A stretch of 53,537 bases of DNA. It comes from Spirochaetota bacterium. Its GTDB lineage: Bacteria > Spirochaetota > UBA4802 > UB4802. The position numbers and the translations under genes were made by a program. The notes under the pieces were generated by a model. That model was not told where the DNA came from and searched no databases. It saw only the letters and a program-made list of their open reading frames with translations. Positions 1 to 53,537 of the stretch are shown here, one piece after another; position 1 is the stretch's first letter; every line of letters starts with the position of its first letter. The stretch is from assembly GCA_040756435.1 (NCBI GenBank), contig JBFLZD010000025.1, forward strand, positions 1 to 53,537. The letters are read 5' to 3'.

Positions 1-645
1 AAACCCAACCCGGTAAGTTTAGAAGTAACCAGGCGAACTGCCAGAGAAATGATAGAGCAGGGACGTAACCTGTATAAGCGCTTCAACAGTGTTGCAAACA
101 ATGTTAATATTAAAATTCCGGTTAACCCTGCTTTGAAAACCGATGAGCAGTGCCATTTTGATGGGATTAATGCAGTGAAGGTGTTACAGTCGGAGGGCAT
201 TCCGGTTAACTGCACTCTTGTCTTTACTCCTGAGCAGGCTTTACTGGCGGCAAAGGCAGGAGCTGCATACATAAGCCCGTTTGCAGGCCGCATTGATGAC
301 CTTATCCGCAGCAGGGCAAATATCAAATTTGGTAAAAGTGATTATTTCCCTGAAGAAGGCATGGAACAGAATGGCGTATTATTGAATGATAATGGCATTA
401 TTTCAGGGATTGATCTGGTTTCACAATGTGTGGAAATACTGGGATATTATGACTATCAATCCCAGATAATTGCTGCATCACTGCGCAATCCACGGCAGGT
501 AAGAGAAGCTGCGCTTGCAGGAGCACATATAGCAACAGTACCATTTGGGGTGATAGCTGACATGCTGAAACATGAAAAAACATTTGAAGGTATGCAGAAA
601 TTTACTGAAGATATTGTGCCTGAATATGAAAAGCTGATTGGATAA
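1..645 (+). CDS. Transaldolase, TalC/fructose-6-phosphate aldolase-like (5' partial)
   Basis: The frame is open from base 1, so the gene begins upstream; 214 residues and the stop are visible. Transaldolases move a dihydroxyacetone unit between sugar phosphates in the cytoplasmic pentose phosphate pathway, through a Schiff-base lysine. The likely lysine is in NIKIP, residue 38 of the visible part. The following strands PVNCTLVFTPEQALLAAKAGAAYISPFAGRI-type (positions 211-290) are the family core. After the FAGR segment there is an extra stretch (SDYFPEEGMEQNG, about 345-375) absent from short FSA-type enzymes, so this is a longer TalC-like form. It is separated from clpS by 71 bases and need not share its promoter. 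The family is secure; transaldolase versus aldolase activity is not resolved. Confidence 0.85.
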   Translation, partial: KPNPVSLEVTRRTAREMIEQGRNLYKRFNSVANNVNIKIPVNPALKTDEQCHFDGINAVKVLQSEGIPVNCTLVFTPEQALLAAKAGAAYISPFAGRIDDLIRSRANIKFGKSDYFPEEGMEQNGVLLNDNGIISGIDLVSQCVEILGYYDYQSQIIAASLRNPRQVREAALAGAHIATVPFGVIADMLKHEKTFEGMQKFTEDIVPEYEKLIG

Positions 646-716
646 GATAGTTGCCAAATTCTGAATATTTTTTTATATTTTGTATGTTAGCTCTATTATA
701 AACCACGGGGATAACC

Positions 717-1028
717 ATGGCACATACATTTGATAATCAAGGTGATCTCCAGGTAAAGAAGGATATAAAAGTTAAAAAGCCCAGGATGTATAAGGTCATA
801 CTTCATAATGACCATTATACAACCATGGACTTTGTTGTTGAGGTTTTAGTTAAAATATTCCATAAAAACATTATGGAAGCTACAGAGCTGATGTTACAGG
901 TTCACAGGAATGGTTTTGGTATTTGCGGAGTATATACCTACGACATTGCGCAGACCAAGGCAAACCAGGTTCATTCATTAGCACGGCAACGAGAGTTTCC
1001 GCTCAAGTGCACAGTTGAGGAAGCATAA
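717..1028 (+). CDS. clpS: ClpS, N-degron adaptor of ClpA
   Basis: This 103-residue protein has the usual ClpS length. ClpS binds proteins whose N-terminal residue is destabilising and hands them to ClpA for degradation by ClpAP. The motif ILHNDHYTTMDFV carries the Asn-Asp pair that binds the substrate alpha-amino group, and MLQVHRNGFGICGVYTYDIA carries the conserved His of the pocket. The N-terminal tail, about residues 1-23, is Lys-rich and low in complexity, as expected for the flexible extension that enters the ClpA pore. clpA starts 25 bases after the stop and aat follows it, so substrate marking, delivery and unfolding are encoded together. Only a weak GGGG sequence precedes the ATG. Confidence 0.95.
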   Translation: MAHTFDNQGDLQVKKDIKVKKPRMYKVILHNDHYTTMDFVVEVLVKIFHKNIMEATELMLQVHRNGFGICGVYTYDIAQTKANQVHSLARQREFPLKCTVEEA

Positions 1029-1053
1029 TTACAAAGTTTTGAGGCTTTTGCCA

Positions 1054-3282
1054 ATGGAAATAAGCACAGTACTTAATCAGATATTAATGGCTGCCTATAA
1101 CGAGGCAAAAAACCGTAAGCATGAATATCTTACACCCGAACATGTATTATTTGCATCTTTATACTTCCCGGAAGGCAGGGAGGTAATAGAAGGGTGTGGC
1201 GGTAATACAGAGCAGCTCAAACGTAATTTGGATAAACATCTTTCAACACGCATACCGGTTGTTGAAGAAGGTGACCCAATTCAATCTGTTGGGTTACAGC
1301 ATGTCATTGAACGTGCTATTATGCACATTAATTCTGCTCAAAAAGAGATATTGGACTTTGGCGATATCATCATTGCCATCTATGAGGAAGAGGAGTCGTT
1401 TGCATCATATTTTTTAGCTCGGGAAGGGATAACACGGTATGACCTGTTAAATTATATTTCTCACGGGGCACAATTTGATGAAGATGAACTGGAGGACTTT
1501 GGCGACGAAATTGAAGAGGATACTGGGAAGAAAAGCAAGGTACTTGAGCAGTTTACCGTTGAATTGACTGAAAAGGCACGTAAAGGTGAGCTTGATCCAC
1601 TCATTGGTAGAGAGGATATATTGGAGCGAACGATGCAGGTGCTATCGCGCAGGCTTAAAAACAACCCTGTCCATGTTGGTGAACCCGGCGTGGGCAAGAC
1701 CGCAATTACTGAAGGACTTGCACAGCGGATAGTTGAAGGTACCGTGCCACCTGTTCTTAAAGATGCAAAGATTTACCGGCTTGATATGGGAGCTCTTATA
1801 GCTGGTACACGATTCCGTGGTGATTTTGAAGAACGTCTGAAACGGGTAATTGCAGAATTGCAGAAAAAAGAAAAGGTAATCCTTTTCATTGATGAGATAC
1901 ATACCATAGTGGGTGCCGGAGCCGTCAGTGGTGGTTCAATGGATGCTTCTAATATATTAAAGCCTGTGCTTGCTGATGGCAGGATACGGTGCATTGGCAC
2001 CACCACGTATGATGAATATCGAAAGTACTTTGAAAAGGATGGTGCATTATCGCGGCGTTTCCAGAAGATAGATATTCATGAGCCATCGCATGAAGATACA
2101 ATACAGATATTGCAGGGGATAAAATCGCGTTACGAAGAGCATCACAGGGTTATCTATACCGATGAAGCATTACAGCAGGCGGTGGAACTTTCAGCACGCT
2201 ACATTACTGAACGAAAGCTGCCTGATAAAGCTATAGATGTTATAGACGAAGCGGGTGCATTTGCACGGATGTATGCTCATGATGATGAAGAGCCGGTTAT
2301 AACCGCCCATGACGTTGAACGCGTCATTGCAAAGATGGCCCGCATACCTGAACGTACAGTATCAGCAAGCGAAATTGAAAAGCTTCAGTATCTTGAAGAT
2401 GAGCTCAAAGCACAGATTTTTGGGCAGGATGGTGCAGTGCAGAAAGTTGTAGAGGCCATCAAGCGATCACGCGCAGGATTCAGGGAAGCCGAAAAGCCCA
2501 TAGCATCGTTTTTATTTGTTGGGCCAACAGGAGTTGGCAAAACCGAGCTTGCACGGCAGCTATCGCTAATAATGGGCATTGAGCTTATACGTTTTGATAT
2601 GAGCGAGTATCAGGAAAAACATACTGTGGCACGGCTTATAGGAGCTCCACCGGGATATGTTGGGTATGAGGAAGGTGGGCAGCTGACGGAAGCTATACGC
2701 AAACACCCATACTGTGTATTGTTGCTTGATGAGATAGAAAAAGCGCATCCTGATGTATTCAATGCGCTGTTGCAGATAATGGACTATGCAACATTGACGG
2801 ATAACACAGGACGAAAGACTGATTTCCGCAACACCATTATTATTATGACATCCAATGCAGGTGTGCGCGAAATGAACAAAAGAGTCCTTGGTTTTGAAAT
2901 GGCCACCTATAATATGGATGCGGTTAACAAAGAGTTAGAGCGCCTGTTTGCGCCAGAGTTTAGAAACCGCCTTGATGCCATAGTGTATTTCAATGGCATC
3001 AATAAAGAAATGATGCGCAAGATAGTTATGAAGAAATTAAATGAATTTGCAAAACAGCTTGAAGAAAAAAATGTGCAGCTTGTGTGCACGGATGCATGTA
3101 TTGACTGGATTTCAGAAAAAGCATATTCTCCTGTATTTGGCGCACGTGAGGTTGCACGCATCATACAGGAGCATATCAAGTCATACTTTGTGGATGCTGT
3201 GTTATTTGGTTCACTTAAGAATGGTGGTAAGGCAATAGCTGATGTAGTCAATGATTCGGTATCCATAACTATCGAACAATAA
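1054..3282 (+). CDS. clpA: ClpA, AAA+ unfoldase of the ClpAP protease
   Basis: This 742-residue protein has the usual ClpA order: an N-terminal repeat domain (about 1-145), AAA-1 with Walker A GEPGVGKT (about 209-216) and Walker [10 protein letters not shown], and AAA-2 with Walker A GPTGVGKT (about 490-497) and [21 protein letters not shown] longer reading frame begins at 1015 inside clpS. I place the start at the ATG at 1054, because GAGG lies nine bases upstream and the protein then begins [11 protein letters not shown], matching family N-termini. An LGF tripeptide in the RVLGFEMAT loop of AAA-2 is placed like the ClpP-binding IGF/IGL loop. clpP is not in this window. Confidence 0.95.
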
Positions 3283-3283
3283 T

Positions 3284-4015
3284 ATGTTGTATTACTTAGA
3301 TAAAGATGTAATCTGGTTCCCGCCTGTAGAAGAAGCCATTGAAGAAGGGTTGCTGGCATTTGGCGGGGATTTGACACCACAGTGGTTGCTTGAGGCCTAC
3401 AGCAGAGGCATTTTCCCATGGTTTAACAGTGACAACTCTGAGATATTGTGGTGGAGCCCCGATCCGCGTTTTATTTTGTTCCCTCAGGAATTAAAACTAC
3501 ACCGTTCGTTAAAACAGGTAATGAAAAAAAAGATTTTTACGGTAAGTATGGATAAAGCATTCCAGCAGGTTATAGCTGAATGTGCCATGCCCCGTAAAAA
3601 AGAATCTGGTACATGGATAACTGAAAGAATGCAAAAAGCATATACCAGGCTTCATACTATGGGTTTTGCACATTCTGTTGAGGTGTGGCATGACGACAGG
3701 CTTGTTGGGGGCCTGTATGGAGTGTCACTGGGGAACGCATTCTTTGGAGAATCCATGTTCACCAGTGTTGATAATGCATCAAAGATTGCTCTGGTAACTT
3801 TGATTGCAGTTATGCGGCGATTAGGTTTTGCATTTATTGACTGCCAGGTGTATACAGATAATCTGAAACGGTTTGGCGCACGGTTTATTGAGCGAAAAGA
3901 ATTTATTTCCCTCCTCAATGCTTCTCTGAAATATTCAACACATCAGGGAAGCTGGAGTTCACTGGTACTCAATGGCTATGATTATTTAGAATGCCTCAAT
4001 GGAGCAGGAGCTTAG
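3284..4015 (+). CDS. aat: Aat, leucyl/phenylalanyl-tRNA--protein transferase
   Basis: This 243-residue enzyme transfers Leu or Phe from tRNA to the N-terminus of proteins that start with Lys or Arg, creating primary N-degrons for ClpS. Family hallmarks are GLLAFGGDLTPQWLLEAYSRGIFPWF, WWSPDPRFILFP, GTWITERMQKAY, GGLYGVSLGNAFFGESMF and FIDCQVYTDNLKRFGA, all seen in order. The ATG starts one base after the clpA stop, so it is the third gene of a clpS-clpA-aat operon. Its last 20 bases overlap the 3' end of the convergent J-domain gene. Confidence 0.95.
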   Translation: MLYYLDKDVIWFPPVEEAIEEGLLAFGGDLTPQWLLEAYSRGIFPWFNSDNSEILWWSPDPRFILFPQELKLHRSLKQVMKKKIFTVSMDKAFQQVIAECAMPRKKESGTWITERMQKAYTRLHTMGFAHSVEVWHDDRLVGGLYGVSLGNAFFGESMFTSVDNASKIALVTLIAVMRRLGFAFIDCQVYTDNLKRFGARFIERKEFISLLNASLKYSTHQGSWSSLVLNGYDYLECLNGAGA

Positions 4016-4898
4016 ACTCAAGTAAATTTTCTTTTGTTGCTTTTATCTTTGTGTAACGGATTTTTGGGTACTCCACTAGTGCGGTTACAAAAACAGAAAA
4101 CATAAAATATAGTGACAGTGAAACAACTGCAACTGCAATCACACCAATAACAAGAATAATTATTCTGGAATAGGGTACTGAACCAAGAAGGTATACTGAA
4201 GCAATAACTGCACCCGCATATCCCAGTAAAAGCATGAATACTGAGGTAAACGTCCCGTAGAATACCATTTTGCCCACCTTCATTGGTATGCCTTTAAGCT
4301 GAGCATTCATCCAGGCAGCGCCATTTTTCACATACTGTTTGAAAAGCTCAGCAATAATTTCAACCAGCCGTTTTATCATCAGTGCAGTTATGATTATTCC
4401 AGCAATGATTGATGAGTATGATGCTATTGCTATGGCAAAAACAAAAAGAATAAGCAGGGCGATAGATACTGTAATAAGAATGCCTGCCATGACCAGAAGA
4501 GGAATGCATATACTGATAACAATTGACTTAAATGAGGCTTTAATCAGTGCGATGGTGCTTTCAAAACGGCTTAAATAATCGTCAGGGTGAAGAACAAAGT
4601 ATTCCCATTCCTGTGCGTATCGGTCGTCAGGGGGACCAAAATCTTCAAACAGTGTTCCCATTTCTTGATTTTGTGCATGGTATTTCTTCCATACTGTGTC
4701 ATAGCTTGTACGCTGTGAAGGGTTTGTTAAAATATCGTATGCTTCACGGATAAGAACAAACTGTGCATAATTATTTTCTTTTGTGCTGTCAGGATGGGTT
4801 TCCTTTGCTTTTTTTCTGAATGCTGATTTGATAGTATTACTATCTGCATGGGAGGGAATATCAAGAATCTTATAGTAGTCTTTAAATACTATGTTCAT
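3996..4898 (-). CDS. Membrane-anchored J-domain (DnaJ-like) protein
   Basis: This 300-residue protein has an N-terminal J domain (residues 5-72) with the essential HPD tripeptide at 35-37 (KETHPDSTKEN) and the usual helix IV pattern AYDILTNPSQRTSYD. No Gly/Phe or zinc-finger region follows. About four hydrophobic segments come next (near 118-170 and 205-275), so the J domain probably faces the cytoplasm and recruits DnaK to the inner membrane. It is the last gene of the minus-strand signalling operon, 20 bases after the upstream STAS gene. Its 3' end overlaps aat. The substrate is unknown. There is no clear Shine-Dalgarno before the ATG. Confidence 0.8.
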   Translation of the reverse strand: MNIVFKDYYKILDIPSHADSNTIKSAFRKKAKETHPDSTKENNYAQFVLIREAYDILTNPSQRTSYDTVWKKYHAQNQEMGTLFEDFGPPDDRYAQEWEYFVLHPDDYLSRFESTIALIKASFKSIVISICIPLLVMAGILITVSIALLILFVFAIAIASYSSIIAGIIITALMIKRLVEIIAELFKQYVKNGAAWMNAQLKGIPMKVGKMVFYGTFTSVFMLLLGYAGAVIASVYLLGSVPYSRIIILVIGVIAVAVVSLSLYFMFSVFVTALVEYPKIRYTKIKATKENLLESKLLLH

Positions 4899-4918
4899 AA
4901 GCAGCAGGTGATGTTATG

Positions 4919-5305
4919 TTATATAGTTATATATCTGAAGTACTGAACAGCATCCACATCAGTATTGAATATTTTTATAAAGCTACCAACCCTTACCACA
5001 TCTAAAATATTCAGGATAGATTCATTAACACGAGCTAGCACCAGGTCGCCATTATTTTTTCTGATTTGTTTTGTAGCCGAAATCAGAGTGCTGATACCAC
5101 CGCTATCAATTTGAGATACCTTTTTTAAATCAATAATTATTTTTTTTGCACCACCAGTGATCAGGGTGCTTAAAAAAACCCACAATTGCCTTGAAGTTTC
5201 AATATCAATTTTTTCAGGGTAGGTCACATAGAAGACAATTGTTTCATAATCAATTTTTTCTTTGTTGATGAACGAGAGGTTCAATATTTCAACTTCAAAA
5301 CTCAT
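4919..5305 (-). CDS. STAS-domain protein (anti-sigma factor antagonist-like) A
   Basis: This 128-residue single-domain STAS protein resembles RsbV/SpoIIAA, small cytoplasmic partners of anti-sigma-type kinases that are reset by PP2C phosphatases. The core KKIIIDLKKVSQIDSGGISTLISATKQIRKN-type segment spans about residues 54-85. In place of the usual DS[S/T]G phosphorylation motif it has D67-S68-G69-G70, so the first Ser is kept and the second hydroxyl residue is missing. It lies 28 bases downstream of a paralogue and after a SpoIIE/RsbU phosphatase gene on the same strand. It is probably a target of that phosphatase; no RsbW-like kinase gene is visible. Confidence 0.8.
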   Translation of the reverse strand: MSFEVEILNLSFINKEKIDYETIVFYVTYPEKIDIETSRQLWVFLSTLITGGAKKIIIDLKKVSQIDSGGISTLISATKQIRKNNGDLVLARVNESILNILDVVRVGSFIKIFNTDVDAVQYFRYITI

Positions 5306-5333
5306 ACATTACCACCATTTAATAATATATTAA

Positions 5334-5711
5334 TTAAATATAACGAAAATAATGCAGTGCTTCATCTATTGTATTAAATATCTTCATGAATTTTTGAAGC
5401 TGTATTGGTTTAAATACAAGATGAATTCTTTCTGCTACATTTATCAGCACAGCATCTCCATCCTTTTGCTTGCGTAATAATTTGGTAATTTCAATTAATG
5501 TTCCCATACCATAACTATCGATAAATTCTACTTCCGCCATATCAAATATAACTTTTTTTAGGCCACCGTTGATCAGGCAGGACAAAAGCATAAATAGATC
5601 GTCATTTTTGTCCATATCAGCAACGTCAGCTAATTTGATAATCAGGACAACCCGGTTAAAGTTGATATCCTCGCTTTTTATACCCGGCAATTCACATATT
5701 TTGCATTTCAT
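5334..5711 (-). CDS. STAS-domain protein (anti-sigma factor antagonist-like) B
   Basis: This 125-residue protein is a diverged paralogue of the next gene downstream; both share the strand-helix pattern and the ending FMKIFNTIDEALHYFRYI versus FIKIFNTDVDAVQYFRYI. The phosphorylation motif reads D65-S66-Y67-G68, so a Tyr replaces the second Ser/Thr of DS[S/T]G. The gene lies 63 bases after the kinase-like/phosphatase gene. Two tandem STAS proteins downstream of one PP2C phosphatase suggest parallel or competing outputs of one partner-switching module. No dedicated serine kinase is encoded nearby, so the kinase partner must lie elsewhere or be the HATPase domain of the upstream protein. Confidence 0.8.
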   Translation of the reverse strand: MKCKICELPGIKSEDINFNRVVLIIKLADVADMDKNDDLFMLLSCLINGGLKKVIFDMAEVEFIDSYGMGTLIEITKLLRKQKDGDAVLINVAERIHLVFKPIQLQKFMKIFNTIDEALHYFRYI

Positions 5712-5774
5712 AGATATATTGTGTTAAATTATTATCATAAAAAATCAACAATAAAATAGAATTATCTACCATAA

Positions 5775-8483
5775 TCAGGATAGTTCCGCTAAAATTATAG
5801 TAACATCATCATGAAATGAGTCGGATTTATTCATTTCTCCCCATGTATATAATGCATTAATTAGTCCATTGATAAATGTTTGAGGATTTATGAGATAGTT
5901 ATGGTTAATATATTCTGAAAGCCTCTCAAAGCCAAATATTTTGTTATCTGGATTTCTTGCCTCTATTATTCCATCAGTGTACAGTAAGAATTTATCACCA
6001 GGTGAATAGGTAGTGGTTGTTTCTTCATATTTACCATCTTCTACCCATCCAATGGGAAAACCTTTAGCCCAGTTGTTGAATATAGATCCATTTTTTTTAA
6101 TAAGCAATGGGGACCAGTGACCTGCTGAAGATACTGTTACTGTTTTGTTTTTTGTATCTATGAATGCATATGCAGCAGTGATGTAATTTTCCTTTATGTT
6201 ATTACATAAATCTTTATTCAGTGTGCTGAGTAACTGCGCCGGATGTTGTGCAAATTCCTTATTGTTAGCAAAAGCCATTTTTAGCATGGCACAGACAAGA
6301 GCGGCAGGAATGCCATGACCTGTTACGTCAGCTATCATAATTCCGGTTTTTTCTTCATCAATTTTAATAACATCATAAAAATCACCGCCCATCTCTCTGG
6401 TAGGGATGTAAGCGTAGGCAAAGTCCATATGTTTTATCTTGGGTATATCCTGTACTACAACTGAACTGTGTATCTCGTGAGCAAGACGTATTTCATGTTT
6501 TATCATGACAAATTCATTATGCTCTTCTACTGATTTTTTCAGTGCAATAAGATTTGTAATCCGTGCAATTAATTCATCTTTGTTGAAGGGTTTGCTGAGA
6601 TAATCATTTGCACCAATTCTGAAAGCGGTAACTATTTCCTGAGTGCGGTGCTTTGAAGTAATTATAATTATTGGTAGTTCATAGAGCGAATACCGTTTAC
6701 GTATTTTTTCACAAACCTGAAATGCAGAGGTTCCTGGCAAAATTGTATCCAGCAGTACAATATCCGGCAGCTTATCTTGATGTAAAATAGAAAATAAACC
6801 AGAATCTTCATGTGAAAATTCCACATAATAGCCTGCATCTGTCAGCATATCATATAATATTTTGACATTAACAGGATCATCATCAACAATATAAATAAAT
6901 CCCTGTGATTTTTCAAATTGACTTACCGTATAATGTTCATCGTTGCCTGAAGGCTGTATTGTATATTCAATATATGATTTCGTTGCCGCTAACTCTTTAT
7001 CAACAATGATTTCATCATAGGGGAAATACAAAGTTACCGTTGACCCTTTGTCAGGTATTGATTCTAATGAAATTGTACCATTATGCAATTCAATAAGTTT
7101 TTTTGTAATAACCAGCCCAAGCCCCAATCCTCCATAGGGGGTTTCTTGAAGTTTACTATCGTATCCAAAATCATCAATATGATGAATTAATTGCTCTGGA
7201 AATCCTCCCGCACTATCCTGTACTACAATAGCCAGAGTATTGTCATTGTGTTTTTGTGTAGCTATGGATATGGTACCTTTTTGTGAATATTTAACTGCAT
7301 TGCCAATAATATTTAAGAGTACCTGTTGCAGCCTTTGTTCATCAGCAATAACGTGGGTTGCTTCTTTATCAATATCTAGTGAAATAGACAGGGATTTGCT
7401 GCTAATAACCGGCTGTAATATTGATAATACAAAATTAACCACACCTGCTATATCAACAACCTTCTTATTGAGGATAATATCATTATTTTTTAAGCGTGTA
7501 AAATCCAGTATGTCATCAATCATATAAGACAATCGTAAGGCACTGTTAGAAATCATTTCCAGCGAACTGGTAATAGCAGCAGTGTCACCGGTAGAGTAGC
7601 TGTGGATAATAGAATTGGTTAAATGTGTTATGCTTTCAAGGGGTATTTTAATTTCGTATGAAATATTGGCCAGAAAATCATCTTTGAGTTTATGAAGCCG
7701 TAACAATTCCATATTGGTTGAGGTTAATGCCTTTATTTCTAAATTAACCATATCTAACAGGTGCTGAGTTGTAATTGCAAGTTTCCCAATTTCGTCTTTC
7801 TGGTTTAATACAGGAATCTGAATGGATGTTGTACCTTCATCAAATTTCTTTAACGCATTGATGATGACCTCAACAGGTTTTGAAAATTTATAACTGAATC
7901 CAAGTGCAGTGATATATGCAATAATTATGATGGAAGCAATACTGATAATGAACACCATATAATTGTGATATACAGGCTGTAGCATAACTGATTCATTGTA
8001 TACTATATGAGTTACACATGCTATTGCACTGTTTGCCAGCGATGTTTGTTCAGTGAATTCAAGCAGTTTTGTTTTCTGTATGGTTGAATAAAACACAGTT
8101 GGTTTTTTTTGAATAGTTTGCAAATGTTCGGGTGATATACGTGACAGTGTTTTGCCCTGAGGAATATCAACAAGCAGTATACCATTATATGCTGGATTTG
8201 GTGTAATGAGAATAACCTGCAGTGAAACAACCCCTAAGGCAGATAAAGGCTTAAAACTGCTTATATATTCATGGGCATCTATACTTGTCTGTGACACATT
8301 GCCACTATTTATTAACAGCATGGAAAGGACTGCATGTGATATCTGTTTTGCTTGTATAGTCCCTTCGGTAATAATATTGGCATGATGTTGTTCAATCTGT
8401 CTGTTGAGTATATATATGGGTACAGGAGTGGTAATGGCAATAATGATGATAAATGCAATAAAGAATTTATACCGTATTTTCAT
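5775..8483 (-). CDS. Membrane sensor: HAMP, HisKA-like/HATPase, receiver, PP2C (SpoIIE/RsbU) phosphatase
   Basis: This 902-residue protein has a transmembrane helix (about 7-27), an extracytoplasmic sensor region to 172, a second helix (about 175-197), HAMP-like linker (198-250), HisKA-like helix (255-330), HATPase (365-490), receiver (518-645) and PP2C phosphatase (660-902). HATPase boxes NIIGNAVKYS and GGLGLGL are present. The H-box reads ANISYEIKIPL, so Tyr276 (codon 7656-7658) replaces the phospho-accepting His. The receiver keeps the acidic pair, D579 and SKPF. PP2C metal residues are seen in GGDFYD (699-704), ADVTGHG, TDG (D837) and DD (892-893). It probably controls phosphorylation of the two STAS proteins downstream. 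The start is one base after the preceding stop. Confidence 0.9.
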   Translation of the reverse strand: MKIRYKFFIAFIIIIAITTPVPIYILNRQIEQHHANIITEGTIQAKQISHAVLSMLLINSGNVSQTSIDAHEYISSFKPLSALGVVSLQVILITPNPAYNGILLVDIPQGKTLSRISPEHLQTIQKKPTVFYSTIQKTKLLEFTEQTSLANSAIACVTHIVYNESVMLQPVYHNYMVFIISIASIIIIAYITALGFSYKFSKPVEVIINALKKFDEGTTSIQIPVLNQKDEIGKLAITTQHLLDMVNLEIKALTSTNMELLRLHKLKDDFLANISYEIKIPLESITHLTNSIIHSYSTGDTAAITSSLEMISNSALRLSYMIDDILDFTRLKNNDIILNKKVVDIAGVVNFVLSILQPVISSKSLSISLDIDKEATHVIADEQRLQQVLLNIIGNAVKYSQKGTISIATQKHNDNTLAIVVQDSAGGFPEQLIHHIDDFGYDSKLQETPYGGLGLGLVITKKLIELHNGTISLESIPDKGSTVTLYFPYDEIIVDKELAATKSYIEYTIQPSGNDEHYTVSQFEKSQGFIYIVDDDPVNVKILYDMLTDAGYYVEFSHEDSGLFSILHQDKLPDIVLLDTILPGTSAFQVCEKIRKRYSLYELPIIIITSKHRTQEIVTAFRIGANDYLSKPFNKDELIARITNLIALKKSVEEHNEFVMIKHEIRLAHEIHSSVVVQDIPKIKHMDFAYAYIPTREMGGDFYDVIKIDEEKTGIMIADVTGHGIPAALVCAMLKMAFANNKEFAQHPAQLLSTLNKDLCNNIKENYITAAYAFIDTKNKTVTVSSAGHWSPLLIKKNGSIFNNWAKGFPIGWVEDGKYEETTTTYSPGDKFLLYTDGIIEARNPDNKIFGFERLSEYINHNYLINPQTFINGLINALYTWGEMNKSDSFHDDVTIILAELS

Positions 8484-8484
8484 G

Positions 8485-9597
8485 TTATTGCAGCTTCTTT
8501 ATGGTTTCTTTTATTCGTTTTGACCGTACAATGTATCCTTTAGCAACCGTATTATCAGGATCAATCAAAAGTACTATATTCATTTTTGTTATACATTCGT
8601 CATAATCTTTGTTATTAAATGCTTCAATGGCTCTGTTAATGAGATCGGGAATATCGGGTTTATGTTTTTGTTGTAATTGCGTATAGAGTTTTTCTGCATC
8701 CATAATGTAGTGTGATGCAGCATTGATTAATGGCAGTGCCTCAAAATCTTTATTGTGCGCTATTAAACGTACAGCACTATCATACTGTTGCATTGCCTGA
8801 TTAATTGTAGCAACATATTCACGTGATTCCTTATGGTTTGGGTCAAGCGATAGTACCTGGGTAAAATAGCGCAATGCACCGGAAGCATCTTTAGCCTGTA
8901 TATGTTCAACGCCTTTATTAAAAGATTGCTGTATCTTGTGTTTTATCAGTGCTTCTTTTTCTTTCTCTTTTGCAATATAATACTCAGGTGGATGCAGCGC
9001 AAACTGATAACCACATTTGAGTGAAAATGTAACTGTCTGGAATTTTTTGTGTGATAGTTCTGATAAAGCATATCCACATTCTGCAGCAATAAGTGTATGG
9101 GTAAATATATTTTTAGAAACACCTGCACGTATAACCAATCCAGCTTTTGCTGTGGAATCAGACTTATCTGTTTTAATTGCAGAAAGCGTATAGTACTGTA
9201 ATGATATGCCAGTACCTGCATATACTGTGAAGTGGTATGGGAATATATAAAACAAAGAAGGTATTATACTTATACCAAACACCTGCATACTTGAATTACT
9301 GCTTTCTGCAAGGGAGAACCTGTTATAGGTGATGCCGCCATGAACCATGCACCAATCACACAAGGGCACAAAAGAAAAAAAACCAGCACCAATTCCATTA
9401 TTAAGACTATCTGCATAATGGCCGCTAATTATGGAATATTCTGACTGTGCACCTACTGTAGCATACCCTGCAAAATGTTGGGCAAATCCATTGTGCGGGA
9501 ACAACAGTAAATACACTAGTAGCTCAGTAATGAATACGAATTGTATTGCATAAAAGTTTTTCACAGGGTATCCCTTAATAAAATAATGAAAGTACAT
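8485..9597 (-). CDS. Predicted outer-membrane-type protein with C-terminal TPR repeats
   Basis: This protein of about 370 residues has an N-terminal hydrophobic signal (about 17-40, ending NGFAQ). Then come about 160 residues of short aromatic, glycine-rich strands (GITYNRF, VYAGTGISLQYY, LKCGYQFAL), typical of small outer-membrane beta barrels. A TPR-like helical region follows (about 200-370), including YFTQVLSLDPNHKESREY and KMNIVLLIDPDNTVAKGY. A TTG at 9600 is also possible, but the adjacent ATG at 9597 is the better start. The gene sits one base before the sensor gene and four after the lipoprotein stop, so it may report envelope state to the kinase-like protein. The function is not known. 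Confidence 0.65.
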   Translation of the reverse strand: MYFHYFIKGYPVKNFYAIQFVFITELLVYLLLFPHNGFAQHFAGYATVGAQSEYSIISGHYADSLNNGIGAGFFSFVPLCDWCMVHGGITYNRFSLAESSNSSMQVFGISIIPSLFYIFPYHFTVYAGTGISLQYYTLSAIKTDKSDSTAKAGLVIRAGVSKNIFTHTLIAAECGYALSELSHKKFQTVTFSLKCGYQFALHPPEYYIAKEKEKEALIKHKIQQSFNKGVEHIQAKDASGALRYFTQVLSLDPNHKESREYVATINQAMQQYDSAVRLIAHNKDFEALPLINAASHYIMDAEKLYTQLQQKHKPDIPDLINRAIEAFNNKDYDECITKMNIVLLIDPDNTVAKGYIVRSKRIKETIKKLQ

Positions 9598-9600
9598 CAA

Positions 9601-10611
9601 TCACCAGCAAAGGCCCAAAAGGTGTAAGCTATCCTGGCAATTTCTATCATTACTGTAGATCCATTCATTATTGTACCTGTTATGAGCACCGCTTCTTCCA
9701 GTGAGTACTGGTGTTACTGCTAATGTAGTATTTGATGTTGTGGCAGAAGTATGTGTCCAGCCATCACAGGTATAGCCACTATCGCAAGAACCATCCTGTA
9801 GACTACCTGACCACCAGTAACCACTACATACCCCTAAAGTATCTAGTGTGTCAATTATTGTGCCATCAAGCAAATCATACCAGTTATATGCAACAAGAGC
9901 ACCCCCTGGAGAATAAATAGCCCAATCTGTTGGAACGCCATAGTGTTCAGGGAAATTAATAATTGCATCAGTACTGTCAATGCTAATAAAGGCAATATAA
10001 TTATCCTGTGGTAAAGTAGGATAATCGTTGAGTAACGATTTATGCACAAGATCATTGATTTCCATACGTGCGCTGCTTAGTGATGAAGCCATTGCGCCAT
10101 TGTATGTAGCAGCGCTAAAGAGAAATATTCTTCCTTTTGTGATAAATGTTGCAGGATAATAAATGGAAATATTATTATCAGGGTCACGTACACAAACATT
10201 GACAAAATATTGCTTCCCAAACAGTAAATTTGTTACTATTTGCTCGGTTATAGGCTCATTGGACCATTTATCTTCTTCAAGAAGTCCAGACTGAAGAATT
10301 TCTTCCAATGAAAAAAGAGTCAATGTACGGCTAACAACAACCTGGTATTGTAATGATTCAGAGGGAGAGTTGTCAGTTGCTAACGTCCATTGTACTTTTG
10401 CTGAATTTTCTGTAATATTCCCTACTATTAAGAGGCCATTATTCCCGGGTATGGGTGCAGTACTATTTGAAAAAGTAGTAGTATAAGCATTTTCCTGATC
10501 TATAATAGTATTAAAATTGTCATTTGTACATGAAATAAAATATATAATAGAAATGACCATTAATGCAATAATGGTAATCCTCTTTTTGAAATGTATGAAT
10601 CTATTTGTCAT
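9601..10611 (-). CDS. Surface-type lipoprotein, fibronectin III-like plus DUF1554-like domain
   Basis: This 336-residue protein has a charged N-terminus, a hydrophobic segment and a lipobox-like FISC, so it should be lipidated at Cys27. Residues about 60-165 resemble a fibronectin type III fold (ENSAKVQWTLATD, FGKQYFVNVCVRD). The C-terminal half, starting RIFLFSAATYNGAM and ending with several Cys and Trp (CDGWTHTSATTS, CQDSLHLLGLCW), looks like DUF1554, a family expanded in Leptospira lipoproteins. This assignment is by pattern only. It is the first gene of the minus-strand signalling operon, so its expression may be tied to the sensor. A long AT-rich gap lies upstream. Confidence 0.65.
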   Translation of the reverse strand: MTNRFIHFKKRITIIALMVISIIYFISCTNDNFNTIIDQENAYTTTFSNSTAPIPGNNGLLIVGNITENSAKVQWTLATDNSPSESLQYQVVVSRTLTLFSLEEILQSGLLEEDKWSNEPITEQIVTNLLFGKQYFVNVCVRDPDNNISIYYPATFITKGRIFLFSAATYNGAMASSLSSARMEINDLVHKSLLNDYPTLPQDNYIAFISIDSTDAIINFPEHYGVPTDWAIYSPGGALVAYNWYDLLDGTIIDTLDTLGVCSGYWWSGSLQDGSCDSGYTCDGWTHTSATTSNTTLAVTPVLTGRSGAHNRYNNEWIYSNDRNCQDSLHLLGLCW

Positions 10612-10820
10612 AAAAATAACATAGTAAAAATTGCAATTAATTTAAAATCACCCCAAACCATATTAAAGTAATAAAATTACCAATATTTTACAACTTTTTT
10701 AGAAAATATTTTTAAAAATTTTAAAATTCATAGGTTATTTATATCATAAATATATAAATATAATTTGTAAATGTGTACATTAATGCTTATTGAGGCAGTT
10801 TTTTCCTGGTTTCATGGATT

Positions 10821-10944
10821 AAAAATTATGGGCACCTATTAAAACTGCTTTCGTCGGAAATTATTCATACAACGGAAAACGGTTTTACCATTTATATGGT
10901 GACTACAAGGAAACATCCGAAAAAACAATTTTTAGAATTTTCCC
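10821..10944. repeat. 124-nt repeat, copy A
   Basis: It aligns without gaps to 11503-11626. By hand I count 95 identical positions of 124. Within it, AAAACTG (10841-10847) can pair with CGGTTTT (10880-10886), forming the base of a hairpin that is also possible in copy B. It is non-coding in both copies. It may be a structured RNA or the remnant of a small mobile element. Confidence 0.75.
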
Positions 10945-11005
10945 TATTTGTTTTAATAAATAAATACATATATCAAATATTATAAAAATTGAATGGAATG
11001 TACAT

Positions 11006-11057
11006 GGGGTGTACACTATATTCATTATGAAATTTTTTAAGGAATTATTGCTGAAAA
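11006..11057. repeat. 52-nt repeat, copy 1
   Basis: It matches 36006-36057 at 49 of 52 positions without gaps. The core runs from TACACTATATTCAT to AATTTTTTAAGGAATTA. Just before the core here is a short hairpin, GTACA/TGTAC. It lies between repeat copy A and the tRNA promoter. Confidence 0.8.
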
Positions 11058-11112
11058 ATTTCCAAAATGATGTAATTTTTTGAAAAGTAGGAATAATTGA
11101 AGTATTTTTTAT

Positions 11113-11142
11113 TTGACACTAAAATACTATTATTTATATAAG
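11113..11142 (+). promoter_or_regulatory. Sigma-70-type promoter for the tRNA genes
   Basis: TTGACA at 11113-11118 and TATAAG at 11137-11142 are separated by 18 bases. Transcription would start about 50 bases before tRNA-Lys. Confidence 0.6.
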
Positions 11143-11201
11143 GTTCATTCTTTTTCATTATTTACAGTTTATTGTAATATTTACAAAACCGTTTTTTGCA
11201 G

Positions 11202-11274
11202 GAGTCGCTAGCTCAGTCGGTAGAGCAACTGCCTTTTAAGCAGTGGGTCCGGAGTTCGATTCTCCGGCGACTCA
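11202..11274 (+). tRNA. tRNA-Lys (anticodon TTT)
   Basis: A 73-nt cloverleaf folds by eye. The acceptor stem is GAGTCGC/GCGACTC, the D arm contains GCTCAGTCGGTAGAGC, the anticodon stem is ACTGC/GCAGT with loop CTTTTAA (anticodon TTT), and the T arm is CGGAG-TTCGATT-CTCCG. The discriminator is A. CCA is not encoded. Confidence 0.97.
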
Positions 11275-11276
11275 AT

Positions 11277-11310
11277 AAAATAATATTGACAGTTTCAATA
11301 TTATTTTTTA
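11277..11310 (+). terminator. Hairpin with T tract between the two tRNAs
   Basis: Thirteen A/T-rich base pairs (11277-11289 with 11295-11307) enclose a 5-nt loop, and Ts follow. It may be a weak terminator or a processing signal between tRNA-Lys and tRNA-Glu. Confidence 0.5.
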
Positions 11311-11330
11311 TCTGGTCAGCATAATTAATT

Positions 11331-11403
<73 letters not shown>

Positions 11404-11406
11404 CAT

Positions 11407-11438
11407 AAAAAAGCACCGTTTACAAGCGGTGCTTTTTT
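11407..11438 (+). terminator. Rho-independent terminator after tRNA-Glu
   Basis: The stem GCACCG (11413-11418)/CGGTGC (11427-11432) has an 8-nt loop and is followed by six Ts. An A run on the left extends the pairing. Confidence 0.9.
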
Positions 11439-11502
11439 GCTATTATGCTGATACTATTCATAAATAAAATGTAATTTCTGGGATGTGATTCAGTTAAAAT
11501 AT

Positions 11503-11626
11503 AAAATTTATGAACACCTCTAAAAATTGCTTTCTTCCGAAAACATTCATATAATAGAAAGTGGTTTTATCCTTTATATTGTGCTCACAAGGGAATATAA
11601 GAAAAAACAGTTTTTGGTAGTTTCCC
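11503..11626. repeat. 124-nt repeat, copy B
   Basis: This is the second copy, 100 bases after tRNA-Glu, in the same orientation as copy A and aligned to it without gaps. The hairpin base is AAAATTG (11523-11529)/TGGTTTT (11562-11568). The inner stem CTTTCT/AGAAAG is better paired here than in copy A. The rest of the interval 11439-11686 shows nothing else recognisable. Confidence 0.75.
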
Positions 11627-11686
11627 AATGAATCATTAGATAATAGTTAAAGAGCTAACGTTACCATAGATATGGTTTATTAGTTT

Positions 11687-12145
11687 TTATACTGGGGAGA
11701 TTCTTGTCATATGTATATCAGAAAAACTAACTATTTTATTTAAAAATTCTTTTGATATAAATGTGGGTTTTCGATTAGTTCTGTCTATCACCACTGCACC
11801 CATTTCTATAATAGCTGCAATGGAATTATCATGACAAACTTTATGGAAAAATCTAAAGCTTTTATTCCCAATTTCACCAATTGCGGTTTCAATTATTATT
11901 TCATCATCAAGATGTAATTCCTTCATGAGATTTATAGCAACATCAGCTATAATAAGAGCAGAATTGTTGCCTAAGTCATTTTCATCAAATCCAAGCGAAC
12001 CAAGTACATCTCTTCGTACTATATGAATTATTGAAATAATTTCTGGGATACCCATATGTCCCCAAAGATTAATGTCATTTACATTAATCTTATAATAATA
12101 TGAAAAACTGTAAGACTTGAGAGCATTAAGTTGTATTCGTGGCAT
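11687..12145 (-). CDS. Hotdog-fold thioesterase-like protein
   Basis: This 152-residue protein matches 4HBT-type hotdog proteins, which hydrolyse acyl-CoA or acyl-ACP. The N-terminal strand and helix INVNDINLWGHMGIPEIISIIHIVRRDVL resemble the DxxxxGH...Y...E region near the active site. ALIIADVAINLMKELHLDDEIIIETAI-type strands (about 65-95) complete the fold pattern. The GHVNN sequence common in the family reads GHMGI here, so the substrate or even catalysis is uncertain. It is a solitary gene, very AT-rich, 147 bases downstream of the ferredoxin gene. Confidence 0.6.
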   Translation of the reverse strand: MPRIQLNALKSYSFSYYYKINVNDINLWGHMGIPEIISIIHIVRRDVLGSLGFDENDLGNNSALIIADVAINLMKELHLDDEIIIETAIGEIGNKSFRFFHKVCHDNSIAAIIEMGAVVIDRTNRKPTFISKEFLNKIVSFSDIHMTRISPV

Positions 12146-12292
12146 ATAACAACAACCTTACGTTTTATTTTAATTATTTTGTAATAAACCAATTGTTATA
12201 TATCATTGTCAATAGGAATTTAATCATAATAATAATCATTATGCGTAGTATGAATGTAATGAATACAGTGTATTTTGGTTTTGGGTAATATA

Positions 12293-13351
12293 TTAAAAAG
12301 TGCTTCGTGATTTACTTTTTTTCCTGTACCAGTCATCCTGATCCTTTGGTGGCAATGTATCCTGTGATTTGTCTTTATGTATAAGGCTAATTGCATTATT
12401 TTGACAGGTAGAAACACAAAGCCCGCATCCAATGCATTTGTCCTGTATAATAGAACGAATTCCATCCGTATTCTGTATAGCCTGAATCTGGCACCGTGTT
12501 TCGCAGGTGCCGCATTGAGTACACAATTCAGGATTAATGGCTGCATAATAGTGTGCATTTACTGTCTGTGGCATACCAAACCGGGCAGCAATCAGCTGAA
12601 CACAACAACAGCCGCAGCAATTGCATATAAAGTAATGCCCTTCCTGTATATTGGCTGTCATATGAACAAGTGCAGCATCCTCTGCCATCTTGAGTATTGA
12701 TAGCGCTTCCTCTTTGGTAATAATTCTTCCTGCATGTGGGTGATTATCAAAATCATTGGGTAATTGTGAGATAGATAAGCATACTTCTCGTGGCTTATTA
12801 CATCCTCTGTTAAGAAGGGCCGTCTGCTTTTTGCATATACATTCATTGACCGCAAATGATCTTGAGTTATTAATTATGGCAGATAGCTGCTCATATGGCA
12901 TGGGTGATGAATGAGATTGCACATGCTGTTCAATGGGGATTACCTGCATTATCTGAGGTTTAGGCGTTAAAAAGTAAGGACCGACAGTTTTTATGTATTT
13001 TGCATGAAGGCGTGCAAATTCCTGGTCTATAAACTTTTGCTGCAATTCGTAAATGCCCAGTATCCATGGGACGGCATTATAGGTTTTGATGTTGCCAACA
13101 GTATGGCATTCAATAAGCCCACGGTTCCACATACTTTCTAAGTGGTTCGATAGATATTCTTTATTCAGACCGGTACGGGTAGCTATCTGATCTACTGTTT
13201 CCTTTTCCAGTGTAAGTTTGCAGAAAAGTTCAGCGTCCTGGGGTGTAAATATTTTCTTCAAAAGCTCAAGTTCAATGCCAGTATCAGTACGGGGGAACCC
13301 GTTTGGCATTGAATTGAGATAATCAGCTAATATATGATAACTATCGCTCAT
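12293..13351 (-). CDS. Winged-helix/4Fe-4S ferredoxin fusion protein
   Basis: This 352-residue protein starts with a MarR/ArsR-like winged-helix region (about 28-95: VDQIATRTGLNKEYLSNHLESMWNRGLI). A middle region follows with Cys in NECICKKQ (about 171-173), C184 and C191, and then the very Cys-rich F241-ICNCCGCCC-250. The C-terminus has two classical ferredoxin clusters, C277/C280/C283/C287 and C306/C309/C312/C316. It is soluble and cytoplasmic. Such proteins occur in anaerobes with roles in electron transfer or redox sensing that are not settled. No partner enzyme adjoins it. It is divergent from the TetR gene, with 328 bases between. Confidence 0.75.
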   Translation of the reverse strand: MSDSYHILADYLNSMPNGFPRTDTGIELELLKKIFTPQDAELFCKLTLEKETVDQIATRTGLNKEYLSNHLESMWNRGLIECHTVGNIKTYNAVPWILGIYELQQKFIDQEFARLHAKYIKTVGPYFLTPKPQIMQVIPIEQHVQSHSSPMPYEQLSAIINNSRSFAVNECICKKQTALLNRGCNKPREVCLSISQLPNDFDNHPHAGRIITKEEALSILKMAEDAALVHMTANIQEGHYFICNCCGCCCVQLIAARFGMPQTVNAHYYAAINPELCTQCGTCETRCQIQAIQNTDGIRSIIQDKCIGCGLCVSTCQNNAISLIHKDKSQDTLPPKDQDDWYRKKSKSRSTF

Positions 13352-13679
13352 AAAAACATCTGAAGCCTGGTAGTAAATTTATAAGACCCATGCATGTAAG
13401 TGTTCCATTATTTATAAATAATTACCGGCATAAACAAGAAACACAACGAATAATTTTAAAAAATGCATTGAACAATAAATACAGCAAACTCCATGATCAT
13501 GATAATGACATGTATAAATTGAAGATAGTGTTGTTTTGGGCATACATTGGTAAAAAGTTGGGAAATGCTATAACGTGAAAATTTTTTTAAAATTTTACAA
13601 TAGCAGTAGAAAAAATTCTTGACAAGGAAACGACCGGTCTACTATATAATGAATTGGAAACCATTAAAGGATAAGTGCT
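13352..13679. other. Divergent intergenic region with the TetR promoter
   Basis: Apart from the promoter and palindrome at 13619-13650, this 328-base interval is AT-rich and shows no supported gene. A 62-codon frame at 13390 has no ribosome binding site and low-complexity content. Confidence 0.6.
13619..13650 (+). promoter_or_regulatory. Promoter with palindromic operator for the TetR/molybdoenzyme operon
   Basis: TTGACA lies at 13619-13624. The -10 is TATATA (13643-13648, 18-base spacer) or TATAAT (13645-13650, 20-base spacer). A perfect palindrome, GACCGGTC, lies at 13632-13639 in the spacer. A repressor bound there would block RNA polymerase, and the gene 30 bases downstream encodes a TetR protein. 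Autoregulation is inferred. Confidence 0.65.
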
Positions 13680-14303
13680 ATGCTTCAAAAACAGAATACA
13701 AAACATGATATTGTTGCCATAAGCGCAAGCCTTATGCATTTAAAGGGTTTTAATAATACCGGGATTCAGGAAATACTACAAAAAGCTAATATCCCCAAAG
13801 GCTCATTTTATCATTATTTCAAAAATAAAGAGGAATTAGGTCTTCACGTTATTGATTATTATACTAAAATTATTACTTCAATATTTAAACAGTATTTACT
13901 GGATACCACCGTTCTGCCGCTTGAAAGACTGGATAATCTCATTACATTTTACGCGCAGCATTTTAAAAAGATGAAATACAAATTGGGCTGTCCCCTTGGC
14001 AATTTTTCATTGGAGATGGGCGATCTGAGTGAAGAATTCAGAGTAAAACTGTATGGCTCAATAGATACGCTTATTTCGATCATTGAATCCTGTCTACAGG
14101 AAGCACAAACAGGAGGCCAGATTGCTGATACTATTGATACGCGTAAGGCTGCTGAATTTATTTTCCAGAGTTTTGAAGGGGCGTTGCTTCACATGAAGGT
14201 TTCTAAAAGTGACAGGCCTTTACTGGTATATAAAGATGCCGTTAAGCTCTATTTACAGGGAAAAAGAGCAATCGTCATCAAGAGCGGTACCGGGTCATCC
14301 TGA
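13680..14303 (+). CDS. TetR/AcrR-family transcriptional regulator
   Basis: This 207-residue protein has a TetR DNA-binding domain at about 8-55, with the hallmark GFNNTGIQEILQKANIPKGSFYHYFKNKEELGLHVI. The C-terminal ligand domain contains GCPLGNFSLEMGDLSEEFR (about 101-119), a pattern of the NemR/AcuR branch that often senses reactive small molecules through Cys; here one Cys is in that motif. It probably represses its own promoter through GACCGGTC and so controls the molybdoenzyme operon. The AAAGGA sequence sits 8 bases before the ATG. The last three codons and the stop lie in a dispersed repeat (14294-14320), so the C-terminal tail has been remodelled. Confidence 0.88.
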   Translation: MLQKQNTKHDIVAISASLMHLKGFNNTGIQEILQKANIPKGSFYHYFKNKEELGLHVIDYYTKIITSIFKQYLLDTTVLPLERLDNLITFYAQHFKKMKYKLGCPLGNFSLEMGDLSEEFRVKLYGSIDTLISIIESCLQEAQTGGQIADTIDTRKAAEFIFQSFEGALLHMKVSKSDRPLLVYKDAVKLYLQGKRAIVIKSGTGSS

Positions 14304-14320
14304 GCAAAGCGAAGGATCTC
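14294..14320. repeat. Dispersed GTCATCCTGAG...GGATCTC repeat at the end of the TetR gene
   Basis: This 27-base imperfect palindrome belongs to the same class as GTCATCCTGAACTTGATTC-type sequences at 23984 and 23571. It supplies the stop codon TGA (14301-14303) of the TetR gene. Confidence 0.7.
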
Positions 14321-14347
14321 TTACTTTTATAGGAGGAGGAGGGAAAT

Positions 14348-16588
14348 ATGGGTCAGTGGAAAAAAACAGGTTGCGTGCTATGCCCACAAAACTGCGGGCT
14401 TGAGGTTGAAATAGAGAATAACACAATTGTGAAAGTGCGCGGCGATAAAGATAATCCCCGCAGCAAAGGGTATGTGTGCAGGAAAGGAACCAATATAATG
14501 TATCATCAACACCATGATGAACGATTGCAATATCCATTAAAACGAACTGATAAAGGTTTTGTGCGTATTTCATGGGATCAGGCAATCGAAGAAATAGCTG
14601 CAAAACTAAAAGAAATTATTGCCACCTATGGTCCTAAATCATTTGCATACGTTGGTGGCGGCGGGCAGGGCTGTCATTTTGAGGCAGCCTTTGGTGTTAC
14701 TTTAATGAGAGCTATCGGCTCTCAGTATTACTACAATGCGCTGGGGCAGGAGCTCACCGGCTTATTCTGGGCATATGGCAGGGTGGCAGGAAAGCAATAC
14801 AAATTTATGATTCCCGACGAACATAATACCGATGTACTGGTAGCATGGGGATGGAATGGGATGGTAAGCCATCAGATGCCAAGAGCGCCGCTTTTTTTGC
14901 GTGAATTTGCAAAAAATCCTGAAAAGCTTCTTGTGGTGATTGATCCACGAAAATCAGAAACCGCAGAAATTGCCGATATTCACTTGCCAATACGGCCCGG
15001 TACCGATGCCCTGCTTACCAAAGCCATGATTGGGCTCATACTGCAGGAAGACTGGGTTGACCATGCGTACATTGACAAACACGTAAATGGATTTGAACAG
15101 ATTACAAAGTGGTTTTCAAATTTTGATGTCAAAAGAGCCATTGAAGCGTGTGGCCTCACGTACGAAGATGTAAAGGAGGTATGCAGGCACATACGGTTTA
15201 AAAAGGCATGCGTTCACCCCGACTTAGGTGTGTATATGAATAGACACAGCACGCTGACTACATATTTACAGATAGTGCTATTTGCTATCACCGGAAACCT
15301 ATGCGTCCCTGGCGGGAATGTAATACCAGGAACGCTGATGCCAATAGTATCGCATAGTGATGAGCGCGATGAAAGAACCTGGCGCACCGTAGCAACCGGA
15401 TATCCGGCTATTGCTGGGGTGTTCCCACCCAATGTACTCCCGGAAGAAATATTAAACGATAACCCCGAACGAATCAGAGCGGTACTATGCACACAGTGCA
15501 ATCCGCTGCGCTCGTTTGCCGACACGGCCATGTATGAAAAAGCTTTTAAAAGCCTTGACCTTCTGGTTGTTGCGGAAATTGCGATGACTGAAACGGCAAA
15601 GCTGGCTCATTATGTGCTCCCTGCCCGGACGGGATATGAATCGTGGGATGGGACATTTTTCACTTGGACATGGCCGGAAATTTATTTCCAGATGCGGCGT
15701 CCGGTTGTTGAGCCTGAGGGTGAGCAGATTGAACTGGGCGAGATTCATTTACGCATTGCCGACAAAATGGGCCTTATACCTGAAATACCTCAATCGCTTC
15801 AGGAAGCAGCGGATAAAGATAGACTAACATTTGGCATGGCGCTTATGGAGTATATCAATAAAAATCCACTATCATTGAAGGTTATACCCTTTATAGTTGG
15901 GAAAACGCTGGGCAGGGTAATGGGTTCCGTTCATCTTGCTAGTTTGTGGGCGCTTTTAATGAACGCACCAAAAAGCTTTAAACAATGTGCAGCACGCGTG
16001 GGGTTTTCAAAGGGGCCGCTTATGGGTGACGATATATTTAAAGCAATCATCGATAATCCACAGGGCTTGTGGATTGGCAAGTCTGATCCTTTAGACAATT
16101 TTTTCGATTTAAGTACTGATGATCGAAAATTGCATATCTATATACCGGAGATGGATGATCGGTGCAATGAGGTCACGGTTGAAAATGAAATCAGGGAAAT
16201 TGAATCCCGAAAAGAATATCCATTTATTCTATCTGCGGGAAGACATTATCCGTATAATGCAAATACATTAATGAGAAATCCCGCATGGAATAAGGGAAAG
16301 AGAGTATGTACCTGTATTATGCACCCTGATGATGCAAACGAACTCAATATGAAAGACGGCGATATGGTCAGGGTAATAACCGAAGCGGGTTTTGTTGAAC
16401 TGGAATTGGAAGTGACCGAGCAAACTGCGCGAAAATACCTAATGATTCCTCATGGGTTTGGGCTTGAGTATGGAGGCAAAACAACAGGAGTTAATGTCAA
16501 TTCTTTGACCAGAAATACTCACCGCGACAGGTTTGCCGGCACACCGTTTCACCGGTATATTCCGTGCAGGGTGGAAAAAGTTTCATAA
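14348..16588 (+). CDS. Cytoplasmic molybdopterin-dependent oxidoreductase, single [4Fe-4S]
   Basis: This 746-residue protein belongs to the DMSO reductase/formate dehydrogenase superfamily, whose members bind bis-MGD and transfer oxygen atoms or hydride. The N-terminus has the cluster motif C-x2-C-x3-C (CVLCPQNC, residues 9-16) and a later C in YVCRKG. There is no Tat signal, so it is cytoplasmic. The C-terminal molybdopterin-binding domain is visible in SAGRHYPYNANTLMRNP and GDMVRVITEAG. In the region that normally carries the Mo ligand (Cys, Sec, Ser or Asp) it reads NALGQELTG, so the ligand is unclear. A strong GGAGGAGGAGGG precedes the ATG. The neighbours FmdE-like and MOT1 support a molybdenum role. 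The substrate is unknown. Confidence 0.85.
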   Translation: MGQWKKTGCVLCPQNCGLEVEIENNTIVKVRGDKDNPRSKGYVCRKGTNIMYHQHHDERLQYPLKRTDKGFVRISWDQAIEEIAAKLKEIIATYGPKSFAYVGGGGQGCHFEAAFGVTLMRAIGSQYYYNALGQELTGLFWAYGRVAGKQYKFMIPDEHNTDVLVAWGWNGMVSHQMPRAPLFLREFAKNPEKLLVVIDPRKSETAEIADIHLPIRPGTDALLTKAMIGLILQEDWVDHAYIDKHVNGFEQITKWFSNFDVKRAIEACGLTYEDVKEVCRHIRFKKACVHPDLGVYMNRHSTLTTYLQIVLFAITGNLCVPGGNVIPGTLMPIVSHSDERDERTWRTVATGYPAIAGVFPPNVLPEEILNDNPERIRAVLCTQCNPLRSFADTAMYEKAFKSLDLLVVAEIAMTETAKLAHYVLPARTGYESWDGTFFTWTWPEIYFQMRRPVVEPEGEQIELGEIHLRIADKMGLIPEIPQSLQEAADKDRLTFGMALMEYINKNPLSLKVIPFIVGKTLGRVMGSVHLASLWALLMNAPKSFKQCAARVGFSKGPLMGDDIFKAIIDNPQGLWIGKSDPLDNFFDLSTDDRKLHIYIPEMDDRCNEVTVENEIREIESRKEYPFILSAGRHYPYNANTLMRNPAWNKGKRVCTCIMHPDDANELNMKDGDMVRVITEAGFVELELEVTEQTARKYLMIPHGFGLEYGGKTTGVNVNSLTRNTHRDRFAGTPFHRYIPCRVEKVS

Positions 16589-16632
16589 TAATTTGGGCGA
16601 TAGTTATGTGGATTATATAATAAGGATTTCTT

Positions 16633-17202
16633 ATGAAAACAATCTGCGGCTACTCAATTGAAACTTACATGTCCATGGTAGAGAAATTTCATGGCAGCGT
16701 TTCGCCGGGAATCATTATTGGTGGTTTTATGGTACATACACTATGGCAACACCGCAATCCTGAAAAACTGTACGACTTTCTATGCGAAACATCCGTGTGT
16801 CTTCCTGATGCGATACAACTGCTTACTCCCTGCACGTACGGCAACGGATGGCTCAAGGTGGTTCACACGGGCCGCTTTGCCATGGCTATGTTTGATAAGC
16901 ATACCGGCGCCGGAAGACGGGCATATCTAGACGCACAAAAATTGGAACCGTATGAAGCAATTAAAGACTGGTTTTTTAAATTAAAGCCAAAAAAGATGCA
17001 GGATAAAGACCTTCTCATTCATCAAATAATTGACGCAGGGGAAACAATAGTATCGGTACAGGATGTACACATTGGACAGGCTTACCTTGGAAAAGAAAGA
17101 TTGGGTTCGGTGGGGATATGTCCAGATTGCGGCGAAGCATATCCGCAAAAGGACGGCAACCGGTGCACTGTTTGTCAGGGACTGCCCTTATATGAAAAGT
17201 AA
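16633..17202 (+). CDS. FmdE-family protein with C-terminal zinc ribbon
   Basis: This 189-residue protein resembles FmdE, a family named from a subunit of formylmethanofuran dehydrogenase and often found next to bacterial molybdoenzymes. Residues 10-150 carry the family fold, with DAIQLLTPCTYGNGWLKVVHTGRFA. The C-terminus is a zinc ribbon, CPDCGEAYPQKDGNRCTVC. The usual HGHxCPG metal motif is replaced by HGSVSPG (about 19-25): the second His and the Cys are both Ser. The gene overlaps the transporter by 11 bases and follows the molybdoenzyme by 44. A role in maturing or feeding the molybdoenzyme is inferred. Confidence 0.8.
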   Translation: MKTICGYSIETYMSMVEKFHGSVSPGIIIGGFMVHTLWQHRNPEKLYDFLCETSVCLPDAIQLLTPCTYGNGWLKVVHTGRFAMAMFDKHTGAGRRAYLDAQKLEPYEAIKDWFFKLKPKKMQDKDLLIHQIIDAGETIVSVQDVHIGQAYLGKERLGSVGICPDCGEAYPQKDGNRCTVCQGLPLYEK

Positions 17203-18388
17203 TAGAACACAATGGCTTGCCACAAAACTCCAATCTATTGTCAAAGATATCTCATTTGATAGAAATGAACTCTCCGGAGCATTTGGCGATATTGGCACAG
17301 TTATCCCACTGGTGGTGGGTGTTTTACTGTCAACAGGAATGGATGCTGGTAAGGTGTTTATGGCCTACGGCCTGATGCAATTCATAACTGGATTGTTGTA
17401 CAAAATACCCATGCCGGTACAGCCGCTCAAGGCAGTGGCACTGATTGTAATAACACAAAAATTAAGTGCTGATATACTACTATGTGGAGGGCTTGTTATT
17501 GGCATCTTGATGCTCGTATTTACAGCATCGGGATTGATTGATAGTTTTACAAAAATAATACCAAAGGCAGTTATACGGGGAATTCAATTTGGGCTGGGCT
17601 TGCAGCTTGTCATACTGTCATTAAAAGAGTATATCCCCTCAGAAAGGTTTTCGGATTATATACTTGTGGTTATTGCATTTTTAATTGCTATCGCTTTCAT
17701 GGGCAACAGACATATACCACCGGCACTGGTTCTTATACCTGCGGGCATTTTTTACAGCATGATATTCAATACGGGGATTCATTATCAGAAACTATCACAC
17801 ACTATTACTATTGTTGATGCCCTGACATTTGAGAATATAGTAAATGGCATTGTGATACTTGCATTACCACAAATTCCATTATCATTGGGAAATTCAATTT
17901 TTGCAACAAGCCAGTTAAGCCGCGATCTATTCCCTGCAAAAAGCGTACAACCGCGTAAAATTGCTTTCACCTACTCATTAATGAATATTATTAATCCTTT
18001 TATTGGTGGGATAGCCGTATGTCATGGTAGCGGAGGCATGGCGGGCCATTATGCATTTGGCGGGCGCACAGGTGGCTCGGTAATTATATGTGGCGTTTTG
18101 ATGATTATCACCGGTTTTATTTTTGGATCAGATGGTATTTATATTGCACGCTTGTTCCCGTTGCCCCTGCTAGGGGTTATTTTATTTTTTGAAGCACTTA
18201 CACTTCTGATACTCATTAGTGATGTTATTCATAACAGCTTCGATATGAAAATAGCATTGACAGTGGCAGCATTAATTGTGGCTATTCCCTATGGATATGT
18301 AGTTGGGATGGGCATCGGTATATGCGCCTATTACCTGGCTAAATGGAAAAAAGCTGAAAAGCTGGTATCAGTTAATGGTAAGGCATAA
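17192..18388 (+). CDS. MOT1-type molybdate/sulfate transporter
   Basis: This 398-residue membrane protein has about ten hydrophobic segments. It carries the MOT1 signatures ELSGAFGDIGTVIPLVVGVL (about 23-42) and CHGSGGMAGHYAFGGRTGG in the second half. MOT1 proteins, related to SulP carriers, import molybdate through the cytoplasmic membrane. An open frame extends upstream to 17063, but that part lies inside the FmdE-like gene. I choose the ATG at 17192, which overlaps the FmdE stop (ATGAAAAGTAA). The position in the operon suggests it supplies Mo to the oxidoreductase two genes upstream. Tungstate cannot be excluded. Confidence 0.85.
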   Translation: MKSNRTQWLATKLQSIVKDISFDRNELSGAFGDIGTVIPLVVGVLLSTGMDAGKVFMAYGLMQFITGLLYKIPMPVQPLKAVALIVITQKLSADILLCGGLVIGILMLVFTASGLIDSFTKIIPKAVIRGIQFGLGLQLVILSLKEYIPSERFSDYILVVIAFLIAIAFMGNRHIPPALVLIPAGIFYSMIFNTGIHYQKLSHTITIVDALTFENIVNGIVILALPQIPLSLGNSIFATSQLSRDLFPAKSVQPRKIAFTYSLMNIINPFIGGIAVCHGSGGMAGHYAFGGRTGGSVIICGVLMIITGFIFGSDGIYIARLFPLPLLGVILFFEALTLLILISDVIHNSFDMKIALTVAALIVAIPYGYVVGMGIGICAYYLAKWKKAEKLVSVNGKA

Positions 18389-18542
18389 AAAAAGAAAAGC
18401 CATACCGGCAAACTATGAAACTACCATGTGTAACACCTTTATGAGCACATGACCTTGTGCATTTGTAATCATAAAAAATGTATTGCATGAATTATTGGTA
18501 TACAGTATTATTTTAGATATACATATTACAAAAGAGGCTGTC

Positions 18543-19727
18543 ATGCGATTACACTATATTATTATAGTAGTTATGGCATTTATATTGTATAAGCTACCCG
18601 TGGTTTATGCTATTACCCTTACCTGGGATATACCACAAAATGAAAAGCTTGAGTTTATGTATGATGCCAGTATTGAGTATTTTGAAAATGGCATTCTTCG
18701 TAAAATATATAGTGAACGTAACATCATTGATTTATTGTGTTATGAAAAAGACGCTAAAGGCCAGGCAGTCAGGGGATCTTTTTCAGTATATAGAAAGAAT
18801 ATCAATGATTTTGTTTATAGATTGGAAGAACAATATTTTTCTGACTTTTATATTAATAGCAATGGTACTTTTGTTGTGCCTGAAGGCATTTTTATGCCTA
18901 ACTTACGGCATTTGCCAACATTTCCCCCCGGTGATGTGCATGTTGGAGAAGTGTGGAAAGCACCTGTTAACATAGTATTTAATAATTTTTCAGTCCCTCT
19001 CATATTACTACTTGAGGCACAATATACTCTGCTGTTTATAAACAATCAAACCAATGAAGCCTTTATACAGTATTCCATACTTATAGATAAAACATTAAAA
19101 GATAAACTGTATCCTGAGGATTTACCCATTAAAATATATGGGCAATATGCAGGCCAGGTAACATGGGATATACAGAAAAATCAGCCAAAAAAATCAATTA
19201 ATGCATATAACCTGCTATTGATTTTTGGCAGAACCGGGGAGTTAAGCACCATTGAATTCAAGATGTCTATAGATCAAACCAATAAGGCATATCTCCATGT
19301 ACCAGATGAAGAAAAAAAGAAGCAGCAAAAGGAAATAGAAAAAGCATTACAGCAGGATGGTGTTTCTGTTGATTCTGATTCCCGGGGTATGATTATACGA
19401 TTTTCGGATATTCTTTTTGATTTTGATAAATATAACCTGAATGCTGATGCACGCAAAGTGCTGGACAAACTGGTTGAAATAATAAAAACAAAATATCCTA
19501 ACAATGAGATCATCGTGGAAGGGCACACTGACAATATTGGTACTGACGAGTATAACCAGAATCTTTCTGAAAAGCGTGCCCAGACTGTGGCTACCATTCT
19601 CAAAAATAAATTAGGGCATGATAAAGTATCCTACCGTGGGATGGGAAAGAGCAAACCTATAGATGACAATTCAACGGCTGCTGGGAGACAACGCAACCGA
19701 AGAGTAGAGATTATTATAAAGATGTAA
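18543..19727 (+). CDS. OmpA-family peptidoglycan-binding protein
   Basis: This 394-residue protein has a signal peptide (about 4-23, ending VVYA). A beta-rich region of unknown type follows (about 25-255), then an OmpA C-terminal domain (about 285-394). The OmpA domain shows ILFDFDKYNLNADARKVLDKL, VEGHTDNIGTDEYNQNLSEKRA and GRQRNRRVEI, including the Asp and Arg that bind diaminopimelate. It should be periplasmic or an outer-membrane protein tied to peptidoglycan. A frame extends to 18483, but the ATG at 18543 is preceded by AGAGG and gives a proper signal peptide. It stands alone on the plus strand, convergent with the next gene. Confidence 0.85.
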   Translation: MRLHYIIIVVMAFILYKLPVVYAITLTWDIPQNEKLEFMYDASIEYFENGILRKIYSERNIIDLLCYEKDAKGQAVRGSFSVYRKNINDFVYRLEEQYFSDFYINSNGTFVVPEGIFMPNLRHLPTFPPGDVHVGEVWKAPVNIVFNNFSVPLILLLEAQYTLLFINNQTNEAFIQYSILIDKTLKDKLYPEDLPIKIYGQYAGQVTWDIQKNQPKKSINAYNLLLIFGRTGELSTIEFKMSIDQTNKAYLHVPDEEKKKQQKEIEKALQQDGVSVDSDSRGMIIRFSDILFDFDKYNLNADARKVLDKLVEIIKTKYPNNEIIVEGHTDNIGTDEYNQNLSEKRAQTVATILKNKLGHDKVSYRGMGKSKPIDDNSTAAGRQRNRRVEIIIKM

Positions 19728-19728
19728 A

Positions 19729-20472
19729 TTATTGCAAAATTCTTTGTGTCCTTCGTGTAAAACGTTTTGCTTCTGTCTTAAAAACTTTTGCAAGTTCTGT
19801 CAGCTCATCAAACCTTTTAACAACAAATAAAGATTTCAGCAAGTTTTTAATCTTTGTATCATCATTTAGTTCATGAATCTGTTTATTGGATGCAATAAAA
19901 GTTTCATTGCAGAAGTTAAAATTTTTTTCAATAAGCTGACCAACCGGTTCAGATATCTTTGCAAAAGGCATTCCTGTTTTAAGATGAACATTTTTTAGTA
20001 TAAGTGCTATAAGTGTTTTGATGGTGCGTTCTTTTGTGGCCTGTATATCCTGTTGCATCTTTTGAAATGCATTCAGTACCATCTGGTTTCTTTCTTTTAT
20101 TAATTTTATAATTTCTCCTTTAATATCAGGTGGCATCTTGGAAAATGTTGGGCTGTGATGTGGAAATGCATATTTAAGGTATGCTGGTTGCAGCATGATA
20201 CGTGCACACAACGTATCATTGAGATTTTCTCCCTCAACCAATGGTCTAATGTCTTCAGGTGTTAGTTTTAATAGCCCCTTTTGCTTTATAACATCAGGAA
20301 TAGGCAATTGGTAAATATACCCCGCAATGGCTTTGTTTTCAGATGTTTCCTCAACAAAAAAATATTCACAGAGAAGTCTGGGAAAGCCCTTGGCGGGGTC
20401 ACGTGAATCGGGATCTTCTTCAATATCAATAATCGCATCAATAAGGTTATGGTATGTAGTATGTGTTTCCAT
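19729..20472 (-). CDS. Hypothetical protein, helical, cytoplasmic
   Basis: I do not recognise this 247-residue protein. It has no signal peptide or membrane segment. It is mostly helical and charged, with a basic C-terminus (FKTEAKRFTRRTQRILQ). Asp/Glu-rich stretches near the N-terminus (IIDIEEDPDSRDPAKGF) are followed by a region rich in Leu and Ile. It ends one base from the OmpA-like stop, a tight convergent arrangement. A stretch of about 150 bases separates it from tsaD transcription downstream, so it may or may not share that transcript. Confidence 0.6.
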   Translation of the reverse strand: METHTTYHNLIDAIIDIEEDPDSRDPAKGFPRLLCEYFFVEETSENKAIAGYIYQLPIPDVIKQKGLLKLTPEDIRPLVEGENLNDTLCARIMLQPAYLKYAFPHHSPTFSKMPPDIKGEIIKLIKERNQMVLNAFQKMQQDIQATKERTIKTLIALILKNVHLKTGMPFAKISEPVGQLIEKNFNFCNETFIASNKQIHELNDDTKIKNLLKSLFVVKRFDELTELAKVFKTEAKRFTRRTQRILQ

Positions 20473-20621
20473 AGTATGATAGTTGACCTGAATGTATTCA
20501 TCAACATATATTTGTTACTTGAAAAAGGGTAAACATTACAGCTTAACGCAGAGCATACAGAATTTGATATAGTAACTAAAATGAATAGTACAATGATGTA
20601 ATGAAAAAAGCAATTAAATTT

Positions 20622-21617
20622 TTAAGGCCTGGCTTTTACATCAATTGATAAAGGGCTGTATATACCCTTTTTATAATACTGATATCCTATCCCTGCAACC
20701 ATAGCACCATTATCAGTGCATAATATGGGTGATGGGAAAAATATTGTATGGTAATCCTTTTTTTTCTCAATGATTAATTCACGTAAACGTTTGTTGCTTG
20801 CAACACCACCTGCTATGACCAGAGTATGTATTTTTAACCGTTTTGATGCATCAAACAGCCTGCGGACCAGTATTTCCAGTGCCCGTTCCTGAAAGCTATA
20901 GGCGATTTCACATACATCAGCATCAGGATTATTGTGCATATAGTTAATGACAGCAGTTTTGAGGCCACTATATGAAAAAGAATATGTGTCATTGCTATCG
21001 GCAAGAATTTTAGGGAATATGGGTTTTTTTAACGTTGCCTGGCCTGCAAGCTTTTCTATTATTGGCCCTCCAGGATATCCTAATGACAAAAATTTTGCAA
21101 CTTTATCAAATGCTTCTCCAACGGCGTCATCAGTAGTATTGCCCAAAAGCTCAAAATTTCCGTAATCATGCACACAGTATAAGGCAGTATTGCCACCCGA
21201 AACAAGTAATCCAATAAAAGGGAATTCAATACCATGTCCTTCCAGAAACGGGGCATATAAATGCGCTTCTAAATGATGTACGGCAATCAGTGGTATTGAC
21301 AGTGTATAGCTGATAGCCTTTGCTGATTGCAATGCAACCAGCAATGAACCAACAAGACCTGGCCTGTAGGTGGCAGCAACATATGAAAGATCTTTGAATG
21401 TAACCTTTGCTTCTTTAAGGCAATGGTCAATTAAATCATTAATGACCTCCAAATGAGCACGTGATGCAATCTCGGGAACTACTCCATAGTATTCTTTATG
21501 AAGATGAATCTGGCTGTAGATTGCATGAGACAATATTGTTTTTCCATCAGCAACTATCGCTACAGCTGTCTCATCACAGGAACTTTCTAACCCTATTCCT
21601 AAAATTTTATTACTCAT
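20622..21617 (-). CDS. tsaD: TsaD, tRNA N6-threonylcarbamoyladenosine transferase
   Basis: This 331-residue protein is the Kae1/TsaD subunit that attaches threonylcarbamoyl to A37 of tRNAs reading ANN codons. It shows IGLESSCDETAVAIV at the N-terminus, metal-binding His residues in EIASRAH and VHHLEAHL, LLVSGGNTALY, and the late GGVASNKRLRE and TDNGAMVAGIGYQYY motifs. The length is usual for the family. Its first 8 bases overlap the 3' end of the S41 protease gene, so the two are translationally coupled. Partners TsaB and TsaE are not in this window. Confidence 0.97.
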   Translation of the reverse strand: MSNKILGIGLESSCDETAVAIVADGKTILSHAIYSQIHLHKEYYGVVPEIASRAHLEVINDLIDHCLKEAKVTFKDLSYVAATYRPGLVGSLLVALQSAKAISYTLSIPLIAVHHLEAHLYAPFLEGHGIEFPFIGLLVSGGNTALYCVHDYGNFELLGNTTDDAVGEAFDKVAKFLSLGYPGGPIIEKLAGQATLKKPIFPKILADSNDTYSFSYSGLKTAVINYMHNNPDADVCEIAYSFQERALEILVRRLFDASKRLKIHTLVIAGGVASNKRLRELIIEKKKDYHTIFFPSPILCTDNGAMVAGIGYQYYKKGIYSPLSIDVKARP

Positions 21618-22974
21618 TAATTATTTTTACTGCCTCATTTAACTGATTATCAAATTCAAGGTCATACAGCGGCCGTTTTGTATAACGGTATATTTCTGAT
21701 TTCAAAATAAAATGTGCTGTTGAATCTGAAAGCTTTATAGAATTCTTTTCTAAAAGTTTTTTAAACTCCAGTTTTGTTGGCTCATCATATTTTGTGTGTG
21801 TACTTATAAATTTTTCCAGTATCTTTTCTTTTATCAGTATATTTATCTGCTTTTGTTCGTCTTTGGAGATAGTTGCCATGGGAACTACGTAATCTGGTTG
21901 AATTCCTATACCGTGAATTGAAATGCCTGAAGGTGTGTAATATTTAGCGATAGTCAATGTAACGCCTGTATTGTCATCTAAGTTAAAAAATTTTTGCACT
22001 GAACCTTTGCCAAATGTTTTTTCACCTACTAGTTTAGCACGGTTGTTATCCTTTAATGCACCAGAAACAATCTCTGAAGCTGAAGCACTCCCTTTGTTGA
22101 CAAGGATAACGCATTTACCAGTGAATAATGGATTTGAAGATGCACGATATTCTTGCAATGTTTCTTTGCCACCTCTTCCTTTGGTTGATACAATCATTGT
22201 TCCTTTGGGTAAGAACATATCACTTATGGTAATAGCCTGGTCCAATAACCCCCCAGGATTCCATCTGAGGTCGATGATACATTTTTTAATATTGTTGTTT
22301 TGAAAATACTGTAATGCTTTTTTCACCTCAGTTGCGGTATCTTCACTGAAGACTTTTAGTCTGAGGTAGCCAATGTCGGTGTTATCGATAACAGCATAAT
22401 TAACTGTTTGAAGCTTAATGGGTAATCGTTCAAGTTCAATATCAATGGGTTCGTCAATACCTTCACGAATAATAGAAAGAATAACTTTTGTATGGGGTTT
22501 GCCCCGTATCATGGAAACGATATCATTAATGTTTTTATTCTTTATTGGCTTATTATCAACTTTATAGATAATATCGCCGGGCTGAATACCTGCTTTCATT
22601 GCAGGTGTTCCTTCAATAGGCGACACAACAATGATATCACCATTTTTTGCAGAAATTTCAATCCCCACGCCAATAAACTCACCACTGGTTTCTTCTTTTA
22701 GCTGGCTGTATTCCTGTTCATCTAAAAAACGTGAAAAAGGGTCATTCAGGGATGCAATCATGCCGCGAATAGCACCATAAAAAAGGGTCTTGGAGTCAGG
22801 CTGTTCTACATATTCATTGCTGATAAGCTGGTAAACCTGATGAAAGAAATCTAAATATTTAAATGAAGGTTCCTGCGCAGAAACAGTAAATGCAATATTA
22901 ACGCCAATAAAAATTCCTGCAAGAAAGGCTATAAAAGCAATATGAAATGACCGTTTGCGTAACCACTGTATCAT
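21610..22974 (-). CDS. C-terminal processing peptidase, S41 family (CtpA-like)
   Basis: This 454-residue protein has an N-terminal membrane anchor or signal (about 9-33), a PDZ domain (about 97-175: GVGIEISAKNGDIIVVSPIEGTPA-type) and an S41 catalytic domain. The catalytic Ser-Lys dyad is visible as Ser298 in GSASASE and Lys323 in TFGKGS, 25 residues apart as in plant D1 protease. It acts in the periplasm and trims or degrades proteins from their C-termini. It is followed by tsaD with an 8-base overlap. A small lipoprotein gene lies 16 bases upstream and probably shares the transcript. Confidence 0.92.
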   Translation of the reverse strand: MIQWLRKRSFHIAFIAFLAGIFIGVNIAFTVSAQEPSFKYLDFFHQVYQLISNEYVEQPDSKTLFYGAIRGMIASLNDPFSRFLDEQEYSQLKEETSGEFIGVGIEISAKNGDIIVVSPIEGTPAMKAGIQPGDIIYKVDNKPIKNKNINDIVSMIRGKPHTKVILSIIREGIDEPIDIELERLPIKLQTVNYAVIDNTDIGYLRLKVFSEDTATEVKKALQYFQNNNIKKCIIDLRWNPGGLLDQAITISDMFLPKGTMIVSTKGRGGKETLQEYRASSNPLFTGKCVILVNKGSASASEIVSGALKDNNRAKLVGEKTFGKGSVQKFFNLDDNTGVTLTIAKYYTPSGISIHGIGIQPDYVVPMATISKDEQKQINILIKEKILEKFISTHTKYDEPTKLEFKKLLEKNSIKLSDSTAHFILKSEIYRYTKRPLYDLEFDNQLNEAVKIINE

Positions 22975-22990
22975 AGTATCCTCACTTGGT

Positions 22991-23266
22991 TTAAGGGTTT
23001 ACATCAAAAAGCTTATATTTATCAGGATGTTTTGTTTTACAGTAACTGTAAAATGCCTGCTGGCTCACTTTAAAATCCTGTAACACCGTATCCATAATTT
23101 CACGGCGTTGCTTGGATGATTGTTGTTCGTCAAAACTTTCAATAAATTCGCGTGATAGGTATTCCTGCCATAAAATTGCAAATTCTTCTTCGGATAACTT
23201 TTCACCAATACAGGCTGTAAAGTATGCCAGTATAATACAGAGTATAAGGGCAAAAATTTTCTTCAT
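22991..23266 (-). CDS. Small lipoprotein of unknown function
   Basis: This 91-residue protein has a Lys-Lys N-terminus, a hydrophobic core and a lipobox-like YFTAC, giving a mature N-terminal Cys19. The mature part is about 72 residues, helical and charged, with EEEFAILWQEYLSREFIESFDEQQ. It lies just upstream of the S41 protease. Small lipoproteins next to Ctp proteases can act as adaptors (as NlpI does for Prc), but nothing here proves that role. Confidence 0.65.
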   Translation of the reverse strand: MKKIFALILCIILAYFTACIGEKLSEEEFAILWQEYLSREFIESFDEQQSSKQRREIMDTVLQDFKVSQQAFYSYCKTKHPDKYKLFDVNP

Positions 23267-24544
23267 TGTTACAACCCTAATATATAAAATTTGACTTTAA
23301 ATATTTTCATCATTTCCTATATTACTATACTTTGTATTAAATATGAATTTTATATCACTGTGAACAACTGCAGAATGGTACATGTTTTCATATTTTGTTC
23401 ATAATAGGATATTTAAGTAAAAATAATAATATAAATTAATTATAATTATAAGTGTTTAAAATTGTAAAGATTTTTATTAAGTAGTTTAAATAAAATCTTT
23501 TGATTTTAAAGCTCTGACCCCTTACAATAATATATATCACCCTTTCGGGGTTTTAAAGTGAATAACAGGATGTCATCCTGAACCATCTCCTGAATTTATT
23601 TCAGGATTGATTCAGGATCTACTTATTAGGCTCTGACCCTCAAATCCCACTACCTCCCTAATAACTCTGCGTACTCTGCGTGATGCATCAGTTGGTCTCA
23701 CGCAGAGACCGCAGAGATGGGGAGAGTGTGGCTCTGACCCCTTACAATAATATCACCCCTTCGGGGTTTTATAGTGAATAACAGGTGTCCTCCTGAACGT
23801 GATTCAGGATCTACAGTGGTGAGGATAAAGATTCCGTCTCAAGCCCGGAATGACGTATTACTTTGTCATTTCGAAGGAACGTAGTAACTGAGAAATCTTA
23901 AAGTGGGAGGCAAAGATTTCTCGCTGCGCTCGAAATGACAAAAAGAGATGACCGGAATGACGTATAGGCAACAAGTCATCCTGAACTTGATTCAGGATCT
24001 ACTTATTAGGCTCTGACCCTCAAATCCCACTACCTCCCTAATAACTCTGCGTGATGCATCAGTTGGTCTCACGCAGAGACCGCAGAGATGGGGAGAATGT
24101 GGCTCTGACCCCTTACAATAATATCACCCCTTCGGGGTTTGCATGATGTTGTGATGGGGTTGAGATAGTATGCTCTGACCCCACTAAGGATCTTACATAT
24201 CTTCCTATCATTAAGGATTTGCCCCCTCAAAATCCCACTATCTCTCCAATAACTCAGTACACTCTGCGTACTCTGCGTGTTCCATCAGTTTTTTTCACGC
24301 AAAGACCGCAGAGATAGGTAGAGCCTGAGCTCTGACCCTCTTACAATAATATCACCTCTTCGGGGTTTAAATGATGTTGTGATGGAGATAGTATGCTCTG
24401 ACCCCATGGTTTAACAATTTTTCTAACTTTTTTATCAAAAAGTACAAAATTTTTCCCAATTCCTTTTAATTTTTCCCACCAAAAGCGTTGTATACAGTAG
24501 AAGCGTAATGTGCATATTACTACTACACTTATAGGAGGAATACT
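23267..24544. repeat. Mosaic repeat region upstream of the RAYT gene
   Basis: The first 240 bases are plain AT-rich sequence. From 23511 the region is built from blocks that each begin with GCTCTGACCC[C/T]: 23511, 23630, 23731, 24010, 24102, 24172, 24329 and 24395. Type A blocks (23511, 23731, 24102, 24329) start with CTTACAATAATAT and a CCCCTTCGGGG-type hairpin. Type B blocks (23630, 24010 and a diverged one in 24172-24328) carry a CTCTGCGTGA/TCACGCAGAG stem. A third palindrome lies at 23864-23940. No gene is supported here. The blocks resemble REP/BIME-like substrates of the neighbouring transposase. Confidence 0.85.
23864..23940. repeat. Long imperfect palindrome in the repeat region
   Basis: The outer arms TGTCATTTCGA (23864-23874) and TCGAAATGACA (23930-23940) are perfect complements. 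Inner arms GAGAAATCTT (23890-23899) and AAGATTTCTC (23913-23922) are also perfect. It belongs to the widespread class of dispersed intergenic palindromes. Confidence 0.8.
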
Positions 24545-25161
24545 ATGGCACGGAAATTGCGGGTACAGCTACCAGGGTTAACCTATCATATCACTTCCCG
24601 CTGCATAGAGTGGAAATCTATGTTGCAGGAAGACTTTTTTAAGGCTTGCTTTGTAGAAATACTAAACAAAGCTAAAGCTAAGTATCACTTTAAGCTCATT
24701 GCCTTCTGTATTATGGATAACCACATACACTTAGTCATTCATACAGTAGATGATGGTGCACCAATATCCCGTATTGTGCAGTATATTAAGGCACGATTTG
24801 CAGAATTGTATAATAAACTAACAGGAAGAACTGGACCATTCTGGAATGAGCGGTATAAGGATAGCATTATACAGTTTGCTAAAGATGGGTTTCACTATTT
24901 GTTGTGGTTGTTGTGGTATTTGGCGTATAACCCAATACGCAAAAGATTATGCTCTGACCCCACCAAATACCACTACAGCAGCATACAGGCATATTTAGAT
25001 GAAAATGCCGATGTAGGAGTTCCCATAGACCATCATGAGTATTTTATAGAGTTAGGGGAAACCTTTGCCAAGAGAGTGGCTGTGTTTATGCGTTATGAGG
25101 AATATTATAAAAAGAAGTATTCCATGATATGTGAGTGGGTGTGAAAAAAAAGGGTCAGAGC
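24395..25161 (+). mobile_element. RAYT element bounded by inverted 11-mers
   Basis: The 767-base unit starts with GCTCTGACCCC (24395-24405) and ends with AGGGTCAGAGC (25151-25161), the reverse complement with one mismatch. It contains one gene, a REP-associated tyrosine transposase. The left-end 11-mer is the same one that punctuates the repeat blocks upstream. No obvious target duplication is visible, as expected for HUH enzymes. Confidence 0.7.
24545..25144 (+). CDS. REP-associated tyrosine transposase (RAYT, Y1 HUH family)
   Basis: This 199-residue protein of the IS200-like Y1 family nicks single-stranded DNA at palindromic repeats. The HUH motif is DNHIHLVIH (about 58-66). The catalytic Tyr is probably in RIVQYIKARF (about residue 80). 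The N-terminus ARKLRVQLPGLTYHITSR and the later GPFWNERYKDSII and WYLAYNPIRKRL are typical RAYT features. A strong GGAGG precedes the ATG. The reading frame holds its own copy of GCTCTGACCCC (24951-24961), encoding part of LCSDPT. It appears intact, so it could be active or recently active. Confidence 0.92.
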   Translation: MARKLRVQLPGLTYHITSRCIEWKSMLQEDFFKACFVEILNKAKAKYHFKLIAFCIMDNHIHLVIHTVDDGAPISRIVQYIKARFAELYNKLTGRTGPFWNERYKDSIIQFAKDGFHYLLWLLWYLAYNPIRKRLCSDPTKYHYSSIQAYLDENADVGVPIDHHEYFIELGETFAKRVAVFMRYEEYYKKKYSMICEWV

Positions 25162-25757
25162 TTAATACTTCTTATTACTTTCCGTGAAAAATCAGTGAGA
25201 ATGCGAGCGGTTAAACCCCATATGGTATAGCCATTGTAATGGTAATAATAAATGGCGTATGGTATGCCTTCATAGGTATAATATTTTACATCATCAAATT
25301 TTTCTTCTACAAACAATGAAAGGGGCACCTCAGTATATGATTCAATTTCATTGTAGTTAATGGTAAGCTGGTAAGGATACGGTATAATCCCAACAAACGT
25401 ATATACATGAAAACCATATATTGATATAAAATGGTCAAATTCACCCAATACGGTTACATCATCAGGCTTAATACCAACTTCCTCAAACGTTTCCCGCAGT
25501 GCTGTATCAAGTGGTGTAGCATCATCTTCATCAATTCCACCGCCGGGCAATGAAACCTCACCCTTATGAGTGCCAACATTATTTGTACGTTTGGTAACAA
25601 GTACATGTGGTTGATTGTCTTTGAAAAGAATAGGAATGAGCACTGCAGCATCCTTTAGACTTTTTCGTTCAATTGACCGGGGCGGGCGCTGGTGCAATAC
25701 CTGCTTTATCCTGTCACAAAATATCATAAATTCGTTATAATCATTGAAATTAAGCAT
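25155..25757 (-). CDS. Nudix hydrolase, CoA pyrophosphatase-like (NudL type)
   Basis: This protein of about 200 residues cleaves nucleoside diphosphate linkages. The pattern HKGEVSLPGGGID precedes the Nudix box, in which LRETFEEVGI supplies the metal-binding acidic residues. The extended sequence before the box is that of the CoA pyrophosphatase group. Frames begin at 25781, but all starts overlap fumarase beta; the ATG at 25757 gives a sensible N-terminus. The last codons are unusual: the TGA stop (25155-25157) lies inside the right end of the RAYT element, so the C-terminus was rewritten when that element arrived. Confidence 0.85.
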   Translation of the reverse strand: MLNFNDYNEFMIFCDRIKQVLHQRPPRSIERKSLKDAAVLIPILFKDNQPHVLVTKRTNNVGTHKGEVSLPGGGIDEDDATPLDTALRETFEEVGIKPDDVTVLGEFDHFISIYGFHVYTFVGIIPYPYQLTINYNEIESYTEVPLSLFVEEKFDDVKYYTYEGIPYAIYYYHYNGYTIWGLTARILTDFSRKVIRSIKL

Positions 25758-26277
25758 ACAGGTCACCGCCATATGTATCATTGATTACTATAGCAGGAAA
25801 TTTTTCAACGGTTAATTTATATATGGCTTCAGGGCCAAACTCTTCAAACGCAATTATCTGCGCATCCACAACACATTGATTGAGATAGGCAGCAGCACCT
25901 CCAAAGCTTGAGCAATATACCGCTTTATAATTAACAAAAAGTTTTTTAACTTCGCTGCTGCGAGATCCCTTGCCTATAAACATCCTGACGCCTAATGACA
26001 GCATGATGTCCGTATAGGCATCCATACGGTATGATGTTGTGGGGCCGATAGCTCCAATAGGCATCCCTGGTGGTGCAGGGCTTGGTCCAGCGTAGTAGAG
26101 TACTGCATTGGTAAAATCTATGGGGAGAGATTTTTGCTGTGCTATAAGTTCTGCAATCTTTTTATGAGCTTTGTCACGGGCAGTATAGATGGTACCGGAT
26201 ATGGTTATAAAGTCCCCTGCCTTTAACTGTTGTAAATCATAATCTGAAATAGGTGTATGTAAATCAATAGTTTTCAT
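25750..26277 (-). CDS. Fumarate hydratase class I, beta subunit
   Basis: This 175-residue protein is the C-terminal-type subunit of two-subunit Fe-S hydro-lyases. These convert fumarate and malate (or tartrate in some relatives). Family features include LKAGDFITISGTIYTARDKAHK, YYAGPSPAPPGMPIGAIGPTTSYRMD and GKGSRSSEVKKLF. Its ATG overlaps the alpha-subunit stop by 4 bases (ATGA). The Nudix gene overlaps its 3' end. Fumarase is the most likely function given the hydrogenase context, but L-tartrate dehydratase cannot be excluded by sequence reading. Confidence 0.9.
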   Translation of the reverse strand: MKTIDLHTPISDYDLQQLKAGDFITISGTIYTARDKAHKKIAELIAQQKSLPIDFTNAVLYYAGPSPAPPGMPIGAIGPTTSYRMDAYTDIMLSLGVRMFIGKGSRSSEVKKLFVNYKAVYCSSFGGAAAYLNQCVVDAQIIAFEEFGPEAIYKLTVEKFPAIVINDTYGGDLYA

Positions 26278-27110
26278 AGTATTGTGGACCTGTACCGTAG
26301 TGAATGGCAGTTAAGGTTGAGTGCAACGGGAAGTGTTGCAATATGAGTAGAGGCTTCTTTTATCCTGACCATAGCAACAGTATGGTTGCCACCAAAACCT
26401 AAAGGACCAACACCTGTGTTATTGCACCGTTGTAATATAACCTCTTCTAGTTTACGATATTCTTCTTTGGGATGCGGTTCTTTTTGCAATACAGCCTTTT
26501 TTGCATTAAGCATGGCAACATCAGCAGTCCCGCCAATCCCTATGCCTAAAAAAAGTGGCGGACAGGGATTAGGGCCAGCCTGCTTAACAGTTGTCACTAT
26601 ATAATCAATAATTTCTTCACTATCTGCTGTTGGAGTAAACATTTTGATTGAAGACATGTTTTCTGATCCACCACCTTTTATGTATACTGTAATGACAACA
26701 GAATTCCCTTCAGCAATTTCGGTGTGGATGAACGCCGGTGTATTAGTTCCGGTGTTGGTTCTGTCAAACAGTGGATCTTTTACTATGGATGGCCGTAAAT
26801 AGTGACTTTTGTAGGTATCGGCAACTGCTCTGTTTATTATTTCTTCTAGGTTGCCATCAATGGTAACGCCGGTGCCTATCTGCAAAAATACTATAACTGA
26901 ACCACAGTCCTGACATAAAGGAATATGCTTGGTGGCAGCAATGGTGGCATTTTGTAGCAATATATTCAGGGTTTCTTTTGGTAAAGGTTTTTGTTCACTA
27001 TTACGCATGTGAGATAGTGCCTGTACTACGTGGTCAGGTAAGTGAAAATTAGCCTGGACTACAAGGTTTGCAACAGCAGTGTAAAGCTCTTCCTGAGAAA
27101 TGGTGCGCAT
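26274..27110 (-). CDS. Fumarate hydratase class I, alpha subunit
   Basis: This 278-residue subunit binds an oxygen-sensitive [4Fe-4S] cluster that acts as Lewis acid. Candidate cluster Cys residues are in LCQDCG (about 65-69), PNPCPP (about 183) and RCNNTGVGPLG (about 230). Further family motifs are TNTGTNTPAFIHTEI and KGGGSENMS. The ATG immediately follows the hypC stop (TAA then ATG), so hypC and fumarase are translated from one mRNA. Dependence on an oxygen-labile cluster fits an anaerobe. Confidence 0.92.
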   Translation of the reverse strand: MRTISQEELYTAVANLVVQANFHLPDHVVQALSHMRNSEQKPLPKETLNILLQNATIAATKHIPLCQDCGSVIVFLQIGTGVTIDGNLEEIINRAVADTYKSHYLRPSIVKDPLFDRTNTGTNTPAFIHTEIAEGNSVVITVYIKGGGSENMSSIKMFTPTADSEEIIDYIVTTVKQAGPNPCPPLFLGIGIGGTADVAMLNAKKAVLQKEPHPKEEYRKLEEVILQRCNNTGVGPLGFGGNHTVAMVRIKEASTHIATLPVALNLNCHSLRYRSTIL

Positions 27111-27344
27111 TTACTTATGTTCTTGCTCCAGCAATGTTGTGTATTCATCCCACGTTGCTTCTATTTCGCGGGCTGCTTGGGGGTCAAGTATTTCTATGAT
27201 AAAGCCTGCATGGACAATAACTTTATCGTTGATTTTAACGTCAGGGGTCAGAGCAATGTCAACTACCTTCTCAACTCCCATGGATTCAACAATTGCTTTG
27301 GTCCCTTCAATTTTTTTTACTGTCATCGGTATTGCAAGACACAT
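27111..27344 (-). CDS. hypC: HypC, [NiFe] hydrogenase maturation chaperone
   Basis: This 77-residue protein has the obligatory N-terminal MCLAIP; Cys2 binds the Fe(CN)2CO precursor together with HypD. The core VDIALTPDVKINDKVIVHAGFII is typical of the family. AGGAGG lies just before the ATG. It follows hypE by 17 bases and precedes the fumarase alpha gene with no gap. The C-terminus is Glu-rich and helical. The string GCTCTGACCCC, encoding ALTP, matches the repeat 11-mer but fits normal HypC sequence. Confidence 0.95.
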   Translation of the reverse strand: MCLAIPMTVKKIEGTKAIVESMGVEKVVDIALTPDVKINDKVIVHAGFIIEILDPQAAREIEATWDEYTTLLEQEHK

Positions 27345-27361
27345 GGTATCCTCCTAAAGTT

Positions 27362-28360
27362 TCAACATATTCGTGGCAGTTGTTCTTCAATTAATACAGG
27401 TAGTATTCTTTTTCCACCAATTTTAGTTTGAATATATGTTTTACCGGTAAATTCGTTTGTAATATGACCAATTATGCATGCATCTTTGCCTTCAGGATGC
27501 TTTTTCATAATTTCAACAATACCTTGAGTATAACTTTTGTCAGCAATGATTACAACCTTGCCTTCATTTGCAATGTATAAGGGGTCAATGCCTAATATAT
27601 CTGCAACGCCACGTACTTCATTTTTTACCGGCAGATTATCTTCTATCAGTTTAGCACCAAATGGGGCGTTTTTCGTAATTTCATTGAGTACGGAAGCAAC
27701 ACCACCTCGCGTGGCATCGCGCATAAATTTAATGGCATCAGGATAATAACGTATTACATCCTCAATAAGATGATTGAGTGCAGCACAATCTGATGAAAGG
27801 CCTTTTGAAAATGTAAGATTGTTGCGCAGTGCCATTATGGTGGTGCCATGATCGCCAATGCTGCCGTTAATGATAATGGTATCGCCAGGCTTTATCTCTC
27901 TTCGCTGGGGTGGATTTGTAAACACTCCTATGCCCGCTGTGTTGATATAAATACGGTCGCCTTTGCCTTTTGGCACAACCTTGGTGTCACCGGTAACTAT
28001 CGCCACGCCTGCTTTCATGGCTGCTTCTTTCATAGAAACTAGTATGCGTTTGAGTGTTTCTATTTCAAGTCCCTCTTCCAGTATCAGTGCACATGAAATA
28101 TACTGAGGTGTAGCTCCCAGTACTGCTAAGTCGTTGACGGTGCCGTTTACCGCTAAGCTTCCAATGGTTCCACCGGTAAATTCAATTGGTGTAATAGTAT
28201 AGCTGTCAGTGGTGAATGCAATGCTGTCTGTAGCAAGTTTAAGATGTGCTGCATCATCTAATTGTATGGTTTCATTGCCAAGAGTAGATTTTATGAGGTT
28301 ATTGATAAGATCATTCATCAGTTTGCCGCCACTACCGTGGCCGGGAACAATTATATCCAT
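27362..28360 (-). CDS. hypE: HypE, carbamoyl dehydratase of hydrogenase maturation
   Basis: This 332-residue protein dehydrates the carbamoyl group placed on its C-terminal Cys by HypF, producing thiocyanate, the CN ligand source. The N-terminus is MDIIVPGHGSGGKLMNDLI and the C-terminus is LPRIC, with the acceptor Cys last, as required. ATP-binding AIR-synthase-like motifs such as ATRGGVASVLNEI are visible. A longer frame exists upstream, but the ATG at 28360 is preceded by GGGAGG and shares one base with the hypD stop (TAATG). Confidence 0.96.
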   Translation of the reverse strand: MDIIVPGHGSGGKLMNDLINNLIKSTLGNETIQLDDAAHLKLATDSIAFTTDSYTITPIEFTGGTIGSLAVNGTVNDLAVLGATPQYISCALILEEGLEIETLKRILVSMKEAAMKAGVAIVTGDTKVVPKGKGDRIYINTAGIGVFTNPPQRREIKPGDTIIINGSIGDHGTTIMALRNNLTFSKGLSSDCAALNHLIEDVIRYYPDAIKFMRDATRGGVASVLNEITKNAPFGAKLIEDNLPVKNEVRGVADILGIDPLYIANEGKVVIIADKSYTQGIVEIMKKHPEGKDACIIGHITNEFTGKTYIQTKIGGKRILPVLIEEQLPRIC

Positions 28361-29421
28361 TATTTCCTCCCGTATTTGTAGTATGCTGAGCACGGGCCCT
28401 CTGATGAAACCATGCATGGACCAATCGCATGTTCCGGTGAACAAGCTTTGCCAAACAGCGGACAATCAGTTGGTAGTATCACACCGCGCAAAAGCTCGCC
28501 ACAGCGGCATCCGGGATGTTCTTTGGGCGGAGGCACATCCACAGGGAATTGTCTATATGCGTCAAAATCTGCATATTCTTCTTTTAAATCAAGGCCACTT
28601 TCAGGAATGACTCCAATCCCCCGCCAGGTAGCATTGCCTTTTGTAAAAACGCTATACAGTATTTCTAACGCCTTTGGGTTCCCTTCGTTACGTACAACAC
28701 GGGGATATTCATTCAGCACTCTGGGTGTATTTTCTTTAATAAGATCAAGCAACATGAGTGTTCCGCGGATGAGGTCGTGGTCTTCAAAACCTGCAACAAC
28801 AGCAGGTTTGCTATAATCGGTAGCAATAAAATCCCACGCATTTTTGCCAATGATAGCGCTCACATGTCCTGGTAGTATAAAACCATCTATGTTTACCTCA
28901 CCGGAGTCAAGTAACACTTTCACGGCGGGTACCGTTAGTTTGTTGCCAGGTAAAAGAAAGAAATTTTTTACATTTTTCTTTTTTGCTTCAAGCACACAGA
29001 CAGCCTCAGCAGGTGCAGTGGTTTCAAAGCCAATGCTCAAAAAAATAAATTTTTTATCAGGGTTTTTTTGTGCCATATCAACGGCATCCATGGGGGAATA
29101 GACAACCTCAACCTGCAGCCCTTTTGATTTTTCCTTTGCAAGTGAACTGTATGACGAAGGTACTTTCATCATATCGCCAAAAGTGGTAATAACACAGTTA
29201 TGCTGCCAGCCAATAGCAATAGCGGTATCTAAATAATCATTAGAGGTAACACATACAGGACAACCTGGGCCATCAATAAGTCGTAAATTTTGTGGAAATA
29301 TGTCCTTAACCCCCGTGCGGAAAAATTCAGTTGTATGTGTGCCACATACTTCCATTATGGCAACAGGTTGGGGCAATGTATACTGTGATAAGATAGCAGC
29401 TTCTTTTTTAATATCAGACAT
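28360..29421 (-). CDS. hypD: HypD, Fe-S scaffold of hydrogenase maturation
   Basis: This 353-residue protein assembles the Fe(CN)2CO unit with HypC. Conserved Cys motifs are EVCGTHT and GPGCPVCV. The C-terminal cluster-binding set includes HPGCRCGELLRG, DCPLFGKACSP and GPCMVSSEGPC. A frame begins at 29445, but I choose the ATG at 29421: it has GGGAG upstream and starts MSDIKKEAA, overlapping the hypF stop by 8 bases. The gene is in the usual F-D-E-C order here. Confidence 0.96.
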   Translation of the reverse strand: MSDIKKEAAILSQYTLPQPVAIMEVCGTHTTEFFRTGVKDIFPQNLRLIDGPGCPVCVTSNDYLDTAIAIGWQHNCVITTFGDMMKVPSSYSSLAKEKSKGLQVEVVYSPMDAVDMAQKNPDKKFIFLSIGFETTAPAEAVCVLEAKKKNVKNFFLLPGNKLTVPAVKVLLDSGEVNIDGFILPGHVSAIIGKNAWDFIATDYSKPAVVAGFEDHDLIRGTLMLLDLIKENTPRVLNEYPRVVRNEGNPKALEILYSVFTKGNATWRGIGVIPESGLDLKEEYADFDAYRQFPVDVPPPKEHPGCRCGELLRGVILPTDCPLFGKACSPEHAIGPCMVSSEGPCSAYYKYGRK

Positions 29422-31672
29422 GAATATTCTCCCTGGCAATAGCAATCTGTCCTAAGGCAATCCCGCCATCATTACACGGTAGTTTGTGCGGTGTATATAC
29501 GTCAAATGATTTTTTTTGTAGTCCCTGTACTATAAGGTGAAGCAATATTCTATTGTGAAACACGCCCCCTGAAAGGGCAACCTTATTTATTGAATAGCGT
29601 TCCCTGAGTTTACATGCAGTAGCAATAGTAACTTCAGCTATTGCTCTGTGAAAACGCATGGCAATGGCAGCCACGGGGATACGTAGTTCTATCATATTTA
29701 CAATTTCCTTAATAATATGAGTAGTGTCAATGACAAGCCCGTGTCCCTGCTTGATGGGGATTGCAAACGCTGAATTGTCTTCTATTGCTTCCAGTGCTCT
29801 TTCCTCTAAAAGCATAGCAGCTTCGGCTTCGGTACTGATGTGATGCGCAATCCCTAAGATAGCTGCAACACCATCAAAGAGCCTTCCAATGCTGCAGGTT
29901 ACCGGGCAGTTTATGTTTTTATGGACTATCTCTTTTACAAATTCTTTTTCCTGTTTTTGAGTAAAAAAAGTGGAATCATCAATGGATGCTGCCATAAGCA
30001 GGGACAGGCCAATCTTCCATGGGTCTTTGATGGCATTTTCACCACCAGGTAGGCCAAAGTAGTCACAATGTGCTGCACGGATAAATTCCTTTGAGTCTGC
30101 AATTAAGAATTCGCTTCCCCACAGTGTATGGTCGGTTCCGTATCCAGTACCGTCATAGGCAATGCCAATAACAGGTTCATAAAGCCTGTGTTCTTCGCAA
30201 ACCGAGGCAATGTGCGCATGATGATGCTGCACTGCAACTGTTTGTATTGTGGTATGCTCCTGTGCAAACATGGTGGTGAAGTAATTGGGGTGCATATCGT
30301 GGACAATGAGTTTTGGCTTAATATCAAAAATTTTACAAAAATGGGCGATAGTTTTTTTGTAAAGGTCATTGCCCCACGGAGTGGCAAGGTCGCCCAAAAA
30401 CTGACTTACGATAGCAACATTATTTCGTGCAACAGCGAAGCTATTTTTTAAATCACCGCCTGTTGCAAGGATATGAAGGGGTGTTTCTTTTATGAAAATA
30501 GGTGCAGGGACATAGCCACGAGATCGGCGCACAAAATATGGCTTTTCGTCAATAACATACATTACTGAGTCATCAGTGTGCGATAGTATCTGGCGATTAT
30601 AGGTGACAAAGTAATCAGTTATTGTGTGTAATCGGTCAAAGGCATCATCGTCATTGTATATAATGGGCTCATCGGATATATTGGCACTGGTCATGACGTA
30701 TATGCTTTCTTCATTGTTTGAAAAGAGCATATGCTGGAACGGCGTATAGGGAAGCATAACACCGATGTAGGTGAGTCCTGGTGCAACGTATGGGCTTAGA
30801 ATATTTTTTTGTAATTTTACAAGAACAATGGGGCGCTCTTTACTCTGGAGCAGTTCTTTTTCTTTTTGTGTCACAACACAGAATGTTTCTAAAAATTCTA
30901 TAGATGATACCATAATGGCAAATGGCTTAAAAGGCCTTTGTTTTCGCTGGCGTAATAGCTCAACACAGTGGTCATTGGTGGCATCGCACGCTAAATGATA
31001 CCCCCCAACGCTTTTGAGAGCAACAATGTGGTGTTGTAAGATTTTCTGCAACTGGCTGATTATGGCATCAAATTGAGATTGGATTACCTTACCGGAACTA
31101 TCGCACAATACTATTTGAGGACCACACTGTGGGCAGGCATTGGGCTGTGTATGGAACCTGCGATTGAGCGGATTTGTATATTCCTGGTAGCATTGCGGGC
31201 ACATGGGAAACGGCTCCATGGCGGTGTTATCCCGGTCATACGGGATGTCGTCAATTATGCTAAAGCGAGGGCCACAGTGCGTGCAGGTGGTAAAGGGATA
31301 ATGGTAGCGACGGTTGTGCACGTCAAAAAAGTCTTCCAAGCACTCATGGCATATAGCTACATCAGGTGGTATAAATACATCGCGTGTGCCTGTTGTAGTG
31401 CTTTGCAGTATCGTAAAGCTTTTAAATCCATTGGGTGGGAGTTGGGTGATTTTGATATCAATAATCTGGGCAAGCGGAGGAGGATTATTCCGTATAATGT
31501 CAATGCATTGTTTGATAGCTTCTTCAGGTCCTTCTAAATGGATTGTTACTCCTTCTGTGTCATTTGAAACGCTACCATATAGATTGTGCTCTGTGGCGAT
31601 AGTATACACAAATGGCCTGAATCCCACGCCCTGGACAATGCCTTTTACCTGTATGTGATAATGATGTGTCAT
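29414..31672 (-). CDS. hypF: HypF, carbamoyltransferase of hydrogenase maturation
   Basis: This protein of about 752 residues makes carbamoyl-adenylate from carbamoyl phosphate and loads HypE. Domain order is acylphosphatase (GIVQGVGFRPFVY and VSNDTEG, about 5-90), two zinc fingers (CHECLEDFF, CTHCGPRF, CPQCYQEY, CPQCG, about 105-190), a YrdC-like domain (about 200-380) and a Kae1-like domain with QHHHAHIASVCEEH. Possible starts are 31714, 31681 and 31672; the last gives MTHHYHIQVKGIVQG, closest to family N-termini. None has a clear ribosome binding site. It heads the hypF-D-E-C-fumarase operon. Confidence 0.95.
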   Translation of the reverse strand: MTHHYHIQVKGIVQGVGFRPFVYTIATEHNLYGSVSNDTEGVTIHLEGPEEAIKQCIDIIRNNPPPLAQIIDIKITQLPPNGFKSFTILQSTTTGTRDVFIPPDVAICHECLEDFFDVHNRRYHYPFTTCTHCGPRFSIIDDIPYDRDNTAMEPFPMCPQCYQEYTNPLNRRFHTQPNACPQCGPQIVLCDSSGKVIQSQFDAIISQLQKILQHHIVALKSVGGYHLACDATNDHCVELLRQRKQRPFKPFAIMVSSIEFLETFCVVTQKEKELLQSKERPIVLVKLQKNILSPYVAPGLTYIGVMLPYTPFQHMLFSNNEESIYVMTSANISDEPIIYNDDDAFDRLHTITDYFVTYNRQILSHTDDSVMYVIDEKPYFVRRSRGYVPAPIFIKETPLHILATGGDLKNSFAVARNNVAIVSQFLGDLATPWGNDLYKKTIAHFCKIFDIKPKLIVHDMHPNYFTTMFAQEHTTIQTVAVQHHHAHIASVCEEHRLYEPVIGIAYDGTGYGTDHTLWGSEFLIADSKEFIRAAHCDYFGLPGGENAIKDPWKIGLSLLMAASIDDSTFFTQKQEKEFVKEIVHKNINCPVTCSIGRLFDGVAAILGIAHHISTEAEAAMLLEERALEAIEDNSAFAIPIKQGHGLVIDTTHIIKEIVNMIELRIPVAAIAMRFHRAIAEVTIATACKLRERYSINKVALSGGVFHNRILLHLIVQGLQKKSFDVYTPHKLPCNDGGIALGQIAIARENIHV

Positions 31673-31813
31673 AGTAAGCATTGTAGCACAAAATATTCGG
31701 AGCCTGCAATTCATATATAAAAAATTGATCTACAAAAACCTGTAGGCATATAAACAACGTGATTCTTTGGTTATGCTGGTAAAGTACATACTCATCCTTA
31801 AGGGAGATTTATT

Positions 31814-31909
31814 ATGGATGCACGATTACTTTATTGCGTTACTCATTTCTATGAAACTATACAATGCAGTGTTGTTTCATGGTTAATGGAAGTTAATAAT
31901 TTTATATAA
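31814..31909 (+). CDS. Candidate small ORF, 31 codons
   Basis: ATG at 31814 is preceded by AGGGAG (31801-31806) with a 7-base spacer, a good ribosome binding site. The peptide begins MDARLLYCVTHFYETIQ and has two Cys. It ends before the hydrogenase promoter. I recognise no family. The only support is the start signal, so it could be chance. Confidence 0.3.
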   Translation: MDARLLYCVTHFYETIQCSVVSWLMEVNNFI

Positions 31910-31922
31910 TTCTAAATTATAG

Positions 31923-31951
31923 TTGACAAATTAATATATCTGTTATATGAT
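31923..31951 (+). promoter_or_regulatory. Sigma-70-type promoter of the hydrogenase operon
   Basis: TTGACA (31923-31928) and TATGAT (31946-31951) have an ideal 17-base spacer. The leader to the cytochrome start would be about 190 bases. Confidence 0.7.
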
Positions 31952-32024
31952 AGCACTATTGATAATTTAATTGCTTGCTGGTCAGGGATGATAGATGTAA
32001 CAACTATTATAATTTTTTAAAAAA

Positions 32025-32036
32025 TTGATAAATCAA
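32025..32036. promoter_or_regulatory. TTGAT-AA-ATCAA dyad upstream of the hydrogenase operon
   Basis: The inverted TTGAT/ATCAA half-sites look like FNR/CRP-family sites, but the spacer is 2 bases, not the 4 of an FNR box. It lies downstream of the promoter, where a bound protein would repress. Function is uncertain. Confidence 0.3.
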
Positions 32037-32147
32037 TTATTTGGTTGACTTGCTACACATATTAATAAAATCTATATTTTAATTGTTTTTTACGCCTAAT
32101 CTATAAAATTTATCATTATCAAACTATACAGCGTAAGGAGGTAAAAT

Positions 32148-32552
32148 GTGAGTAAAATCAGGTTGTTTGTGGTTTGTATGGGTATACTTGTCATTGCAGT
32201 AATTATTGGTTGCTCTGAGGGAACAACCAATATCAATCCCAGTCCAACTGATGTTGTTACAGTAACAGACATTAATAAGTTTATTACTGAAAAGGACAAG
32301 CAAGCTGGGATTGGTGCAACCATGAATGCAATGGATCCTGTTGCAATGCCACATAAAAAGCATGAAGATGCAGGCATTAAGTGTGTAGTATGCCATCATA
32401 AAGCTGGCAATGATGACAGGATCAAACAGTGTGCAGAATGCCACAAAGGTGCAAAGGGTGAGGATACCATTCATGGTCTGTGCATTAATTGCCATGCTCA
32501 GTCCAAAAAAGGCCCTGTGCTTTGCAATGAGTGTCATATTGCTAAAGAATAA
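32148..32552 (+). CDS. Tetraheme cytochrome c3-type lipoprotein
   Basis: This 134-residue protein starts with GTG; AAGGAGG (32135-32141) six bases upstream decides the start, since the nearby ATG runs straight into a stop. The signal ends in a lipobox VIIGC, giving lipidated Cys22. Four heme motifs are present: CVVCH (79-83), CAECH (95-99), CINCH (112-116) and CNECH (126-130). Extra His residues before and between them (MPHKKH, CHH, IHG) fit bis-His class III cytochrome c3. In sulfate reducers such proteins take electrons from periplasmic [NiFe] hydrogenase. Being first in the hydrogenase operon, it is the likely membrane-tethered electron acceptor. Confidence 0.92.
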   Translation: MSKIRLFVVCMGILVIAVIIGCSEGTTNINPSPTDVVTVTDINKFITEKDKQAGIGATMNAMDPVAMPHKKHEDAGIKCVVCHHKAGNDDRIKQCAECHKGAKGEDTIHGLCINCHAQSKKGPVLCNECHIAKE

Positions 32553-32574
32553 AAGCGTGTAGCTTAAAAGCACA

Positions 32575-33042
32575 ATGAAACGAGGTAAAAAAACATTAAT
32601 TCTTGGCATAGGAAATCTGCTTCAAAAGGATGATGGTATTGGAGTACATGTGGTGCAGTATATGCAGAAAAATAATGTTACCCTGCCTGATAATGTGGAA
32701 CTCTTAGATGGTGGAACTGCGGGATTTGATCTCATTCCATACATGATAGATTTTGATAAGCTGATTATTATTGATGCATTAAAAGTACAGGACAGGCCAG
32801 GTAGCATTTATAGATTTGATGGAAAGCATTTAAAAGCACAGACGCCTAACGTTTCATTGCATGAAATGGGAATTGCCGAGGTGCTGCGGGTGTTGAAAGT
32901 TCAGGGTTACAGTCCTGAGGTGGAAGTTATAGGGATTGTCCCTGAGAATATCAATACACTGGATATTACACCAAGCCCTTCGGTAGCAGAATCAATTCCA
33001 AAAGTTGTGGATTTGATTCTTGATAGTGTTACTGCTTATTAA
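32575..33042 (+). CDS. Hydrogenase maturation endopeptidase (HyaD/HybD type)
   Basis: This 155-residue protease removes the C-terminal tail of the hydrogenase large subunit after nickel insertion. The N-terminal LILGIGNLLQKDDGIGVHVV holds the Ni-sensing Asp, and LDGGTAGFDL and SLHEMGIAEVL carry the other conserved Asp and His. The gene is placed before the structural subunits, between the cytochrome and small-subunit genes, whereas in many operons it follows the large subunit. It starts 22 bases after the cytochrome stop. Its substrate tail is visible at the end of the large subunit (cleavage expected after His in CIACAVH). Confidence 0.93.
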   Translation: MKRGKKTLILGIGNLLQKDDGIGVHVVQYMQKNNVTLPDNVELLDGGTAGFDLIPYMIDFDKLIIIDALKVQDRPGSIYRFDGKHLKAQTPNVSLHEMGIAEVLRVLKVQGYSPEVEVIGIVPENINTLDITPSPSVAESIPKVVDLILDSVTAY

Positions 33043-33066
33043 CCTGATACATTAGGAGGTTGTTAC

Positions 33067-34071
33067 ATGTCGCTAAATAGAAGAGAATTTTTAAAAGTCA
33101 TGGGTGCTACTACCGCTGCGGTAGCATTCCCAAGTGTACTTATTCAGGGTTGCAAAAGGGCATTACAAAAAGCTTCAGAGCGTACCAATGTAATCTGGAT
33201 TCAGGCACAGTCATGTTCTGGATGTTCTGTTTCACTTTTGAATAAGCTTGAGCCTGATATTGCAACCGTTATTACCGAATACATAAGCCTGAACTATCAC
33301 CAGACATTATGCGGTGGTACCGGTCATGCTGCCATACAGGTTCTTGAAAATGCGGTCAAGACAAACCGCAAAGATTTTATATTAATTGTTGAAGGTTCCA
33401 TACCTACAAAATCTGATGAATACTGTACCATAGGCGAGATGGATGGCAGAATCATTGGTGCACGTGAATGGATTGAAAAATTGGGTAAAAATGCAATAGC
33501 ACTGGTTGCTGTTGGTTCATGTGCAACATTTGGTGGTATACCTGGCGCAAAGATACGGGCAACAGGCGATAACCCAACAGGTGCTATATCATTACAGAAG
33601 ATGTTCCCTGATAAGAAGGTAATTAATATCCCTGGATGTCCGCCACATCCAGACTGGATGGTGGGAACACTTTTACATGTATTACTAAAAGGCATGCCAG
33701 AGCTTGATGAGTACAACAGGCCACTCATGTATTTTGGAACAACTGTTCATGAAAAATGCTCACGACTTCCCGATTATAAGCGTGGACGTTTTGCAAAACA
33801 CTGGGGTGAAGAAGGCTGTTTGTATTTATTAGGCTGTTTAGGTATGGATACGGGATGTGATATTCCAACCCGTGGCTGGGTAGGTGGTATGAATACCTGT
33901 ACTGGCTGTGGTTCAGGATGTATAGGATGTACAGAGCCTCCATTCCCAGATTATGGCAACAGAGGTATTTATAAGCATCTTGTAGCAAGCAATGATGAAT
34001 TACAAACGCTACATCCTGAAATTGCCAGCACTGTAGTAAAACTTAAGAATGGAGGTGTCATCAATGGCTAA
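33067..34071 (+). CDS. [NiFe] hydrogenase small subunit, Tat-exported
   Basis: This 334-residue electron-transfer subunit has a twin-arginine signal, NRREFLKVMG (residues 4-13). The proximal cluster is bound by CSGC, the later GSC and PGCPPHPDW. The distal and medial clusters use HEKC, EEGCLYLLGCLG and NTCTGCGSGCIGCTEPPFPD. The signal ends in LIQGC (25-29), which fits a lipobox, so the subunit may be a Tat lipoprotein instead of being cleaved after AxA. No C-terminal membrane helix follows. AGGAGG precedes the ATG. The large-subunit start overlaps its stop by 8 bases. The pairing with cytochrome c3 suggests a periplasmic group 1 uptake enzyme. Confidence 0.95.
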   Translation: MSLNRREFLKVMGATTAAVAFPSVLIQGCKRALQKASERTNVIWIQAQSCSGCSVSLLNKLEPDIATVITEYISLNYHQTLCGGTGHAAIQVLENAVKTNRKDFILIVEGSIPTKSDEYCTIGEMDGRIIGAREWIEKLGKNAIALVAVGSCATFGGIPGAKIRATGDNPTGAISLQKMFPDKKVINIPGCPPHPDWMVGTLLHVLLKGMPELDEYNRPLMYFGTTVHEKCSRLPDYKRGRFAKHWGEEGCLYLLGCLGMDTGCDIPTRGWVGGMNTCTGCGSGCIGCTEPPFPDYGNRGIYKHLVASNDELQTLHPEIASTVVKLKNGGVING

Positions 34072-35629
34072 GGTATTATTGGATCCCATTACCAGAATAG
34101 AAGGTCATCTTTCTATTGAGATAGATGTTCAGAATGGCAGGGTCGTTGATGCAAAAAGTAAAGGGGACATGTTCCGTGGTTTTGAGATGATCTTAAAAGG
34201 GCGAAACCCTGTTGATGCAAATCAGATTACACAGCGTATATGTGGTGTGTGTCCTGTTTCCCACGGTATTGCATCAAGCAAGTGTTTAGATGCAGCATTT
34301 GGTATAGTGCCCAATAAAAACGGGCGGTTACTCAGAAATTTAGTTTTTGGTGCCAACTATCTGCAGTCACATATATTGCATTTTTACCATTTAGCTGCAT
34401 TGGACTATGTAGACATCACCGCTATCCTGAAATACAATGGCTCTGACAAAAAGCTTCTTGCTTTGCGTGACTGGGCCAAGAATGAGCTTGAAGTAAAGAA
34501 AGGTCGACAGGATGCTATTACTGCTGTTGCGCCATTTTTACCACGGTATGAAGGTGATTTTTATATCAAAGACCTTGATTTGAATATTGCAGCCATAGCT
34601 CATTATGTACAGGCGCTTGATATGAGGATGAAAGCTCATCAGATGGTTGCTCTTTTTGGTGGAAGAGTACCGCATCTTATTGGGCTTGTACCAGGCGGCG
34701 TTACTCAGGTTCCTACACGAAGTGCTATACGTCAGTACAGAAAGCTTTTGAAACAGGTTGAAGAATTTGTAAATGAAGTGTATATCAATGATGTAATAGC
34801 TGTGGCAAAAGCTTATAGCGATTATTTTAAGATTGGTCGGTATACAAACTTCCTGTCATATGGTGTATTTGAAGAAAATCCAGAGCAGACAGAATTCTTC
34901 TTTAAACGGGGAGTCTTTGATGGCAAAAAACTACAAGAATTTGATTCATCAAAGATTCGTGAACAGGTACGGTTTGCTCGCTACAACTCTGGAAGCAACC
35001 TGCATCCATACCAGGGTCAAACTAATCCTGATCCTCATAAAGCTGGTGCATATAGCTGGCTTAAGGCACCACGCTATGATGGTATGCCAATGGAAGTTGG
35101 CCCATTAGCACGTGTAGTGGTCAATTATTTAGGTGGCAATGCAGGTGTAAAGAAAGAGGTTGATGCATTGCTCAAAGTGTTTAATGCTGATATCGATGCA
35201 GTGTTCTCAACATTGGGACGCCATGCAGCTCGCGCTATAGAATGTAAACTTCTTTGCCAGAGAATGTATGAATGGCTTGATGATCTGGAAGTTGGGGAAA
35301 TGCCACGTTCAACCTATGAAATACCAGACAAAAGCCAGGGTGAAGGCTTAACTGAAGCACCACGCGGTGCATTGGGTCACTGGATTGTTGTTGAAGACAA
35401 GAAGATAGCAAATTATCAGTGCGTGGTACCAACCACATGGTTCTGCGGTCCACGAGGCGATGATGGCAAGTTAGGACCGGTTGAACAGGCGTTATTAGGT
35501 ACACCAATAGCTGATCCTAAAAATCCAATTGAGGCGGCACGTGTAGTTCGTTCATTTGACCCATGTATTGCTTGTGCGGTACATGTTGTTGAAGGGGATA
35601 AGGAGATAGGAACCTTCAAGATTTGCTAA
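34064..35629 (+). CDS. [NiFe] hydrogenase large (catalytic) subunit
   Basis: This 521-residue subunit carries the Ni-Fe site. The L1 motif is RICGVCPVSH and the L2 motif is DPCIACAVH; their four Cys bind Ni and Fe. The conserved Glu is in ITRIEGHL. After the L2 His is a 14-residue tail, VVEGDKEIGTFKIC, to be removed by the protease encoded two genes upstream. Cys, not Sec, fills all metal positions. GGAGGTG precedes the ATG at 34064; an in-frame upstream Met at 34049 lies deeper in the small-subunit gene. It has no signal of its own and is exported with the small subunit. Confidence 0.96.
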   Translation: MAKVLLDPITRIEGHLSIEIDVQNGRVVDAKSKGDMFRGFEMILKGRNPVDANQITQRICGVCPVSHGIASSKCLDAAFGIVPNKNGRLLRNLVFGANYLQSHILHFYHLAALDYVDITAILKYNGSDKKLLALRDWAKNELEVKKGRQDAITAVAPFLPRYEGDFYIKDLDLNIAAIAHYVQALDMRMKAHQMVALFGGRVPHLIGLVPGGVTQVPTRSAIRQYRKLLKQVEEFVNEVYINDVIAVAKAYSDYFKIGRYTNFLSYGVFEENPEQTEFFFKRGVFDGKKLQEFDSSKIREQVRFARYNSGSNLHPYQGQTNPDPHKAGAYSWLKAPRYDGMPMEVGPLARVVVNYLGGNAGVKKEVDALLKVFNADIDAVFSTLGRHAARAIECKLLCQRMYEWLDDLEVGEMPRSTYEIPDKSQGEGLTEAPRGALGHWIVVEDKKIANYQCVVPTTWFCGPRGDDGKLGPVEQALLGTPIADPKNPIEAARVVRSFDPCIACAVHVVEGDKEIGTFKIC

Positions 35630-35653
35630 GAAAACATACTGATTTTCATAAAG

Positions 35654-35684
35654 GGCTATCATCTGCTGGTGATAGCCTTTTTTT
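35654..35684 (+). terminator. Rho-independent terminator of the hydrogenase operon
   Basis: A 10-bp stem GGCTATCATC/GGTGATAGCC with loop TGCT is followed by seven Ts, 24 bases after the large-subunit stop. Confidence 0.92.
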
Positions 35685-35975
35685 ATACTAGTGCATCGAA
35701 AGAATTGAAACTATACAGAAATGTTTATCCATACAGTATATAGCATATATCACTGATGGTATAAAAGATCGTTTTAATACAAATGTATCATGGATTAGTG
35801 ATTGGCTTTACTGCTCAATGTGACAAATTTCTATGGAAATAGGTAAAGTATCTATATAAATGTTTTAGATATTCACTTAAGTGACCTTTTTTTGATAAAC
35901 CTGTGAACAGTTATGCATGTATAAAAATTTGTCACTAATTATTCCTAAATGTGGAAATTTGAATAAAATATAAAA

Positions 35976-36018
35976 TAGTGTATACCCCCGCCGCCTTCGA
36001 CGGCGGGGGTATACACTA
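35976..36018. repeat. Perfect 18-bp GC-rich inverted repeat
   Basis: TAGTGTATACCCCCGCCG (35976-35993) is followed by a 7-nt loop and its exact complement (36001-36018). It stands out in AT-rich surroundings. No T tract follows directly. Its right arm runs into the 52-nt repeat. Confidence 0.85.
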
Positions 36019-36057
36019 TATTCATCATGAAATTTTTTAAGGAATTAATGCTGAAAA
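36006..36057. repeat. 52-nt repeat, copy 2
   Basis: It matches 11006-11057 at 49 of 52 positions. In both places the repeat follows a hairpin and lies about 145-170 bases before a plus-strand gene (tRNA-Lys; hypB). Confidence 0.8.
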
Positions 36058-36226
36058 TTTGTTAAGCAATAATTAATAATTATGAAATTTTTAAATAATG
36101 ATATTTATGTGATAAAGTAGTTGAATAATATGGTAACGGTGATTATTGTGCATTATCTAAAAAATGAATGCTTACAATAACTATTTTTTAGTATATCCAA
36201 TTTTTTAATTTTTAGGAGAATACATC

Positions 36227-36895
36227 ATGGAAATCCAGGTATTACAGAACATTTATGAATCAAATATTCAGAAGGCTGAGGAAATTAAAAAATTGCTTGG
36301 CCAAAAAAAAGTATATATGTTTGATATCATGAGTTCGCCCGGTGCAGGGAAAACCACTATCACCGATAGAATAATCAATGACCTTATAAAAGATTACAAT
36401 ATAGCCCTGATTGAAGGCGATATTGAAACAACCAATGATGCAAATCGGCTTGCAAAATATAATATTCCTATTGTTCAGATTGAAACAAAATTGTTTGGGG
36501 GCGCCTGCCATTTAGAAAGCTCATGGATAATGGGTTGTTTGGAAAAATTTGATTTAGATGCTGTTGATGTGGTCATCATTGAAAATGTTGGCAATCTTGT
36601 ATGTCCTGCTGAATTTGAACTTGGTGATGATGAACGGGTTGTAGTATTAAGTGTTACCGAGGGTGAAGACAAACCAGTGAAATACCCGTTAATGTTTAAT
36701 TCTTCGCATACACTGTTGATTAATAAAATTGACCTTTTGCCCTATCTTGATTTCAATATGGATGAGTTACTGGCAAATGTAAAGCGCACAAATCCAAAGA
36801 TGGAAGTACACAAGATAAGTGCCAAAACCGGTGAAGGCATAGAAGGATTCTTAAAAGCACTGCGCTCACGGATAAAAAATAAAGTTGGCAAGTAA
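36227..36895 (+). CDS. hypB: HypB, GTPase for nickel insertion into hydrogenase
   Basis: This 222-residue P-loop GTPase helps HypA deliver Ni. It has Walker A SSPGAGKTT (36-44), EGDIETTNDA, the Ni-site motif GGACHLE, IIENVGNLVCPAEF and NKIDLLP. It lacks the His-rich N-terminal stretch found in some HypB proteins, so it should not store nickel. GGAG precedes the ATG. It is separated from the rest of the hyp genes by the structural operon, and no hypA is present in the window. Confidence 0.95.
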   Translation: MEIQVLQNIYESNIQKAEEIKKLLGQKKVYMFDIMSSPGAGKTTITDRIINDLIKDYNIALIEGDIETTNDANRLAKYNIPIVQIETKLFGGACHLESSWIMGCLEKFDLDAVDVVIIENVGNLVCPAEFELGDDERVVVLSVTEGEDKPVKYPLMFNSSHTLLINKIDLLPYLDFNMDELLANVKRTNPKMEVHKISAKTGEGIEGFLKALRSRIKNKVGK

Positions 36896-36997
36896 CTTTA
36901 TAATAAAAGTGTCATGTAGGGGACATCTTTGCCGCTTTCGGATGTGCTAATGTATGCTTCCCTTAAGATATAATGTACTATGTACAGGGAGAAATAG

Positions 36998-37924
36998 ATG
37001 ACCAAAACTCTCATGTGGGTTGGTTTTAATGTTTTTGTCCTGCTTATGCTTCTTTTAGATTTAGGTGTTTTTAATCGTAAAGCACATGAAATTAAAGTAA
37101 AAGAAGCGGTACTGTGGACAATATTCTGGATAGCGTTGTCCCTGATATTTAATGCAGGCATATATTTTTACGCTGGATACCATAAAGCCTTGCTATTTTT
37201 CACTGCCTACCTTGTTGAAAAATCATTAAGCATGGATAACATATTTGTATTCTTGATGCTGTTTACCTATTTTAAAGTAAATCCAATGTATCAACATAAG
37301 GTGCTTTTTTGGGGTGTGCTGGGTGCTCTTATCATGCGTGCCATATTCATTTTTGCTGGCATTGCGTTAATAGAAAAATTTGACTGGATACTGTATGTCT
37401 TTGGAGCATTTTTAATCTATACTGGATACAAGATGATGAAAGAAAAGGATAAGGAGATCCATCCTGAAAAAAATCCAGTGTTAAAATTAGCACGCACAAT
37501 GCTACCCGTTACCAGCGACTATCGTAATGGGTATTTTTTTGTTAAAGAAAATGGGAAACGCTTTGTTACACCGCTTTTTATTGTCTTGCTGGTCATTGAA
37601 TCAACGGATGTTGTGTTTGCGGTTGATTCAATTCCTGCCGTGCTTGCAATAAGCCATGACCCGTTTATTGTGTATACATCAAATGTCATGGCCATATTAG
37701 GGTTAAGAGCACTTTATTTTGCACTGGCAGCAGTCATGCGTCTATTTAGATTTCTGCATTATGGATTGTCGGTTATCCTGATATATGTTGGCTGTAAGAT
37801 GATAGCAGCCCAGCTTGGCTATCATATCCCCACCGAGATATCATTGGGAATAATTGCATTTGTATTGACAATTTCAATAGTTACCTCTATCTATATCCCC
37901 GAAAATAAAGAAAAATTACAGTAA
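36998..37924 (+). CDS. TerC/Alx-family membrane protein
   Basis: This 308-residue integral membrane protein has about eight hydrophobic segments. Family motifs are EKSLSMDNIFVFLMLF and ESTDVVFAVDSIPAVLAI, whose acidic residues are thought to bind metal. Relatives include tellurium-resistance TerC and the Mn2+ exporter Alx. Some secreted metalloproteins are loaded by such exporters. GGGAG lies before the ATG. It is 102 bases after hypB; I see no yybP-ykoY riboswitch in that gap. The ion transported cannot be read from the sequence. Confidence 0.9.
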   Translation: MTKTLMWVGFNVFVLLMLLLDLGVFNRKAHEIKVKEAVLWTIFWIALSLIFNAGIYFYAGYHKALLFFTAYLVEKSLSMDNIFVFLMLFTYFKVNPMYQHKVLFWGVLGALIMRAIFIFAGIALIEKFDWILYVFGAFLIYTGYKMMKEKDKEIHPEKNPVLKLARTMLPVTSDYRNGYFFVKENGKRFVTPLFIVLLVIESTDVVFAVDSIPAVLAISHDPFIVYTSNVMAILGLRALYFALAAVMRLFRFLHYGLSVILIYVGCKMIAAQLGYHIPTEISLGIIAFVLTISIVTSIYIPENKEKLQ

Positions 37925-37981
37925 CAAATACAAAGGCAATTGCACCAAGACAATAGCTGTGTGATTTATGGAGGTGTGGTT

Positions 37982-40900
37982 ATGGTCACTGTAGGTATTA
38001 ATATTGGTTCTACCAGTGTAAAAGTTGTAGTATGTAACAGTGGAGTTGTTAATACATTTAACATAATGCCCCATGAAGGTGATGTGCCGGGTACGCTTAC
38101 CACCATCCTATCGCAATTAAAAATTCCTGAAGATGCACGGGCGATAGTTACCGGAAATGAAGGAAGGTTTTTATTACATCTGCCCCGAGTCATAGAATCT
38201 GTGTGCATTGAGGAAGCGCTAAAACACAGTGATTACAACCCGGATGCAATAGTATCTATGGGAGGCGAGGACCTTGTAGTCTATACTGTTGATGAGCATA
38301 AAAAGATTAAGAATAATTTTTCAGGAAATAAGTGTGCTGCAGGTACAGGTGAGTTTTTCAAGCAACAATTGGCCCGCATGGATATGACACTTGCTGATAT
38401 TCATTCTATTCCAGAAAAAAGCAAGGTATTGCGATTATCAACACGCTGTTCAGTATTCATGAAAAGTGATTGTACCCACAGGCTCAACAAAGGTGAAGCC
38501 ACTAAAGGTGATATAGTTCTTTCACTTTCCAATGTGATGGCAGTTAAAGTTATAGACTTTTTAAAAAAGGCACGAATTCACAAGGGCATTGTGATTCTAA
38601 CCGGTGGTATAACACGCAATCCATATATATTACAGTTTATTAAAGAAAAATTGCCTCATGTTGAGTTTATCATACCAGATACCGCTGCTTATTTTGAAGC
38701 CTATGGTGCAGCGCTATTAGCAGAGCAGTACGGTGAACCAATTGGTGATACTCTATTTGAAAAACATACTATAAGTTTTCCGCGATTTAACAGTTTAAAA
38801 ACAGCGCTCAATAACGTTACGTATATCCCCTCAAAGCGTGGAGTTGCAAAACCCGGTGGGGAGTATATATTGGGTGTTGATGGAGGATCTACCACAACAA
38901 AAGCATGCCTTGTTGATATACACACTCATGAAATTGTAGCTGCACACTATGGAAGAACCCATGGTGATCCGGTTAAAGCATTGAAGCAGTGTATTGTTGA
39001 AATACAAAAACAGCTAAAAGAACAGATAGGGGATAGCCCCATCATTATTTCATTGGCAGCAACTACTGGCTCATCACGAGAAATATTAGGAGTCTTTTTA
39101 GAAACACCAGCTATCTACAATGAAATCATTGCCCATTCAGTTGGTACTACCTACTTTAAGCCAGATATTGACACAATATTTGAGATTGGTGGTCAGGATG
39201 CAAAGTATGTATATTTAAAAAATGGTGTGCCCATTGATTATGCAATGAATGAAGCCTGTTCGGCAGGAACCGGTTCGTTTTTGGAAGAATCAGCTCAAGG
39301 CGATCTGAACATTGCCCATGCATGGGAGATAGGTGATATTGCATTGCAGGCAGAGCATCCACTCAAATTTGGTGAGCACTGTTCAGCATTTATCAACTCT
39401 GATATTCGCAAAGCCATTCAGCAGGGAGCAAGCCGGGAAGACATCACTGCGGGTTTGGTGACATCAATCGTTGCTAACTATCTCAACCGTGTTGTAGGAA
39501 ACAGAACTATTGGCAATTCCATCGTGCTTCAGGGAGGAGTTGCAAAAAACAAAGCTGTACCGCTTGCATTTGCCATGCTTCTTGGAAAACATATAACAGT
39601 GCCACCGGACCCGGAACTGATGGGCTGTTTTGGCGTGGCGATAGTTGCCTTAAATAAGCTTACGGATGGCCTGTTACAAAAAAAATTCTATTCACTTGAT
39701 GCAATTCTTAATACAAACATTGTCTATGAGCGCGAGTTTATATGCAAGGCTTGCGATAATTATTGTCCCATTCGGGTACTCAATGTTAATGGCAACAGGT
39801 ACATGTTTGGTGGCAGGTGCAATAAATATGCAAATATGCGAAAAAAGCGCGTTATCCATGAAGAGGAGGTTGTTGATTTTATTGAAAAAAGAAATGAGTT
39901 ATTGTTTGGTGAATGCGCACCACAGGAAATGCCACACAATGCCTCTATAACGGTTGGCATGCCGCTGTGTTTTTCAGCATATACCTTGTGGCCGCTGTAT
40001 TCATGGTTTTTTAAAGAATTAGGTGTGGCGATAGTTACCTCTGATGAAATCTCAGAAGAGGGAAAAGCTAAAGTTGAAAGTGCTTATTGCTTTCCTGCTG
40101 AGATAGCGCATGGTGCGGTTAAAAATATTCTTGATAAGAATGTTGATTATATCTTCCTGCCGCACATTAAAGAAATGAAAAGCTATCAGAATGATGCCCG
40201 TGCAACGTTTTGCCCTATTACTCAGGGATTACCATATTATATTGAAAAGGCATTTGATGAAATTCCTAAAGAAAAAATACTTTCGCCAGTTATTAGTTTC
40301 GAACTGTCAGATGAAATGACGGAAAATTCATTTATCCATGTGGCTGTAAAACTTGGCTTTTCACCGGAAGAAGGAAGAAGGGCATTTGGGCTTGCGTTAC
40401 AAAAGCAAAACGAATATTTTGTAAAAGCCAGAAAATTAGGGGAACAGGCTCTAGAGTTTGCACGGAAACTTAAAAAACCTGCCATAGCATTACTGGGGAG
40501 GCCCTATAATGCATTTACAAAAGATGCAAATATGGGCATTCCCAAAAAATATACCAGTATTGGGTATACGGTTATTCCGTTTGACATCCTTCCCTTTGAG
40601 GATGAAGAAATATTTCCTAACATGTACTGGTTTTATGGACAGCTGGATATGAAAGCAAGTGTCATGCTTGCAAAAGAAAATAATATTTATGTGACATTTA
40701 TTTCTAATTTTTCGTGTGCGCCTGATTCGTTCATGCTGCATTACTTAAAATGGATTATGGGTTCCAAGCCTTTTCTTATCTTAGAGCTTGATTCCCACAC
40801 AGCTGATGCAGGAGTTGATACACGTATTGAAGCTTTTCTGGATATTATTGAGGGCTACAGACAAAAATGTATGGGTGAAGAAACTCAGCGCTATGATAAT

Positions 40901-42283
40901 GGCCTGCGTTTTGTCATTGAAGATAATGAATTGTACGTACGTAATATAGTTACCAATAAAAAGATACCTGTGCGCAATAACAAAAAGGTTACATTACTTT
41001 TAGCAAGCATGGGGCGTTTAGGAGCAGAACTTCTGGCAGCATCATTGCGTTCGGCTGGTATTAATGCTGAGGCAATGCCTGTGCCTGATGCTAAAACATT
41101 ACAACTGGCCAGACAATTTGTGTCAGGCAAGGAATGTCTGCCTTCACATCTGGTGCTGGGAAGTGCGCTGCAGTATTTTTCTTCATCGCGATATAAAAAA
41201 GATGAAATATATCTTTTATTTGTACCAACAACCCAGGGGCCGTGCCGTACAGGGCAGTACTTTGTATTTTATGAAAATCTTTTTAGGGACATGCGTTTTG
41301 ATAACGTTTGTGTTGTGACGCTGGATTCATCACATTCATATACAGAATTAGGGCCGCATTTTTCAAAACATGCATGGTGGGGAGTTGTCATCAGTGATTA
41401 TATGAAGGACATTGAAACTTCGCTCAGAGCCTGTGCCAAGGATCCCGTTAGTGCAATGGCTCTGTATGACCAACTATGGCAGGAGTTAATCTCAGTTGCC
41501 GAAAAGGATGTAACCAGGGTTATCCCGGTGTTAAAAAAGATTGCTGTAGCTATCAGCAACATTCCATTACAGAGAACTATCGCACAATGCCCAAAGGTGT
41601 TGATTGTTGGCGAGATCTATGTACGCAGGGATGATTTTGCTGTTGACGAACTTGTTAAGCACTTCAGTAAAAAAGGGATTATTGCAAAAGTTTCAGGAGT
41701 GAGTGAATGGATCTATTACTGCGATTTCGTACGTGAGTATGAATATAAGAAGGCCGTTAAACTGGCTCCATGGTATAAAAAGCTATTTATCCCGGAGGCA
41801 AGGTTATTGTTGAAATTTTTTATTGAGCAGTGGTACAAACACAGAGTTGAGAAAAAAGTTAAACGAGCGTTGCAACACACACAGCTAATCCCTAAAACCC
41901 CCCATGATATGCATCATATCATGAATATGTCACAAAAACATTTTGTGGATCTGGAACTGCAATCTGAGATTACCGTTTCAAGTGGTGTGGCAGCGGCGGC
42001 TATGCAGGATGGCTATTCGGGAATTGTCAATATATCACCGTTTGCCTGTTTGATTGGTCGTGTCATCGAAGGAGTTTTAACGCCATGGGCACGTACCAGA
42101 GGATATCCGGTGATGTCGGTTGAAATTGATGGTAATACTATCCCCCCTACAACGCTGAACAAACTTGAAATATTCATGTTAAATGTCATGCGATTTAAGG
42201 AAAAGCCGGAAATGAAAGAAGTTATTGAACATCCTGCACAAACGGTAGTTGCAATTGATAGGAAAATAATTAAGAATTTATAA
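37982..42283 (+). CDS. Giant acyl-CoA dehydratase activase-like protein (two BadF/HgdC ATPase domains plus DUF2229/HgdB-like parts)
   Basis: This 1433-residue protein has two ASKHA ATPase domains in tandem. The first (about 1-265) starts GINIGSTSVKVVV and carries NKCAAGTGEFF and RCSVFMKSDC; the second (about 290-575) starts GVDGGSTTTKACLV and carries EACSAGTGSFLEES and GEHCSAF. These Cys bind the bridging [4Fe-4S] cluster in activators of 2-hydroxyacyl-CoA dehydratases. A Cys-rich linker CKACDNYCPIRVLN and two HgdB-like/DUF2229 regions follow, with GPCRTGQY. The ATG at 37982 is chosen because GGAGGTG precedes it; a longer frame begins at 37940. No dehydratase subunits are nearby, so its electron acceptor is unknown. 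Confidence 0.85.
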   Translation: MVTVGINIGSTSVKVVVCNSGVVNTFNIMPHEGDVPGTLTTILSQLKIPEDARAIVTGNEGRFLLHLPRVIESVCIEEALKHSDYNPDAIVSMGGEDLVVYTVDEHKKIKNNFSGNKCAAGTGEFFKQQLARMDMTLADIHSIPEKSKVLRLSTRCSVFMKSDCTHRLNKGEATKGDIVLSLSNVMAVKVIDFLKKARIHKGIVILTGGITRNPYILQFIKEKLPHVEFIIPDTAAYFEAYGAALLAEQYGEPIGDTLFEKHTISFPRFNSLKTALNNVTYIPSKRGVAKPGGEYILGVDGGSTTTKACLVDIHTHEIVAAHYGRTHGDPVKALKQCIVEIQKQLKEQIGDSPIIISLAATTGSSREILGVFLETPAIYNEIIAHSVGTTYFKPDIDTIFEIGGQDAKYVYLKNGVPIDYAMNEACSAGTGSFLEESAQGDLNIAHAWEIGDIALQAEHPLKFGEHCSAFINSDIRKAIQQGASREDITAGLVTSIVANYLNRVVGNRTIGNSIVLQGGVAKNKAVPLAFAMLLGKHITVPPDPELMGCFGVAIVALNKLTDGLLQKKFYSLDAILNTNIVYEREFICKACDNYCPIRVLNVNGNRYMFGGRCNKYANMRKKRVIHEEEVVDFIEKRNELLFGECAPQEMPHNASITVGMPLCFSAYTLWPLYSWFFKELGVAIVTSDEISEEGKAKVESAYCFPAEIAHGAVKNILDKNVDYIFLPHIKEMKSYQNDARATFCPITQGLPYYIEKAFDEIPKEKILSPVISFELSDEMTENSFIHVAVKLGFSPEEGRRAFGLALQKQNEYFVKARKLGEQALEFARKLKKPAIALLGRPYNAFTKDANMGIPKKYTSIGYTVIPFDILPFEDEEIFPNMYWFYGQLDMKASVMLAKENNIYVTFISNFSCAPDSFMLHYLKWIMGSKPFLILELDSHTADAGVDTRIEAFLDIIEGYRQKCMGEETQRYDNGLRFVIEDNELYVRNIVTNKKIPVRNNKKVTLLLASMGRLGAELLAASLRSAGINAEAMPVPDAKTLQLARQFVSGKECLPSHLVLGSALQYFSSSRYKKDEIYLLFVPTTQGPCRTGQYFVFYENLFRDMRFDNVCVVTLDSSHSYTELGPHFSKHAWWGVVISDYMKDIETSLRACAKDPVSAMALYDQLWQELISVAEKDVTRVIPVLKKIAVAISNIPLQRTIAQCPKVLIVGEIYVRRDDFAVDELVKHFSKKGIIAKVSGVSEWIYYCDFVREYEYKKAVKLAPWYKKLFIPEARLLLKFFIEQWYKHRVEKKVKRALQHTQLIPKTPHDMHHIMNMSQKHFVDLELQSEITVSSGVAAAAMQDGYSGIVNISPFACLIGRVIEGVLTPWARTRGYPVMSVEIDGNTIPPTTLNKLEIFMLNVMRFKEKPEMKEVIEHPAQTVVAIDRKIIKNL

Positions 42284-42287
42284 TACT

Positions 42288-42662
42288 CTAAGCTTTTTTA
42301 GTAAAAGCTATTGCTTCATCAACAGTGTGAAATACTGCAAAAAAATCAAACATTGCAGGTTGTTCTATCATTATTTTTTGCAGCAGATCATCAGTCATCA
42401 CAAGTAATGCATAACCACGTGTCTTTTTCCAGAATTGCAGTGATTTCATTAACACGCCAATAATAGGATTGGAAACCTCCTGTACTGATAGCACATCAAG
42501 AATGAAATGCTGGTGGTCGGGGTAGTTTTGTATATCTTGCTTGACAAATTCTAAGATTTGATTAGCCTCTTCTTTGTTGATTGCAGGCTTTTTGATCTTC
42601 CCAATGAGAATAGCATTATCTTTTAAAAATTCAGAAGAAAAAAGATCATTTAATGTGCTCAT
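42288..42662 (-). CDS. STAS-like single-domain protein
   Basis: This 124-residue protein has the strand-helix order of STAS domains: HFILDVLSVQEVSNPIIGVLMKSLQFWKK, GYALLVMTDD and a final VFHTVDEAIAFTKK, the last closely resembling the ends of the STAS proteins near 5000. The DS[S/T]G phosphorylation motif is absent (EVSNPIIG). It converges on the activase gene with a 4-base gap and is divergent from the AsmA-like gene. It may be a phosphorylation-independent partner in the same signalling network. Confidence 0.6.
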   Translation of the reverse strand: MSTLNDLFSSEFLKDNAILIGKIKKPAINKEEANQILEFVKQDIQNYPDHQHFILDVLSVQEVSNPIIGVLMKSLQFWKKTRGYALLVMTDDLLQKIMIEQPAMFDFFAVFHTVDEAIAFTKKA

Positions 42663-42780
42663 AGTTTACCCTTATGTATAAATATTTATGTCATGATACA
42701 AAGCCAACAAATGATATGTCAATGAAAAAAAGTTTTAATACGTTGGCTTACAGTATATTGATTATGCTTTTTACTTCAGA

Positions 42781-45519
42781 ATGTGGAGCAATAGCTTGAA
42801 AACATTCATACAGTATTGTATTAAGATTCTTTCATATAGTTTTATAGCACTATGTAGCTTTGTTGTTTTAGTGGTGCTGATTCTTTTTATTGCTGATCTT
42901 GTGTTAACCACTGATAGGGTGTCAAAAATTGTTACAGACCAGGTAGAATCTCATCTCAATGCAAAGACTTCCTTTACTATAACACATTTTTCTTTGTTCA
43001 ATGGCTTTGAAATTAAAAATTTTATTCTGAGAGGTACTGACAGTGAAAAACCTGTAATAGCCTTTGATACATTTCGATTGCGGTATAGTTTTTTTCCTTT
43101 TTTAATAGGAAAAATCAAAATATATGAAATTGGATTATACAATCCCTCTGTATATCTTGAAGAGCAGAAAGGGATATGGAACATTCAAAAATTGGTAAAA
43201 TCTTCTGAAAAAAAAGAAAAAGAAAAAAAAGAGGAGGCTAAGGAGGAAAAAGAAAAAAAGAATGAGATCACTTTGCCAATACCAGTAGAAATACTTTTTG
43301 GGTTTGTATTGGAAAATCTTACAGTAACAGTACACAGTAGTACTTACAGTGCAACATTAAAAAATTTTTCTAGCTCTATCAAGCTACACATCCCACCGGC
43401 GCGTCACATTCCGTTAAACATACTGGCATTAAGATTGTTTGATGCATTAAACATTACTGTAAATCCAGAAGAAACGTTGTCGTTTTCTTTTGTTTCCAGG
43501 GATATTTCTGCCGGTCCACCGTTGCTATTTACATTTAATCTTGTATATAATCCTGAAGGAAAACAGTTGTTCAGTAGCTTTAAGTGTGGAACATACAATA
43601 CACCTGTCAGGTTTTCACGAAAACATGTAGCTCCACTCAATGTCAGGATAGAATATGATATCGCATATAATTCATTAAATGATGCAGTCCACTGTAAAAT
43701 TCTACGAGTTGTATTTGGTACATCAGTATGGATTTCATTTGCAGGTACTATCGAACATGTAAACAGTGAACCAGAAATACAGTTTGCCATGCTTGATAGC
43801 AATATCAAGCTTAACGAAATGTATCAGTATACCAATGTGCTTCTTGGGCCAAAACCGTACTTTAATGGTTCCATTTCAATTTTTCCACTTACAATACAGG
43901 GGAACATTCATACATTAACAGTGAAAGGTGCAATACGCGGGCAAAAGGTTGCATTTGCTACTGATGGATTTTCTGTAACTATTCCCTTAATTGAAATACC
44001 ATATTTGGTAATACTGCGAAATCCTGTTGTTGAAGCATCCATTGATATTGGGATCCCTCATTTTGTTTATGCACTGGATGAAAACAGGTCACGGGATAAT
44101 AGTATTAGCTTACAATGCAATGTAGTATATAATCTCAATAGCAGCATGCTGGATATTCAAAAGGTGGTTGTAGTACACAGGGCACCTGAGATAGCAGCAG
44201 AGACTATTCGAGTTGAGGTTTCTGGTTCAGTGAATTTGGGTGATGTTGTGGCAGCAAGTATTGGTGTGTCCACATTACGGTTTGATATTCCATCAATAGC
44301 TTTTTCTTTACCTTCCCCATTGAAACAGTCCCTGACATCAAGCCCCATAACAAAGCCTGTGACAGTAAGACTTAAGGCCGATGTAATTACCTCTGCACAA
44401 ACAAATAGTATCAATCTAAATGCTTTTGGTAAAATTCCGGATTATTCTATTGATGATTTAACTATTGCAGCATCAGTTACGCAGAAGCCGCAAAAAGGGA
44501 AGATTGATATAGCATACTGTGAAGTATCTAGCAAAAAGCATTATGCCAGTATTCATATTAAAGGGTCTGTGGTTACAAAAGATGAGGTGTCACTTGACGT
44601 GGATGCAGGAGTACATGTTGCTCCACGGGTACCAATTTCTTTTGGCAACTATACAGTAAACGGCATTTTAAATGTATTGTTACGTCTTAAAGGGACTATG
44701 CAATCATTGGTTGCTAAGGGGAATTTGCAATCTCAAAAGTTGATACTCAGTAATGATGCTGGTAAACTTTTTGTTGGCCCGGTTGATATGGATATACCAA
44801 TAGCATATACAATGGGGCAAAGTTTTAAGATGCCATTTGATTCTGCTGATGTTATGAATATAGAGCTGTTTAAGCAAAAGGAAAATTTTTCCATTGGCAA
44901 GATTGTGGCACTACATCCATCGCGAAATATTGCTTTTGAATATGTTACGAATGCGCATGGGTATATTGGGTTCAAGCGTAACATAATGGAAATCAAAAAT
45001 TTGCAGGCTGAAGTTTTACGCGGGACAGTTACTCTAAAGGAATTAAATTTCAATCTGGCTGATCTTAATCCGCAACACATGGAGTTTAGATTAGCGCTCA
45101 ATGCAAATGATATAGATATTGGAAAGCTGGACAAACCCGAATCGATAAGGATTAATAAAGATGCACTGTTATCACTTAATGCGCAGGTTATGGGTAAAAA
45201 CCTCAACATTGCACAGGATTTTGATATATCAGGATCTATTAACATATATAAGGTTGGGGAGGATTTTGCAAACAGGCTTTTTAAAGGCATAAATGAAGAA
45301 CGGGGAAAGTCAAAGTTAGGGATGGGACAATTTGCCGTGGATAACTCGCTCATTATTACCGGATTTGATTTTTATATGGATAAAGGTCTGGTATACCCAA
45401 CAGTCTTTTTCAAAAAGAAGGTGCTGGGTGTTTTTGTTACTGTTAATAATGAACAGGTGCGCTATGAGCGTATCCCGGTTGTGGAATTTTTTAACAGGGT
45501 AAGGGAGGAAACATTATGA
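42781..45519 (+). CDS. AsmA-like envelope protein (YdbH/TamB-type lipid transfer candidate)
   Basis: This 912-residue protein has an N-terminal membrane anchor (about 12-40). A long beta-rich periplasmic region follows, beginning with the AsmA-type pattern NAKTSFTITHFSLFNGFEIKNFILRG and ending with DVSGSINIYKVG-like repeats. A Lys/Glu-rich run (about 143-160) interrupts the first part. AsmA-like proteins such as YhdP, TamB and YdbH form hydrophobic grooves that move phospholipids between membranes. The next gene encodes DUF1318, the family of YdbL, and overlaps by 4 bases; this echoes the enterobacterial ydbH-ynbE-ydbL operon. The function is inferred from that. Confidence 0.7.
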   Translation: MWSNSLKTFIQYCIKILSYSFIALCSFVVLVVLILFIADLVLTTDRVSKIVTDQVESHLNAKTSFTITHFSLFNGFEIKNFILRGTDSEKPVIAFDTFRLRYSFFPFLIGKIKIYEIGLYNPSVYLEEQKGIWNIQKLVKSSEKKEKEKKEEAKEEKEKKNEITLPIPVEILFGFVLENLTVTVHSSTYSATLKNFSSSIKLHIPPARHIPLNILALRLFDALNITVNPEETLSFSFVSRDISAGPPLLFTFNLVYNPEGKQLFSSFKCGTYNTPVRFSRKHVAPLNVRIEYDIAYNSLNDAVHCKILRVVFGTSVWISFAGTIEHVNSEPEIQFAMLDSNIKLNEMYQYTNVLLGPKPYFNGSISIFPLTIQGNIHTLTVKGAIRGQKVAFATDGFSVTIPLIEIPYLVILRNPVVEASIDIGIPHFVYALDENRSRDNSISLQCNVVYNLNSSMLDIQKVVVVHRAPEIAAETIRVEVSGSVNLGDVVAASIGVSTLRFDIPSIAFSLPSPLKQSLTSSPITKPVTVRLKADVITSAQTNSINLNAFGKIPDYSIDDLTIAASVTQKPQKGKIDIAYCEVSSKKHYASIHIKGSVVTKDEVSLDVDAGVHVAPRVPISFGNYTVNGILNVLLRLKGTMQSLVAKGNLQSQKLILSNDAGKLFVGPVDMDIPIAYTMGQSFKMPFDSADVMNIELFKQKENFSIGKIVALHPSRNIAFEYVTNAHGYIGFKRNIMEIKNLQAEVLRGTVTLKELNFNLADLNPQHMEFRLALNANDIDIGKLDKPESIRINKDALLSLNAQVMGKNLNIAQDFDISGSINIYKVGEDFANRLFKGINEERGKSKLGMGQFAVDNSLIITGFDFYMDKGLVYPTVFFKKKVLGVFVTVNNEQVRYERIPVVEFFNRVREETL

Positions 45520-46112
45520 AACATATAGTGGCGATAGCTCTAGCTATCGTTGCCGGCATATTGTATTCACAGGCACGATGTAGTTCTTCCAGTTGCCTGA
45601 AAGGAGTACCCAGCTGTATTGAAATACACCCCCCTGCAATACAAATTACTGGCGAAAAGACAGCGCTTGAGCGCCAGCTTGTAGGCGAATACAGAGAAAT
45701 TGAAAAGGATGCATGGGTTACGTCAACCGTTATGGTGCCATCAAAAGGGGAGCGCCGTGCAATGGTTACTGCTGATGAGACTATGCTGCAGGCAATTAAG
45801 TTAAGAGAATTCAATGAAGATAAGATACGTATATACAAGGATATGGGAATCATTGGTGAAATGAATAATGGATATGTGGGAATAGTAGATGAAAAGAAAT
45901 TACAATCCATGAAGGAGGCTACAGTCATACGTACACTGATTAATGATGAAAACAATGCACGACAGATTATATTTATAAAAAGTTCAGATTCAAAGGATTC
46001 AAAAGATCCTACAGCCATTCAGTTTGGCTATGATTTTGCCAGAGAACAACAGGCAAAAGCAAAAAAGGGTGACTGGATACAGAAAGAAGATGGTCGCTGG
46101 GTGAGAAAATGA
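45516..46112 (+). CDS. DUF1318 (YdbL-like) periplasmic protein
   Basis: This 198-residue protein has an N-terminal signal (about 4-20) and a Cys-rich start of the mature part (CSSSSCLKGVPSC). The DUF1318 core appears in ALERQLVGEYREIEKDAWV and LQAIKLREFNEDKIRIYKDMGIIGEMNNGYVGIV. The C-terminus carries AREQQAKAKKGDWIQKEDGRW. In E. coli, YdbL is encoded with the AsmA-like YdbH and the small lipoprotein YnbE and influences their complex. Both ends overlap neighbours by ATGA, so it is tightly coupled. No YnbE-like small ORF is visible. Confidence 0.7.
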   Translation: MKHIVAIALAIVAGILYSQARCSSSSCLKGVPSCIEIHPPAIQITGEKTALERQLVGEYREIEKDAWVTSTVMVPSKGERRAMVTADETMLQAIKLREFNEDKIRIYKDMGIIGEMNNGYVGIVDEKKLQSMKEATVIRTLINDENNARQIIFIKSSDSKDSKDPTAIQFGYDFAREQQAKAKKGDWIQKEDGRWVRK

Positions 46113-49100
46113 AACGTATAGTATGTGCTCTATTTGCATTACTTTTGATAGGATGTGCATCAACAGCATACCGTGATATACCGTTTGATTATTCACAGGT
46201 TTTGACCAAAGAATTCCGTTTTGGTACAGGTCGATCAATTCCGCTTACCTTTGAGCGTTCGGTAAACGTAAGTGGAAGTATCACCGCTGATGGTAAGTAC
46301 TTTGTGTATGCATCAAATAAGGAAAGAAGTAATTTTGATATCTACTTACGGGCACTGAACAACATCAAAACTGTTCGTTTGACCATCCATCCTGCCAGAG
46401 ATTTTGCACCTGATGTATCGCCTGATGGTAAATGGTGTGCATTTGTTTCTACTCGTGATGATCCTGAAGGTGATATCTTTATTATGAAGCTTGATCCTGA
46501 AAAAATTATAACGCAGGGTGACCAGGAAGTACCATCTAACAATATCACTGCAGTACGGGATCCGCTTTCGGGAGCTGTCACACCGATACGCGACGCTTCA
46601 CCCTGTTTTTCTCCTGATGGTAAGCTAATTGCATTTTCCTCTACACGTGATGGTGAAGAATCCATCTACATTATAGGAAAAGATGGGACTGGCATTCGCA
46701 AAATTACTGAGGGGATGCAGCCGCGATTTTCCGGCGATGGCAAAGAGCTCATCTTTGTGAAAAAAACTAATACGGGAAGTGATGTCTTTACAATTAATAT
46801 TACTACCGGCACGGTGAAACAAATCACCAGTAGCCTATACGTTGAGCTATCGCCCTGCTTTGGGAAAACCAGTAATGATATATATTTTATGCGCATTCAG
46901 TATGATACCAATGGTGATACAAGACTGGATTCCAATGATAAAGGCATGCTATTTGCCTATGATGTGCAAAAAAAAGAGGAGTATCCTCTGACGTTGATTG
47001 AAGAGCCTTCAGCCACACCACGCTGGGTGTCGTATGCTGATGGTGTAATTGTGTACAGCATCGTTGAAGGCCAGTACATCAATATTGCAATGATTCCGCA
47101 TACAGGCATTATCCCAAAACAGAAAAATGCTCTCAGACAATATGAGCTGGCACTGAAGTATAAAGAAGATTTTGACGATAGTGACCGCTACCAGCGCTGT
47201 CTGTTTGCCACATATTACTTTTTCAAAGAATCCAGTGATATTGATTCGCAGATAATAATTGCCAGAGCTCTGTATGAATTATCGTCCATACAGCAGTATT
47301 CATTCGTTACCAATATACTGGCAGATCTGAGTAAACGAAGCAAGCCAGCGCAAATTTATATGCGCTATCGTAGCGTGAAGGATAAAGAGAAGCTGACATA
47401 CCTTGAGCAGGTTGTTAAGGAGTTGTTGGCACAAAACGAAGAAAAGATTGCACCCTTTTTTATGGAAGAGCTTGCTGACCAGTATGCACGCATACAGATG
47501 AAAGCAAAAGCCAAAGTTTTGTATAATGAGATTATTGCTCGATATCAAAATTATACTCGTTTAATGTATATACGGTATAAAGCTGGTGAACTGGTATATA
47601 AGGAATTCAGTATCCCTGAAGAATGGATTACTGTACTTCAGTCTTCCTATACATACCTTAAAAATGCAATAACGGTTTCAATACTTGAACAAACAAAAAA
47701 TATCACATCTAAGGTTAGGTATGAATATGCTAAAACATCAGCTGAAAAATACAATGTGCCTATCATTAAAGCTATTATGAACTATGTAGCTGCAACTGCC
47801 CTTATGGAGCTTTCACAGAATGATGATGCAATACCATTGCTAAAACAGGGCTTGGAGCATACCAAAAAGCTGGATGTGGCGTACTTTTTGATGAATGTAA
47901 CCTTAGGAAAATTGTATTATGCAAAACAAAGTGATGAGTGGGTTGTGTACTACGAAGCTGCTGTCAACAATTATCAGGCACAGTGGAAGCAGGACATACG
48001 GCCTATTATTGAACAACTTGCAGAATATTTTGAAAACACAGGGCAAAGGCTCAGCGCTGAAGGAAACTTCAAAGATGCAGTAGCATTATATAAACGCTCA
48101 ATAACCATGAATACACTGCTCCATCTTAAACGCCGTTACAAAGATATATACAGTGCCAATGCACCTGGCGCTCATATAGGATATATTAATGCAATGCTGG
48201 CAGTATCACAGGACAAAGCTGTGGGCACTATTGAAAAGGAATACTTAGAACGATTGCCCATTGCACGGATGGATTTTGATAAGGCACATATATATGGCTT
48301 GGGATATATCTATGTAAAGCAGGCTACAGCGCTGGCTCCTTCACCAGATGCCATGGATGGCAAGTCCTCTCATGAATTTGAAATGCTCCTTGGATTGTTC
48401 ACTAATGCCCTGCAACACATTGACTGGTCACTATTTATAGATGATACGTTTGTTGATGCATATTTGCTCAAAGGATGGATATATCAGTATATTGATGAAT
48501 TGCGTGTTCGTTTTCCCTCAAAGAAACGTATAATTGATTCATATTTCCCTGAGTATTTATGGGAAAAATCCATTCCCCTGTATGAAAAGGCACTGGAAGC
48601 TAACAATAAAAACCTGTTCCCCCAAAAAGAGGCGGATATCCATTGTAACATAGGAAACATCTATTTTCTTTTAAAAAATTTTAATTTAGCTTCACGGCAT
48701 TATGCTGAGGCAATTAAATATACAAAAACTTTTTCAACATTGAAAGAAGAAGCTCTCTTTTACTATCACTATGGGTATTGTTTGTGGCAGCAGGGTAATT
48801 ATAATGGGGCATATTTGTCAATGCAACAGGCATTTACTATTTACAAGGCGATAGCTCAAAAGAATGAATCTGCAATTGCAAATACGCTCTATGTGCTGTA
48901 CAGGTATTTTGCTCTCTTTGAACGAATGCAGGGTAATTACCAAAAGGCTATAGAGTGGTATAAGAAAACATTAGAACACTGTGCACAATTTCAATGTGGT
49001 GATAGCCCATCACGTATTTACATAGAGATAGCTGAATGTTATCGCAGATTGGAGCAGGATACACAAGCGCTTGTATATCTGGAACTTGCTAAACGGTCAT

Positions 49101-52100
49101 TGCCGCAAAAAACTTCAGCGCAGTATACGATTGGCTGGAAATTTGCTGGATTTGGTCCTGTATATTTTTATGACCTTGGACAGGATACTGTTGTTATTGG
49201 TGAGGGAAAAATTGTTTCCCCTCTTTCAGGTTGGGAGATGGAAATACTTATCCAGAATATGCGCGCAGATATCTATGCAAAAAGCGGCAGGTTTGGTGAT
49301 GCTGCAGCACAATATCTGGATTTAGTCAAGGTAACACAAAAGCAAAAGACTTCATTGATGGCTGATGCCCATATTACCGCTCTGTATAATGCAGCATATT
49401 GTTATTCCCGTATGGGGAATGTGCAGAAGGCACTGGAATTATATGATACTGCTCTGTCAATTGCTCAGGATACAAATGTTGCAATTGGTAAAATATATCA
49501 GGCCATGGTTCAATGGGCTTACTGTTATATTTCAAGCCTACAAAAAGCCAAAGTGCAAAACCTTGATACAGCAATACATAGAATAGAGCAGTATAAAAAA
49601 GATATGTATGATAAAGTATATAATACCCTTCTTGATGATTATACCAAAAAGATGAAGGCGCAAAAGAAAAAGCCAGCTGATGAAGAGATTACAGCATTGA
49701 AACAGCAGGCATCTAAACAGGCTGAGGCGTACAGCATTAAATTTGATGCACTGACTGCCCTCTTGTACATGCACAAGGCTTCGATTCTGCAACAGGATAT
49801 ACCATCTGATAAAAGTACTGAATACTATGTCCCGACACATGAAATCATTGGCTATTACTCCGAGGCTCTCAGGTTATATTCGCAGGCAATCAGCTACTAT
49901 GGCAATGATGCTTTTCATCAAGAATTTGTTATTAAACTTCTCATCAATAGAGGAATATGCAGAATACATTTGGGGCAGTTCAGGGATGGATACGATGATA
50001 TCATAAGTGCTCGATTTAAAGCTAATAAAATTCAGTCAAAAGAGCTGGTGTGGTTTGCTGAAGCAACACTGTGGGATTTAGCATACACGTATAAGGAAGT
50101 AAAGCAGCTCATCGATAATCCTGACAGGCTCATAGATGGAGTGCTGTCACGGGTAGAATTGCTGCCGCCTCTGTATACTATGAAGAAAGATTTTATTCTA
50201 AGGCTCTATGATACCTATACTGATGAACTTATACAGAAAAAGAAATACAAAGATGCGTATGCTGTTCAACAGCGCCGGCAAATAATCACAATAGCGTTCA
50301 ATGGACTATCAATACCAAATTTTTATAAAAAAAGCGATAATACCATATACAGCAAATTTTTACGTACATGTTTTGCCATACAGGATCTTGAACAAAAATT
50401 AACCAGTACGATAGTGAATGAAGAAGAGTCAAGTGTTATTGAAAAATTAACCTCTTCTATTTCATCACAATATAAAAATCTTGCTGGATACAGGTTGGCT
50501 GCCTCAACATTTCTATTACCCTATCTTGGAGTTTATACATCAAAAGGTTCAGAATATCCCGTAGTACATTTCTATACATTTAATAATAAACTCTATGGAT
50601 GGGTAAATAAAAATACTATTGATTGGGTTTTAATTTCTGACTCACTGCAACCAGAAAGATTGACTGAAGATGTTAATAAATTTGTACAGTCATTTCATGG
50701 GAAAATATATATTGTGCTTAACGACACATTCTTTGCATTGCATAAATATATGAGCAATTCTGTGTTATACGCAATAGGGTGTGTGCCATTTGCTTCACGT
50801 GTGGATGATATCGAGCACCTGGTATGGTTGCCAGCAGATGTGGTTGCAACCGACATAAAACTTCCCAGCAGTATAAAAATTACCACAGACATTAAAGAAT
50901 CAGAGTATATAGTTGATACTGACAATCCAGATATTGCTATAACACCATCTTACTGCTTTGCTAACAAACTGGAATGCTCTGCTGTTTTTAAATCCATAGA
51001 GAACATGAAAACTGATGAGCTTATGCTATTAGCAGATTCAAGCATATATTCACACGTTGCATCTGTTATCCTGTATTCGGGAAATAGTGTTGGTACTCTG
51101 GTTGCAGCAGTCGTACATAATGATGTAGGCCTTATTAATTCGCTGAAAACAAAAACTGTGGTGCTGGGAAAAGTTCCAGACACAGTAAATGACAGAGAAC
51201 AAAATGCAAAGATAGTTTCTCAGAAAAAACAAAAAGAATATACTCAGGCTTTAGAACGTGGGGAATATGATACAGCCATGGTTGCTTTAGAGCGCTGGAA
51301 AAGGGCTGGATTAAAACAACAAGAATATTATGACAAGAAAATACTTGTTCTGGTTTACCAGAATAACATAGAAGAAGCACTCAAAGTTATGGAGTCATAC
51401 AGCAGTGCTTTTACCAGTTCATTTGCTGTGTATGTATATTTATTAAAAGGTGATGTTAGTAGTGCGGAAAAGCTTTTGAAAGATCCCCGATTGGGAAATA
51501 CATTTGATTATACAATTTATGAAGCCATCATTAACGGCTATAAGCATAAAGGAAAGCTTCCTCTTATTAAAGACGTATCCAAAAGCACTGATTCAATTTT
51601 GCCAGCTAACCAATTATTGTTATTATATGCTCAGGAAGCTTTTTTATTAGGGGAAAAAGAAAAATCCCAACATATAATGAAATTCTATCAGGCTGACTAT
51701 ATTCCTTCTCAACGTGAGTTGCTGGTTGCATACAATTTAGGTTATTCAAAAGCTTCATATGGTAATACAGTTGCATACAGGATGTTAAAAGCTATTACAG
51801 GAGATAGCAATAGCAGTAATGTTATAAATACTATTAGCGATTATAACAACCTGTTGCTTTTTGGAATACTGGAAATGATTAAAAACAGACCACTTATGCC
51901 CGATGAAGAATGGAAGCGTATTATGCTGATTGCTGAAAAGGGCAATCACACAGGGATTGATGTGCAATTTACAACAGCAAAAATAGCTGAAATATTGCAG
52001 GATGTAATTCCAGCAAGGGTGCTTCAGTACATAGAAACCGTTGCTTCAGACAGGGGAAAGATTGTATCACCTATAGCAGCCCTGTATGCAATCAATGCCT

Positions 52101-53476
52101 ATCAAAAGACAGATAATTTTAAAAATGCATATACTGCATGCAAATCCTTAAAGCAACTGCCTTATACACTGGAGCAGTTATGGTACAGCTATTATATCTA
52201 TTCAGCGATAATGTTAGGAAAAACTGATGAGGCACAGGATCTTTTAAACAATAGTCAAATAGTTACAAGGGATACTGTTTTATATAATCTTTTTAATGTC
52301 AGTATCCAGATGCAAAAGGTTGTAGCATCAAAAACAGCAGATAGCACTGTGTTACAAACTATCGCCCAAAATATTGATCTGTTGATTTCAAGCTTGCATG
52401 ATGAATCAGTACGATGGTATTATTCTGAGTATAAATATTTATTCGTTAAACTTATCAATTATGCAATATCGTATGCAATGAGCAGGGGTAATCAACGAGA
52501 TGCTCTGAGGTATGCTGAATTACGAAAGATGATAGAAGGAATTGCATTATTTGATGAAAACACCAGTTATAAAAGTATATATAATGATCTTGTTGGAAAT
52601 AAATTTCCAATTATGGAAATTCAGAAGAATATTCCTCGCAAGACAGCTGTATTGTATACAACAAAGAATGAAAACGATATATTTGCCTGGATTATAACAA
52701 GAACATATATACAGCCAGTACGCCTGCATAATTCTTATAAACAATTATATGATATTATTCACAGCTATTATAATGATGTTGGACTGCTTCAACAGGTATT
52801 TGACAGGGAAGCAGCGATTAATGATATAATGAAACCTGTAATAAAGGAACTGGGTGGTTATACTACCATAATTGTTATTCCTGATGCATATACTGAATCC
52901 ATACCATATGAAATAATTCAGTATAATAAAGATGATACAGCAATAGTTTTTATGCCATCTTTGATGGGATCCATGGATGAATCATTGTCTGTTCCCCCTA
53001 TGGCATATATTGATGTGAACAATACAAAAAAGGATCTTATAGTATCAGCTCTAAAACAATCTGACTTTTCTTATACATTTGATGCCATAGCAAAGGGTAT
53101 CATGATTACCGATAGACAGATTAGTTATAATACTGTTAAAAAAGGGTTGATGATTAATGGTAATATGATACAATCAGAAAATGTGTTCATCAATATAGCC
53201 AATATATCGCAGGTGTCATACTATTATTGTTTGTTTATGATACAGAAAGAAATAGGAATTAGTGTACTGTTGAATAGTGCTGTTACAGATGTTAATAGTA
53301 TTATCTTCATTCGTGAATTCTGTAATACAATTAAAACTGATAGTTTTTTAAATGCTTATATATCAGCATATCAATATTTGAAGAAAGATAAACGTTTTAA
53401 AAATCCTGCCTACTGGTTGGGAATTCGTTTTTATAGCCGCACAATAAAAGGTATACATGATGGTGTCAATAGATGA
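46109..53476 (+). CDS. Giant lipoprotein: PD40 propeller, TPR arrays and two degenerate CHAT-like modules
   Basis: This 2455-residue protein begins with a signal and lipobox LLIGC (Cys16). Residues about 45-330 contain TolB-like PD40 repeats (SPDGKWCAFVSTRDD, SPDGKLIAFSSTRDG, SGDGKELIFVKK). TPR-like helices fill about 345-1450 and 1715-2150 (NIYFLLKNFNLASRHYAEAIKY). Around 1460-1690 and 2150-2455 are CHAT-like folds. The last one has AVLYTTKNENDIFAWII, TIIVIPDAYTESIPYEII and the C-terminal NPAYWLGIRFY, matching CHAT landmarks, but no HG motif or clear catalytic Cys. It should be periplasmic or surface-exposed and act as a scaffold. It overlaps DUF1318 by ATGA. Confidence 0.75.
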   Translation: MKRIVCALFALLLIGCASTAYRDIPFDYSQVLTKEFRFGTGRSIPLTFERSVNVSGSITADGKYFVYASNKERSNFDIYLRALNNIKTVRLTIHPARDFAPDVSPDGKWCAFVSTRDDPEGDIFIMKLDPEKIITQGDQEVPSNNITAVRDPLSGAVTPIRDASPCFSPDGKLIAFSSTRDGEESIYIIGKDGTGIRKITEGMQPRFSGDGKELIFVKKTNTGSDVFTINITTGTVKQITSSLYVELSPCFGKTSNDIYFMRIQYDTNGDTRLDSNDKGMLFAYDVQKKEEYPLTLIEEPSATPRWVSYADGVIVYSIVEGQYINIAMIPHTGIIPKQKNALRQYELALKYKEDFDDSDRYQRCLFATYYFFKESSDIDSQIIIARALYELSSIQQYSFVTNILADLSKRSKPAQIYMRYRSVKDKEKLTYLEQVVKELLAQNEEKIAPFFMEELADQYARIQMKAKAKVLYNEIIARYQNYTRLMYIRYKAGELVYKEFSIPEEWITVLQSSYTYLKNAITVSILEQTKNITSKVRYEYAKTSAEKYNVPIIKAIMNYVAATALMELSQNDDAIPLLKQGLEHTKKLDVAYFLMNVTLGKLYYAKQSDEWVVYYEAAVNNYQAQWKQDIRPIIEQLAEYFENTGQRLSAEGNFKDAVALYKRSITMNTLLHLKRRYKDIYSANAPGAHIGYINAMLAVSQDKAVGTIEKEYLERLPIARMDFDKAHIYGLGYIYVKQATALAPSPDAMDGKSSHEFEMLLGLFTNALQHIDWSLFIDDTFVDAYLLKGWIYQYIDELRVRFPSKKRIIDSYFPEYLWEKSIPLYEKALEANNKNLFPQKEADIHCNIGNIYFLLKNFNLASRHYAEAIKYTKTFSTLKEEALFYYHYGYCLWQQGNYNGAYLSMQQAFTIYKAIAQKNESAIANTLYVLYRYFALFERMQGNYQKAIEWYKKTLEHCAQFQCGDSPSRIYIEIAECYRRLEQDTQALVYLELAKRSLPQKTSAQYTIGWKFAGFGPVYFYDLGQDTVVIGEGKIVSPLSGWEMEILIQNMRADIYAKSGRFGDAAAQYLDLVKVTQKQKTSLMADAHITALYNAAYCYSRMGNVQKALELYDTALSIAQDTNVAIGKIYQAMVQWAYCYISSLQKAKVQNLDTAIHRIEQYKKDMYDKVYNTLLDDYTKKMKAQKKKPADEEITALKQQASKQAEAYSIKFDALTALLYMHKASILQQDIPSDKSTEYYVPTHEIIGYYSEALRLYSQAISYYGNDAFHQEFVIKLLINRGICRIHLGQFRDGYDDIISARFKANKIQSKELVWFAEATLWDLAYTYKEVKQLIDNPDRLIDGVLSRVELLPPLYTMKKDFILRLYDTYTDELIQKKKYKDAYAVQQRRQIITIAFNGLSIPNFYKKSDNTIYSKFLRTCFAIQDLEQKLTSTIVNEEESSVIEKLTSSISSQYKNLAGYRLAASTFLLPYLGVYTSKGSEYPVVHFYTFNNKLYGWVNKNTIDWVLISDSLQPERLTEDVNKFVQSFHGKIYIVLNDTFFALHKYMSNSVLYAIGCVPFASRVDDIEHLVWLPADVVATDIKLPSSIKITTDIKESEYIVDTDNPDIAITPSYCFANKLECSAVFKSIENMKTDELMLLADSSIYSHVASVILYSGNSVGTLVAAVVHNDVGLINSLKTKTVVLGKVPDTVNDREQNAKIVSQKKQKEYTQALERGEYDTAMVALERWKRAGLKQQEYYDKKILVLVYQNNIEEALKVMESYSSAFTSSFAVYVYLLKGDVSSAEKLLKDPRLGNTFDYTIYEAIINGYKHKGKLPLIKDVSKSTDSILPANQLLLLYAQEAFLLGEKEKSQHIMKFYQADYIPSQRELLVAYNLGYSKASYGNTVAYRMLKAITGDSNSSNVINTISDYNNLLLFGILEMIKNRPLMPDEEWKRIMLIAEKGNHTGIDVQFTTAKIAEILQDVIPARVLQYIETVASDRGKIVSPIAALYAINAYQKTDNFKNAYTACKSLKQLPYTLEQLWYSYYIYSAIMLGKTDEAQDLLNNSQIVTRDTVLYNLFNVSIQMQKVVASKTADSTVLQTIAQNIDLLISSLHDESVRWYYSEYKYLFVKLINYAISYAMSRGNQRDALRYAELRKMIEGIALFDENTSYKSIYNDLVGNKFPIMEIQKNIPRKTAVLYTTKNENDIFAWIITRTYIQPVRLHNSYKQLYDIIHSYYNDVGLLQQVFDREAAINDIMKPVIKELGGYTTIIVIPDAYTESIPYEIIQYNKDDTAIVFMPSLMGSMDESLSVPPMAYIDVNNTKKDLIVSALKQSDFSYTFDAIAKGIMITDRQISYNTVKKGLMINGNMIQSENVFINIANISQVSYYYCLFMIQKEIGISVLLNSAVTDVNSIIFIREFCNTIKTDSFLNAYISAYQYLKKDKRFKNPAYWLGIRFYSRTIKGIHDGVNR

Positions 53477-53487
53477 AAGGAAAAGAA

Positions 53488-53537
53488 ATGCCAACAGCGG
53501 TAATTATTGATGATGAGGAGATGGTTAATGAAGTCTT
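53488..53537 (+). CDS. Response-regulator receiver protein (3' partial, first 16 codons)
   Basis: ATG at 53488 is preceded by AGGA and opens MPTAVIIDDEEMVNEV up to the window edge. The beta-1 strand and DDEE acidic cluster are those of a receiver domain. It starts 11 bases after the giant lipoprotein stop, so it is probably in that operon. The output domain lies outside the window. Confidence 0.8.
   Translation, partial: MPTAVIIDDEEMVNEV

Follow-up and report, generated by a model that had tools for sequence, protein, structure and literature searches.

The window, by which we mean the whole 53,537-nt stretch of DNA analysed here, carries a gene for a Y1 HUH transposase of the RAYT/TIRYT type, a Nudix gene on the opposite strand and, upstream of the transposase, a mosaic of repeat blocks (Table 1). 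The blocks meet at the 11-mer GCTCTGACCC[C/T], spelled GCTCTGACCCY and hereafter called M. The initial annotation had listed eight same-strand copies at 23511-24405 and had read each as the point where one repeat block gives way to another; we confirmed all eight and found every one of them to be a block boundary, the last (24395) opening the transposase leader, against an expectation of 0.01 copies in the whole window from dinucleotide shuffles. Three further copies had gone unreported, one within the transposase gene (24951) and two inverted (25151 and 27244), as had a degenerate M (TCTG-CCCC) where the C block joins a B block. The codon position of the gene-internal M is spelled differently in the relatives outside the genus that we inspected.

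Table 1. Features of the M-bounded array, the transposase unit and its right-hand neighbourhood in the window.
Feature	Position	Strand	Remarks
M + AL1 (A head, CGTC-type REP hairpin)	23511..23629	+	
M + B1, long imperfect palindrome	23630..23730	+	DNA fold z = -5.4
M + AL2 with nested CGTC-type REPs	23731..24009	+	REP definition: PMC3733652
M + B2, 9 bases shorter than B1	24010..24101	+	
M + AS (short A)	24102..24171	+	
M + C joined to B block via degenerate M	24172..24328	+	B part fold z = -5.5
M + AS next to RAYT leader	24329..24394	+	
M, left end of transposase unit	24395..24405	+	
Y1 HUH transposase (RAYT/TIRYT type), 199 aa	24545..25144	+	PF01797, 9.9e-13
M within transposase gene	24951..24961	+	Encodes CSDP; the six RAYT 3' remnants of G000 all start here
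Inverted M', right end of transposase unit	25151..25161	-	Directly behind RAYT gene; gives Nudix gene its stop codon
Nudix gene	25155-25781	-	Stop codon from inverted M'
Isolated M	27244..27254	-	Same position in G005, 11/11 identity; missing from G002 and G003

The blocks follow the order AL-B-AL-B-AS-CB-AS, after which come the RAYT leader and gene. What had been described as type A is not a single type: it exists in a long form with CGTC-type REP hairpins (AL) and a short form (AS), and the A head switches into AL or AS inside the block, away from M. The nested REPs of AL2 are GTCATCCTGAAC...GATTCAGGATC, ATTCCG...CGGAATGACG and GTCATTTCGA...TCGAAATGAC; REPs of this type occur both within AL (23742-24009) and elsewhere in the host genome, G000, and seem to spread independently too. 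The unit loss reported for the B block at 24010 is borne out, B2 (92 nt) being without nine bases, CTCTGCGTA, that are present in B1 (101 nt). These two blocks are 99% alike and their shared stretch extends past M; B1 and B2 may thus have arisen by plain tandem duplication. Folding of AS and C gave no clear gain in stability over shuffles. The idea that M is a component of each block hairpin is not supported, M being mostly unpaired in the B and AL folds.

Several features place the transposase. It scored 80.8 bits against the family model NF047646 (cut-off 80), and a second transposase of the same genome, RAYT2, scored 71.0, under the cut-off. The HUH and Y---NP signatures (HIH60-62, Y125---N129 P130) are present in 14/14 aligned homologues, with H60, H62, Y125, N129 and P130 invariant, and an AlphaFold model with pLDDT 82.8 has the HUH fold, its top PDB match being the RAYT-REP complex 4er8 (E 1.9e-8). 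The closest named relatives in a transposase search were Spirochaetota MAGs. In Pfam, Y1_Tnp was the sole match above cut-off (residues 11-105), and no C-terminal helix-turn-helix model appeared even at E 10. In TIRYTs, or TIRtrons, as described by Di Nocera et al. (2013; PMC3733652), a Y1 transposase lies between inverted repeats with GGGGWSAS, and TIR copies also occur across the genome singly, in pairs or in clusters. Like them, the locus combines a Y1 transposase lying between inverted repeats (M at 24395 and M' at 25151), a repeat whose reverse complement begins GGGGTCAG, fitting GGGGWSAS, and genome-wide scatter of that motif, with 205 copies of M. By reading, we saw no GT[AG]G-tagged hairpin REPs at the unit ends (leader fold z -1.0), and the enzyme beside the array is a Y1_Tnp protein, not the tyrosine-recombinase integrase of an integron. 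On the features tested, we class the locus as a TIRtron, apart from GTAG REPtrons and integrons.

To what extent M belongs to the transposase can be read from its distribution. In G000, a draft genome of 3.61 Mb (all genomes compared are MAG-like drafts), the 205 copies of M stand against 0 for the reversed control and ~1 expected from an order-5 Markov model. Enrichment near RAYT genes had been set beforehand as a test, and 66/205 copies proved to lie within 2 kb of the 15 Y1_Tnp genes; upstream of these genes, 37 copies are in gene orientation and 1 is opposed. Among 46 genomes of the class, M reaches at least 5 copies in 32/35 with a homologue (E<1e-25), and 8/11 without one have 0-2 copies (co-occurrence Fisher p 8e-5); the three exceptions without a homologue have 18-27 copies, in genomes that are 73-96% complete. 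A second transposase lineage in G000, with ~50% protein identity, has arrays of GCTCTGACACY (M2), that is, GCTCTGAC-A-CY. Copies near RAYT1 and RAYT2 number 54 and 6 for GCTCTGACCCY and 1 and 15 for GCTCTGACACY (p 3e-10), and the upstream orientation is 36:1 for M1 with RAYT1 and 11:0 for M2 with RAYT2. M belongs to its transposase lineage.

The second lineage occurs with its own motif and arrays at sampled loci L123, L142 and L172 and on G000 contigs C22, C41, C50, C100 and C109. Three genomes with clear transposase homologues (G029, G039 and G043) have only 1-3 copies of M and probably use another motif. In other families of the order (L204, L206, L209; G014, G017), the upstream 11-mer arrays are mostly oppositely oriented, and some copies lie merely 14-20 bases apart. 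A literature search for the 11-mer gave unrelated matches only. M as a pure chance coding word (ALTP, GSDP, GVRA) was rejected: the Markov model expects ~1 per genome, and M is more conserved than windows whose amino acids are identical.

Comparing the flanks of all M sites in G000 revealed how sharply sequence changes at the motif. Pairs of sites with the right flank alone in common numbered 343, with 0 bases matching past M in 209; for those with the left flank alone in common, the figures were 95 and 66. Nearly all such pairs, which are not independent, had 0-3 matching bases past M. All six RAYT 3' remnants in G000 begin at the gene-internal M (five in recognisable M1/M2 form, one decayed) and are fused on the left to AL, B, CB or AS blocks. 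The order AL-B-AS-RAYT recurs at C59, C43, C18 and C2, extra M-bounded AL-B or CB-AS pieces occur at the window, C24 and C16, and C9 holds two near-identical B-AS pairs in tandem. Since this core order is common to several loci, part of the window array was taken up as a ready-made string. Thus, of the earlier proposal of stepwise insertion or recombination at the 11-mer, exchange exactly at M is well supported, but the array was not all built unit by unit. Assembly chimaeras at M alone are unlikely, since assemblers usually work with words longer than 11 bases. Misjoins inside blocks may have occurred, and contigs of the relatives tend to break within the transposase gene. The start of L214, at a contig end (G003:C6), bears an apparent sequencing-adapter remnant, AGATGTGTATAAGAGACAG.

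The sister species show fixed loci with changed content. The transposase loci C43, C59, C16 and C11 of G000 have counterparts at the same position in G005 or G004. At C43 (G000, G005 and G004) and C59 (G000 and G005), homology of the unique flank crosses the outermost M and ends 0-2 nt later, and the blocks beyond are unrelated between species; at C16 and C11 the flank match ends further out, and only the block difference is informative. The alternative anticipated by the initial annotation, blocks conserved as one unit in all relatives, was thus not what we found. BLAST with the block bodies matched A 35, AS 37, B 28 and C 6 times in the sampled G000 loci and gave no match in the samples of G002 (0.80 Mb) and G005 (0.77 Mb). 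G005 has a mosaic of its own, in which the block TGTTATTCCCGA is followed by different blocks at two loci and four RAYT copies 97-99% alike bear different block series. RAYT identity is 97-99% within G005 versus 79-80% between orthologous loci; the transposase genes are homogenised within species, which suggests that whole cartridges are exchanged as well as blocks. A bare M of G000 at C12 corresponds in G004 to M, array and RAYT, and the alignment stops at the last common M base. In G002 the whole unit is missing at the window locus and at C18; both empty sites are without M, so that either a target can do without M or M has since disappeared from these two. In G004, the transposase neighbours the Nudix gene that it also adjoins in the window.

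Junctions at M are sharp, content turns over at orthologous loci, and one species has the motif empty where another has it occupied. We consider it probable that the locus is a TIRtron-type element with an array of cassettes exchanged through M. According to this model, the element would be a Y1 HUH transposase gene bracketed by its own motif in inverted orientation, and its left side would have grown into an array of M-bounded, non-coding cassettes in a single orientation; cassettes, and sometimes an entire cartridge of M, array and transposase, would be excised, inserted or replaced exactly at M, and the chromosomal docking position (the flank with its outermost M) would stay constant through speciation. 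The Y1 enzyme would nick single-stranded M and rejoin the cut M to another M on one strand; excision between two copies would leave one M, and joining into M would leave M on each side, with polarity constant. That the RAYT itself performs the cutting we infer by analogy. Characterised TnpA-REP enzymes cleave single-stranded DNA at CT and then rejoin the strands, and Y125F abolishes the activity of the Marinomonas enzyme (PMC8266576); two CT steps occur in M. A counterpoint to unit-wise exchange is the recurrence of AL-B-AS at several loci, which implies that many cassettes moved as strings. The A-head switch away from M, the B1/B2 identity that extends past M and the M-less empty sites of G002 also count against the model.

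Could the repeats have built the mosaic among themselves, through homologous recombination, slippage and gene conversion, with M the end of an old TIR unit and the enzyme now uninvolved? The single 9-nt unit that separates B1 from B2, whose identity crosses M on both sides, the tandem B-AS pairs at C9 and the many joins with a degenerate M are what such processes would leave. In hundreds of switch pairs, however, the sequences past M match no better than chance, 11 bp is far under usual recombination tracts, homology at orthologous loci ends at M within 0-2 nt, and four kinds of block are joined to the left of the gene-internal M; we therefore regard this explanation as unlikely. Somewhat less doubtful is a non-modular history, in which every locus received a whole copy of a single ancestral composite, AL-B-AS-RAYT, that later decayed. 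Its four occurrences in G000 and the greater likeness of RAYT copies within G005 than at orthologous loci are consistent with this, but the four near-identical G005 copies have differing block series, extra M-bounded pieces are present at three G000 loci, and both RAYT remnants and bare M exist. Cassette exchange through M accounts for the array in our preferred reading and leaves the in-place conservation of M in coding genes unexplained.

Roughly 100 copies of M in G000 are isolated. In the fetched loci, 66 copies stand alone, 50 of them in open frames of at least 150 aa. Compared with G005 (~79% identity), 21/30 isolated copies are identical and 24/30 are still M, versus 10.7% for other 11-mers (p 2e-14), and three more sites show the M2 form in G005; where the amino acids are unchanged, 15/16 sites are still M1 or M2 versus 18% of control windows (p 9e-11). 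In G002, 5/15 are conserved versus a 4.8% background (p 5e-4), and the G002-G005 comparison, a very small sample, gave 1/4 and 1/3. These values would suit a host motif under selection in genes and intergenic DNA, which transposase units only borrow as end or target; yet most transposase-free relatives have 0-2 copies, isolated copies number only ~100, and two transposase lineages have two different motifs, and we judge it improbable that M is primarily such a motif. This constraint on isolated M at the DNA level might stem from a role as docking sites, from some function that the enzyme has for the host, or from biased transfer. We tentatively entertain a further reading, that M is a genome-wide address which a domesticated HUH enzyme maintains, or which is maintained for it: ~100 single 11-mers, many of them in conserved genes, would be held fixed amid diverging flanks and could also dock M-bounded cartridges. 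Insertion scars were rejected as the source of M in genes, the orthologous alignments being without a gap at M, and strand concordance of isolated M along contigs was absent.

Examples of M conserved in place between species are found at 27244 and at L072, L106, L107 and L116; other isolated copies lie in conserved protein motifs, named by reading, of an acyl-CoA dehydrogenase (L086), RibD (L160) and an M20 peptidase (L140). A second word, GGGCGATAGTTACT (core GCGATAGTT; T-rich before, A after), is also over-represented. It occurs in the window at 16598, 28002, 30346, 38142, 39639, 40029 and other sites, 175 times in 0.80 Mb of G002 and 207 times in 0.77 Mb of G005 (samples L223-L302). It is retained at 19/42 and 19/37 of the orthologous positions, versus a 5.9% background, and resembles an uptake-signal or Chi-like genome motif. 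For a tie between M and the more abundant GCGATAGTT, we saw no clear excess within 60 bp.

Integrons have a fixed platform, one polarity, a short recombination site at each cassette boundary and exchangeable content, and use a tyrosine recombinase. The array resembles them in these workings, whereas its enzyme is a Y1 HUH protein, its cassettes are non-coding and no attC is known; it is not a member. It differs from the published TIRtrons in its ordered, one-orientation cassette array, in exchange at M over species and in the 1:1 pairing of motif and transposase lineages within a genome, none of which the consulted sections of that description (PMC3733652) contain. With TnpA-Y1 subclass 2.1, which is RAYT group 1 (Quentin et al., 2018; PMC6006769), the system shares Y---NP, HUH, inverted repeats of GGGG[AT][CG]A[CG] and the lack of GTAG REPs, but its enzyme has 199 aa, a C-terminal HTH was not found in it, and there are at least 10 related copies per genome. 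As in REPtrons, REPINs and BIMEs, an HUH enzyme lies next to clusters of palindromic repeats in a mosaic of short modules; unlike there, GTAG/GTGG-tagged hairpins were not seen, M is non-palindromic and the units are direct instead of alternating. The AL repeats, with their AT-starting stem and short loop, resemble CGTC-tagged REPs, published as having no transposase partner (PMC3733652), but are here nested in transposase-linked cassettes.

TIRYTs were named from their flanking repeats, and the TIRYT literature consulted does not describe their mode of spread. A single genus here offers natural experiments, with fixed loci, swapped contents, sites that are vacant or filled, and two pairs of enzyme and motif one base apart, so that motif specificity and M-to-M joining can be tested in vitro. 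CGTC-type REPs, reported without a dedicated transposase, are now placed inside transposase-linked cassettes. Should complete genomes bear out the conservation of M in genes, this would provide direct evidence for a RAYT-type enzyme with maintained genomic target sites.
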